Virus record (IMG/VR): IMGVR_UViG_3300048686_000374
Location: 1 to 39,732 of that record
Reading direction: 5' to 3' (one strand)
Length of the DNA: 39,732 nt
Source: a virus
The notes beneath the pieces are model-generated. The model was not told the origin of the DNA, did no database searches, and saw only the letters and a list, made by a program, of their open reading frames with translations. The stretch's first letter is position 1. The number at the start of each line of letters is the position of its first letter. Both the position numbers and the translations under genes were made by a program. Below are positions 1 to 39,732 of the stretch, in pieces.

Positions 1-1
1 T

Positions 2-814
2 ACGTCACGGCAAATGCAAAATCTATTGTCGCGGCAACAGTCATTGGAAATTGCATTGGATGATGCACAACGTGAGCTGTCCCAAGCTCGAGCACAAGCC
101 GCGCGCTATAATTTGCCTACAGAAATCTCCACACCAGGCGAGGCTGCCGGTGATAAATGGTCACGTAAAGTTGTAGGTAGTATGGGCCCAGGTGGTGAGT
201 CGGTTACTGAAGCTACTCGCGGCTATCGTCTGCAACAAGAACTTGAGAAAACAGGCGAGGCTGCAAAGTTCAAAGCTGCTCGATCTGGTTTGATTGTGCC
301 TAATGCGCCTGAGTTCTCAGGCCAATTCACATCTCCAGTTCAGGAACGTGCGTATACTCAATTGCAGCAGGCACAAGCCAAATTTGAGCAAGCAAGTCAA
401 GCTCTAAATCAAACCAAGTTGGAGCTTGAGCAGTTGCAAAAGGGTCTGACCTCAACACAAACTGCAGCTTCCAAAGCCGGCCAACGTGCTCAAATTCTGC
501 AAGAGATGAACCAGCCTAGCATTATGAAGCGTCTTGGCTACGCTGTCAAAAACTTTCCACTAGGTAGTACCCTTGGTGGTGGCATGGCTGGCTACGAGGG
601 CGTACAAGCCTATGAAGCTGGCCAACGTGGTGATATACCTGGCGCAGTTATGCATGGTCTCTCAGCCACAGGTGGTGCACTCATGACCTTACCCCATCCT
701 GCTGCCAAAGGTGCCGGTCTTCTAATGTCGGCTCCGCCTCTAGCATACGAGCTTTATAAGGGTTATACCGGCGAGTCTCCTCTTTCTCCCGCCGCAACGC
801 CACAACCTAGGTAA
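2..814 (+). CDS. Virion/internal structural protein, C-terminal fragment
   Basis: The reading frame is open from base 2, with no stop before the first ATG at 14, so this is probably the end of a longer gene that starts outside the window. About 270 residues are visible. The middle is a long Gln/Ala/Glu-rich helical region with coiled-coil character (roughly residues 110-170). It is followed by a Gly/Ala-rich, moderately hydrophobic tail that could touch or cross a membrane. It is the last rightward gene before a strong terminator. Long helical proteins with a hydrophobic Gly-rich end in podovirus late clusters are often internal (ejection) proteins; that role is inferred from shape and position only. 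No catalytic motif was seen. Confidence 0.6.
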   Translation, partial: TSRQMQNLLSRQQSLEIALDDAQRELSQARAQAARYNLPTEISTPGEAAGDKWSRKVVGSMGPGGESVTEATRGYRLQQELEKTGEAAKFKAARSGLIVPNAPEFSGQFTSPVQERAYTQLQQAQAKFEQASQALNQTKLELEQLQKGLTSTQTAASKAGQRAQILQEMNQPSIMKRLGYAVKNFPLGSTLGGGMAGYEGVQAYEAGQRGDIPGAVMHGLSATGGALMTLPHPAAKGAGLLMSAPPLAYELYKGYTGESPLSPAATPQPR

Positions 815-823
815 TTCTCGCAC

Positions 824-997
824 CTAGCTTGTGGTTTTACCCCCGTCTAGTACGGGGGTCTTTTTTTCTGCAAAAAGCGTTGCAATGTGCCAAGCTTCCA
901 GCCAAACATTGTAAGGGTCTCTAAGCAAGTCCGTATTTTTGGTCTTGATAAGCAGGCTCATCCATTCATGATACTGCTCTTTTACTTGGTCTTCCAT
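824..997 (-). CDS. Small phage protein, last gene of the leftward block
   Basis: This 57-residue frame starts at ATG 997, with AGGA eight bases upstream, and ends at TAG 824-826. It overlaps the upstream gene by 16 bases, the same spacing style as the rest of the leftward block. The product is charged at the N-terminus (begins MEDQVKEQYHEWM) with a Trp-rich middle (DPYNVWLEAWHIA). Its last 13 or so codons run through the convergent terminator hairpin, so the C-terminus (KTPVLDGGKTTS) is partly dictated by that stem. No family was recognised. The start signal, overlap and non-random composition support it as a real gene. Confidence 0.6.
   Translation of the reverse strand: MEDQVKEQYHEWMSLLIKTKNTDLLRDPYNVWLEAWHIATLFAEKKTPVLDGGKTTS
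839..867 (+). terminator. Rho-independent terminator of the rightward late genes
   Basis: A perfect 8-bp stem (ACCCCCGT at 839-846, ACGGGGGT at 852-859) with a 5-base loop is followed by C and seven T. It lies 25 bases after the stop of the last rightward gene. On the minus strand the stem is followed by AAAACC, so it should work in the rightward direction only. It lies inside the coding end of the leftward gene at 824-997. Confidence 0.9.
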
Positions 998-1215
998 TTA
1001 AGAATCCTTCCGGCGTTGTCGTGTTTTTTGTCGTTAATGGGGTCTTCATGTGCTTCAAGGCTCTCAATACCTCGAGCAGATTGAGCTCTAAACTCGGCCC
1101 ATTTCTTTTTGAAGTGCTCTTGCTCGGTTGGAGGAACCCAACCATATTTGATACGCCAACGAATCGTTACATCCGTGGTTGAAGGCGTGTATACGTACTC
1201 AAAGGGAATGCTCAT
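982..1215 (-). CDS. Hypothetical phage protein, 77 aa
   Basis: The product has 77 residues. Its ATG overlaps the stop of the upstream gene (ATGA), and AAAGGAG lies just upstream, so start and coupling are clear. The N-terminal half is rich in aromatic and beta-favouring residues (FEYVYTPSTTDVTIRWRI), the C-terminal half charged and helical. No domain was recognised. It belongs to the leftward operon and probably shares the transcript of the DUF2325-like gene before it. Confidence 0.65.
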   Translation of the reverse strand: MSIPFEYVYTPSTTDVTIRWRIKYGWVPPTEQEHFKKKWAEFRAQSARGIESLEAHEDPINDKKHDNAGRILKWKTK

Positions 1216-1934
1216 AGTTCAACTCCTTTAGTCGATAACCAACCCCGCAACGCCGTCATGCCCCCATCAATCAAGACGTGATTTTTATAGATTTGATACT
1301 TCTCAAAAACTGCATGCGAGATGAAATTTTTCATCAGTAAATACGCATCAGCGTCAGTTGCAATAGAGCCTTTGGCGTCGTCAGCCGTAAGAAACTTGAA
1401 GTTGTATCGATTGGCGTATTCATGCTCAATCATTGACATCTGATCTTCGCGTAGTCCAATAATAGTAACACGGGGCTTAGACTTGCCGTTTGCCTCGTAC
1501 TCAGGGTTATTGCGCGAGACTTTGAACTCATGCTCTAACTCTTTAACGACTCTGACAACCTCGGTTCTAATGGACGCCGCAATCTTTTGTGCTATGGTAT
1601 CTATTAGATTATCCAAAGAGCCTTCATTCTGAGGCACTGGATGGGCACTGGAGGCCTTAATTTCCGGTTGTATAGGTTGCTTATTGTGTTTGACTTCTTG
1701 AGTGCTTACGCTATACGTTTTAGGAATGGTTGCGTTGGCCAACTTGCGCGCTGCGGCGATAATGTCAGCAGCGTTATATAGACTTGTTTCTGGTCTTTGC
1801 CGATCAGATGGCAGTAGACTTTGCGCTATTCGCAAAGCGTCACCTATTTTGTAGCCCTCATTCAGCTTTTTGGCTGTGGCTGTAATAACGGTGCCACGTT
1901 CTTCTGTCGTCCAGCGTATGCGATTGATAATCAT
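1212..1934 (-). CDS. DUF2325-like phage protein
   Basis: The product has 240 residues. Residues 1-75 contain RIRWTTEERG and an AQSLLPSDRQR stretch that look like a small helical, possibly DNA-binding, domain. Residues 75-150 are a low-complexity linker and helix. Residues 155-240 look like a Rossmann-type domain starting RVTIIGL, with an alternating Asp-rich strand and the string NFISHAVFEKY followed by DGGMTALRGWL. This pattern resembles DUF2325, a small nucleotide-binding-like fold found in phages and bacteria. The gene follows a 38-base gap after the synthase gene, with a consensus TATAAT and the TTGAAAGG leader upstream, so it may begin its own transcript. The function is unknown and the family assignment is by eye. 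Confidence 0.6.
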   Translation of the reverse strand: MIINRIRWTTEERGTVITATAKKLNEGYKIGDALRIAQSLLPSDRQRPETSLYNAADIIAAARKLANATIPKTYSVSTQEVKHNKQPIQPEIKASSAHPVPQNEGSLDNLIDTIAQKIAASIRTEVVRVVKELEHEFKVSRNNPEYEANGKSKPRVTIIGLREDQMSMIEHEYANRYNFKFLTADDAKGSIATDADAYLLMKNFISHAVFEKYQIYKNHVLIDGGMTALRGWLSTKGVEL

Positions 1935-1942
1935 GTTGTATT

Positions 1943-1956
1943 CCTTTCAATGGTCA
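1943..1956 (-). repeat. TTGAAAGG leader motif, copy before 1934
   Basis: Reads TGACCATTGAAAGG on the minus strand, 8 bases before the ATG at 1934. It is one copy of the leader motif described at 15721-15735 and supplies the Shine-Dalgarno. Confidence 0.55.
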
Positions 1957-1971
1957 GATGCTACACGTGAA

Positions 1972-1977
1972 ATTATA
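1972..1977 (-). promoter_or_regulatory. Candidate -10 box TATAAT upstream of 1934
   Basis: A perfect TATAAT on the minus strand overlaps the stop codon of the synthase gene and lies about 40 bases before the ATG at 1934. No good -35 hexamer lies 16-18 bases further up (ATTCTC at 17), so the promoter is tentative. Confidence 0.3.
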
Positions 1978-2758
1978 CATTAAGCAGCCAACGCGAGAAT
2001 GCATGCGAGCTGTCAATGTGTTTATCCATTAACAAATGCGCCTCGTATCTTTGAATACGCGGTGGCGCGTCTGCAATAGGTTGATGCGTTGACTTTTCAA
2101 TGATCTCTTTGAACATCTTCATTCTTGACTCGTAAACATGAAATGAGCCTACGGAGATGGCCAAAGTGCCAACTTCTGCATTGAGTAGGACAGCAATAAT
2201 CTCTTGCAAAAACGAGAAAGTTGGAAGATCATTAGCCATTCCCCATAGAACATCTTGGCTACGCATAATAGCTCTTGCATTAAGACGACCACGGCGTAGA
2301 CGAAACTCAATAGCAATCGTGCAAGGGACATCTTTAGCCTCACTATCCATATGGTCTACGTCAGTCCCATACATAGGTATGACCGCGCGGCGGCTCATGG
2401 GGTCTTTCTGCAAAATGTTGACGATATGTCGTACACCATATTTGCCAAACCAGTATGCGCCATAATTACTATTAAGCTTGCCGTTGACAACGATCTTGCC
2501 CCATTGGGCGGCATGCTCAGCAATGGAGGTATCGAGCGGGTCTGCCTTTATATACCAAGCCATCTCACGCTTGAGATAATTAAGATTAAAGTTGCGACCA
2601 ACAAAATTGTTAAAGCGAACGAAAGGATTAACAGTATAAGTAAAGTTCTCAATCTCAAGAGTACTCTCTCCACGTGGCTCAGATCGAGTTCCACGGTATT
2701 CAAGCGCCTTATAAATAAGGATGAGATCTTCTTCACGATGAATGAGTGGTATTTCCAT
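1973..2758 (-). CDS. Thymidylate synthase-family pyrimidine methylase/hydroxymethylase (possible dCMP hydroxymethylase)
   Basis: The product has 261 residues, starting at ATG 2758 with GAGAG just upstream. A longer frame to 2869 exists, but it only re-reads the upstream gene. The fold is thymidylate synthase: catalytic Cys146 in VPCTIAIEF, phosphate/base residues MRSQD (Arg166, Asp169), Gly173, and SFHVYE (His207, Tyr209). These fall at E. coli ThyA numbering. Position 177, normally the Asn that pairs with dUMP, is Asp (GMANDLP). In T4 dCMP hydroxymethylase the equivalent residue is Asp179, and Asn-to-Asp mutants of TS gain dCMP activity. The enzyme is therefore likely to act on dCMP, or at least not to be a standard TS, using methylene-tetrahydrofolate in the cytoplasm. 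It overlaps the kinase gene by 26 bases. Family is certain; substrate is inferred. Confidence 0.9.
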   Translation of the reverse strand: MEIPLIHREEDLILIYKALEYRGTRSEPRGESTLEIENFTYTVNPFVRFNNFVGRNFNLNYLKREMAWYIKADPLDTSIAEHAAQWGKIVVNGKLNSNYGAYWFGKYGVRHIVNILQKDPMSRRAVIPMYGTDVDHMDSEAKDVPCTIAIEFRLRRGRLNARAIMRSQDVLWGMANDLPTFSFLQEIIAVLLNAEVGTLAISVGSFHVYESRMKMFKEIIEKSTHQPIADAPPRIQRYEAHLLMDKHIDSSHAFSRWLLNV

Positions 2759-3677
2759 AGTCGCTCTCAGTAATGTGATACGGCAAATGCGGAAAGTGCT
2801 GCATATGATATAAAGGTGGTGGCAACTTATATACTTGCACACCTGCATTGGCTGCCCAACTATATGCATTATTGCCTAAAGCAAAAATGCGGCTTGGCTT
2901 AAGTTGGTTAATGAATTTTGCATCTGTTGGAGAGCCAAGATAGTTTTGCGTGTTGATCCAATAGAGGTCTTTCTCAGGCACGCCTTCATTTTCTAATGTT
3001 TGCGCTAGCATACGACTAGGGCCATCATCATCTAAGAAGTTAATGAATGGCACCACAGCTGCAGAGGCTCGCATATTGGTGCGAGGCCCTTTATCGCATA
3101 GCATAAGAATATTGCCTTCCTTAAAGCAACCTCCTCCAGATGCTCGATTGGTAACTGACTTGGCCATAACTTTTTCTAATAAATCACTGACAGTGTCTTT
3201 TTCGTAATCATAGTGCACAATAGGTAAGCATGTATGCATAGGCAAAGTTTCGTATGCCTCATATACTTTGCCTAGTTGCTCAGTTGTGTCAAGGTACTCA
3301 ATATCTTTGCGCATCTTGAAAGTATCAACGCATAGTGCAAACTCTGGTTGACAATGTACAACCACGGCGCCACGAGTTAAGGCTACACGTTCTAACATAC
3401 GATGCCGTGGAGTATCAACACGAGTTACGCCATTGCGATATACCTCGCCGTAGATAGGCTCTGATAGCCAACTACGATCAAGTATGACGTGATCATCATA
3501 GGTTAGTGCCTGCGACATGGATCTAAAGTATGTCTTACACAAGTCTTCAGACGACATGCCGGTATAAGGGCCATGCTTTACGACATTGGTTAACTTTTCA
3601 TGGTTAAGCATTTGCCGCAACTTCTCAGATAGAGTGGTTTTGCCACCACCATCCGGCCCTTCAAGAATTATGATCAT
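2733..3677 (-). CDS. Deoxynucleoside monophosphate kinase-like P-loop protein fused to a uracil-DNA-glycosylase-like domain
   Basis: The product has 314 residues. ATG 3677 is chosen because it forms an ATGA overlap with the stop of the upstream gene and has AAGGG upstream; a GTG at 3686 is the alternative. Residues 1-175 are a thymidylate-kinase-type P-loop domain: Walker A GPDGGGKTT (7-15), the DRSW motif (67-70), and a lid-like Arg/Lys region around 120-125. Residues 188-300 form a second alpha/beta domain with the order expected of the UDG superfamily: LMLCDKG, a PF...G stretch, LYWINTQN, SRIFALGNNAY and a final HMQHFPHLPY. Catalytic residues of that domain cannot be assigned by eye. Fusion to a kinase and coupling to the TS homologue suggest phosphorylation of a modified dNMP, or editing of modified bases. 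Confidence 0.75.
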   Translation of the reverse strand: MIIILEGPDGGGKTTLSEKLRQMLNHEKLTNVVKHGPYTGMSSEDLCKTYFRSMSQALTYDDHVILDRSWLSEPIYGEVYRNGVTRVDTPRHRMLERVALTRGAVVVHCQPEFALCVDTFKMRKDIEYLDTTEQLGKVYEAYETLPMHTCLPIVHYDYEKDTVSDLLEKVMAKSVTNRASGGGCFKEGNILMLCDKGPRTNMRASAAVVPFINFLDDDGPSRMLAQTLENEGVPEKDLYWINTQNYLGSPTDAKFINQLKPSRIFALGNNAYSWAANAGVQVYKLPPPLYHMQHFPHLPYHITESDYGNTTHSS

Positions 3678-4564
3678 GCAAGCCACCCTTCTACTTTTTG
3701 CATCGTTTCATGTAAGGTCGCAACCTTTAGCTTATCTGCTTGCAACCATGCCAAGTATTCTCTGGCTTCGTCGCCCATCTTCTCAATTTCTTTTAGTGTG
3801 TACCCATACGCGGGGTGAATCATACCGGTTTCTTTGGGATCGCTACCGAGTATAGCTCCAGCATGTGCAGCATGTACGTATCTGACACGCCACCATCCGC
3901 ATCCGGCATGTTCATAGGTAGGACAAAGCACGCCTTTATAGGATCCATATTCCCAGACAATCTGAGACTCCAAAACCCTAGGTTGTCCAAGGGACTTTCC
4001 ACCCACGGCACGAATAGGCCAGGTAAGATTTTGTCGATTTGCCCACTCATGTGCGTCTTTAGATAATGATGCGTTATACCACTCAGTTTTTCTTTCTTGC
4101 CAACGTAGTCTATGTACTTTAGGCAAGTTGTACAAAGGCGATGGGTCCCAATGACGTAAGTCATCAACCGGCAGACCCATCAATTTAGTGTCACCCCATG
4201 GAAATAATGGTGCTAACCATGTGCGATTGGTAAGCAATTTGATGTCAATAAAGTTGCCCCATGTAGGCAACAGCTTTTGAAATGACCAATCATCAAGACA
4301 AAGCCAAGCATCTGGCCGTTGTTGCAATGCCCATATAGCGCCATTGACGTTAACTGCGTTATGGTCTACAGGGTATAGGTAGATGAAAACCTTCTGATAT
4401 TCTGAAAGATCCTCACCTGCCCCTACTGCTCGATGGTCAACATCATGCACCAGTCGCTCGAACGCGTTACGCATCAACTCAGGTATTGATACAAACTTTG
4501 TAGAGCTTGCACGTTGTGGATGATTTGTATGCGTCTCGGTGACGCCGGTTATGAGGATCTTCAT
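3674..4564 (-). CDS. Glycosyltransferase-like protein
   Basis: The product has 296 residues. ATG 4564 overlaps the upstream stop (TAATG) and has GGAAGA upstream. It opens with a Rossmann-like strand and turn (MKILITGVTETHTNHPQR), followed by KVFIYLYP (58-65) and AWLCLDDWSF (86-95). Near the C-terminus a conserved-looking block has a Cys/His/Trp/Arg cluster (CPTYEHAGCGWWRVRY, 214-229) and then an Ala-rich helix and Asp-Pro (HAAHAGAILGSDP). The layout resembles phage GT-B glycosyltransferases, where the second domain binds the sugar nucleotide, but no textbook signature such as DXD was found. It sits first in the three-gene unit with the kinase and the synthase homologue, so sugar transfer to a hydroxymethylated base is plausible. 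Family assignment is moderate to low. Confidence 0.5.
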   Translation of the reverse strand: MKILITGVTETHTNHPQRASSTKFVSIPELMRNAFERLVHDVDHRAVGAGEDLSEYQKVFIYLYPVDHNAVNVNGAIWALQQRPDAWLCLDDWSFQKLLPTWGNFIDIKLLTNRTWLAPLFPWGDTKLMGLPVDDLRHWDPSPLYNLPKVHRLRWQERKTEWYNASLSKDAHEWANRQNLTWPIRAVGGKSLGQPRVLESQIVWEYGSYKGVLCPTYEHAGCGWWRVRYVHAAHAGAILGSDPKETGMIHPAYGYTLKEIEKMGDEAREYLAWLQADKLKVATLHETMQKVEGWLA

Positions 4565-4773
4565 TAGTCTTCCAGTTCGATATACCCTGCAGCAACATCA
4601 TGCGCAATATCGCCAGCACGACCGCCTGCATCGATGTATTCTCCAACTGTCATACCATTTTCATATAATGCAAACCGATCTGCGGCAAGCGTATTATTGC
4701 GCTTAGGGTTTTCTTCAACCAGCACTTTAATTTTTGCTTGCTTATTGACACGGCGGCGCTTTACCTCTGACAT
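4564..4773 (-). CDS. Small conserved-looking phage protein, 69 aa
   Basis: The product has 69 residues. The start is set at ATG 4773 because AAGGAG lies nine bases upstream; an in-frame ATG at 4815 has no such site. The N-terminus is very basic (SEVKRRRVNKQAKIKV) and the C-terminus acidic (GDIAHDVAAGYIELED). The central FALYENGMTVGEY followed by AGGRAGDI has the look of a small helix-turn-helix-like or adaptor fold, but no family can be named. It is translationally coupled to the glycosyltransferase-like gene, which makes it a possible partner of the modification cassette. Confidence 0.65.
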   Translation of the reverse strand: MSEVKRRRVNKQAKIKVLVEENPKRNNTLAADRFALYENGMTVGEYIDAGGRAGDIAHDVAAGYIELED

Positions 4774-4820
4774 AGCAGAATCTCCTTGTGTAAAAATAGT
4801 GGTGATGTGTGACATGCGTA

Positions 4821-4835
4821 CTTTTCAATGATCAA
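4821..4835 (-). repeat. TTGAAAGG leader motif, diverged copy overlapping helicase stop
   Basis: Reads TTGATCATTGAAAAG on the minus strand; its central TGA is the helicase stop codon. Unlike the other copies it is followed by a second Shine-Dalgarno (AAGGAG) closer to the next gene, so here it may no longer set translation. Confidence 0.35.
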
Positions 4836-6213
4836 CAGCAATTTCAATTTTATCACGTTGCACGTAATCGCGCACCGCATTTAACAGATTTTGTTGAGTC
4901 TTGTCTTTGCGTTTCACAGCCGAGACAATGGCCTCGTCGATGGTATCTTTTGCAATAATATGGTGGACTACGATGTGATTTTTTTGGCCTTGTCTCCACA
5001 GGCGTCTAATGAATTGCTCATAAACTTCAAGCGACCATGTAAGCGAGTACCAGATAACTGCATGGCCAGAGCCTTGAAGATTGAGGCCGTGGCCAGCAGA
5101 CATCGGGTGCGCAAGTAAAACTGGAATTTCCATGGCATTCCATGCGCTAACAATACGATCAAGTCGATCGCCCACAACCCCAGAACCAATAACTGGGGCT
5201 TGAGGAAAAGCTTTTTGGAGCCTTTCCAAGTCGTGTTGAAAATGGAACCCGATAATGCAAGGTTGGCCTGACAATTCGTCAACCAGATCTTGAACGGCTT
5301 GTGTTTTGGCGTCGTGGATATGTATTGTCTCTTTATTTTCTCCATCGAGATATGAGCCCCCATTGGCAACTTGTTGACATTTCATGACCGCCACGGCTGC
5401 ATTCGCAGCTGTTATGTTGCCATATTGCAAATCAATGGTGAGATCATCCTCAAGGCGCTTATAGATTTTCTTGGCATCCTCAGGTAGATCCACATAGATA
5501 TTGTTGTATGTCAACTCAGGCAAATCTAGATGGTCCAGCGCTGCCATACGAAGAACCTTGCCCTCCAAGGCATCATAGATACGCTGCTCGCCATCAGGTT
5601 TGATTTTCCACTCATAGCCGCCAAAGCCAGATGGATAGAAATACTCGCTCTTAAATCGAGTAATGTAAGGCCCGAATGTAGCCCCTTGGTCAATGACATA
5701 TTGAGGGCCAAAGATATCCAGCAAGCCGTTAGGCGCAGGCGAGCCAGTCAAGCCCCAGCGGCGATCAAACTTATTCAACAATGGCTTCAAAGACTTGTAA
5801 CGTTGCGATTGAGTATTCTTCAAATATGAAATCTCATCCACAACCAATACTTCAAATGGCCAAGGTTTGCCATTGAGCTGAGATGAGAGCCAGCCAATGC
5901 CTTCGTAGTTCATCACATAGATGTCGTGGTTTTGCTTAAGAACTTTATTCTTATTGCCACCATGCAATATGCCAACTGAGTAGCCAGCAAACTGTTCCCA
6001 TTTCTTAGTCTCTGCAGGCCATACAGCATATGTAGGCCGCAGAGGGGCTAGCACCAGCATCTTTTTGCAATGCCCTTTGTTCTTTAAAATACGATATGCT
6101 GAGAGTACGATAGAAGTTTTGCCAAGGCCGGGGTCAAGCCAAAGACCGCCTGAGCCTCGAGTAATGAGGAACTTTACAGCTTCTTTTTGATACTCATGTG
6201 GGTCCCAAAACAC
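4825..6213 (-). CDS. SNF2/DEAD-type superfamily 2 DNA helicase
   Basis: The product has about 462 residues. There is no ATG near the N-terminus. GTG 6213, with AAGGGA seven bases upstream, fits best; TTG 6219 is the other option. SF2 motifs run in order: Q-like DPHEYQKEAV, Walker A DPGLGKTS (residues 27-34), Walker B VVDEIS (about 125-129), motif III LTGSPAPN (about 155), and motif VI RRLWRQGQ near the C-terminus. DEIS in place of DEAH is usual in phage SNF2-type helicases. The enzyme is an ATP-driven DNA translocase or helicase for replication, recombination or branch migration. It overlaps the VRR-NUC gene by 20 bases, a pairing common in phages. Confidence 0.9.
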   Translation of the reverse strand: MFWDPHEYQKEAVKFLITRGSGGLWLDPGLGKTSIVLSAYRILKNKGHCKKMLVLAPLRPTYAVWPAETKKWEQFAGYSVGILHGGNKNKVLKQNHDIYVMNYEGIGWLSSQLNGKPWPFEVLVVDEISYLKNTQSQRYKSLKPLLNKFDRRWGLTGSPAPNGLLDIFGPQYVIDQGATFGPYITRFKSEYFYPSGFGGYEWKIKPDGEQRIYDALEGKVLRMAALDHLDLPELTYNNIYVDLPEDAKKIYKRLEDDLTIDLQYGNITAANAAVAVMKCQQVANGGSYLDGENKETIHIHDAKTQAVQDLVDELSGQPCIIGFHFQHDLERLQKAFPQAPVIGSGVVGDRLDRIVSAWNAMEIPVLLAHPMSAGHGLNLQGSGHAVIWYSLTWSLEVYEQFIRRLWRQGQKNHIVVHHIIAKDTIDEAIVSAVKRKDKTQQNLLNAVRDYVQRDKIEIAVDH

Positions 6214-6481
6214 TATCAATCCCTTCTTTAGAATCTAACACGTACACCGTATGGTCATGATCTCTTAGTTGCTTGTGTACTTTGTCCTGTAGGGGCGTTG
6301 TTTTTCCCCCAGGTTTTTTCAACTCCACCCATAATGTATGTCCACCACGTAAGACCACGATCCGGTCGGGCCACCCTCTCGCATATCGGACATGTAGCTT
6401 TAGTGTTAGTAACTTTCGTTTTTTGCATTGCTGTGTAAAGTATGCTTCAAGGTCGCGTTCGAGTAATGCTCGAGTTACCAT
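6194..6481 (-). CDS. VRR-NUC domain nuclease
   Basis: The product has 95 residues. ATG 6481 is preferred, with a GGGGG tract nine bases upstream; a TTG two codons earlier is possible. The whole protein is one VRR-NUC domain of the PD-(D/E)XK superfamily: ARGWPDRIVV (catalytic Asp39), GGHTLWVELKKPGGKTT (Glu53, Lys55) and the following Gln65. VRR-NUC proteins in phages stand beside SNF2 helicases and probably act as structure-selective nucleases on branched DNA, as FAN1 and T7 gp3-like resolvases do. It is the only Holliday-junction-type nuclease candidate here. Overlaps on both sides show it is co-translated with the helicase and the Cas4-like nuclease. Confidence 0.88.
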   Translation of the reverse strand: MVTRALLERDLEAYFTQQCKKRKLLTLKLHVRYARGWPDRIVVLRGGHTLWVELKKPGGKTTPLQDKVHKQLRDHDHTVYVLDSKEGIDSVLGPT

Positions 6482-7113
6482 TGGCAAGGACCCCCATTGG
6501 ACTTTCTAAAATGACACCACTTGCAACCATGAGATGGTCGTGGCGCAAAGATGTCGTCATTCTCAATCTTGGTAACTCGAGTAGTAACCCATTCTTTAAG
6601 CTTCTCATGCTCTAATCGAGAATATGCTTGCCCTGCATGGCGTTTATTGAGATCAATATAGCAGATCTCAGTGGTAACAGTTTCTACTTTTGGATACTCC
6701 GCCATTATGATGGTGGCATAAAGTTTGAGCTGATCGCTGTAATCCCTCTCTTTACCTGTCTTCCAATCCATGACATGAGCAGTAGTGCCGTCAATCCACA
6801 ACACGTCATAAATGCCACGAAGCCAAGCATCGGCAGCAAGAAAATCTGTACGAGTCCAGTCTTTTTTGACAGCGAATTGCATCTCACTCTTGGCCCCCTT
6901 CTCAATAAGCTTTACAACGTAGTCATTCCAATACTCAAATGGCTCAACCAAAGCTTGTTGCTGGTCAATGGCATTCTCAAATGCTGTATGGATATTTTTA
7001 CCTCGTTGTGCAGCGTCACCGGTAGGCTCTTTGAGACCATCAACACGAGTTAAGCGATACTTGTAAGGGCATTCCTCGTAAACTTTGATGGAAGAGTGAG
7101 AAAAACTACGCAT
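6475..7113 (-). CDS. Cas4/RecB-family PD-(D/E)XK exonuclease
   Basis: The product has 212 residues. Motifs: RGKNIHTAFE with His42, GIYDVLW with Asp103, VMDWKTGK with Asp116 and Lys118, and the QLKLYA box (128-133). Four cysteines fit a 4Fe-4S cluster as in Cas4 and AddB nucleases: Cys15 (EECPYKY) near the N-terminus and Cys197, Cys200 and Cys210 at the C-terminus. The family resects DNA ends to make single strands. Placed directly after DNA polymerase, it is likely the phage recombination exonuclease. ATG 7113 has its last base on the first base of the polymerase stop region. Confidence 0.85.
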   Translation of the reverse strand: MRSFSHSSIKVYEECPYKYRLTRVDGLKEPTGDAAQRGKNIHTAFENAIDQQQALVEPFEYWNDYVVKLIEKGAKSEMQFAVKKDWTRTDFLAADAWLRGIYDVLWIDGTTAHVMDWKTGKERDYSDQLKLYATIIMAEYPKVETVTTEICYIDLNKRHAGQAYSRLEHEKLKEWVTTRVTKIENDDIFAPRPSHGCKWCHFRKSNGGPCQW

Positions 7114-8930
7114 TATTTAGTCTCCTGGTAACTGTTGCCAACCTTGTAGTCACTCACCATAGGCACATCCATTGGTAGAGCATTACACATAGCTTGTGTT
7201 AAGCATTCTGCCTCACGCTCTACCGCATCCTCAGGGGCTGAGATAACCAGCTCATCATGTACACTTAAAAGTAGTCGGCTATCTTGGCGTGTCTTTTGGA
7301 ATAATAGCATGGCTGCCTTGGCCTGATCAGCCGCTGAGCCTTGAATGAGTAGATTAACACCTTTGTAATCGAACTCTCGTAGGCGGCCATTGATGATCTT
7401 AGGTGGCTCCATTTTGACCAGACGCCCGCCAAGGGTTTTAATAGGTTGGCTCAATTTGTACCTTGTCCTCATGGTAGCTTGCATCGCCTTGAGGCCCGGA
7501 GCCACGGCTGTGGTATAGGCATCCATCAATGTCTTGGCCAAGTCATAATCAATCTCCAACATCTCACTGATTTTCTTGGGGCCAGCCCCATACAGAATTG
7601 CAAATGAGACGCCTTTTGAATAAGTACGACTAACCTCACGGCCGGATGCTTCAGTCATCATCTTGGCTGCATAAGTATGCAAATCAGCACGAGCATCTTG
7701 CTGGTACTGTTGCATCAAATTACCACCCTCAAAGTGAGCAAAGATACGCAACTCTTGAGCATTGAAGTCGCATGCAACCAGCTTATGGCCCTCATCCGGA
7801 AGAATGAAGCTACGAACCAGTGGCAAAGGCGCCACATCTAATTCAGATGGCAAGTTTACTTTTGGGTATCGTACAGGTGCATTTTGGAAATTAGGAGTAC
7901 TGCTAAGCCGTCCTGTCCGTGTTCCACCACGCTCACCTCTAACCGAGTTCCAATTGGTATAGATGCGGCCGGTATGTTGTCCCGATGATAGCCAAGGTTC
8001 AATGAAAGTTGAGAGACATGTAGATAGATTTGCACGATATCTGAGGACATCTCGCAAGTGCTCATGAGTTAGCATCTCCTCTAGTGCTTCTTTGGTGGCT
8101 TGTTTCTGGCCTTTGTCTGTGGTGGGCCAGGTTTTATTTTTGTCCCAATACTCCGATTGATAAATACTTTCGACCAGCTGAGAATCGCTGTCGACATTCA
8201 ATTCAGGAGAATTCAACAATGCACGAACCCAAACATTACAAGCCTCAATATCTTTTATGGCCTGCTCTTTTGCTGCTGCTAACCCAGCCACATCAACTCG
8301 AACACCTAAACGTGAGTTTTCAAGCAACAGTGGGATCAATTCAAGTTCACGTATATACGGCGCCTGCTGAGCCGGCAAAACGTGGGAAGCGGTAAAGTCA
8401 AATAACTGCGCCGTAAGCCGCACGTCTGCCATAGCATAACGACCTACCAGCTCGACGGGTCCTTTGCTGATGTGGCCGCCCCACTGGGATTTTTTTCGTT
8501 TAGCGTCAGGGACGTTATTAATGATCCATTCTTTAAGCTCATCTCGTTCTTCTGGGTAGGCAAGGTTCCAGTGGACCACGAGATCTTTGAGCGATAATGA
8601 AGGTACATGTGGATCGTAGAGAAAAGAAAGAATGAGAGTGTCGTGTAGCCTAAATGCATCGGGGATAGCCAGGCCAAAATGAATATTAGCGACATCCAAG
8701 TCAAATAAGGCGTTATGAAAGCATAGCGGTCGATTTGAATCATACATTTCTCCCATCATACGCCTTACGGCGTCAAAAGTAGTGTTATTACCTGTAATAT
8801 GACCGAAAGCAAAATAGCCATCAGTAAACTGACCTGTAGGATCATACACAGCCAAACCCACCGGTTTAGGCGGATACGTCGGGCGAGCCTCGATGCCTTC
8901 TGTTTCAAAGTCAAGAAATATAGGTGTCAT
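7113..8930 (-). CDS. polA: DNA polymerase I family (family A) with 3'-5' exonuclease
   Basis: The product has 605 residues. ATG 8930 makes a TAATG overlap with the upstream stop and places FLDFETEG at the true N-terminus; the longer TTG start is less likely. Exonuclease: Asp7/Glu9 (Exo I), FHNALFD with Asp77 (Exo II), and RYAMADV with Tyr165/Asp169 (Exo III). Polymerase: motif A ACDFNAQELR (Asp388), the O-helix R435-K439-F443-Y447 in RTYSKGVSFAILYG, and motif C SVHDE (558-560). The residue equivalent to E. coli 762 is Phe, a state reported mostly in virulent phages. There is no 5' nuclease domain. This is the replicative polymerase. Confidence 0.97.
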   Translation of the reverse strand: MTPIFLDFETEGIEARPTYPPKPVGLAVYDPTGQFTDGYFAFGHITGNNTTFDAVRRMMGEMYDSNRPLCFHNALFDLDVANIHFGLAIPDAFRLHDTLILSFLYDPHVPSLSLKDLVVHWNLAYPEERDELKEWIINNVPDAKRKKSQWGGHISKGPVELVGRYAMADVRLTAQLFDFTASHVLPAQQAPYIRELELIPLLLENSRLGVRVDVAGLAAAKEQAIKDIEACNVWVRALLNSPELNVDSDSQLVESIYQSEYWDKNKTWPTTDKGQKQATKEALEEMLTHEHLRDVLRYRANLSTCLSTFIEPWLSSGQHTGRIYTNWNSVRGERGGTRTGRLSSTPNFQNAPVRYPKVNLPSELDVAPLPLVRSFILPDEGHKLVACDFNAQELRIFAHFEGGNLMQQYQQDARADLHTYAAKMMTEASGREVSRTYSKGVSFAILYGAGPKKISEMLEIDYDLAKTLMDAYTTAVAPGLKAMQATMRTRYKLSQPIKTLGGRLVKMEPPKIINGRLREFDYKGVNLLIQGSAADQAKAAMLLFQKTRQDSRLLLSVHDELVISAPEDAVEREAECLTQAMCNALPMDVPMVSDYKVGNSYQETK

Positions 8931-9178
8931 TAGTAGAAATAAAGAGGGGCACAAGTAACATCAACCACTACGTCAGTCGTGTGGTTACCAATTTTACGCT
9001 TGCCCATGACCAATACAGCACGCATGCGGCTAACTTCACATTCCTTTACTGCAATAATGACTTCATTACGACTCATGGCGTTGATTTCTTTGTCAAGTAT
9101 CAAAGCCTGCGATGGGTTGGATGTTGATGAGCAACTCACCAGCATCGTACATACGATGATTAGTGTAAACATTTTCAT
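8930..9178 (-). CDS. Predicted small lipoprotein
   Basis: The product has 82 residues. ATG 9178 is chosen because GAGGA lies six bases upstream and because it begins a classic type II signal: Met-Lys, a hydrophobic stretch (MFTLIIVCTML) and lipobox LVSC with Cys16. A longer frame to 9214 lacks these signs. The mature part, about 66 residues, contains NEVIIAVKECEVSRMRA, then GKRKIG and DVTCAP, with two cysteines that could pair. It should be exported and lipid-anchored. Lysis lipoproteins (Rz1) and exclusion lipoproteins are both possible, but the location among replication genes argues against Rz1. Its stop is coupled to the polymerase start. Confidence 0.7.
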   Translation of the reverse strand: MKMFTLIIVCTMLVSCSSTSNPSQALILDKEINAMSRNEVIIAVKECEVSRMRAVLVMGKRKIGNHTTDVVVDVTCAPLYFY

Positions 9179-9186
9179 TTCAATCC

Positions 9187-9267
9187 TCAAGAGAAGGTGG
9201 GGTACTCGCTGCATCTGCCTTGATCACAGACCAAGTAATCAAATTGGCAGCATCCGCTTTCCCCCAT
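9187..9267 (-). CDS. Tiny Cys-rich reading frame, uncertain
   Basis: A 26-codon frame from ATG 9267 to TGA 9187 fills the gap between two better-supported genes; its stop TGA is part of the next gene's Shine-Dalgarno. The product holds four cysteines (GCCQFDYLVCDQGRC), which could be a small metal knuckle. There is no clear ribosome binding site, so it may be chance or only translationally coupled. Confidence 0.25.
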   Translation of the reverse strand: MGESGCCQFDYLVCDQGRCSEYPTFS

Positions 9268-9270
9268 AAA

Positions 9271-9465
9271 TCACACCATAATACGACCTGTTGTATCTTC
9301 TACGAAACGCTTGGCTGCGTCATAAAAAGCTTCTTTGCCTTTTGTTGCGTAAACGTCATACAATTTCTTAGCATCAAAGAAATGTAGATTGCGCAGTCGC
9401 ATTTCCTCCATGAGCTCCTCATCTGAGAACTCATCAAGATGCACATCAATACTAATAAAGGCCAT
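9271..9465 (-). CDS. Hypothetical phage protein, 64 aa
   Basis: The product has 64 residues and starts at ATG 9465 with an AGGAGG site. It is acidic at the N-terminus (HLDEFSDEELMEEMRLRNL), followed by a helix with FFDAKKLYDVYATKG. The EFSDEEL pattern is common in small phage proteins of unknown role. No motif suggests an enzyme. It is part of the replication operon, between the SSB candidate and the lipoprotein. Confidence 0.7.
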   Translation of the reverse strand: MAFISIDVHLDEFSDEELMEEMRLRNLHFFDAKKLYDVYATKGKEAFYDAAKRFVEDTTGRIMV

Positions 9466-9477
9466 ATAGCCTCCTGA

Positions 9478-10227
9478 TTAAAAACGATCTGACTCAGCTG
9501 CCGGTGCTGCAGCAGGTTGATCATCATCCATTTGACCAGCCGTCTCAATAGCCCTTTGGACCTCATCCTGAGAGCGTTTGATAATTGCCTGCACAATGGC
9601 TGGATCGTCAATCGCCTTGACCATACTGAAGGTCACCTTGAATTGCGTCTTGGGGTCCGGTACAACAGCAATCTCGGTAATAACAGCCAGAGGCGGACGC
9701 TTTAGCGTTGCGGCGACTGTTTGTACATAGTTGGAATAATTCTTAATGCTGGTGACCGGCGGTCGAAGCGCCGCGATCTCTGCCGCAGCCACAGACTCCG
9801 CAGTGGTAATGCTATCTGCTGGGATGAGGAGGAGCCGGCGTGTTTCACGGCAGGCTTTGCCTTTGCCGCCGGTTGCTGACGAGCCCCACTGGTTTTGTGG
9901 GCAACCTTCGCAATTTTCATGTTGTGGTGCCTCCGCAGTTGCTGCAGGTCCCATGCCAGTAGCTACAGGGGCAATGGCAAAGCACTTAGGGCCTACAACT
10001 TTAGTAGGGTCATATCTGTCGGCGTAATAAAGACGCTCAATAGGTGCGGCAAGAATAACACATGCCAGTTTATTACCAGTGATCGGGTCACCGCGGTACG
10101 TTAGGACACCACCTTTGGTTGACAGATACGTGGCTGTCAAACCAGACTGCTCGGCCTTGACATTCTCTGTGGCCATAGCAGCCAGTTGATCTTCATACAG
10201 TGCAACAGCATTATTAGTTTTGGCCAT
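9478..10227 (-). CDS. Possible single-stranded DNA-binding protein
   Basis: The product has 249 residues. The start is ATG 10227 with GAAAGGAG upstream; a frame extending to 10551 only re-reads the next gene. Residues 30-90 look beta-rich (GGVLTYRGDPITGNKLACV, LYYADRYDP). Cys82 and the cluster C106-x2-C109...C126 (ENCEGCPQ, GKGKACRETR) could bind zinc. After a helical middle, the C-terminus is acidic and ends in Phe (DDDQ...ESDRF), like the protein-docking tails of E. coli SSB and T7 gp2.5. That tail, and the position between nucleotide-metabolism genes and the DNA polymerase, suggest the phage SSB. No OB-fold signature can be confirmed by eye, so the call is an inference. Confidence 0.5.
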   Translation of the reverse strand: MAKTNNAVALYEDQLAAMATENVKAEQSGLTATYLSTKGGVLTYRGDPITGNKLACVILAAPIERLYYADRYDPTKVVGPKCFAIAPVATGMGPAATAEAPQHENCEGCPQNQWGSSATGGKGKACRETRRLLLIPADSITTAESVAAAEIAALRPPVTSIKNYSNYVQTVAATLKRPPLAVITEIAVVPDPKTQFKVTFSMVKAIDDPAIVQAIIKRSQDEVQRAIETAGQMDDDQPAAAPAAESDRF

Positions 10228-10233
10228 GATGGC

Positions 10234-10247
10234 TCCTTTCAACAAGT
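10234..10247 (-). repeat. TTGAAAGG leader motif, partial copy before 10227
   Basis: Reads CTTGTTGAAAGGAG on the minus strand, ending six bases before the ATG at 10227. The TTGAAAGG core is intact while the upstream TTGA half has diverged. It overlaps the stop of the previous gene. Confidence 0.4.
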
Positions 10248-10612
10248 TACTTGCGACGAACGGAAAGTTCCCAGACGGAAGACATTTTCGTACCGGGAAT
10301 AAGATCTCCAGACTCCCACCGCTCACGGAAGACTTGAGAGGATAAACGCTTGTGAAGAAGTTCAAACTGATTTGTCTTTGCAACATGATCGTAGAAGGCG
10401 TTCCAATCCTCAATGGATGGATGATGCGTTTCACGCATGGTGCAGCTTGCTTTTTCCGACGCGGCTTGCGTAATTCCTGCAAGAGCCATTTGTTCCATAA
10501 TGTCGGCTTCAATTGCGGCCAACTTTTCATTAGCCTTTTTGATGTCCTCATTTAAGCTTTCCTTCAAAGCTTTGGTTTCGACATACGTATCGATTAGGTC
10601 AGAGATTTTCAT
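10247..10612 (-). CDS. Hypothetical phage protein with N-terminal coiled coil
   Basis: The product has 121 residues. ATG 10612 overlaps the upstream stop (ATGA), and AGGTGG is close upstream. Residues 10-45 form a charged helix with coiled-coil heptads (LKESLNEDIKKANEKLAAI). The second half contains THHPSIEDWNAFYDHV and LLHKRLSSQVFRERWESG, a pattern seen in phage proteins next to replication genes. No enzymatic motif is visible. Placed directly upstream of the SSB candidate, it may act with single-stranded DNA, but that is only a context argument. Confidence 0.7.
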   Translation of the reverse strand: MKISDLIDTYVETKALKESLNEDIKKANEKLAAIEADIMEQMALAGITQAASEKASCTMRETHHPSIEDWNAFYDHVAKTNQFELLHKRLSSQVFRERWESGDLIPGTKMSSVWELSVRRK

Positions 10613-11010
10613 TCGCCACCTTTGTATTGTGAGATGATGGCGATCATCTCGCCTTCAGGGCCAGTCCAGCCAATAGGTTTAACCACATCGTATTGACGAC
10701 CTCGAGTAGAGCGTATGAAATCATCTGCCGGTTGCTTTTTCATATTTGCCGCGTGTACCACTTCAAATAACGCATCAAAAGGTAGGCCCATTGCATGAGC
10801 ACAACCAAGAGCAACATACACAAGATCGACAATGGCATCAGCAGCATCAACCAAAGAGTTTTCTTCATAAGCTTTCATGTACTCAGAAATTTCCTCAAGG
10901 ATGAATCGCACAAAGTAAGATGATTCCTCGGGCGAAAGCAGATGCGGAAATGTGGATATGGGCAGCCCCATCTTTTTACGGAACTCACCAACTTGTTCAA
11001 AGGTTGTCAT
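10609..11010 (-). CDS. MazG-superfamily nucleotide pyrophosphohydrolase
   Basis: The product has 133 residues. The all-alpha NTP-PPase signature is clear: EEISEYMKA (Glu39, Glu40, Glu43) binds magnesium together with DAADAIVDLVYVALG (Asp58, Asp62). VVHAANMKK follows, as in phage MazG-like proteins. The family hydrolyses (d)NTPs to monophosphates and pyrophosphate. T4 dCTPase (gp56) belongs to the same superfamily, so in this phage a role in clearing an unmodified dNTP is possible alongside the modification cassette. A ppGpp or house-cleaning role is the alternative. Coupled by ATGA overlaps on both sides. Confidence 0.85.
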   Translation of the reverse strand: MTTFEQVGEFRKKMGLPISTFPHLLSPEESSYFVRFILEEISEYMKAYEENSLVDAADAIVDLVYVALGCAHAMGLPFDALFEVVHAANMKKQPADDFIRSTRGRQYDVVKPIGWTGPEGEMIAIISQYKGGE

Positions 11011-11534
11011 GCTGCCTCCAGGACAGTTGACTGGTGATCGTTGATGTAGTCACTGAGCCAGATTGGCATGGGGCGATCACCACGATGGTAAAGCATGGGC
11101 ATGGTTGCAGATTTAGAAGCGTAGTAACGACGGTAGGATTCGACGGCATCATTGGATTTGTATTGGTCAGGCATAGCTAGGGGTGGGTCGGACCATGTAG
11201 CAGGCATGTCATACATGGCAGGTGGAGCTTTGAGTAGCTCGGCAACAAGCACGTCGCGTGACTTATGGTTTTTGCCATAGCGTACAAAGAATTCGCGGCC
11301 AAGATAAGTGGCTAGTGTAACGACATAGTCATAATGCAAACGGGACTGGCGAGTCCAGATAGCACTGGGGTGGTTGACATGCGTGGATTTGTAGGATACT
11401 GCATGGCCGTTGCCATGAAGGTGATGAGCCGTGGCTAGGAGTTGGCAGGACTCGATAAGCATTTTGCCAACATGCTTGTCGCAATGCATAGCTGCTGCAA
11501 CAGGGGCTAGACGGTGGAGATAGAAGATATTCAT
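11007..11534 (-). CDS. Pyrimidine dimer DNA glycosylase-like protein (Pyr_excise-type)
   Basis: The product has 175 residues. ATG 11534 is chosen over a TTG five codons earlier that lies in the leader motif itself. The sequence NIFYLHRLAPVAAAMHCDKH, then KMLIESCQLLATAHHLHG and THVNHPSAIWTRQS, matches phage and viral proteins that score to the pyrimidine-dimer glycosylase family (T4 endonuclease V relatives). It keeps the His/Lys/Glu-rich core but is longer than T4 DenV (138 aa). The likely role is recognition of damaged or modified bases; activity is uncertain. It follows an intergenic gap with its own leader motif. Confidence 0.6.
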   Translation of the reverse strand: MNIFYLHRLAPVAAAMHCDKHVGKMLIESCQLLATAHHLHGNGHAVSYKSTHVNHPSAIWTRQSRLHYDYVVTLATYLGREFFVRYGKNHKSRDVLVAELLKAPPAMYDMPATWSDPPLAMPDQYKSNDAVESYRRYYASKSATMPMLYHRGDRPMPIWLSDYINDHQSTVLEAA

Positions 11535-11541
11535 ATGCCTA

Positions 11542-11556
11542 CCTTTCAATAATCAA
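11542..11556 (-). repeat. TTGAAAGG leader motif, copy before 11534
   Basis: Reads TTGATTATTGAAAGG on the minus strand, seven bases before the ATG at 11534. Just upstream are two GTCCACT direct repeats (about 11562-11577), a possible protein site. A TATATT further up might be a -10 element. Confidence 0.55.
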
Positions 11557-11598
11557 CAACAAGTGGACGAGTGGACAACAGAACAAATATACACCATA

Positions 11599-11820
11599 TT
11601 ACTCCATTGTAATAGGAATTTGCTGCATAACTTTCATAGCGTAAACTCGAGCTTCGATTGGCGTGTAATTGGCCATCAACCGGTCACGAACTGATTTGAA
11701 CTCAGTTGTCATACCTTTATGCAATTCAAAGTGCTCATCAATAGTAAGAGCCATGTAATCATCAAGAGCGTGGCATAGGGCATCCAGTTGGGCCAGAGTG
11801 AAGGTACGATTGGTATCCAT
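11599..11820 (-). CDS. Hypothetical phage protein, 73 aa
   Basis: The product has 73 residues, starting at ATG 11820 after the leader motif. It is helical and charged: AQLDALCHALDDYMALTIDEH followed by FKSVRDRLMANY. No domain was recognised. It is a separate cistron, because a terminator ends the upstream gene only 21 bases earlier. Either terminator read-through or an unseen promoter must supply its message. Confidence 0.65.
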   Translation of the reverse strand: MDTNRTFTLAQLDALCHALDDYMALTIDEHFELHKGMTTEFKSVRDRLMANYTPIEARVYAMKVMQQIPITME

Positions 11821-11827
11821 GGTAGTT

Positions 11828-11842
11828 CCTTTCAATAGTCAA
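11828..11842 (-). repeat. TTGAAAGG leader motif, copy directly after a terminator
   Basis: Reads TTGACTATTGAAAGG on the minus strand, immediately after the T tract of the terminator at 11841-11861 and seven bases before the ATG at 11820. The last terminator T residues merge with its first bases. Confidence 0.55.
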
Positions 11843-11861
11843 AAAAGGCCCCGAAGGGCCT
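11841..11861 (-). terminator. Leftward Rho-independent terminator with TTCG loop
   Basis: On the minus strand the 6-bp stem AGGCCC/GGGCCT closes a TTCG tetraloop and is followed by a T run. It begins three bases after the stop of the gene at 11865-12269. Confidence 0.85.
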
Positions 11862-11864
11862 GGA

Positions 11865-12269
11865 TTAGTCTTCGAGTATTTCGCGGAGATTGGCAACAGC
11901 TTCTTCAGGAGTGGCGCCATAAGCATGAGGGTCGTCGCCACAAGCACCTTTTTCATAGGCTACATAAGCCAGTTGGGGGAACAGAGTGGCGCCATCGGAG
12001 ATGAAAGTCTCGTACTCACGGTAGACCAGGTTGGCACCAACCAGTTTGCCGAAGGTATGTACACGCTCAGGTGGCAGAACCGGGTGCTTTCTTGCATACG
12101 CCAAAGCAGCCTCATTGGCCGAGCTGTAAGCGTAGTCATTGGACAGGGAGTTGAAGCCGGCGTGCTTGACCCATTGGCCATTTTCAAGGACCTCAACCAC
12201 GACATCGTGCATAACTTTGAACGGGTCGCCGGAGGTGTTGATGCGGACATTGCTTGCGATCTGTGACAT
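11865..12269 (-). CDS. Hypothetical phage protein in a single-gene transcription unit
   Basis: The product has 134 residues from ATG 12269, seven bases after a TTGAAAGG leader copy. It begins with polar beta strands (DPFKVMHDVVVEVLENGQW), has SSANEAALAYARKH in the middle and ends with a helix (TPEEAVANLREILED). No family was recognised. It has its own sigma70-like promoter upstream and a terminator directly downstream, unlike the polycistronic genes around it. This suggests early, strong or separately timed expression, as for a host-takeover protein, but nothing in the protein confirms that. Confidence 0.7.
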   Translation of the reverse strand: MSQIASNVRINTSGDPFKVMHDVVVEVLENGQWVKHAGFNSLSNDYAYSSANEAALAYARKHPVLPPERVHTFGKLVGANLVYREYETFISDGATLFPQLAYVAYEKGACGDDPHAYGATPEEAVANLREILED

Positions 12270-12276
12270 GGTCATT

Positions 12277-12291
12277 CCTTTCAATAATCAG
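12277..12291 (-). repeat. TTGAAAGG leader motif, copy before 12269
   Basis: Reads CTGATTATTGAAAGG on the minus strand, seven bases before the ATG at 12269. Confidence 0.55.
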
Positions 12292-12296
12292 TTGGT

Positions 12297-12322
12297 CATG
12301 TGGCGGTATTGCTTGCCACATG
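12297..12322 (-). promoter_or_regulatory. Inverted repeat in the 5' leader (hairpin or operator)
   Basis: CATGTGGC and GCCACATG form a perfect 8-bp inverted repeat around a 10-base loop. It starts just downstream of the -10 box at 12327-12332, at the expected transcript 5' end, and has no T run. It could be an operator or a 5' stabilising hairpin. Confidence 0.5.
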
Positions 12323-12326
12323 AGCC

Positions 12327-12354
12327 ATAATACCATTTCGCCAGGGAAAGTAAA
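12327..12354 (-). promoter_or_regulatory. Sigma70-like promoter for 12269
   Basis: On the minus strand, TTTACT (12349-12354) and TATTAT (12327-12332) are separated by 16 bases, close to the TTGACA/TATAAT consensus. The predicted start, near 12320, leaves a leader of about 50 bases. Confidence 0.6.
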
Positions 12355-12359
12355 CAAAT

Positions 12360-13319
12360 TTATGCAAGAGTCAGCAATTCTTCTGCTGCCTTTGCCTTAA
12401 CATTAACACCGCCACCAAACCAGGCATTTGCCATTCTAGCATCTGGTGTACGAGCTGTTTCCCAATCCATCAACTGAGTGACGGCGTTGAGAGCACCCCA
12501 GGCGGTACCTTTGGATGATTCCAAGTTGGCACCAATGCCAGCACCTTCAAAGAGAGCCAGTGCTCGAGCTGCAGCACGACTTGGCTTCTTATCGTCACCG
12601 CCGAGAATCTTGGTGAAGACTCCCATTGCTTGAGTGGAATCAATCTTGATCTTGGCCAGGAGCTTGGCTGTGGCCTCGAAGTCCTTGAAGGCTTGGTTGA
12701 ACTCGCCAAGAGAAGTTTTGACATGTGCTGCGTTAAAGACAGAGTTATGGCGAACCTTGACGACGTCACCATTGCGTGAGCCGGCGGCGATCTGCAGAGT
12801 GTTATTGCACACAACACGTACCGAGGTGAGCCTTGCCTGAGTGGCCAGAGAGCCATCGCAACTGGAAGCCATGAGGAGATATTGAGCCACTTTGTCGCCA
12901 GCCACAGAGAACTCACCATCCATCTTGGCCAATGCCCAGTAATGGGCGCCATTACGAAGCACACCGGCAGTTTCCAGATGCGCAATACTGCCAATCATGT
13001 CGCGGAAGAATTCCAGCACTTCCATCGGCTGCACGATGTTGTATTTATCTGAGACCAGGCCAAGTGGCAGGTTGGAGTCAGCGCGATAGAGAACCTTCTT
13101 ACCCTCATAAGGAAGCAATTGCTGCTTTGACCATGCTGTGTTTGGCGTTTGAAACTGGACGCCAGCAGATTGGATCATGAAGTCCAGACCAGATTCCTCG
13201 GCCCAAACTTCGAGTGATGCGTCGTGAGTCAGCTTTTGACCAAGGCCGTGCCAAGGGGTGTCGCCAACGTAGGCCATTGCGGCTTTGCCGGATGCAGTGG
13301 TTGCAAGCATGTGAGCCAT
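12360..13319 (-). CDS. DUF932 (TIGR03299-type) phage/plasmid-like protein
   Basis: The product has 319 residues. ATG 13319 has GGAAAGGAA upstream; the longer frame to 13427 is the non-coding control region. The N-terminal VGDTPWHGLGQKLTHDASLE, then FRDMIGSIAHLETAG, SVRVVCNNTLQIA and KVRHN are hallmarks of DUF932, found in phages and plasmids. The family has no proven activity; links to DNA recombination or counter-defence have been suggested. The length is typical. The gene is preceded by a 126-base control region with two operator-like repeats and followed by the promoter for the next gene, so it may be regulated on its own. Confidence 0.88.
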   Translation of the reverse strand: MAHMLATTASGKAAMAYVGDTPWHGLGQKLTHDASLEVWAEESGLDFMIQSAGVQFQTPNTAWSKQQLLPYEGKKVLYRADSNLPLGLVSDKYNIVQPMEVLEFFRDMIGSIAHLETAGVLRNGAHYWALAKMDGEFSVAGDKVAQYLLMASSCDGSLATQARLTSVRVVCNNTLQIAAGSRNGDVVKVRHNSVFNAAHVKTSLGEFNQAFKDFEATAKLLAKIKIDSTQAMGVFTKILGGDDKKPSRAAARALALFEGAGIGANLESSKGTAWGALNAVTQLMDWETARTPDARMANAWFGGGVNVKAKAAEELLTLA

Positions 13320-13327
13320 GATGTATT

Positions 13328-13340
13328 CCTTTCCAAGTTC
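13328..13340 (-). repeat. TTGAAAGG leader motif, diverged copy before 13319
   Basis: Reads GAACTTGGAAAGG on the minus strand, eight bases before the ATG at 13319. The GAAAGG half is kept and supplies the Shine-Dalgarno. Confidence 0.35.
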
Positions 13341-13397
13341 AGTTAAGTGGAGTGCTACATGAGCATAGTACACCAATCTTTCGTCTTGGAAACAGGT

Positions 13398-13431
13398 AAA
13401 GTGCACAAATTTACGAAAAAAGTGCACAAAT
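13398..13431 (-). promoter_or_regulatory. Two 13-bp operator-like direct repeats, 21-bp period
   Basis: AAAGTGCACAAAT occurs exactly at 13398-13410 and 13419-13431 on the plus strand; each copy holds the palindrome GTGCAC. The 21-bp period puts both on one face of the helix. A minus-strand TTGACA (13435-13440) abuts the second copy but has no good -10 at the usual distance. The spot is the only non-coding gap before the DUF932 gene, so it is probably a regulator binding site; the HTH protein at 13918-14169 is a candidate. Confidence 0.55.
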
Positions 13432-13446
13432 AGTTGTCAAACTGTA

Positions 13447-13692
13447 TCATTGCCGCTGCGTAGGGATACGATTCCTTATCTTCTCTGCAATATCTGGCTG
13501 TCCTTCTACCTCGGCGATCTTGGCGCACTCATCTCTTTCTATGAAGATAGCCTGCTTTGTGGTCTCAATGGCAACAGTCATAATCTCAGCTTTGGCCAAA
13601 GCCATTGCATCATCAAATTCTTTTTGTGTAAAGACTTGGACTTGTCCGGAGCCGGCCAAGAATTGCTTTTGAAAGTTGCTGAGCTCAGCCAT
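13447..13692 (-). CDS. Hypothetical phage protein, 81 aa
   Basis: The product has 81 residues. ATG 13692, with AAGGAG upstream, is chosen over a frame reaching 13773. It overlaps the upstream gene by eight bases. It contains NFQKQFLAGSGQVQVFTQKE, a helical segment, and ERDECAKIAEVEGQPDIAEKI, a motif type repeated in several small proteins of this block (see 15002-15358 and 15345-15590). The function is unknown. Confidence 0.65.
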   Translation of the reverse strand: MAELSNFQKQFLAGSGQVQVFTQKEFDDAMALAKAEIMTVAIETTKQAIFIERDECAKIAEVEGQPDIAEKIRNRIPTQRQ

Positions 13693-13921
13693 TTGTGTCT
13701 CCTTTTTTCCATGGCACAACATTGGGTGGCAGATTGTTCGTAGGCTCTGGTTGAGAGAGTATAAAGCGCGCATACTCCATCATGCGGAAATATAGATCAT
13801 CCAGATTATCGCCTTCAGATGTGCAGAATGCGGTCATCTTTTCAGGATCATCAGCGCAAAGCTGTATGGCGGCATCGTAAGCCAGCACAGCACGTGCCAG
13901 TTCTTTATGCATTTGCTTCAT
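13685..13921 (-). CDS. Hypothetical phage protein, 78 aa
   Basis: The product has 78 residues. ATG 13921 overlaps the stop of the HTH gene (ATGA), so the two are co-translated. Sequence: a helical N-terminus (HKELARAVLAYDAAIQLCA), an acidic middle (SEGDNLDDLYFRMMEYA) and a Pro-rich C-terminus. Nothing recognisable. Pairing with the HTH protein hints at a regulatory or antagonist role, but only from position. Confidence 0.6.
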   Translation of the reverse strand: MKQMHKELARAVLAYDAAIQLCADDPEKMTAFCTSEGDNLDDLYFRMMEYARFILSQPEPTNNLPPNVVPWKKGDTNG

Positions 13922-14169
13922 AGTCTATCCTTTGCGATCTTCTTTTTAAACATGACACGAATGTCATTGATTGGTAAACCCGTACGGTCATAAATATAAA
14001 GGATCATCTTAGGCGTTAAGCCGCGTTTGCCTGTGCATATGCGACTAATGGTAGGGGCTGACGCAGCCAAGTACTTAGCCAATGCGTAATCGCTAGATAA
14101 GTTGTATTTACTTTTGAGATGCTCAAACAAAGCATTGGACTCATAAGTTTTGCTTCGTGTGGTTGTCAT
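13918..14169 (-). CDS. Cro/YdaS-like helix-turn-helix regulator
   Basis: The product has 83 residues, starting with a TAATG overlap at 14169. Residues 24-60 are a clear HTH: SSDYALAKYLAASAPTISRI, then GKRGLTPKMILYIYDRTGL. The fold matches small Cro-type or YdaS-type phage regulators that bind operators as dimers. The C-terminal tail is basic (MFKKKIAKDRL). It is the only DNA-binding regulator recognised in the leftward block. Candidate sites are the 13-bp repeats at 13398-13431 and the palindrome at 15768-15788. Confidence 0.75.
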   Translation of the reverse strand: MTTTRSKTYESNALFEHLKSKYNLSSDYALAKYLAASAPTISRICTGKRGLTPKMILYIYDRTGLPINDIRVMFKKKIAKDRL

Positions 14170-14402
14170 TATTGTCCCCCTGTAGCTTTGTATACGGCTT
14201 TCATGGTCTTCTTCACCGCCGCCAATGTTTCATCATTGCGCTCCATGTCGTAGTAAACAGCAAGCATTGCTTGCGCAGCTTCCATCAACTCAGCATTCAC
14301 TTCATGCAAGCGGCGTAGTTCGGCGGCGGCGGCACGGCGTGGAGGAAAATCTTTTGCTTCCAGATCATCAGCCAGCCGCAAGGCCCGTGGTTGTTTGGTC
14401 AT
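14169..14402 (-). CDS. Small phage protein, 77 aa
   Basis: The product has 77 residues and is coupled on both sides (ATGA with 14399, TAATG with 14169). The N-terminus MTKQPRALRLADDLEAKDF followed by RRAAAAELRRLHEVNAELMEA is a widely seen phage small-protein pattern, helical with coiled-coil character. The function is unknown. Confidence 0.7.
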   Translation of the reverse strand: MTKQPRALRLADDLEAKDFPPRRAAAAELRRLHEVNAELMEAAQAMLAVYYDMERNDETLAAVKKTMKAVYKATGGQ

Positions 14403-14635
14403 TTTGCCTCCAACTTAGGGGCATTAAACGCTTTGCCAAAAGTGATTTCTGTAGCGTCAAACATAATATAAGCACCAAGAATTTGTTGCTCAACTTGACC
14501 ATGGCAATACACTCTAAATAATTTGCCATCGTAGTCAGGTAAATACATCGACTCAACTTTATCCACGGGCTTATCACATATGGCGCAAATTGGAATGGCA
14601 ACGCCTATGTCATACAACATGAGCTCATTAGTCAT
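14399..14635 (-). CDS. Small protein with possible zinc-binding cysteines
   Basis: The product has 78 residues. It contains ICAICDKPVDKVE (Cys-x2-Cys) and, about 25 residues later, VYCHGQVEQQ (Cys-His), enough for one zinc site. The second half is beta-rich (GAYIMFDATEITFG). It resembles small treble-clef or ribbon proteins of phages that have no assigned role. ATG 14635 lies within the end of the previous gene. Confidence 0.65.
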   Translation of the reverse strand: MTNELMLYDIGVAIPICAICDKPVDKVESMYLPDYDGKLFRVYCHGQVEQQILGAYIMFDATEITFGKAFNAPKLEAK

Positions 14636-14813
14636 TCTCTTCCCCTTGTCTTGTAGGCTTATAGTCGCGCACTACTCTAGAGCCTAGCCGCGCCTCTTGA
14701 ATCATTCGTTCCAAGTCACTAAGGAAATACCACCCTTCAAAAAGATAAATGGACTTGGCCTCATTAATTTGATTCTCCACCTGTAGAGCCTCGATATTTT
14801 TGTAGTCGCTCAC
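14628..14813 (-). CDS. Hypothetical phage protein with GTG start, 61 aa
   Basis: The product has 61 residues. GTG 14813 is chosen because AGAGGAG lies five bases upstream; a longer ATG frame to 14909 lacks a good site. The gene still overlaps its upstream neighbour by 50 bases. It begins VSDYKNIEALQVENQINEA and holds YLFEGWYFLSDLERMIQEA and RLGSRVVRDYKPTR. The function is unknown. Confidence 0.6.
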   Translation of the reverse strand: MSDYKNIEALQVENQINEAKSIYLFEGWYFLSDLERMIQEARLGSRVVRDYKPTRQGEEND

Positions 14814-15009
14814 GATACTCCTCTTTTTGTTTTGTGTTGAGATGAAAAAAATCTTGCAATGGGTGTGTACCATCGGGCTGATCATCGCCATCAAACTTAA
14901 CCACTGCAATCGCAGCTTGATCTTCTGTGATACTCAATATGCGATACAACGTGGCGTTGACATAAGAATCTGTGACCACAATATCGCCAGGCTGTATAGG
15001 CTTAGTCAT
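14764..15009 (-). CDS. Hypothetical phage protein, 81 aa
   Basis: The product has 81 residues from ATG 15009; upstream sequence in this frame only shadows the neighbouring gene. It begins TKPIQPGDIVVTDSYVNATLY, a beta-rich SH3-like start, followed by AAIAVVKFDGDD and a basic helical tail (NTKQKEEYRERLQKY). The PGDIVV opening is typical of small beta-barrel proteins, but no family is assigned. Confidence 0.6.
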   Translation of the reverse strand: MTKPIQPGDIVVTDSYVNATLYRILSITEDQAAIAVVKFDGDDQPDGTHPLQDFFHLNTKQKEEYRERLQKYRGSTGGESN

Positions 15010-15358
15010 GCGCGCCCCTTGCGCGGATAGCGGCGGATAGATTTTGCCTCCATGGTTCTTCAAACTGCCGCACATACTCATCTTCAATAAACTTCGCACA
15101 CGCCTCGCGCTCCGATTCTCTGACCTGCCACTCAAGCTCGACAAGCAAGTCTTCGATGGTGTCGCCGTGGCCGGTTGAATACCCTGATCCGATCTGCCAT
15201 CTCGCCACCTTCTCGCGCTCTGCTGCTGCGCCAGCGGCATAAGCAATGGCGGCAAACTTCTCAGCGTATTCAAGCCCAATGATTGGCATCCAATGTACGT
15301 CTGTTGCCAAATGAAGCCCGGCCTCATGCGCGATGCGAATAATGTCATCTCTCGTCAT
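15002..15358 (-). CDS. Hypothetical phage protein, 118 aa
   Basis: The product has 118 residues. It begins MTRDDIIRIAHEAGLHLA and carries AAEREKVARW and SEREACAKFIEDEY, ending in AAIRARGAHD. This EREACAK...IRARG architecture is common in small helical proteins of proteobacterial phages with unknown role. The next gene (15345-15590) shares VEREACADIAENW and QIRARGEND, so the two are probably diverged paralogues. ATG 15358 overlaps that gene's end by 14 bases. Confidence 0.7.
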   Translation of the reverse strand: MTRDDIIRIAHEAGLHLATDVHWMPIIGLEYAEKFAAIAYAAGAAAEREKVARWQIGSGYSTGHGDTIEDLLVELEWQVRESEREACAKFIEDEYVRQFEEPWRQNLSAAIRARGAHD

Positions 15359-15590
15359 TCTCGCCTCTTGCGCGGATTTGCTCTGCTAATGTAGTTCTTG
15401 GCATACCGTTACATTTCCAATTTTCTGCTATATCAGCACATGCCTCACGCTCAACTGCCACAGCAGCGTCAATAGCTTCTTTGCTACCTTCCAATATGGC
15501 CATGTTATGCTTGATCAGTATTTGCTCGACAAGCCACAACACATTCTCGCCTAAGTCTCGAGCTGCAGCACGTAATTTCTCATCAGTCAT
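15345..15590 (-). CDS. Hypothetical phage protein, 81 aa
   Basis: The product has 81 residues. ATG 15590, with GGGAG eight bases upstream, is chosen over a GTG at 15611 inside the previous gene. It is helical, with DEKLRAAARDLGENVLWLVEQ at the N-terminus and the EREACA/IRARG signature at the C-terminus shared with the next gene. The function is unknown. Confidence 0.65.
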   Translation of the reverse strand: MTDEKLRAAARDLGENVLWLVEQILIKHNMAILEGSKEAIDAAVAVEREACADIAENWKCNGMPRTTLAEQIRARGENDER

Positions 15591-15714
15591 TGTCGTTCTC
15601 CCAAGGATCACGCATCTCCAATGCGTCCATCAGGTATAAAACGCCAACAACTGCTAGTGCTGCCACAATGGCGCCGCAGAAGAGGATGATTATGATAGAG
15701 AGTAATTGAGACAT
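15583..15714 (-). CDS. Single-span membrane protein, first gene of the leftward block
   Basis: The product has 43 residues. ATG 15714 follows a perfect TTGAAAGGAG leader; stop TGA is at 15583-15585, overlapping the next gene. It starts MSQLLSIIIILFCGAIVAA and continues hydrophobic to about residue 28, one membrane helix. The tail is acidic (MRDPWENDND). It is too short for a holin of known type, and early position argues against lysis. Small early membrane proteins can be exclusion or takeover factors, but no evidence picks one. Confidence 0.75.
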   Translation of the reverse strand: MSQLLSIIIILFCGAIVAALAVVGVLYLMDALEMRDPWENDND

Positions 15715-15720
15715 AAAGCT

Positions 15721-15735
15721 CCTTTCAACAGTCAA
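15721..15735 (-). repeat. TTGAAAGG leader motif, first copy
   Basis: Reads TTGACTGTTGAAAGG on the minus strand, six bases before the ATG at 15714. The same 15-mer pattern TTGA-N3-TTGAAAGG, with a fixed 6-8 base gap to the start codon, precedes the genes at 11534, 11820, 12269 and 1934. Weaker copies precede those at 10227, 13319 and 4773. The 3' half is a Shine-Dalgarno. The conserved 5' half (TTGAC/T) is more than translation needs, so it may bind a protein or RNA. Confidence 0.65.
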
Positions 15736-15751
15736 GTATTACACAAAGAAA

Positions 15752-15781
15752 ATATTACATACATTTTTCATCCATGTACAA
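15752..15781 (-). promoter_or_regulatory. Candidate leftward early promoter
   Basis: On the minus strand, TTGTAC (15776-15781) and TAATAT (15752-15757) are 18 bases apart, about 40 bases before the first leftward gene. Its -35 lies inside the palindrome at 15768-15788, so one regulator could control both directions. Confidence 0.5.
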
Positions 15782-15788
15782 TGGATGA
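15768..15788. promoter_or_regulatory. Operator-like palindrome between the divergent promoters
   Basis: TCATCCAT and ATGGATGA form a perfect 8-bp inverted repeat around GTACA. It covers the -35 regions of both the leftward and rightward promoters, the usual place for a repressor site. Confidence 0.5.
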
Positions 15789-15792
15789 TGAA

Positions 15793-15798
15793 TATAAT
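15793..15798 (+). promoter_or_regulatory. Rightward promoter -10 (TATAAT) of the primase gene
   Basis: A consensus TATAAT preceded by TGAA lies 5 bases after the palindrome. There is no good -35, so it may need an activator. The expected transcript start, about 15804-15806, coincides with the base of the hairpin at 15805-15828. Confidence 0.55.
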
Positions 15799-15804
15799 AG
15801 TAGC

Positions 15805-15828
15805 AGGTGCTGCCGCAAGGTGGCACTT
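15805..15828 (+). promoter_or_regulatory. 5'-terminal RNA hairpin with GCAA tetraloop
   Basis: AGGTGCTGCC and GGTGGCACTT pair over 10 bp, with three G-U pairs, around a GNRA loop (GCAA). The minus strand would lose the GNRA loop, so the structure is oriented rightward. A hairpin at the transcript 5' end usually protects the message. Confidence 0.55.
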
Positions 15829-15900
15829 ACACTCTGAGATTGCGGACGTCTGATTGTTGAACGAGCAAAATCTGATTCGCGCAGTTATGATAAAAAATAA

Positions 15901-15927
15901 GGCTCTCTATCTGCACAATAGAGAGCC
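15901..15927 (-). terminator. Perfect 10-bp hairpin with minus-strand T tract
   Basis: GGCTCTCTAT and ATAGAGAGCC pair perfectly around CTGCACA. On the minus strand the stem is followed by TTATTTTTTATC, the form of a leftward terminator. It would stop antisense transcripts from the primase gene. On the rightward message it forms a stem 24 bases before the primase ATG and could affect translation. Confidence 0.65.
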
Positions 15928-15951
15928 TCACTTTCACTACAAGGATTACGC

Positions 15952-18024
15952 ATGTCATCCGGTTTCGCCGCCCAAACAACATCACCTGAGCAATTATATA
16001 CCAGCTTCACAGCCGACAGACAGTTTGATGATGCCGATTGCAAGATTCTCGGCCTAGAATTACTCACACCTGAAGAGACATACGATCTTCTTGGGCATAC
16101 CAAAGAATGGTCTGTCAAATTACCTTATTATGATTTCTCAGGCCAGCCTACTGGCTTCAATCGAGTAAGATTACTCTTCCCCAAGAGTAAGATGAAGTAC
16201 TCTCAGCCTAGAGCATCGGGCTCTCATATCTATTTCCCGCCCGGCGCCAATTGGAAAGCTATCGCTCAGGATGTGGATATCCCCATCATCATCACCGAAG
16301 GGGAATTCAAAGCCTATCAAATTCTGAAGCAAATTACCGCTGACGGCAGCCTCTACGCGCCTATTGGCCTGGCAGGTGTTACCAGTTGGACCGATAAATC
16401 TGGTCTGCCTTTGCATTCTGACTTGATGAAAATCGCTTGGCGCCGTAAAACCAGCTTCCAAGAAAAGCATCGTGTAGTTTACATCATTTTTGACTACGAC
16501 GGCAAGGAAGAAGATGGCGAGCCCAATGAGCAGGTGGCTATGGCGGAGACTAAGTTGGCTGTCACTTTACGCGGCCTTGGCGCCGTGGTTCATCTTTGCC
16601 GTGTTGGCAAGTTCGGACCTGGCGTCGGATCCAAGTATGCTATTGATGACCATCTATTATCAGGGGGTAGCCTTACCAGTGTGGTAACGACGACCTCGGC
16701 CATTATGAATGGCGTTGACACAATGGAAACTAAGTTGTACGAGTTCAAGACTCAGTATGCTCTTTTTAATGGCGATGTGATTCGCCTGAAAGACGGTCTT
16801 ATTCTCAACTGGAACAAAGCCAAAATAGATAGTGCTCAGCAGTACTTCACTCAGGTCAATACCAGCAGCCGAGGCAATGTCACCACCAAAGATATACCGC
16901 TTTTGGATGAGTACAAAAAATGGCCACGCTGCTGCAAGATAGAGCAAGTGGGTATGTACCCGGAGTTTCAAGGTTTGCAGATTACGCCGGATAAGAAATA
17001 CAACCTATTTAAAGATTGGGCTCATGAGCCAATACCCGGAGACCCTAGCCCTTATCTTGAGTTTTGTGATTATTTCTTTCAGGCTGAGCCAGAGTTTGTC
17101 AAATATTGGCATGACTGGGTAGCCAATGTCATTCAATACCCATGGAGACGTAATAATACGACGCCACAGTTCATTCATGACATGGAGGGTATGGGTAAAT
17201 CAGCCATTCCTGAGTTCATTGCTGAAATGCTAGGCATGGGAGAGAACGCACCCGCTGCAGCACTTGGGCCAGATGATCTCTTTTCCAACTTCAACGGTGT
17301 CATGAAAGGTAAGATCTTTGTGGTGGTCAATGAGCCTAGCTCGGACCGCGATGACCATAGCGCCAAACTGAAGAATCTCATTACCGGCAAGGAGATCTTA
17401 ATCAATAATAAATACGGCGCTCAATACACAGTCAAGAATTATGTGAACTATGTGTTCACATCCAATAAGCCCTACATCACTCATATGGGTGCCAGTAGCC
17501 GCCGAGAAGCTATTTATAAGTGCCCCACATTCAGCCAACAAGACATTCTGGAACGTGTTAGTGCCATGATGCGCTGGGCTCGATCCAACCAAGGCAGCGG
17601 CTTCTCTCACGTTTTGGATTGGTATTTAAGTCGTGATATCTCAGACTTTGACCCCTACGCGCCAGCGCCAATGACGGACTATAAGCGGAAAGCAATTGAG
17701 CTAAGCAAGTCTCCATTGGAAGCTTTTGCCAAAGAATTGGCTGACTGGACACGTGAGCATTGCAACGGAGAGGCTGCTTTCACTGCCACACAACTATCTG
17801 TTTTATGCGAACGATGGGGGTATGATGCACGCGCAAAAACACAGTATATTAGACGTGCTATGGAGGCTCAAGGTGAAAGTGAACCTAGCAAAGTCGTCAA
17901 AATTAACGGAAAAACGCATCGATATACAACTTTTGTGGTTACACAATCGAAGGTTACACAACGTAGTTGGGTTGATATTGTAGCAATTACTGAAAAAGCA
18001 ATATTGTCAGAGTTGGAAGGATAG
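15952..18024 (+). CDS. Primase-helicase (DUF3854/DUF5906-type) replication protein
   Basis: The product has 690 residues from ATG 15952, with AAGGA eight bases upstream. The N-terminal half is Toprim-like (DUF3854): IITEGEFKAYQIL (Glu116, Glu118) and YIIFDYDGK (Asp181, Asp183), as in plasmid and phage primases. The C-terminal half is an SF3-like ATPase: DMEGMGKSA (Walker A, Gly413-Ser417), FVVVNEPSS as Walker B, then FTSNKPYITHM (sensor Asn). The first P-loop glycine is Asp, which this family may tolerate. The last 110 residues contain a winged-helix-like end. It probably primes and unwinds the phage origin. It is the only replication gene on the rightward strand and lies directly before the likely origin. 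Confidence 0.88.
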   Translation: MSSGFAAQTTSPEQLYTSFTADRQFDDADCKILGLELLTPEETYDLLGHTKEWSVKLPYYDFSGQPTGFNRVRLLFPKSKMKYSQPRASGSHIYFPPGANWKAIAQDVDIPIIITEGEFKAYQILKQITADGSLYAPIGLAGVTSWTDKSGLPLHSDLMKIAWRRKTSFQEKHRVVYIIFDYDGKEEDGEPNEQVAMAETKLAVTLRGLGAVVHLCRVGKFGPGVGSKYAIDDHLLSGGSLTSVVTTTSAIMNGVDTMETKLYEFKTQYALFNGDVIRLKDGLILNWNKAKIDSAQQYFTQVNTSSRGNVTTKDIPLLDEYKKWPRCCKIEQVGMYPEFQGLQITPDKKYNLFKDWAHEPIPGDPSPYLEFCDYFFQAEPEFVKYWHDWVANVIQYPWRRNNTTPQFIHDMEGMGKSAIPEFIAEMLGMGENAPAAALGPDDLFSNFNGVMKGKIFVVVNEPSSDRDDHSAKLKNLITGKEILINNKYGAQYTVKNYVNYVFTSNKPYITHMGASSRREAIYKCPTFSQQDILERVSAMMRWARSNQGSGFSHVLDWYLSRDISDFDPYAPAPMTDYKRKAIELSKSPLEAFAKELADWTREHCNGEAAFTATQLSVLCERWGYDARAKTQYIRRAMEAQGESEPSKVVKINGKTHRYTTFVVTQSKVTQRSWVDIVAITEKAILSELEG

Positions 18025-18215
18025 TTGATTGAATTGTATTGAAATGGGTGAAACCTGAAACTTTTTTGTAACCCTCAAAGCCTTTGGCTCCATTGGGAAG
18101 TTACATGGTTATAGAAGGTTACAGTAAATCTAAAAAAATATAAAAAATAAATATTATATATATATGCACTCGTATATATAGAGTTCTGGCTAGGTGAAAC
18201 CATTTTTTGTAACCC
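17937..18215. other. Candidate replication origin: GGTTACA iterons and AT-rich core
   Basis: GGTTACACAA occurs at 17937-17946 and 17952-17961 (15-base period, inside the primase 3' end). GGTTACA recurs at 18117-18123, and inverted at 18067-18074 and 18208-18215 (TGTAACCC). The last two are part of a longer repeat, GGTGAAACC ... TTTTTTGTAACCC, at 18047-18074 and 18193-18215. Between them, 18132-18180 is almost pure A/T with TATATATA arms around a short GC-containing centre. Iterons plus an AT-rich unwinding element beside the initiator gene are typical of phage origins. The 247-base gap 18025-18271 holds no gene and is also where the terminase transcript must begin. Confidence 0.5.
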
Positions 18216-18271
18216 GTTGATAGTTTGATTACTGTATTTACTTTTTCGAAAATGAGGATAAAATCCGAGCC

Positions 18272-18739
18272 ATGACTACCAAGACTCCATCAAAAAACGG
18301 AAAGTTTTTAGGGCGTCCAACCAAGTACGACCCGGCTTATTGCGAGAGAATTGTTGAGCTTGGCAAGCAAGGGTTGTCGCGTTGGCAGATTGCGTCAGAA
18401 CTCGGTATTACGCCTACCAACCTTGCTAATTGGGAAATTGCTCACGAAGATTTTCAGCGAGCCTTGAGCATAGCACGTCTTGACGCATTGGCGTATTGGG
18501 AGCAAATGGCGCATCTTCACATGATTGAGACGCCGGGCGGTCCGAAGCTAAACACTGGTCTCTGGTCACGAAGCATGGCAGCTCGGTTCCCCGAGCATTA
18601 TCGTGAGAACTCGAAGGTTGAGCTCACTGGCAAAGATGATGGGCCTGTGAAAGTTGAGCATACGCATGATTTCGCAGGTGAGCTGTTGAATGAGCTCTTG
18701 GCTGTGAGACAATCCGATGCTGAGTCCCGAGGTAAGTGA
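18272..18739 (+). CDS. terS: Terminase small subunit
   Basis: The product has 155 residues. Residues 12-60 are a helix-turn-helix DNA-binding domain (GRPTKYDPAYCERIVELGKQ, then WQIASELGITPTNLANWE), typical of small terminases that choose the packaging site. A central helical oligomerisation segment (HEDFQRALSIARLDALAYWE) and an acidic/His-rich tail follow. It overlaps the large subunit by 23 bases. GAGGA lies about 13 bases before the ATG, rather far. A TTTACT/TAAAAT pair just upstream might be its promoter. Confidence 0.9.
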   Translation: MTTKTPSKNGKFLGRPTKYDPAYCERIVELGKQGLSRWQIASELGITPTNLANWEIAHEDFQRALSIARLDALAYWEQMAHLHMIETPGGPKLNTGLWSRSMAARFPEHYRENSKVELTGKDDGPVKVEHTHDFAGELLNELLAVRQSDAESRGK

Positions 18740-20147
18740 GCAATTAGCCGAGAAGATACGCAAAGGGCCGGATCTCAACAAGCTTCCGCCGGAGCATAAA
18801 GCCGCCACCTTGGCGCGAGTGAGATGGCTGACAAAAGCTGGGCGGCATCAGATTCCGCCTTCAGGCGATTGGTGGAGTGTGTGGTTGCTCCTTGCAGGGC
18901 GTGGAGCAGGAAAGACTCGGTGCGCAGCCGAGTGGGTATGGTGGGAAGCTTGGTCTCATCCTGGCACACGATGGTTGGTCTCAGCACCAACATCCGGAGA
19001 TGTTCGAGATGTTTGCTTTGAAGGCGACTCCGGACTACTTAACGTCATACCCCAGCCCCTCATCGAGACTTACACCAAGTCTCTTCACGAATTGAGACTC
19101 ATTAACGGGTCTATCATCAAAGGCATCCCCGCTTCAGAACCGGAACGATTTCGTGGTCCTCAATTCCATGGTGGGTGGCTTGACGAGCTGGCTGCATGGG
19201 ACTACTTGGACGATGCCTGGGATATGCTGCAATTCGGATTGCGGCTTGGCAAGAACCCTCGGCTGATCTGTACCACAACACCTAAGCCCAAGCCTCTTAT
19301 TGTGGATCTGGTGGCACGCGATGGTCAGGATGTGGTGTACACCACGGCCAGTACCTACGACAACCTCCAGAACCTCGCTCCGACCTTCCAGAAACAAATT
19401 CTTCAGTACGAGGGGACCAAGCTTGGGCGCCAAGAGATTCATGCCGAGATCATCGACCCCGAAGAGGCGGGTATCGTCAAGCGTGACTGGTTCAAGCTCT
19501 GGCCTGCTGAGAAGCCTCTCCCGAAGTTTGAGTATGTCGTACAGTCCTACGATTGTGCTACTTCGGACAAGACTCACAACGACCCGACAGCCTGCGTCGT
19601 TTTGGGAATCTTCAAGCCCTCCGAAGACAAGCCCCTTGCAGCAATGGTCGTTGATTGCTGGGAAGAGCATTTGCAATATCCCGACTTACGACCAAAAGTT
19701 GTTGAAGAGTCTAAGTCGATTTATGGGGACGAAAATGAGTTTGGGCACGGGAAGAAGGTCGACCTTGTACTTATCGAAGATAAGTCGGCCGGTATCAGTC
19801 TCATTCAAGATCTCCAAAGAGCCGGAGTCCCAGTAAGGAGTTACAACCCTGGGATGGCTGACAAGATGCAAAGACTGAACATCGTGGCGCCCATCATTAA
19901 GCGGGGTCGTGTCTACGTGCCTGAGTCGATAAAGAAGTCCGGCTTTGCACGTGATTGGGTGGAGCCTTTGATCAGTCAGCTTTGTGCCTTCCCTGAAGTT
20001 CGGCATGACGACTTGGTAGATGCTACGACTCAAGCTTTGAGAATTTTGAGAGATATGGGATTCTTGGACATTGATCCGGTATACAATGACGAGAGTCAGT
20101 ATTCCGACGACACAAAGCCGAAGAGGGTCAATCCTTATGCCGCCTAA
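18717..20147 (+). CDS. terL: Terminase large subunit (packaging ATPase and nuclease)
   Basis: The product has 476 residues. ATPase: Walker A AGRGAGKT (60-67), Walker B GGWLDELAAW (Asp156, Glu157), coupling motif CTTTP (185-189). Nuclease (RNase H fold): QSYDCATS (Asp279), VLIEDKSAG (Glu354/Asp355), RHDDLVDA (Asp431, Asp432). Both catalytic halves are complete. The protein docks on the portal, pumps DNA into the prohead and cuts the concatemer. It belongs to the Terminase_6-like group. The length is usual. The start ATG 18717 has only a weak ribosome site and relies on coupling. Confidence 0.97.
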   Translation: MLSPEVSEQLAEKIRKGPDLNKLPPEHKAATLARVRWLTKAGRHQIPPSGDWWSVWLLLAGRGAGKTRCAAEWVWWEAWSHPGTRWLVSAPTSGDVRDVCFEGDSGLLNVIPQPLIETYTKSLHELRLINGSIIKGIPASEPERFRGPQFHGGWLDELAAWDYLDDAWDMLQFGLRLGKNPRLICTTTPKPKPLIVDLVARDGQDVVYTTASTYDNLQNLAPTFQKQILQYEGTKLGRQEIHAEIIDPEEAGIVKRDWFKLWPAEKPLPKFEYVVQSYDCATSDKTHNDPTACVVLGIFKPSEDKPLAAMVVDCWEEHLQYPDLRPKVVEESKSIYGDENEFGHGKKVDLVLIEDKSAGISLIQDLQRAGVPVRSYNPGMADKMQRLNIVAPIIKRGRVYVPESIKKSGFARDWVEPLISQLCAFPEVRHDDLVDATTQALRILRDMGFLDIDPVYNDESQYSDDTKPKRVNPYAA

Positions 20148-21144
20148 TGATCAAGACTTAGCGCGTTTGTATGCTGAGTATTTGGCGCAACAAACGCCTC
20201 CAACATATGATGATGGCGCAAGTTTGTTACGTGGCAATCCTATGGCTTTGGAGGTAGGCTGGTTTGGTAAAGGCCCAAAGCCTAAGCCTGTTGCGCCACC
20301 TGTTGATATACAGCGACGTCGCATTTTAGGCTTAAACGACATCCCAGAACAGAAACCCAGTACGCAGCTTCCTGCAATTAGCACACCCCCTTCTTCTGTA
20401 CCTGCGCCAACTCCTGCACAAGCGCCACTAAGCTCAATGGCGTATAAGTCATTGACAACACCAATGTCAAGGCGCCAATTCCTAGGTAACACAGCACGTA
20501 CAGCCGGGCAAATGGCGCTACGTGGCGCGGTGCCTGAGCTGGCTAAGTTGGCTGAGCCTGTTGTAAAAGCGCCATTGGAGCAAGTTGCGCCTGAAATAGT
20601 AAAAGATACTTTTAAAGTTAGTCCCACATTACGAAAGATTCTTAAAGATAGATTTGACTATGAGCCTCTTAATTACGAACATGGCACGTTGGAAAATCAT
20701 CTTGATTTGTTTACAGCGTTAAAAGATTTTTTACCTGAGAACATTCGCAATTCACCGCATATCAAAGCACTTGAGCAACGAGTATCTGAAATCCCGACTG
20801 AGCATGAAAAGTCACTAATAGCTGACAAAATGGATCCATTTTTTGATTTGTTGGATGAGGTGCGCGATACGTTGCCTGCAATTGTTGATTACGTGTCTGA
20901 GGAAAATTTGCAACGTGCACTTGCAGATACTGGTGAGTACGTTGTGCTTGATGAGTCAGAAGAAGGCGACCTTGCGTATGATTCATACGATTTAGGGCGC
21001 GCATTAATTTTGCATGGGCATAAGCCAAAAGATGTGCTTAAATATGTTGAAACGATTGACTCAAGTATTAGTGAAGACCCTAATATGGCAAGTGACTTCT
21101 TGGACTTTTTAAAGTCAGAGTATAACGACCTTAAAGGCGATTGA
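20137..21144 (+). CDS. Virion-associated protein with internal Tat-like motif
   Basis: The product has 335 residues. ATG 20137 (GAGGG upstream) overlaps terL by 11 bases; an upstream ATG at 20071 only re-reads terL. The N-terminal 105 residues are Pro/Ala-rich and unstructured. SRRQFLG (111-117), followed by a weakly hydrophobic Ala-rich stretch, matches the twin-arginine consensus but is internal. The remainder is helical, acidic and without a recognised domain (DPFFDLLDEVRDTLPAIVDY). The position between terminase and portal suggests a minor head or ejection protein. The function is unknown. Confidence 0.7.
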   Translation: MPPNDQDLARLYAEYLAQQTPPTYDDGASLLRGNPMALEVGWFGKGPKPKPVAPPVDIQRRRILGLNDIPEQKPSTQLPAISTPPSSVPAPTPAQAPLSSMAYKSLTTPMSRRQFLGNTARTAGQMALRGAVPELAKLAEPVVKAPLEQVAPEIVKDTFKVSPTLRKILKDRFDYEPLNYEHGTLENHLDLFTALKDFLPENIRNSPHIKALEQRVSEIPTEHEKSLIADKMDPFFDLLDEVRDTLPAIVDYVSEENLQRALADTGEYVVLDESEEGDLAYDSYDLGRALILHGHKPKDVLKYVETIDSSISEDPNMASDFLDFLKSEYNDLKGD

Positions 21145-21146
21145 CT

Positions 21147-24100
21147 ATGGCCGCCATATACGACGCCCTTGGTAATTACGTAGGTGATGATGGCGCACCT
21201 GCAGGTAATACGCCGTCTGATATTGCCAAGATGCGAGCAACTCTTGGTGCCAAGCTAGACGCGCGATCACCTTTACCACAACAACGACAAATCTCTGACG
21301 CATTACGCCAGCTCATGGCCATTGACGCCAAGCCTTTGTCAATTGATGATATCTACATGCGGCTTACTACGCCGCGCCAAGCACCAAAAGGTAGACCCAC
21401 ATTTGCAGATTTGCAAGCAGACATAGCAACATTGCCACAACAAGTCTCAGACGTCGCCAATACGCTCTTTGGCAATCCGTTCCAAATGATGGTGCGGACA
21501 CCCATAGAAGCATTGCTCACAGGTCAGACATCTACGCCTCAGGTTAATGCGTTGATGGATAAGAACGTGGCGCCTATGCAAACACCACAAGGCGCGGCAT
21601 TTGCTGAGCGCGTAGGGCGTGTGTTCGAAGAATCCAAGTTGCCGCATGCATGGCCTGCAATACCCAATGCGCCGCGCCGTCCTATGCTCACAGGCTCGGA
21701 TATCCGCGCCATGAAAGGCGACGCTGCGCGCCTGGCAACTCAACTTGGCGAGATACCCGCGGACTTCCAAGCTGCGCAAACTGGCTTTCAGCGCATCGAC
21801 CCTATCACAGGTAAGCCGACCATGGGCTCACGTCTACAGAGCTTGGCCGATGAGTGGGCCGGCATCATGGAGAGGCGCCAAAGCTTGGCGGATGAAGTGA
21901 CGCCAATGCAAGCATTAAGCGCGCCTGAGATGTACGCGGTACGGCGTAAAGGTACGCGATTGGTTGAGCCAACGCGACCTGAGACAGCTGTAGGCACACA
22001 GTTTAATGTCGACCCAGCAACCAACCTTGTGCAACGGATCGTAGGCGCACGTGAATTGGCGCCTTATAACGCGATGGCCGAGTGGCGCAATATCATTGCC
22101 GATGAGTTCCCCAATCAACTGTACGATGATATGAAGCGCTACGCCGGAAGGCGCATTGCAGAAATGTATCCTGATGTTGACCCAAGAGATGCCAAGCGTG
22201 CCTTCGACTTGGAGTTCGGCGATCGAGATGCTAATGCAACTAAGATAATGGAGCTCTACTCTGAGTTCCTAAATTCAGATGCAGCTGCAGCAGGGCGTCA
22301 AATGGCCAATGATATTGGCGCCACAGTCATAACGCCTAATGAGTTCATGGAACGGCATAAGATGGCCGTGGACTGGTTGCGGGGCCCGTTTAGCAATTAC
22401 ATCGTACGCAATGTCGGCACTGAAGGTGATCCATTGGTGGCACTGGCAGCGCAAGGCATAACGTATAGAACACCTACCGAGATACAGAACGTAGCAGGTT
22501 ATGCAAGTGACTTTGCTAAAGAGGCGCGGCGCTTGGCCGGTATGCCTGAAGCCGGATTAGTTGCGCCACAGCTTGAAGCAAAGCAACAACAGCTTGCAGC
22601 TGCGCAACAAGAATTATCCAGCATGGAAGCGCAACGCCAACAGATTTTAGACGCGGCTGAGGCTCAAGGCGTAGACCCCATGACCATGCCTGGCTATGCC
22701 GAGTCAACCAATCCTATACGTGCCAAGGCGCGGCAGGTTGAGCAACTCAACCAAGAGGTTGAGAACCTAAAACTTGGCTCTGCGTATGAAGCAGTTGCAG
22801 ACGCATCACTCGTACCACGCACACAAGAGCAAATACTACGTCGTGATCTTGCGTCGTATGAGCGCCCATTTTATCCGTCTGTTACTCGAGCAGCGCCAAC
22901 TGAGCAACTGTATGTTGGGCGTGAAAGTACCATTGCAAATGATCTTGGGCTGGAGAAAGTTGCTAAAGACGCGTATCGCGATATTATTGAAGGTAAGATT
23001 CCCGCAGACCAACTTAAGAACCTGACAGTTGAGAAATACGTACGCAAAGGCGCAGAAAAGCGTATAGCCAAAGAAGCTGAGGAGGCTAAACTTGCTGAGC
23101 GAGAGAAGACTGTAGTCGCTGACGCCGCAAAGCAGCAATTGGATATGGCGCAAATTTACTTGGATAATTCGAGTGTCATTGAAGTTACTAGCGCTATGTC
23201 ACCTGAAGATATCGCCAAGGTGCTTAGCATGGACACTTTGGTGTTGGACCATTGCGTAGGTCAATGCGGCCAGGCGCCTGATAATGCACGCAATCTCTTT
23301 ACAGGTGAGCATCAAACTTATCGTTCTATCTACGACTTCAATAAGAATAAAGTCGCAAAAGGCAACCCACTCGATTATAGCTATGTGCGATCGGTTGCAG
23401 ACGGCGATAAGATGCTTGCAAGTATACGCGATAAACAAACAGGTTTACCAGCAGCAACACTTGACTTTAATCGTCAAAGTGATGGCACATATAGCATAGG
23501 CTACGTATCAGGCTATAGAAATAAAGAGATTACGCCGCAATATTATGCTGATATTGCAAAGTATTTGAATCAATACGCTGACAGAATTACGCATATCTCA
23601 AGCGAGTTGGTAAAGAACACAACTGTTAGGGATACAACAGATACTAGTCAATACCGTGATTTAGCTTCTAAAGCATCTACGCAATTGCGTGTGCCTGTCG
23701 ATGAGATTCGCAATGTCGACCCGTTAGGTCTTCCTCGCTTCGTAACTCAAAAACAATTCAACGAGTATGTTCAGGCCAATATGCCTGAGCAAGCTGCGCG
23801 GCAGCAAGGTAACATTGCACGAATTGAGCGCAATAGTGAGTTGCGGCGTCAATATGATGCGCTTAGCGAAGAAGCTGATCGCGCTGAGGGATTGATAGGT
23901 CATTTTGAAATGCTGCAAGATGCGCGAGGTCTTTCAGCAGAAGAAACTCAAACTTTACAAGCAGTGCGTGATCGGCTTGAGCAGATCATTAACGAACAGA
24001 TTACACTTGATGCTGAGCTCAACCCGCCTCAAGATTGGGAGCCTGATCCTACGCACCCTGCCAACGCGCCCATTGATGGCTTACAATTATTCCAAGATTT

Positions 24101-24686
24101 ACAACAGCCTGAGCCTCGTACGTATGAGCAACTAATGATTGACGCCAACTCTGTCATAGGCACAATCGAGCGCATAAATGAGCGCATAGCAAACGCAACA
24201 ACACCTGAGCAACGCGCAGAATTGACCAATGCGCAACGCGTATACGTAAATACATTGGCTGTTATTAATCGCGACATGGAAGCTTTGCAGCAGCAACGTG
24301 AGCAGCTTCCTGCACCACCTGCTGAAGTTCGTCTACAGCCTGAGCAAGTCCCGCCTACGCTACTCAATAACGATGCATTAGCTGCGCGCATGACCAATGA
24401 TATGCTTGCTGATGCGACGCCTATGGTTGAGCATTTGCGCGAGCAAATGGAAGAGCTTCGTAGGGATGGTGAAGGGCCTGACGCTATACGTGGATTTTTA
24501 GAAGAAGTCCGTGACAATGCTGAACTTTATTTTGGCGAAGCAGACCCATTAACAGTGGAATACGCTATTCGAGTAGCTGAAGGCACTTGGCGCCCCGGCT
24601 TCGCCAAGGGTGGCATCGTCAAAAAGAAAGTGCAAATGACAAAATCAATTCCCGCCATGCGGGCTGAGTTACTTCGGAGAGCATAA
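21147..24686 (+). CDS. Large internal virion protein with HCVG (PcfJ-like) domain
   Basis: The product has 1179 residues. ATG 21147 (AAAGGCG upstream) is preferred over TTG 21141. Long helical regions carry coiled coils (about 475-505 and 910-1090). Residues about 675-800 form a distinct globular domain: LDHCVGQCGQ (702-708), then ASIRDKQTGLPAATLDF and GYVSGYRNKEI. This order (HCVG, SxRD, PxATL, G-x2-N) resembles the PcfJ-like domain of phage and conjugation proteins. The C-terminus ends FAKGGIVKKK, the Gly-Gly motif shared with other late proteins. Size, helicity and place next to the portal suggest an ejected core protein; the central domain may be enzymatic. Confidence 0.7.
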   Translation: MAAIYDALGNYVGDDGAPAGNTPSDIAKMRATLGAKLDARSPLPQQRQISDALRQLMAIDAKPLSIDDIYMRLTTPRQAPKGRPTFADLQADIATLPQQVSDVANTLFGNPFQMMVRTPIEALLTGQTSTPQVNALMDKNVAPMQTPQGAAFAERVGRVFEESKLPHAWPAIPNAPRRPMLTGSDIRAMKGDAARLATQLGEIPADFQAAQTGFQRIDPITGKPTMGSRLQSLADEWAGIMERRQSLADEVTPMQALSAPEMYAVRRKGTRLVEPTRPETAVGTQFNVDPATNLVQRIVGARELAPYNAMAEWRNIIADEFPNQLYDDMKRYAGRRIAEMYPDVDPRDAKRAFDLEFGDRDANATKIMELYSEFLNSDAAAAGRQMANDIGATVITPNEFMERHKMAVDWLRGPFSNYIVRNVGTEGDPLVALAAQGITYRTPTEIQNVAGYASDFAKEARRLAGMPEAGLVAPQLEAKQQQLAAAQQELSSMEAQRQQILDAAEAQGVDPMTMPGYAESTNPIRAKARQVEQLNQEVENLKLGSAYEAVADASLVPRTQEQILRRDLASYERPFYPSVTRAAPTEQLYVGRESTIANDLGLEKVAKDAYRDIIEGKIPADQLKNLTVEKYVRKGAEKRIAKEAEEAKLAEREKTVVADAAKQQLDMAQIYLDNSSVIEVTSAMSPEDIAKVLSMDTLVLDHCVGQCGQAPDNARNLFTGEHQTYRSIYDFNKNKVAKGNPLDYSYVRSVADGDKMLASIRDKQTGLPAATLDFNRQSDGTYSIGYVSGYRNKEITPQYYADIAKYLNQYADRITHISSELVKNTTVRDTTDTSQYRDLASKASTQLRVPVDEIRNVDPLGLPRFVTQKQFNEYVQANMPEQAARQQGNIARIERNSELRRQYDALSEEADRAEGLIGHFEMLQDARGLSAEETQTLQAVRDRLEQIINEQITLDAELNPPQDWEPDPTHPANAPIDGLQLFQDLQQPEPRTYEQLMIDANSVIGTIERINERIANATTPEQRAELTNAQRVYVNTLAVINRDMEALQQQREQLPAPPAEVRLQPEQVPPTLLNNDALAARMTNDMLADATPMVEHLREQMEELRRDGEGPDAIRGFLEEVRDNAELYFGEADPLTVEYAIRVAEGTWRPGFAKGGIVKKKVQMTKSIPAMRAELLRRA

Positions 24687-27214
24687 TGGCAACTGAGATG
24701 CCGATCCCACAGGATTACAATCGTTTCATTGGGCCTGTCTCTGACGAGGATGATGAGCAGCAATTCAACGACATCTTCGATCAAGAAGAGCCAGATGAGG
24801 ATGACTTTGAAGAATTGCCCGATGGCTCGGTCATTGTACGCATGGATGATCATAAAGGTCCAGAAGATGAGCCTGACTTTTATGCCAACTTGGCTGATGA
24901 TATGCCATCGTATGAAGCCAGCTCTTTGGCCACCAAGTATCTCGAGCTTATCGACAAAGACAAAGATGCTCGCACTGAGCGTGATAAGCAATATGAGGAT
25001 GGCATTCGTAGAACAGGCCTGGGGCATGATGCACCTGGTGGAGCATCTTTCCAAGGCGCATCCAAGGTTGTACACCCAGTTATGGCTGAGGCTTGTGTTG
25101 ACTTTGCAGCGCGTGCAATTAAAGAGCTCTTTCCACCGGATGGCCCTGTTCGTACCAAGATCTTTGGCGAGGTAACCGAGGAAAAGACCACCAAGGCTGA
25201 GCGCAAGAAAGAATATCTCAATTGGCAGTTGACTGAGCAGATTGAGGAATTTAGAGATGAGCAGGAGCAAATGTTCACTCAAATTCCGTTGGGCGGCTCA
25301 CAGTACTTCAAGATCTGGTACGATGAGCAAAAGAAGCGCCCATGCGTAGAGTTTTTGCCGATTGACAATATTTATCTACCTTTTGCAGCTGGTAACTTCT
25401 ATACGGCTGGCCGCATTACCGAAGTCCAAGACATTACACAAGAAGAGTTTGAGCTTCGTATTTCTCGCGGCTTATATAAGGACGTCAACATCCACCGTGC
25501 CAGCATGGAGCCGGAAGAGTCGGCGGCAGAGAAAGCAACCAATAAGATTGAGGGTAAGAAATCTCAGGCGGAGAATATCGACGGCATACGTCGTGTCTTT
25601 CATATCTACACTTGGCTTGAGCATGATGATGATAGTTACTCAAAAGGCGAGCGTGCGCCCTACATTCTAATGGTGGATGAGCTTACTCGCGATGTGCTAG
25701 GCTTATATCGCAACTGGGAGTATGGCGATGACACAATGTCTAAACTCGATTGGATTATCGAATTTAAGTTTATTCCTTGGCGAGGCGCTTACGCAATTGG
25801 ATTCCCTCATCTCATTGGTGGCCTTAGTGCTGCTCTTACTGGTGCTCTCCGTGCCTTGTTGGATAGTGCACATATTAACACTGCCCCCACAATGCTCAAG
25901 CTCAAAGGGGCTAAGATCTCGGGTCAGAGCACCACTATCGAACCAACTCAAGTTGCAGAAATTGAGGGAGCGCCAGGAGTCGATGATATCCGCAAGATAG
26001 CCATGCCTGTGCCTTTTAATCCACCAAGTCCGGTGTTGTTCCAATTGCTTGGTTGGTTGACTGAAGCTGCAAAAGGTGTAGTAACAACCTCTGAAGAGAA
26101 GATTGCGGATGTCAATTCTCAAGCTCCGGTAGGCACAACACAAGCTTTGATTGAGCAAGGGGCTGCAGTCTTTAGCTCGATTCATGCGCGATTGCATGAG
26201 TCTCAGCGCCGCGTTCTTCGTGTCATTGCTCGTCTCAATCGTTGGTACTTGGATGACCAACAGAAGAATGATATTGCTGAAGAAATTGGAGTTAGCAAAG
26301 AAGACTTTGAGAAGAATTCTGATATTGTGCCGGTGTCCGACCCGCATATCTTCTCAGAGACTCAGCGCTACGCTCAAATTCAGGCATTGGCTGCTCGAGC
26401 TCAAGCTAATCCTGATTTGTATAACCGCATTGCGGTTGAGAAGCGTATCCTTAAGCAGATTAAGATCCCTGATGTCAACGAGGTTTTGCCCGACCCGCAG
26501 AATGTCAAGGATATGAACCCGGCTCTTGAGAACGTAGCCATGACGGTGGGCAAACCTGTTGGCGCTTTCCCGCACCAGGATCATCTATCTCATATCCAGG
26601 TTTTGCTGGATTATATGAAGAATCCTTTATACGGCGCTAATCCCATTATAGCTCCGGTGTATATTCCTGCAGCACTTGAGCATTTGAAACAGCACGTAAC
26701 GCTGTGGTATCTCAATCAAATTGACACTTATGCCTCAGCTGCGTTAGGTCGTTCTTTTAACGTCATGAAAGAGCAAATGCTGCCTCCTGCGGCTGATAAG
26801 CTCTTGGCCGCAGCATCTCAGCATGTCATGATGGATTCTCAAGAGACTTTTGCTCAATTGCCACCTGTGATTATGGCAGCATTGCAAATGATGCAGCAAA
26901 TGTCAGGCCAAGCCCCGATGCCTCCGGAAGTTAAAGCATTGGTTGATGTTCAAATGGCAGAGACTCAGCGCAAAGCAACTAAGGATCAGACTGACGCCAT
27001 GTTGGATGTTCAGCGTCTACAATTGGATGCTGCCAAGGCTGAGAAAGCTGAGAATACTAAGCTGGTGATGAACACTGAGAAGAATCTCACTGCTGAGCGT
27101 ATCAAAGCTGCAGAGCTGGATCATGATGCCGCCAATTTGCAGCATGAGCAAATCAAAACGGTACTTGGAGCTCAGCAAGCATTGCAATCACAAATGGGAA
27201 CTGACAATGTCTGA
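24686..27214 (+). CDS. Portal protein
   Basis: The product has 842 residues; ATG 24686 makes a TAATG overlap. After an acidic 60-residue leader (DDEQQFNDIFDQEEPDED) come features of the large podovirus-type portals: GASFQGASKVVHPVMAEACV (about 115-135), the aromatic EQMFTQIPLGGSQYFKIWYDE, and ADVNSQAPVGTTQALIEQGA near residue 475. The C-terminal 150 residues are helical and Gln/Met-rich and would form the barrel. It makes the dodecameric DNA channel at the head vertex and receives the terminase and the tail connector. Longer than P22 portal (725 aa). Confidence 0.92.
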   Translation: MATEMPIPQDYNRFIGPVSDEDDEQQFNDIFDQEEPDEDDFEELPDGSVIVRMDDHKGPEDEPDFYANLADDMPSYEASSLATKYLELIDKDKDARTERDKQYEDGIRRTGLGHDAPGGASFQGASKVVHPVMAEACVDFAARAIKELFPPDGPVRTKIFGEVTEEKTTKAERKKEYLNWQLTEQIEEFRDEQEQMFTQIPLGGSQYFKIWYDEQKKRPCVEFLPIDNIYLPFAAGNFYTAGRITEVQDITQEEFELRISRGLYKDVNIHRASMEPEESAAEKATNKIEGKKSQAENIDGIRRVFHIYTWLEHDDDSYSKGERAPYILMVDELTRDVLGLYRNWEYGDDTMSKLDWIIEFKFIPWRGAYAIGFPHLIGGLSAALTGALRALLDSAHINTAPTMLKLKGAKISGQSTTIEPTQVAEIEGAPGVDDIRKIAMPVPFNPPSPVLFQLLGWLTEAAKGVVTTSEEKIADVNSQAPVGTTQALIEQGAAVFSSIHARLHESQRRVLRVIARLNRWYLDDQQKNDIAEEIGVSKEDFEKNSDIVPVSDPHIFSETQRYAQIQALAARAQANPDLYNRIAVEKRILKQIKIPDVNEVLPDPQNVKDMNPALENVAMTVGKPVGAFPHQDHLSHIQVLLDYMKNPLYGANPIIAPVYIPAALEHLKQHVTLWYLNQIDTYASAALGRSFNVMKEQMLPPAADKLLAAASQHVMMDSQETFAQLPPVIMAALQMMQQMSGQAPMPPEVKALVDVQMAETQRKATKDQTDAMLDVQRLQLDAAKAEKAENTKLVMNTEKNLTAERIKAAELDHDAANLQHEQIKTVLGAQQALQSQMGTDNV

Positions 27215-27431
27215 TACATTTATTTCGCCTAAGAGCTTGGATTTGTTAGGCAAAGTACGCACCAAGTATGGTTTGCCAGATCCGAAGATTGAGAAAACAG
27301 ATGTAGATCTTTTGAGCAAAGTAAGAAAAGAAGCGATGTCGCAACAACCTACCTATAAGTCAGGGGGTAGCGTCAAAGATTGGCATGGCTTTGGCCATAC
27401 CGCAACTGGGAAACACAAACACGGTTTTTAA
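27207..27431 (+). CDS. Small basic late protein with GG motif, 74 aa
   Basis: The product has 74 residues from ATG 27207, overlapping the portal stop by eight bases. Two short similar helices repeat (LDLLGKVRTKYG and VDLLSKVRKEAM). Then comes YKSGGSVKDWHGFGHT and a His/Lys-rich tail. The YKxGGxV stretch recurs in several neighbours. It is probably a virion component bound to portal or DNA; that is an inference. A longer frame to 27123 lies wholly in the portal gene. Confidence 0.65.
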   Translation: MSDTFISPKSLDLLGKVRTKYGLPDPKIEKTDVDLLSKVRKEAMSQQPTYKSGGSVKDWHGFGHTATGKHKHGF

Positions 27432-27441
27432 GGAGACCATT

Positions 27442-27720
27442 ATGTCTGACGAAGCAATCAATATGCATAAGCGCCTGGCCATGGGTGGTGGTGAGTCTAT
27501 TACCAAAGCACCTGGCAAAGGTATTAAAGGCTACAAAGATGGCGGTAAAGTCATGCCTGAAAGCAAGACTCGCACTCTAATCAATGACTCTTCTCAAAAA
27601 GAGCCATTGGGTAAACCAACCGGAAAGATCGCTCGCTTTGCCAAAGGCGGCGGTCCCAAAGGTCCCGGTCTGACGATTGCAGTTGCAGTTCCTATGCGTA
27701 AGTCAGGTCGCGGTCGCTGA
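27442..27720 (+). CDS. Small basic Gly/Lys-rich late protein, 92 aa
   Basis: The product has 92 residues from ATG 27442 with a perfect AAGGAG seven bases upstream. It is basic and low in complexity: KGIKGYKDGGKVMPESK, then IARFAKGGGPKGPG and a C-terminal VPMRKSGRGR. It contains two copies of the shared aromatic-x2-GG motif. A DNA-condensing or prohead-filling role would fit the charge. No family was recognised. Confidence 0.7.
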   Translation: MSDEAINMHKRLAMGGGESITKAPGKGIKGYKDGGKVMPESKTRTLINDSSQKEPLGKPTGKIARFAKGGGPKGPGLTIAVAVPMRKSGRGR

Positions 27721-27908
27721 TGAAGACTCTATCGGACTACATTGGCCGAGTAAAAGCTGAGCAAGACAAAATTACTGAGGTTCTTCATGCAGGAACGCCA
27801 GTCAATTATGAATCTTATCAGCGTTTAGTCGGTCATTACCAAGGCCTGGCAGAGGCTTTATCGATTCTTGATATGCTTTTAGAAGAGGAAAAAAGAGATG
27901 TCGAATGA
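27720..27908 (+). CDS. Small helical late protein, 62 aa
   Basis: The product has 62 residues. ATG 27720 overlaps the previous stop (TGATG). It is almost wholly helical (SDYIGRVKAEQDKITEVLHAG, ... LAEALSILDMLLEEEKRDVE) and may form a coiled-coil bundle. It is coupled to the co-chaperonin gene by an 11-base overlap. No family was recognised. Confidence 0.7.
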   Translation: MKTLSDYIGRVKAEQDKITEVLHAGTPVNYESYQRLVGHYQGLAEALSILDMLLEEEKRDVE

Positions 27909-28320
27909 TATCGTAGAACAGACGCTCGATGAAGCGTTTCCCGTTGTGGATCCGTTGATGCGCCCGTTTGGTGCTCGTATTTTGGTACAACTTCGTGCTG
28001 TCAAAGAGAAGGCAACCAAGTCCGGCATCGTCCTGGTCGAGGAAACCAAGGAAACTGAGAAGTGGAACACCATGATTGGCAAAGTTATTGCCATAGGACC
28101 GCTCGCGTTCTGCAAGCGGGATACCATGGAGCCCTGGCCGGAAGGCGCTTGGGCCAAAGTAGGTGACTATGTACGTGTACCTAAGTGGGGTGGTGATCGT
28201 TGGGAGATCGACTACGAGTTGAATGAAGTAAAAGGCAAAGCGCTTTTCACTTTCTTCAATGACCATGAGCTTATTGGTGCCTGTACTGGGGACCCTCTGG
28301 CCATCAGAGCGTTTGTCTAA
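27898..28320 (+). CDS. GroES-like co-chaperonin
   Basis: The product has 140 residues. After an 18-residue extension, the GroES beta-barrel is visible: RPFGARILVQL, then a mobile-loop-like region with SGIVLVEETKET, GKVIAIGPLAF and VGDYVRVPKWGGDRWEI. GroES is about 97 residues; the extra length lies in the N-terminus and around PWPEGAW. T4 gp31 and similar phage proteins cap host GroEL to enlarge the folding chamber for the capsid protein. No GroEL gene is present, so it should use the host's. Placement just before the scaffold and capsid genes supports this. Confidence 0.85.
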   Translation: MSNDIVEQTLDEAFPVVDPLMRPFGARILVQLRAVKEKATKSGIVLVEETKETEKWNTMIGKVIAIGPLAFCKRDTMEPWPEGAWAKVGDYVRVPKWGGDRWEIDYELNEVKGKALFTFFNDHELIGACTGDPLAIRAFV

Positions 28321-28338
28321 ACGCAGAAAGGTAGATCT

Positions 28339-29346
28339 ATGAATCAAACACAAAAAATGGAACTCCAGCTCACTGAAGAGCAAGATGGTTCCGCTCTGGT
28401 GCATCTGCCAGATGATGAGATGCCACCCAATCAAAATCAGCATAATGAGCCTCAAGATGAGGACGATGATGACGATGACGATGGTGGTGGTCAACAAAAT
28501 AATTTGCCACAAAATAACGAGCCCCAAGATGATGATCCTGAGCGTGAAGCCATTCGTGCTGCGCGTCGTGAGGAGCGCCGTCTTAAGAAGCAACTTCACA
28601 AAGAAAAAGTACGTGAGTCCAATCATCTAATTTCTGCTCTGAAAAAGCAAAATACGGAACTGGCTGAGCGTATTGCTCAACTTGAGAAGAAGACATCTGG
28701 CGCTGAACTGGCACGAGTAGATAAAGCCATTGACGACGCTGGCGTGCAAGTTGAATTTGCCAAAATGAAAATGAAAGAAGCTGTCTCTCAACAAGATGGC
28801 GACTCTCTGGTACAAGCTCAAGAAATGCTGTACGAGGCTCAGCGCAAGCTGGAGTCTCTTAACACGCTTAAAGAGAATGCTACCAAGCAAATGTCTCAAA
28901 CCACAAAGCCTAATATCGAACTGCCGGATCCCATGGTCCAAAGAATGGCAGCCGATTGGATGAGACGTAATACCTGGTATGACCCGCAGGGCAAAGATCT
29001 CGATTCAGAGATTGCTCAGCGAATTGACCGTAAACTGACTGAAGAAGGGTTTGACCCGACTTCTGAAGAGTACTGGGAAGAGCTTGACGAGCGGCTACAA
29101 AAATATTTACCACATCGCTCAAGTCAAGGATATAATGATCGCAACCGAAATCAGAAACCTCCTAGGTCTGTGGTTACGAGTTCAGGACGAGAATCGTCGG
29201 GTGGTGGTAGGCCCAATGAGTTTCGTCTAACGCCCGATCGCGTTGCTGCCATTAAAGAAGCAGGCATGTGGGATAACATTGAACAACGTAATAAGATGAT
29301 CCGCAAATTTGCAGACTGGGATCGTCAGAATAAGACAAGGGGGTAA
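28339..29346 (+). CDS. Capsid scaffolding protein
   Basis: The product has 335 residues from ATG 28339 (GAAAGG upstream). Acidic low-complexity N-terminus with runs of Asp (about 30-75), then a long basic-to-mixed coiled coil (about 80-195). Next comes a region with MAADWMRRNTWYDPQG and FDPTSEEYWEELDERL, and a C-terminal helical end (RVAAIKEAGMWDN). Acidic head, central coiled coil, C-terminal helix and position two genes before the capsid gene are the hallmarks of a scaffold that templates prohead assembly. No protease was found in the window. Confidence 0.85.
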   Translation: MNQTQKMELQLTEEQDGSALVHLPDDEMPPNQNQHNEPQDEDDDDDDDGGGQQNNLPQNNEPQDDDPEREAIRAARREERRLKKQLHKEKVRESNHLISALKKQNTELAERIAQLEKKTSGAELARVDKAIDDAGVQVEFAKMKMKEAVSQQDGDSLVQAQEMLYEAQRKLESLNTLKENATKQMSQTTKPNIELPDPMVQRMAADWMRRNTWYDPQGKDLDSEIAQRIDRKLTEEGFDPTSEEYWEELDERLQKYLPHRSSQGYNDRNRNQKPPRSVVTSSGRESSGGGRPNEFRLTPDRVAAIKEAGMWDNIEQRNKMIRKFADWDRQNKTRG

Positions 29347-29347
29347 C

Positions 29348-29884
29348 ATGGACGGACGTTTTAAGAAAGACCTGAAAGCAGGTGGCCGTGAAAACCGCGC
29401 AACAGAAGATCGTCAGCGTGAAGCACCTGAAACGAATTTTGCATTTTCCGAGGAGCGTCGTAAGATGTTCCGCTCGGAGTGGCTCCAAGAAGCACTTCCG
29501 ACCCCGCCCGAAATTCCGGGTTATCATTTGTGCTGGTTGTCTTCATCAAATCAGTACGATCCCATCCACAAACGGATGCGAATGGGGTATGAACCTGTGA
29601 AAGCCGATGAGTTGCCCGGCTTTGAGCATCTGCGAGTAAAGGCTGGCGAAAACGTTGGCTATGTTTCTTGTAATGAGATGTTGCTGTACAAGATGCCGAT
29701 GGACTTGTACCAACAGATCATGCATGAACTGCATCATCAGGCGCCTCTCGAGGAGCAAGATAAGATCAAAGTTCAGCAGGAACAGTTGCTTGGCGCTCGC
29801 GACAGCAGGGGTCGTTCACTAGTATCGGTTGAAGGCGAAGGCATGGAATCTAACGCCCACGTCAAAATGCCTACTTTTGAGTAG
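29348..29884 (+). CDS. Late virion protein of unknown role, 178 aa
   Basis: The product has 178 residues. ATG 29348 has AAGGGGG upstream; the frame from 29309 only shadows the scaffold. It begins MDGRFKKDLKAGGRENR, including the GG motif. A globular part contains GYHLCWLSSSNQYDPI and RMGYEPVKADELPGFEHLRV, and the C-terminus is helical. Similar proteins lie between scaffold and capsid genes in many podovirus-like genomes without a defined role. It is probably a head accessory factor. Confidence 0.7.
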   Translation: MDGRFKKDLKAGGRENRATEDRQREAPETNFAFSEERRKMFRSEWLQEALPTPPEIPGYHLCWLSSSNQYDPIHKRMRMGYEPVKADELPGFEHLRVKAGENVGYVSCNEMLLYKMPMDLYQQIMHELHHQAPLEEQDKIKVQQEQLLGARDSRGRSLVSVEGEGMESNAHVKMPTFE

Positions 29885-29919
29885 CATTTGATGAAATCGA
29901 ATGTGAAAGGACTCATTTT

Positions 29920-30489
29920 ATGAGCGCAACTTCTGCACCATTCGGTCTTCGCCCGGCGTTCTTTCCTACGGGACTGGAACGTGCTCAAGCGTTGGCCAAT
30001 GGTATTACCTCGGGCTACTCGTCCGACATCCTGAAGGGTCAGCCCGTCAAGTATGTCAACGGCGTAATTCAGCCTGTTACCTCCACTGAAGCTTTCGTTG
30101 GCGCCTTTGCGGGTGTTGAGTGGACTGACACCACCGGTCGTCGTCGTGTATCGAACTACTGGCCTGCCAATACGGCATATGAGACTGGTTCGTGCGTTGC
30201 GTATTTCTACAACGATCCTCTGATCGTATATGAAATTCAGGCTGACGGTTCTGTTGCTCAAACCGCGATTGGCGACAACGCCAACTTCTCCAACCTCACT
30301 GCCGGTTCTTCTACCACTGGTCTGTCGCAGTGCACCATGTCGGCTTCGCTAACTGGTACATCGACTTATGGCCAACTGCGTATTGTTGACCTGGCACCGT
30401 ATGCTGACAACGCATGGGGCGACGCGTACACAATCGTTCGTGTACAAATTGCTGAACATCAGTTTGTCGCTACTCTTAACGCTATCTAA
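29920..30489 (+). CDS. Putative capsid decoration protein
   Basis: The product has 189 residues; GAAAGGA lies upstream of ATG 29920. It starts APFGLRPAFFPTGLERAQAL, then IKG-like loops (SSDILKGQPVKYVNG) and beta-rich sequence with AGVEWTDTTGRRR and CVAYFYNDPLIVYEIQADG. This pattern is known from head-decoration or stabilising proteins encoded directly before the capsid gene. It lacks long helices, as expected of a small beta fold. Codon choice is close to that of the capsid gene, suggesting high expression. Confidence 0.75.
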   Translation: MSATSAPFGLRPAFFPTGLERAQALANGITSGYSSDILKGQPVKYVNGVIQPVTSTEAFVGAFAGVEWTDTTGRRRVSNYWPANTAYETGSCVAYFYNDPLIVYEIQADGSVAQTAIGDNANFSNLTAGSSTTGLSQCTMSASLTGTSTYGQLRIVDLAPYADNAWGDAYTIVRVQIAEHQFVATLNAI

Positions 30490-30504
30490 GGGAGGGCATA
30501 AACT

Positions 30505-31419
30505 ATGGCAGCCCCAATGAGAAGTACAGACTTTCGTTCGATTGTTGAGCCAATTCTCAATGAAGCATTTGACGGAGTCTATGATCAGCGTACCGATGAA
30601 TGGAGCCAAGTGTTCCGTGAGCAAACCGGTATCCCCCGTAACTACCACGAAGAGCCGGTTCTGTACGGCTTCGGCGCAGCCCCTGAGCTGCCCGATGGCA
30701 CTCCGGTTAGCTACCAGCAGGGTGGCGTTCTCTTCCTGAAGCGCTATGTGTATAAGGTCTACGGTCTGGCCTTTGCACTGACCAAGGTGCTGGTGGACGA
30801 TGGCGACCACATTCGTATTGGTAACGTCTATGCTCGCCACCTGGCGCAGTCTCTGGTCGAAACCAAAGAAACTCTGGCAGCCAACGTACTGAATCGTGCA
30901 TTCAACGGTTCTTATCCTGGTGGCGACGGCGTTGCACTGAACGCTTCCAACCACCCCATCGTCAATGGTACCTTCAGCAACCTGCTGACTTCTGCAGCTA
31001 ACCTGTCTCAGACTTCTCTGGAGCAGATGCTGATTCAAGTTCGCCAGGCTGTGGACAATAACGGCAAGAAGATTCGCCTGCAACCGCTGAAGCTGGTTGT
31101 TGCACCTGGCAACGTCTTCCAAGCTGAAGTCCTGCTGAAGTCGGTCCTGCGTTCCGGTACCGCCGACAACGACATCAACCCGATCAAGTCGATTGGTTTG
31201 CTGCCGCAAGGCGCCTCGGTTCTGTCTCGTCTTACCTCCGCTACTGCATGGTGGGTACAGACCGACACTCCGGAAGGCATGAAGCTGATGATGCGCCGTG
31301 GTCTGGAAAAGACCATGGAAGGCGACTTCGAAACTGACTCGATGCGCTACAAAGCCACCGAGCGTTACGATGTTGGCTTCACCGATCCTCGTGCTATGTA
31401 CGGTACGCCGGGTCTGTAA
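30505..31419 (+). CDS. Major capsid protein
   Basis: The product has 304 residues; GGGAGG lies upstream of ATG 30505. The sequence has the organisation of HK97-fold Mu gpT-type capsid proteins: a long N-terminal arm with RSIVEPILNEAF, central IRIGNVYARHLAQSLVETKE, KLVVAPGNVFQAEVLLKSV, and a C-terminal TERYDVGFTDPRAMYG. There is no N-terminal delta domain. Codon use shifts strongly to CTG/GTT/AAC-type preferred codons and higher GC, typical of the most abundant phage protein. It is the final gene before a terminator, which limits downstream transcription. Confidence 0.92.
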   Translation: MAAPMRSTDFRSIVEPILNEAFDGVYDQRTDEWSQVFREQTGIPRNYHEEPVLYGFGAAPELPDGTPVSYQQGGVLFLKRYVYKVYGLAFALTKVLVDDGDHIRIGNVYARHLAQSLVETKETLAANVLNRAFNGSYPGGDGVALNASNHPIVNGTFSNLLTSAANLSQTSLEQMLIQVRQAVDNNGKKIRLQPLKLVVAPGNVFQAEVLLKSVLRSGTADNDINPIKSIGLLPQGASVLSRLTSATAWWVQTDTPEGMKLMMRRGLEKTMEGDFETDSMRYKATERYDVGFTDPRAMYGTPGL

Positions 31420-31429
31420 TGTAATAAAC

Positions 31430-31459
31430 CCTCCCACTAAGAAATTGGTGGGAGGTTTT
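31430..31459 (+). terminator. Terminator after the major capsid gene
   Basis: CCTCCCAC (31430-31437) pairs with GTGGGAGG (31448-31455) around a 10-base loop, followed by TTTT. It lies 11 bases after the capsid stop. The 78 bases that follow before the next gene hold a TATAAG that could restart transcription. Confidence 0.8.
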
Positions 31460-31537
31460 CCGGGTTAAATCGGTGTATAAGACAGTCCCGGCTGACGACA
31501 TGCAGACTTATACGCCTATCTCGCATGTGAGGAAAAG

Positions 31538-32023
31538 ATGTCAACTACATTTTCTGGTCCAGTAATTTCGCAAAACGGGTTCATCAATTTGGGCTCTGGT
31601 AGCGTCATTAACGTCGCCAATGGTACTAATACTCTTGCGTTGACCGTTGCAGATTACTCGGGTCGCGTTATTAAAACCAATGACGCAACTTTGGCAATTA
31701 CGCTGCCCACAATTACCACTGCAACACTTGGTGCAACGTATACAATTTTTGTTGAGACCACTGCAGCATCATTGATCTCAATTGCAACTGATGGCACTGA
31801 TAAGTATGTAGGCTCAGTTAGTATGATTGATACTGATAGTTCCGGCGTAATGTCAGGTTTTGCGCCTGCAGCAGCAAATGATTTCATCAACATGAATGGC
31901 ACTACCACAGGCGGTATTGCAGGTTCTGTTGTTGTGATTACTGCGCTTGCATTAAACAAGTATCTGGTACAAGGCACTCTGCTTGGTTCTGGCTCAATTG
32001 CTACTCCGTTTGCCAACTCTTAA
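31538..32023 (+). CDS. Beta-rich virion surface protein, 161 aa
   Basis: The product has 161 residues from ATG 31538 (GAGGA upstream). Ser/Thr/Ala-rich beta sequence throughout: STTFSGPVISQNGFINLG, TNTLALTVADYSGRVIK and LGATYTIFVETTAASLI. This composition is typical of phage head-fibre or surface decoration proteins. It is the first gene after the capsid terminator. No specific family was recognised. Confidence 0.65.
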   Translation: MSTTFSGPVISQNGFINLGSGSVINVANGTNTLALTVADYSGRVIKTNDATLAITLPTITTATLGATYTIFVETTAASLISIATDGTDKYVGSVSMIDTDSSGVMSGFAPAAANDFINMNGTTTGGIAGSVVVITALALNKYLVQGTLLGSGSIATPFANS

Positions 32024-32037
32024 TTCAGGAGTACAAG

Positions 32038-32493
32038 ATGCCTAAAGCAAAGAAAATGCCTGAACAGGCAATGCCAAGTCGTGGCGCACGTCGCCCTATG
32101 ATGGGCCGTGCAATGCCACCTGCGTTGCCAAGTGCGCCACCCCCGCCAATGGGGGGTATGCAATCACCTATGGGAGGCGGTATGGCTGCTATGAAAGAAG
32201 GTGGTGAGTCCAAAGCTGAACATGCAATGGAGATGAAGAAAATGGCTTCAACTGAGTCAAAGTTGAAGAAACATGCTTCAATGCCTGCATCTAAAGCGCA
32301 TAAAGGTCTAAAAACTGGTGGCGTAGCCAATGCTCAAGGTGGCTATAAGACCGGTGGTGTAGCTAATGCGCAAGGTGGTTACAAAACTGGTGGCTCAATT
32401 AAGCCTTCTAAGTACAAAGAAGGTGGTTTTGTGGCAATGAAGGGCGACTCTTGCGGCCATAAAGCTTTCAAAAAAGGTGGCTCTTGCCACTAA
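32038..32493 (+). CDS. Gly/Lys/Met-rich protein with tandem 12-residue repeats
   Basis: The product has 151 residues and is low in complexity. A Met/Pro/Gly N-terminus (PPPPMGGMQSPMGGG) and a Lys/Ala helix are followed by repeats of YKTGGVANAQGG, then SKYKEGGFVAMKGDS and FKKGGSCH. It has at least five copies of the [YFL]K-x-GG motif also seen in other late proteins, and is very basic. Likely a minor virion protein that binds DNA or a partner through these motifs; this is inference. Confidence 0.65.
   Translation: MPKAKKMPEQAMPSRGARRPMMGRAMPPALPSAPPPPMGGMQSPMGGGMAAMKEGGESKAEHAMEMKKMASTESKLKKHASMPASKAHKGLKTGGVANAQGGYKTGGVANAQGGYKTGGSIKPSKYKEGGFVAMKGDSCGHKAFKKGGSCH
32311..32394 (+). repeat. 36-bp tandem repeat, two and a third copies
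   Basis: Units at 32311-32346 and 32347-32382, with a partial unit to 32394, encode the 12-residue repeats. The copies differ at several third positions, so they are held by selection on protein or are not recent. Confidence 0.8.
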
Positions 32494-32501
32494 ATTGAAA
32501 C

Positions 32502-32523
32502 GTGGGGCATTCGCCCCACTTTT
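32502..32523 (+). terminator. Weak terminator/attenuator hairpin
   Basis: GTGGGGC and GCCCCAC form a perfect 7-bp stem around ATTC, followed by TTTT. It sits between two late genes and ends 12 bases before the next ATG (32536), so it may reduce downstream transcription. Confidence 0.6.
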
Positions 32524-32535
32524 ATGGAGATCATT

Positions 32536-32955
32536 ATGGCAGCAACTGCTACGTCGCAAACACTTTTTGATGGTGAGCGCGTTGCCATCATGAAGTTTGA
32601 CTTCATTACTGATAGCGCTACAGGTGAAACAAATGTAGTAAAAGTTGATCCTGCTGCTCTCAATCCATCCGCCGCAGGTGGCGCATGTGATGAAGTATCG
32701 CTTTTGAAAATTTCTGGTCTTACAAATGGCATGTCTGTGCGTATGCTATGGGATGCTACAGCACCGGTGCCCATTCAAACTGTTCCTTCCAATACGCAAT
32801 ACATTCAGGACTACTCCAGTATTGGTGGTTTGACCAATAATGCGGGCGCAGGTAAGAATGGTAAGATTCTTTTTACCACATATGAGACCGGAGCTGGTGA
32901 TACTTACACCATTGTCCTTGAAATGCAAAAGCATTACGTCAATCCGATGGGGTAA
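32536..32955 (+). CDS. Virion protein of unknown role, 139 aa
   Basis: The product has 139 residues. ATG 32536 is chosen, with GGAG seven bases upstream, inside the end of the preceding hairpin region; an ATG at 32524 overlaps that site. Beta-rich: VAIMKFDFITDSATGETNVV, EVSLLKISGLTNGMSVRML and TGAGDTYTIVLEMQK. It looks like a small jelly-roll or Ig-like surface protein. No family was recognised. Confidence 0.65.
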   Translation: MAATATSQTLFDGERVAIMKFDFITDSATGETNVVKVDPAALNPSAAGGACDEVSLLKISGLTNGMSVRMLWDATAPVPIQTVPSNTQYIQDYSSIGGLTNNAGAGKNGKILFTTYETGAGDTYTIVLEMQKHYVNPMG

Positions 32956-32958
32956 AGT

Positions 32959-33366
32959 ATGCCACTCATCAAGAGCAAATCAGATAAGGCGTTCAAGCAA
33001 AACATCAGCACAGAAGTGAAGGCAGGTAAGCCTGTCAAGCAAGCTGTTGCAATTGCGTATTCTATGAAGCGAGCTGCGCAAAAGATGAAAGATGGTGGTG
33101 AGCCACGCCTATCTGTATCTCGTGGTGAGAAATTGCCTACAAGCCGTGGCGCAGGTTTGACAGAAAAAGGACGTGAGAAGTACAATCGCGCAACGGGTGC
33201 TAATTTAAAAGCACCAGCGCCTAATCCAAAGACAAAAGCTGATGAGGGTCGCAAGAAATCTTTTTGCGCTCGCATGTCTGGAATGCCTGGTCCTAAGCGC
33301 GATGAAAAAGGTAACCTTACTCGTAAGGCTGCCAGCTTAAAACGTTGGAATTGCCCAGGGTGGTAA
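32959..33366 (+). CDS. Basic protein with DUF6321-like C-terminus
   Basis: The product has 135 residues and is strongly basic. N-terminus: [20 protein letters not shown] and [16 protein letters not shown], a pattern repeated in many phage small proteins. A linker with MKDGGEPR follows. The C-terminal half, with [34 protein letters not shown] and LKRWNCPGW, matches a Cys-containing basic domain (DUF6321 type). Charge and position suggest a DNA-binding virion protein; the role is unproven. Confidence 0.65.
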
Positions 33367-33369
33367 TGC

Positions 33370-34428
33370 ATGGCGACTAGTGGAACAGTTGGAAATACAG
33401 TCATTTCAGTACAATCGCTGATTGATCACGGCGCTCGCCGTGCAGGTAAGCTTGCAGAAGAGCTTACCAATGAGCAAGTATTGTCTGCAAAAGACTGTTT
33501 GTTCTACATATTGTCCAATATGGCCAATCGTGGCATTCAATATTGGTGCATTCAAAAGAATGTCATAGGTCTTTACCCAGATCATTATGTTTATGATATG
33601 CCTTTGGGCACAATTGATGTTCTCAATGCCAATTATCGCACAGTTACGCGGCTAACGACAGGTATGTTTGCCTCATCGGGCAACGCGAGCCTTGCCTATG
33701 ATGGTGATTTAGACACAATTTGCCAACAAACTGCGCCTGATGGGTACATTGGTATCAATAATGGCACCGGAAATGCAGTTTATATGGCTACTGTAGGCAT
33801 TCTACCGGGTACATCTGGCACTTTTGACATAGAAATACAGTATAGCAGCGATAATATTACGTGGACTACACTCTATTCACCTGGTGTGGTCACTTGGGTT
33901 GATGGTACATGGCTTTATTATGATTTAGAGCCTAGTGCAAATGCAGTTTTGTGGCGTATCAAGGAAACTGGTGGCGCAACGTTAGCCGTTAGAGAGCTTG
34001 TGTGGGGCACTGCACCTACTGAGATTCCCATGGCACGTCTCAACCGTGATGATTACACCAATTTGCCCAATAAAAACTTTACAGCAGACCAGCCTTTGCT
34101 ATTTTGGTTTGACCGGACCATTCCACAGCCTTCAATGTATACTTGGCCTGTGCCTAGTAACCCATTTAAGCAAATTGTTGCGTGGTGCCATCGTCATATT
34201 CAAGATGTTGGCGCATTAAGTGGTGAAATTGAGATTCCGCAACGCTGGTATTTGGCTGTACAGAATATGCTGGCCCATCAAATGGCCATGGAGTTGCCAG
34301 GCGTTGATCCTGGAAGAATTGGTTATTGCGAGCAACAGGCTGAAAAGTATTGGTTGCAAGCTGAGCAAGAAGAAAGAGATAAGTCGCCTATTTATTTTGC
34401 GCCTAATATTGCGCCTTACACTAGATAA
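33370..34428 (+). CDS. Tail connector (P22 gp4-like) with inserted discoidin-like domain
   Basis: The product has 352 residues. Residues 15-95 (RRAGKLAEELTNEQVLSAKD, LPLGTIDVLNANYRTVTR-like) and 220-345 (NFTADQPLLFWFDR, then QRWYLAVQNMLAHQMAMELP) match P22 gp4-type head-tail connectors that bind the portal. Between them, residues about 96-218 form an insert: LAYDGDLDTICQQTAPDGYI, EIQYSSDNITWTTLYS, WRIKETGG and LAVREL. This pattern is of a discoidin (F5/8 type C) fold, which often binds carbohydrate. The insert is probably displayed on the connector surface. Confidence 0.8.
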   Translation: MATSGTVGNTVISVQSLIDHGARRAGKLAEELTNEQVLSAKDCLFYILSNMANRGIQYWCIQKNVIGLYPDHYVYDMPLGTIDVLNANYRTVTRLTTGMFASSGNASLAYDGDLDTICQQTAPDGYIGINNGTGNAVYMATVGILPGTSGTFDIEIQYSSDNITWTTLYSPGVVTWVDGTWLYYDLEPSANAVLWRIKETGGATLAVRELVWGTAPTEIPMARLNRDDYTNLPNKNFTADQPLLFWFDRTIPQPSMYTWPVPSNPFKQIVAWCHRHIQDVGALSGEIEIPQRWYLAVQNMLAHQMAMELPGVDPGRIGYCEQQAEKYWLQAEQEERDKSPIYFAPNIAPYTR

Positions 34429-34763
34429 TGCCACGCACTCTTGACACCACTGGCAATAGTATTATTAGCATAGCGATATGCGATCGTTGCCGTATGAAGA
34501 GAGCGTATGTAGATTTAAGCCAGGATCCTAATTTTCCAGGCTTAAGAGTATGTAATCAAGGTTGCAAAGATCAGTTTGATCCTTATAGATTGTCGGCAAG
34601 GCAGCCTGAGAAAATCGCGATACGTTTTCCGCGACCTGATGCTGACATTGCTACGAATCCGGATGCATTGATTACCGGACCGTATGAGAATTATGAAATT
34701 TCTCCGGAGCAGAATATTGATACTCCTGAGAATAACGGCAACTTGGATAATTTGAGTCCTTAA
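34428..34763 (+). CDS. Zinc-ribbon virion-region protein
   Basis: The product has 111 residues; its start overlaps the connector stop (TAATG). Cys18-x2-Cys21 (CDRC) and Cys42-x3-Cys46 (CNQGC) form a zinc ribbon around YVDLSQDPNFPGLRV. PYRLSARQPEKIAIRFPRPD follows. Similar four-Cys proteins occur directly after tail-connector genes in many podovirus-like genomes. The role is unknown; the low-complexity tail (ENNGNLDNLSP) may be flexible. Confidence 0.75.
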   Translation: MPRTLDTTGNSIISIAICDRCRMKRAYVDLSQDPNFPGLRVCNQGCKDQFDPYRLSARQPEKIAIRFPRPDADIATNPDALITGPYENYEISPEQNIDTPENNGNLDNLSP

Positions 34764-34764
34764 C

Positions 34765-37700
34765 ATGGCCAACATACAGATCACGCAACTCCCAAATGCT
34801 GGGCCAATCACTGGCGCAGAATCTGTGCCTATTGTCCAAAATGGCGTCACTGTACAAACTACGACAGGGGCCATTGCTGCTAGCCCATCTCAAACGCAAA
34901 CTTTCTTAACAGTTGGTCTGCAGACTACGCTACCCAATAGTCGATACATTGGCGTTGGTATCGGTCTAACAGTCACCGATGGTGGCGCCCTTGGCCAATA
35001 TCAGATTAGCCCAGCTGCAGAATTGCTAAGTCTGATTAATGTTGGCACGGGTATGTTGGCCAAGACGTCCAGTGGCAATTTGGCCTCTAGAAGCATTCAA
35101 GTTTCAGGCCAAGGATTGTCTATTGCCAATGGCTCTGGTGTTTCTGGCGACCCAACTATTGCACTGGATGGCCTATCTGCAACTATTGCGGGATTAAGTG
35201 GCTTTGGCCAGTTGACTTTGCTAGGTACAGGTGCCACTGTACGACAACTTGCAGGTACAACTAACCAAATTGATATTGCCAATCCTCAAGGCACGGCTGG
35301 CAATCCTACTTTTAGCATAGCCAGCAACCCAGTTATACCCGGCGTTGAGGGCATGGTGGTGCCTAAAGGCACAACACTGGATAGACCCGCACTACCAGAT
35401 GAAGGGTTATTGCGTCTTAATACAACAACCTCACGTTTAGAAGTCTATCAAGGCTCCAATTGGGTAACTGTTGGCTCAGGTGATGGCACTGTATCCTCAG
35501 TTAACGCATCTGGTGGTACTACAGGACTGTCTTTCAGTGGTGGCCCCATTACTACGTCAGGTACATTGACCTTAAGTGGTACTCTTGATGCAGATAATGG
35601 CGGCACTGGGCAATCTAGCTACACCACAGGCGATACTTTATACGCATCTGGCAGCACTGCATTATCTAAGTTGGCCATTGGTACGTCAACTTATATTATG
35701 ACTTCCAGTGGGACAGCACCACAATGGACTGACCCTACAACCATTTCTGTTGGTACTGCAACAAACTCAACTAATTCCACCTATGCAACTAATTTGGCGG
35801 GCGGTGGAGCCAATCGTTTGGCTTATCAAACGGGTGCTAACGCTACAAGCTTTGTAGCAGCGCCTACAACGCCACTAACGTATTTGCAATGGGATGGTAC
35901 TCAATACCAATGGGTAGTTGTTGCGGGTACAGGTACAGTTACCAGCATTGATGTTTCAGGTGGCACTACAGGCCTTACCACTTCAGGTGGGCCCGTCACC
36001 ACAGCAGGCACCATAACTCTTGCAGGCACACTTAAAACCACTAATGGTGGTACAGGCTTGACCAGCTACACTGCTGGTGATATGCTGTATTACGCATCTG
36101 GTGCGCTGCTGTCAAAGTTGACTTTAGGCGCATCTGGGTATGTGCTAACTGCTGGTGCGTCTGCGCCTCAGTATGTAGCGCAATCCACGCTCTCTGTTGG
36201 CTCGGCAACAACTGCTGGGACTGCAACCAATGTTGCAGGTGGAGCTACGGGTTCTTTGGTATATCAATCAGCTGCTAGCACAACCACCACGCTACCGCTA
36301 GGCACAACCAATTATGTGCTTATTGCTGGTGCTTCGGCACCTCAGTATGTGGCGCAATCAACATTAGCTGTAGGTACTGCAACTAACTTGGCCAATGGTG
36401 CAGCTAACCGCATTGCGTATCAAACTGCAGCAGGCACAACCAACTTTATTGTTGCCCCAACAGTAGCCAATACTTATCTTGAATGGTCAGGTAGTGCTTT
36501 CCAATGGTCAGCCAACCCACTTGGTACTGTTACTAGTGTTGATGCATCAGGTGGTACAACGGGATTAACATTTACCGGTGGCCCTATCACTACCAGCGGT
36601 ACCTTGACACTAGGTGGCACATTAGCCGTAACTAATGGCGGTACAGGCGCAACAACAGCACCTAATGCAAGAACCAATCTAGGTGCTGCAGCATCAGGCG
36701 CCAATAGTGATATCACGTCAATGTCAGGTATTACTGGTGGAATTAGTACGCCTGACTACGTCCAGTTTGATACTGGAGCAACTGTTACATCAGCTGCTGG
36801 GCGCCTTTATTACGATAGTGGCGACGGCACTTTGGCCATAGGTCTAAAAGGTGGCAACGTTAATTTGCAGATTGGGCAAGAAAACGTTGTTTTAGCATAC
36901 AACGGCTCTGGCTCGACTATAACAAATGGACAAATTGTAGCAGTTGCTGGGGCACAAGGGCAACGGCCTTCAATTGTTCTTGCAGATGCTGACTCTGAGC
37001 CTTTATCTGCAGCCACTTTAGGCGTAGCAACTGAGAATATTGCTAATGGCGCTGAAGGTTTTGTTACAACATTTGGTGTTATTCGCGGCATAGATACAAG
37101 TGCGTTTACGCCTGGCGATGACGTATATTTGTCTCAAACTGCAGGCGCATTTACCGCAACGCGACCTTCAGCGCCTGCGCATACTGTATTCATGGGTTGG
37201 GTTATTAAGTCCAACGCTTCCAGTGGTGAGATTTTTCTCAACATTAATAACGGTTGGGAACTTGACGAGCTACATAACGTCAAGATTACTAATGTTCAAA
37301 ATACTGACTTACTACAGTATTATTCTGCGGGCCCATATTGGCAAAACGTTGCGCCAAGTACTGTCTCTGTGGGCTCAGCAACAACTGCTACTAACTTAGC
37401 TGGCGGTACCGCCAACCAAGTACCCTATCAAACTGGTGCTGGTACAACATCATTTGTTGTAGCGCCTACGGTTGCCAATCGATTCCTTAAATGGGACGGT
37501 TCTGCATTCTTATGGGACGTAGCAGGTACAGGCACAGTTACCTCAGTTGATGTGTCTGGTGGCACAACAGGTTTAACATTTAGTGGTGGGCCAATCACTT
37601 CTAGTGGCACCATTACTATGGCTGGCACACTGGATGTCGATAATGGTGGCACCGGGCAGACATCTTATACTGATGGCCAATTGCTTATCGGGAATACAGC

Positions 37701-37845
37701 AACTGGAGGCTTATCTAAGTCAACATTGACTGCAGGTTCTAATATCACTATTACGAATGGCAATGGTACTATTACGATAGCTTCAACCGGAGGTGGTTCT
37801 GGTTCTGCAACACAAGCTCAAGCGTATGCTTGGTTTATTTGCTAA
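34765..37845 (+). CDS. Tail fibre protein with four repeat modules
   Basis: The product has 1026 residues. The N-terminal 25 residues (ANIQITQLPNAGPITGAESV) are a fibre-anchor-like opening. Four Gly/Thr/Ser-rich modules begin near residues 239, 388, 585 and 919: each has GTVTSVDVSGGTTGL, SGGPITTSGT, a TLDVDNGGTG strand and an LLSKL turn. Between modules 3 and 4 a different domain (about 660-860) carries VNLQIGQENVVLAYN and AATLGVATENIANG. It ends AQAYAWFIC. Likely a trimeric beta-fibre for host binding. The ribosome site is weak, so it may be coupled to the preceding gene. Confidence 0.85.
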   Translation: MANIQITQLPNAGPITGAESVPIVQNGVTVQTTTGAIAASPSQTQTFLTVGLQTTLPNSRYIGVGIGLTVTDGGALGQYQISPAAELLSLINVGTGMLAKTSSGNLASRSIQVSGQGLSIANGSGVSGDPTIALDGLSATIAGLSGFGQLTLLGTGATVRQLAGTTNQIDIANPQGTAGNPTFSIASNPVIPGVEGMVVPKGTTLDRPALPDEGLLRLNTTTSRLEVYQGSNWVTVGSGDGTVSSVNASGGTTGLSFSGGPITTSGTLTLSGTLDADNGGTGQSSYTTGDTLYASGSTALSKLAIGTSTYIMTSSGTAPQWTDPTTISVGTATNSTNSTYATNLAGGGANRLAYQTGANATSFVAAPTTPLTYLQWDGTQYQWVVVAGTGTVTSIDVSGGTTGLTTSGGPVTTAGTITLAGTLKTTNGGTGLTSYTAGDMLYYASGALLSKLTLGASGYVLTAGASAPQYVAQSTLSVGSATTAGTATNVAGGATGSLVYQSAASTTTTLPLGTTNYVLIAGASAPQYVAQSTLAVGTATNLANGAANRIAYQTAAGTTNFIVAPTVANTYLEWSGSAFQWSANPLGTVTSVDASGGTTGLTFTGGPITTSGTLTLGGTLAVTNGGTGATTAPNARTNLGAAASGANSDITSMSGITGGISTPDYVQFDTGATVTSAAGRLYYDSGDGTLAIGLKGGNVNLQIGQENVVLAYNGSGSTITNGQIVAVAGAQGQRPSIVLADADSEPLSAATLGVATENIANGAEGFVTTFGVIRGIDTSAFTPGDDVYLSQTAGAFTATRPSAPAHTVFMGWVIKSNASSGEIFLNINNGWELDELHNVKITNVQNTDLLQYYSAGPYWQNVAPSTVSVGSATTATNLAGGTANQVPYQTGAGTTSFVVAPTVANRFLKWDGSAFLWDVAGTGTVTSVDVSGGTTGLTFSGGPITSSGTITMAGTLDVDNGGTGQTSYTDGQLLIGNTATGGLSKSTLTAGSNITITNGNGTITIASTGGGSGSATQAQAYAWFIC

Positions 37846-37854
37846 GAGGTTTTT

Positions 37855-38328
37855 ATGAAATTAGTTCTTGATGCAACTACTAAGACAATCACTGCGGTGA
37901 TGTCAGGTGCTGCAGCGACCACGAACCCAGATTTTACGGTTGCGTATGCTGACAATAATGGTACAACCTTTACTGAAGGCGCCAACGATGGTGCTCTCAA
38001 TGGTACATCATCGGTAACCTTATGCTCAGCGCCTGCAGCATCTACTCGTCGCGTTATCAACACTATTACTGTTGAGAATCGTGATACTGCAGCAGTTACT
38101 GTTACTATTTACTATGATAATAATGGTACTCTGCGTATAATAGCCAAAGTGACGTTACAAGTAGGCGATACGTGGACAACTGATGGTAGTTACGATACGA
38201 ATGGGCAGTTGAAAACAACCGTTAGTTCTGTTGCAGTGACAAGTATTGCAAATGGTACACCGGGATATGTATTAACTGCAGGAACATCAACCCCAAGCTG
38301 GTCTGGCATTTCTGGCGGTACTTTTTAA
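37855..38328 (+). CDS. Tail fibre accessory protein, 157 aa
   Basis: The product has 157 residues; AAGAGG lies upstream of ATG 37855. N-terminal beta sequence (KLVLDATTKTITAVMSGAAA, then VNTITVENRDTAAVTVTIYYD-like strands). The C-terminal TPGYVLTAGTSTPSWSGI repeats the fibre-module ending found in the long tail fibre. It may be a fibre tip or a small virion surface protein. Confidence 0.7.
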   Translation: MKLVLDATTKTITAVMSGAAATTNPDFTVAYADNNGTTFTEGANDGALNGTSSVTLCSAPAASTRRVINTITVENRDTAAVTVTIYYDNNGTLRIIAKVTLQVGDTWTTDGSYDTNGQLKTTVSSVAVTSIANGTPGYVLTAGTSTPSWSGISGGTF

Positions 38329-38337
38329 GGATTTATC

Positions 38338-38886
38338 ATGGCACAAACTAACTACACGCCAATTCAACTTTACAATAGTACGACAGCATCTGCCGCGCCA
38401 AGTGCAGGTAACCTAGCAAATGGTGAGCTGGCTATCAATATTGCAGATGGTAAGCTATACTATAAAGATGATTTAGGCGCGGTACAAACTATTGCATGGA
38501 AAAACGTCCCTGTTAGTACCTTATCTGGTGCAGGCACAGGCGTACTTACTGCTCTAGCAGTTAATGTAGGTACTGCCGGTGCTGTGGTGGTTAATGGTGG
38601 GGCATTAGGGACGCCAAGTTCAGGAACACTGACTAATGCAACAGGGCTTCCTCTTTCCACAGGTGTTACTGGGACTCTACCGGCAACGAACGGGGGCACA
38701 GCACAAAGCACCTACACCACAGGCGACATTTTGTATGCGTCAGCAACCAATACTCTAAGTAAATTAGGCGTTGGCAGTAACGGGCAGGTTCTTACAGTAA
38801 CGGCAGGCGTGCCTGCATGGGGTGCATCAAGTGGTGGTATTTCTACAGGTAAAGCAATCGCTATGGCGATGATCTTTGGCTTCTAA
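38338..38886 (+). CDS. Tail fibre family protein, 182 aa
   Basis: The product has 182 residues; AAGGA lies upstream of ATG 38338. N-terminus [20 protein letters not shown] and [20 protein letters not shown] is a widespread phage fibre opening. A module like those of the long fibre follows ([19 protein letters not shown]). The C-terminus ends [14 protein letters not shown], a short hydrophobic end found on phage fibre proteins. Confidence 0.8.
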
Positions 38887-38896
38887 GGAGCAATAA

Positions 38897-39304
38897 ATGG
38901 CAAACCCAAACATTGTCAACGTAACGAGTATCTATGGTAATACCGCTTACGTTATCCCTTCGTCTGCTGCTACTGCCACGACTTCGTGGACGTACAACGG
39001 CACGACTTCTCTGACTGGTCTGACTCCTGCAGCGGGCACAGTTAACCGTGTGACTTCCATTACTGCGGCGAACACGACTTCAAGTGCAGCGACGGCAACC
39101 ATCGCTTTAGGCAACAACGCCACGTTCGGTTCGGCAACTGTTGTGTCCTACCCGGCATATCAGATTTCGGTACCGCCAAATGCGACGCTGGTGATTGTGG
39201 ACAAGACGAACTCTCTGTACGTCACGGAGAACCAGTCTGTAGCGGCTTATTCCGGCACTGCATCTGCCTTGACCTTTACGGCGACATTTGAGGCCATTAC
39301 CTAA
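38897..39304 (+). CDS. Beta-rich fibre-region protein, 135 aa
   Basis: The product has 135 residues; AAGGAG lies upstream of ATG 38897. Ser/Thr/Ala-rich throughout (PSSAATATTSWTYNGTTSLT), with an Asn-rich opening (NPNIVNVTSIYGNTAYV) typical of small phage tail or head-fibre proteins. A central strand reads PPNATLVIVDKTNSLYVTE. Codon choice is richer in GC than in the long fibre gene, suggesting high expression. No family was recognised. Confidence 0.65.
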   Translation: MANPNIVNVTSIYGNTAYVIPSSAATATTSWTYNGTTSLTGLTPAAGTVNRVTSITAANTTSSAATATIALGNNATFGSATVVSYPAYQISVPPNATLVIVDKTNSLYVTENQSVAAYSGTASALTFTATFEAIT

Positions 39305-39314
39305 TAGGTGACGT

Positions 39315-39732
39315 ATGGGACTTCGCGCAAATCCCGGTAATTTTGTTTCAGCAGCGTACAACCCATCGTTCACTGCGCCTCCTACGACCGCAGCATCGGC
39401 TGTGGAGTATTTGGTTGTTGCTGGCGCTGGGGCAGGCGCTTCAGCAAATGGTTCTCAAGGTGGTGCTGGTGGTGCTGGTGGTTTGAAAACCGGAACTTTA
39501 TCAGTATCTGCCGCAACCGCTTTAACCATCACTGTTGGTGCCGGTGGTTCTTCAGGGTCTTTAGGTTCTGCTGGATCAAACGGGAGTGATTCTGTTTTTA
39601 GCTCAATTACTTCTACAGGAGGAGGTAAAGGGGGGTTGCGAAATACCAACGGTTCTGCTGGCGGGTCAGGCGGAGGGGGCGGGGACACTGATAGTGTTAC
39701 TCCGGGATCAGGAGGCGCTGGTACCGCAGGAC
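39315..39732 (+). CDS. Glycine-rich tail fibre/receptor-binding protein, N-terminal fragment
   Basis: The frame is open to the window end; 139 residues are visible from ATG 39315 (AGGTG upstream). It begins GLRANPGNFVSAAYNPSFTA, then EYLVVAGAGAGASANGSQG and long Gly-rich segments (GGSGGGGGDTDSV). The YLVVAG start followed by glycine repeats is the opening of glycine-rich fibre domains thought to pack as polyglycine II and bind receptors. The rest lies beyond the window. Confidence 0.75.
   Translation, partial: MGLRANPGNFVSAAYNPSFTAPPTTAASAVEYLVVAGAGAGASANGSQGGAGGAGGLKTGTLSVSAATALTITVGAGGSSGSLGSAGSNGSDSVFSSITSTGGGKGGLRNTNGSAGGSGGGGGDTDSVTPGSGGAGTAG

Follow-up and report, generated by a model that had tools for sequence, protein, structure and literature searches.

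A coupled four-gene phage cassette predicted to make glycosylated 5-hydroxymethylcytosine DNA by T4 logic with different parts

What is made by a compact run of four overlapping genes in an uncultured virus, and how far does it follow the pathway by which phage T4 disguises its DNA? The window (the whole stretch of DNA analysed, a virus record of 39.7 kb) carries these genes on its minus strand at 1973-4773, and its ORF listing places all four where the initial annotation had put them. In 5' to 3' order they encode a conserved protein of 69 aa (4564..4773), a glycosyltransferase (GT) of 296 aa (3674..4564), a kinase fused to a domain resembling the UDG superfamily (kinase-UDG, 2733..3686) and a thymidylate synthase (TS) homologue of 261 aa (1973..2758). 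The three junctions between them were also as first described: the sequence TAATG at 4566-4562 joins the TAA stop of the 69-aa gene to the ATG start of the GT gene, the ATGA at 3677-3674 overlaps the GT stop with the kinase start, and the kinase and TS genes share 26 bases (2733-2758). A GTG at 3686 is a possible upstream start for the kinase-UDG gene; the likely start is the ATG at 3677, since many relatives begin there and the ATGA overlap results from it.

Scans of IMG/VR returned more than 100 related loci, 75 of which have distinct kinase genes and are treated here as distinct relatives. In every one of these the same helicase stands beside the GT, kinase and TS genes, and the order helicase-GT-kinase-TS and the strand are identical; the arrangement is therefore not due to chance. 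The 69-aa gene was detected upstream of the GT in 72 of the 75, and because it is usual but not detected in all relatives, the constant core of the cassette is GT-kinase-TS. Its product, identified by its ORF, its TAATG coupling and this position, carries the motif I..NPKR....RF.LY..GMT..Y...GG..D and had no match in Pfam, PHROG or NCBIfam. Among the relatives, conservation of the cassette proteins extends to identities as low as about 58-66%. Most of the larger related contigs measure 51-60 kb, and one measures 111 kb; no dCMP deaminase was found in the related contigs, and the phage collection held no near DNA match to the window.

The TS homologue belongs to the thymidylate synthase superfamily (PF00303, E 1.3e-19) and is predicted to be a dCMP hydroxymethylase. 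Its best matches in the PDB were the cytidylate hydroxymethylases MilA (7.6e-17) and T4 gp42 (2.6e-12), both of which ranked above all thymidylate synthases. In the T4 enzyme Asp179 determines the choice of cytosine, Asp145 acts with Ser94 and Tyr96 in hydroxylation and Cys148 is the nucleophile (PMC6400193); more generally, cytosine-using enzymes carry Asp and uracil-using enzymes Asn, and the deoxy-specific ones carry Arg/Ser (PMC5175136). All 29 family members have D177 and C146 (T4 D179 and C148), the hydroxylation residues D143, S97 and Y99 (T4 D145, S94 and Y96), as well as E65 (T4 E60), R123, R124 and S167 (T4 S169); in the comparison with T4, R123 and R124 are assigned to the phosphate and S169 to deoxyribose preference. 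Because every T4 catalytic and specificity residue checked is present in 29/29 members, the base is predicted to be cytosine and not uracil, and the product hm-dCMP. These residues and the MilA and gp42 matches support the TS/hydroxymethylase homologue of the initial annotation, which had foreseen a modified C or U: the residues favour C, with Asp at the specificity position throughout, and speak against U, Asn being absent from that position.

Two further readings of the same enzymes were weighed against these residues. PHROG and GenBank name the TS homologue and the kinase thymidylate synthase and thymidylate kinase, as would be expected if the pair served ordinary nucleotide supply and their neighbours were unrelated. 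The Asn specific to thymidylate synthases is, however, replaced by Asp, alongside the hydroxylase residues, in 29/29 members, and the protein scored no more than 55 bits against the NCBIfam thymidylate synthase models, whose cut-offs are at least 108; the supply reading was rejected on these residues and NCBIfam controls, and we give it hardly any credence. A thymidine/hmU hypermodification pathway as in M6 and ViI, which proceeds via hydroxymethyl-dUMP and then employs a 5-hmU DNA kinase together with other enzymes, shares with the cassette a core of TS homologue and P-loop kinase, and phage PW916 carries the annotation deoxyuridylate hydroxymethyltransferase. Against this, the residue at the specificity position is Asp in PW916 and AXL3 as it is in all members of the window family, whereas the hmU-making enzyme of M6, which served as a control, has Asn at the position of T4 D179. 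The kinase family profile showed no detectable relationship (E 0.11, 1.3 bits) to M6 gp54, which we take to be the 5-hmU DNA kinase (Lee et al. 2018). Furthermore, the DNA of AXL3 was cut by 2 of 37 enzymes, TasI and Tru1I, both with A/T-only sites, and by none of those tested whose recognition site contains G/C (PMC7504290), a pattern opposite to that predicted for T modification and expected if C is replaced. An M6-type pathway was rejected in view of the Asp in 29/29 members, the Asn of the M6 control and the lack of a detectable relationship to gp54, and appears very improbable here.

About 6 kb from the cassette, also on the minus strand, lies a gene for a MazG-type nucleotide pyrophosphohydrolase (10609..11010; PF01503, E 7e-15), a candidate dCTPase. 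The initial annotation had suggested it as part of the pathway, and two findings speak for this: the enzyme is 43% identical to AXL3_30, whose gene in AXL3 is flanked by those for the methyltransferase and the kinase-UDG, and a MazG-family gene is present in 13/13 larger related contigs. In both AXL3 and PW916, kinase-UDG, Asp-type TS and MazG are neighbours. As AXL3 has no detectable relative of the window GT, the resistance of its DNA supports the hydroxymethylase-kinase-MazG part of the pathway and not the sugar.

What is least explained in the cassette, and of greatest interest, is the fusion of a TMP-kinase-type (d)NMP kinase with a UDG-superfamily-like domain. The P-loop kinase domain (3147..3677, minus strand), a predicted hm-dCMP kinase analogous to T4 gp1, matched PHROG 761 (thymidylate kinase) at E 6e-22, and its fold matches in the PDB were nearly all of the TMPK/dNK type, with VIA Z scores up to 14.8; in the fold search with the full-length protein this domain filled the match list. 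For the C-terminal domain (2787..3131, minus strand), a PDB sequence search with the domain alone gave nothing useful, and the window protein lies below the PF03167 gathering score (Pfam UDG E 0.22, the best of 37 family members reaching 0.0099). When its profile was compared with nine phage UDG domains a score of 49.8 was obtained; 60 column shuffles reached no more than 19.4, and unrelated profiles 13. The canonical catalytic motif 1 (GEAPG-like) and the motif 2 His (HPS-like) are absent from the window family, in which CDKGP replaces GEAPG and PPPLYH replaces HP(S), but N245, at the position of the base-recognition Asn, is invariant; elsewhere, HPQ is retained in AXL3 and NPG/HPA in phage G. 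The earlier description of a P-loop nucleotide kinase with a glycosylase-like domain is thus upheld by the TMPK fold and the UDG profile score, with the usual catalytic motifs lost in the window. The domain most likely serves to bind a base or DNA without cleavage, and recognition of hmC by a UDG-type fold is plausible by analogy, because UDG-superfamily enzymes acting on hmC exist in defence, as in the case of Brig3 (PMC13160076).

The same two-domain protein was found in AXL3 (AXL3_29), PW916 and ctUtU524, and, through a library of viral folds, as gp315 of Bacillus phage G (PF03167, E 1.5e-12), with an Asp-type TS nearby in every case. The fusion therefore recurs in three phage lineages, namely the window family, the AXL3-like phages and Bacillus phage G; bacterial genomes yielded no relative of the kinase family. 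It had been said at the outset that this layout was not recognised as described, and the literature searched, with subscription papers mostly outside its scope, likewise held no description. The recurrence near dCMP-type hydroxymethylases, together with a base-recognition Asn kept where the cleavage motifs are lost, could also be taken to mean that DNA is the substrate of the fused protein, its UDG-like domain flipping out hmC or a neighbour and the kinase phosphorylating the hydroxymethyl group to yield an activated hypermodification intermediate; hypermodification via a 5-hmU kinase is known from M6-type phages (PMC11946847). We regard this as unlikely: the kinase domain is of the TMPK/dNK type and unrelated to the M6 DNA kinase, the scheme would call for another enzyme to phosphorylate hm-dCMP, and a glycosyltransferase with the BGT fold requires the hydroxyl to be free. 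It is similarly doubtful that the fusion is a hypermodification enzyme of a novel type, whose repurposed, non-cleaving UDG domain presents (hydroxymethyl)cytosine in DNA and whose kinase activates the base, the GT-B enzyme or, in AXL3, the methyltransferase finishing the reaction. If true, this route would be the cytosine counterpart of the phosphorylated-hmU route.

The GT is predicted to be a DNA hydroxymethylcytosine glycosyltransferase. It had no convincing sequence match in Pfam, NCBIfam or the PDB and no solved relative by sequence, and the Pfam DNA-glucosyltransferase models gave no match at E 10; its sequence matched PHROG 14998, a family without assigned function. Its AF2 (AlphaFold) model (pLDDT 87, pTM 0.85) has a GT-B fold, and the top match among 350,542 PDB chains was T4 BGT in both aligners (Foldseek E 4.2e-8; VIA Z 17.9; rmsd 3.7 over 280 aa), with T4 AGT at VIA Z 15.9. 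SenB lies within 1 Z unit of T4 BGT, which amounts to a tie, and many unrelated GT-B enzymes also reach Z 14-17. Profile-sequence comparison with BGT gave an E of 0.007, limited to the first 82 columns, and the hhalign residue alignment of the two is unreliable past residue 87. D92, R226 and R228 are invariant out to distant homologues and, from their comparable places in the fold, may correspond to the catalytic Asp100 and UDP-binding Arg269 of BGT. The fold search, named beforehand as the check that might refute a glycosyltransferase-like protein at 3674-4564, placed the model nearest to T4 BGT and in no unrelated family.

Distant relatives of the GT occur in Aeromonas phage 25, Erwinia FBB1, Providencia PSTRCR_127, Gordonia Forza and ctIqW946, each of which has an Asp-type TS in its genome. 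In a sixth, C48C1, no TS was found, and a Tet_JBP oxygenase gene (E 3e-17) overlaps the GT gene, so that each of the six distant relatives checked is accompanied in its phage by a dCMP-type hydroxymethylase or, in one case, by an adjoining TET/JBP oxygenase. Three of these phages are T4-like and probably have gp42 in common by descent, and they are accordingly counted as one lineage. A search for UDP-galactopyranose mutase in the isolates and the 13 large contigs related to the window located the gene solely next to the GT of Aeromonas phage 25, FBB1 and C48C1 (0/13 of the related contigs), and this neighbour suggests that galactofuranose is the sugar in those three phages.

The association with hydroxymethylases bears on the reading that the DNA holds hmC, or further modified hmC, and that the GT-B protein acts elsewhere, for example on a glycan of the virion or host surface. 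The GT-B fold is common, and the high structural matches include the non-DNA enzymes SenB, PimA and TarM, while in AXL3 the hydroxymethylase-kinase-MazG module works without the window GT. Such a role is nonetheless improbable when set against T4 BGT as the closest fold, with T4 AGT also scoring high, against the translational coupling or direct adjacency of the GT to the kinase and hydroxymethylase in 75/75 relatives, and against the co-occurrence seen in all six distant relatives. We regard the PHROG 14998 family as a candidate DNA-hmC glycosyltransferase, in view of the modelled fold and the gene's company.

Taken together, these results lead us to propose, with a probability of about 0.82, that the cassette follows the logic of T4, with different parts, to produce DNA containing glycosylated 5-hydroxymethylcytosine. 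Judging by its residues, the TS homologue would convert dCMP to 5-hydroxymethyl-dCMP, and the kinase domain, judging by its fold, would phosphorylate hm-dCMP towards hm-dCTP. The MazG enzyme, by homology, may degrade dCTP and thereby keep ordinary C out, the phage polymerase would incorporate hmC, and the GT-B enzyme, as fold and association suggest, would glycosylate the hydroxymethyl group of hmC in DNA. In the weakest step of the scheme, the UDG-like module might tie hm-dCMP phosphorylation to DNA or to the replication machinery. DNA modified in this manner should be protected from restriction enzymes. The T4-like reading advanced in the initial annotation is backed by the TS active-site residues, the GT fold, the homology of the MazG enzyme to AXL3_30 and the restriction resistance of AXL3 (PMC7504290); we infer modified nucleosides produced by a T4-like hmC glycosylation of new composition.

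Uncultured phages whose contigs run to about 50-60 kb appear to disguise their DNA much as T4 does, with hmC and a sugar, by means of a different enzyme set. This would extend T4-style glycosyl-hmC from T4-like phages to common, uncultured, smaller phages (75 distinct copies), and PHROG 14998 would gain a function, as a candidate DNA-hmC glycosyltransferase, that could be useful for hmC labelling. The kinase-UDG fusion has been kept beside dCMP-type hydroxymethylases in three lineages, for which the literature searched offered no explanation. The prediction is directly testable in isolates that carry parts of the system, namely AXL3, PW916, phage G and Aeromonas phage 25.

Among known systems, the pentose-hmC phages RB69 and Thanatos resemble the cassette in having a sugar on a cytosine derivative and a T4-like hydroxymethylase; they differ in encoding pentose-nucleotide genes, none of which was identified here. 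The AXL3/PW916 module shares with the cassette a homologous kinase-UDG (31.7% and 35%), an Asp-type TS and a homologous MazG, but has a SAM methyltransferase and a dCMP deaminase in place of the GT. In Bacillus phage G, a region of about 15 kb (gp306-gp319) holds the kinase-UDG fusion (gp315), an Asp-type TS (gp319), a dCMP deaminase and two AGT-family DNA glucosyltransferase homologues; these transferases are AGT-type (PF11440) and not of the BGT-like family, the UDG domain of gp315 retains the canonical motifs that the window family lacks, and phage G is a jumbo phage. With T4 the likeness extends, in prediction, to four activities (gp42 dCMP hydroxymethylase, gp1 dNMP kinase, gp56 dCTPase and the beta-/alpha-GT), to a hydroxymethylase active site identical at every checked position, and to a GT with the BGT fold. 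Unlike T4, however, the cassette is a compact operon with translational coupling, found in phages whose contigs are about 50-60 kb long; its GT stands outside the BGT sequence family, a MazG-type enzyme takes the predicted dCTPase role, and its kinase carries a fused UDG-like domain.

Two genes lie directly downstream of the cassette on the minus strand (window 1212-1934 and 982-1215); their position is conserved in most relatives, while their sequence is evolving fast. The start of the MazG gene, which encodes the candidate dCTPase, is overlapped by a PHROG 624 'DNA binding protein' gene (window 11007-11549).

As for the kinase-UDG protein, gp315 of Bacillus phage G (locus L159, 16928-17923) was seen to carry, besides its thymidylate kinase annotation, a full UDG-superfamily domain with the NPG and HP motifs intact. 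The corresponding gene of Pseudoxanthomonas phage PW916 (locus L015, 2319-3296) has no annotation in its record; the adjoining TS contains the dCMP-type Asp, yet is named there a deoxyuridylate hydroxymethyltransferase. UDG-like domains are also fused to the family-A DNA polymerases of SPO1 and other phages (loci L152, L154 and L158), and some of these polymerase-fused domains lack the base-recognition Asn.

Relatives of the GT were found paired with a UDP-galactopyranose mutase in Aeromonas phage 25 (locus L144, 4896-7077) and Erwinia phage FBB1 (locus L146, 4937-7062), the DNA of which may contain furanosyl-hmC. In C48C1, a phage of the family Kyanoviridae, three overlapping consecutive genes (locus L018, 5586-9033) encode a TET/JBP oxygenase, a BGT-like GT and a UDP-galactopyranose mutase, a candidate system for in-situ oxidation and galactofuranosylation.
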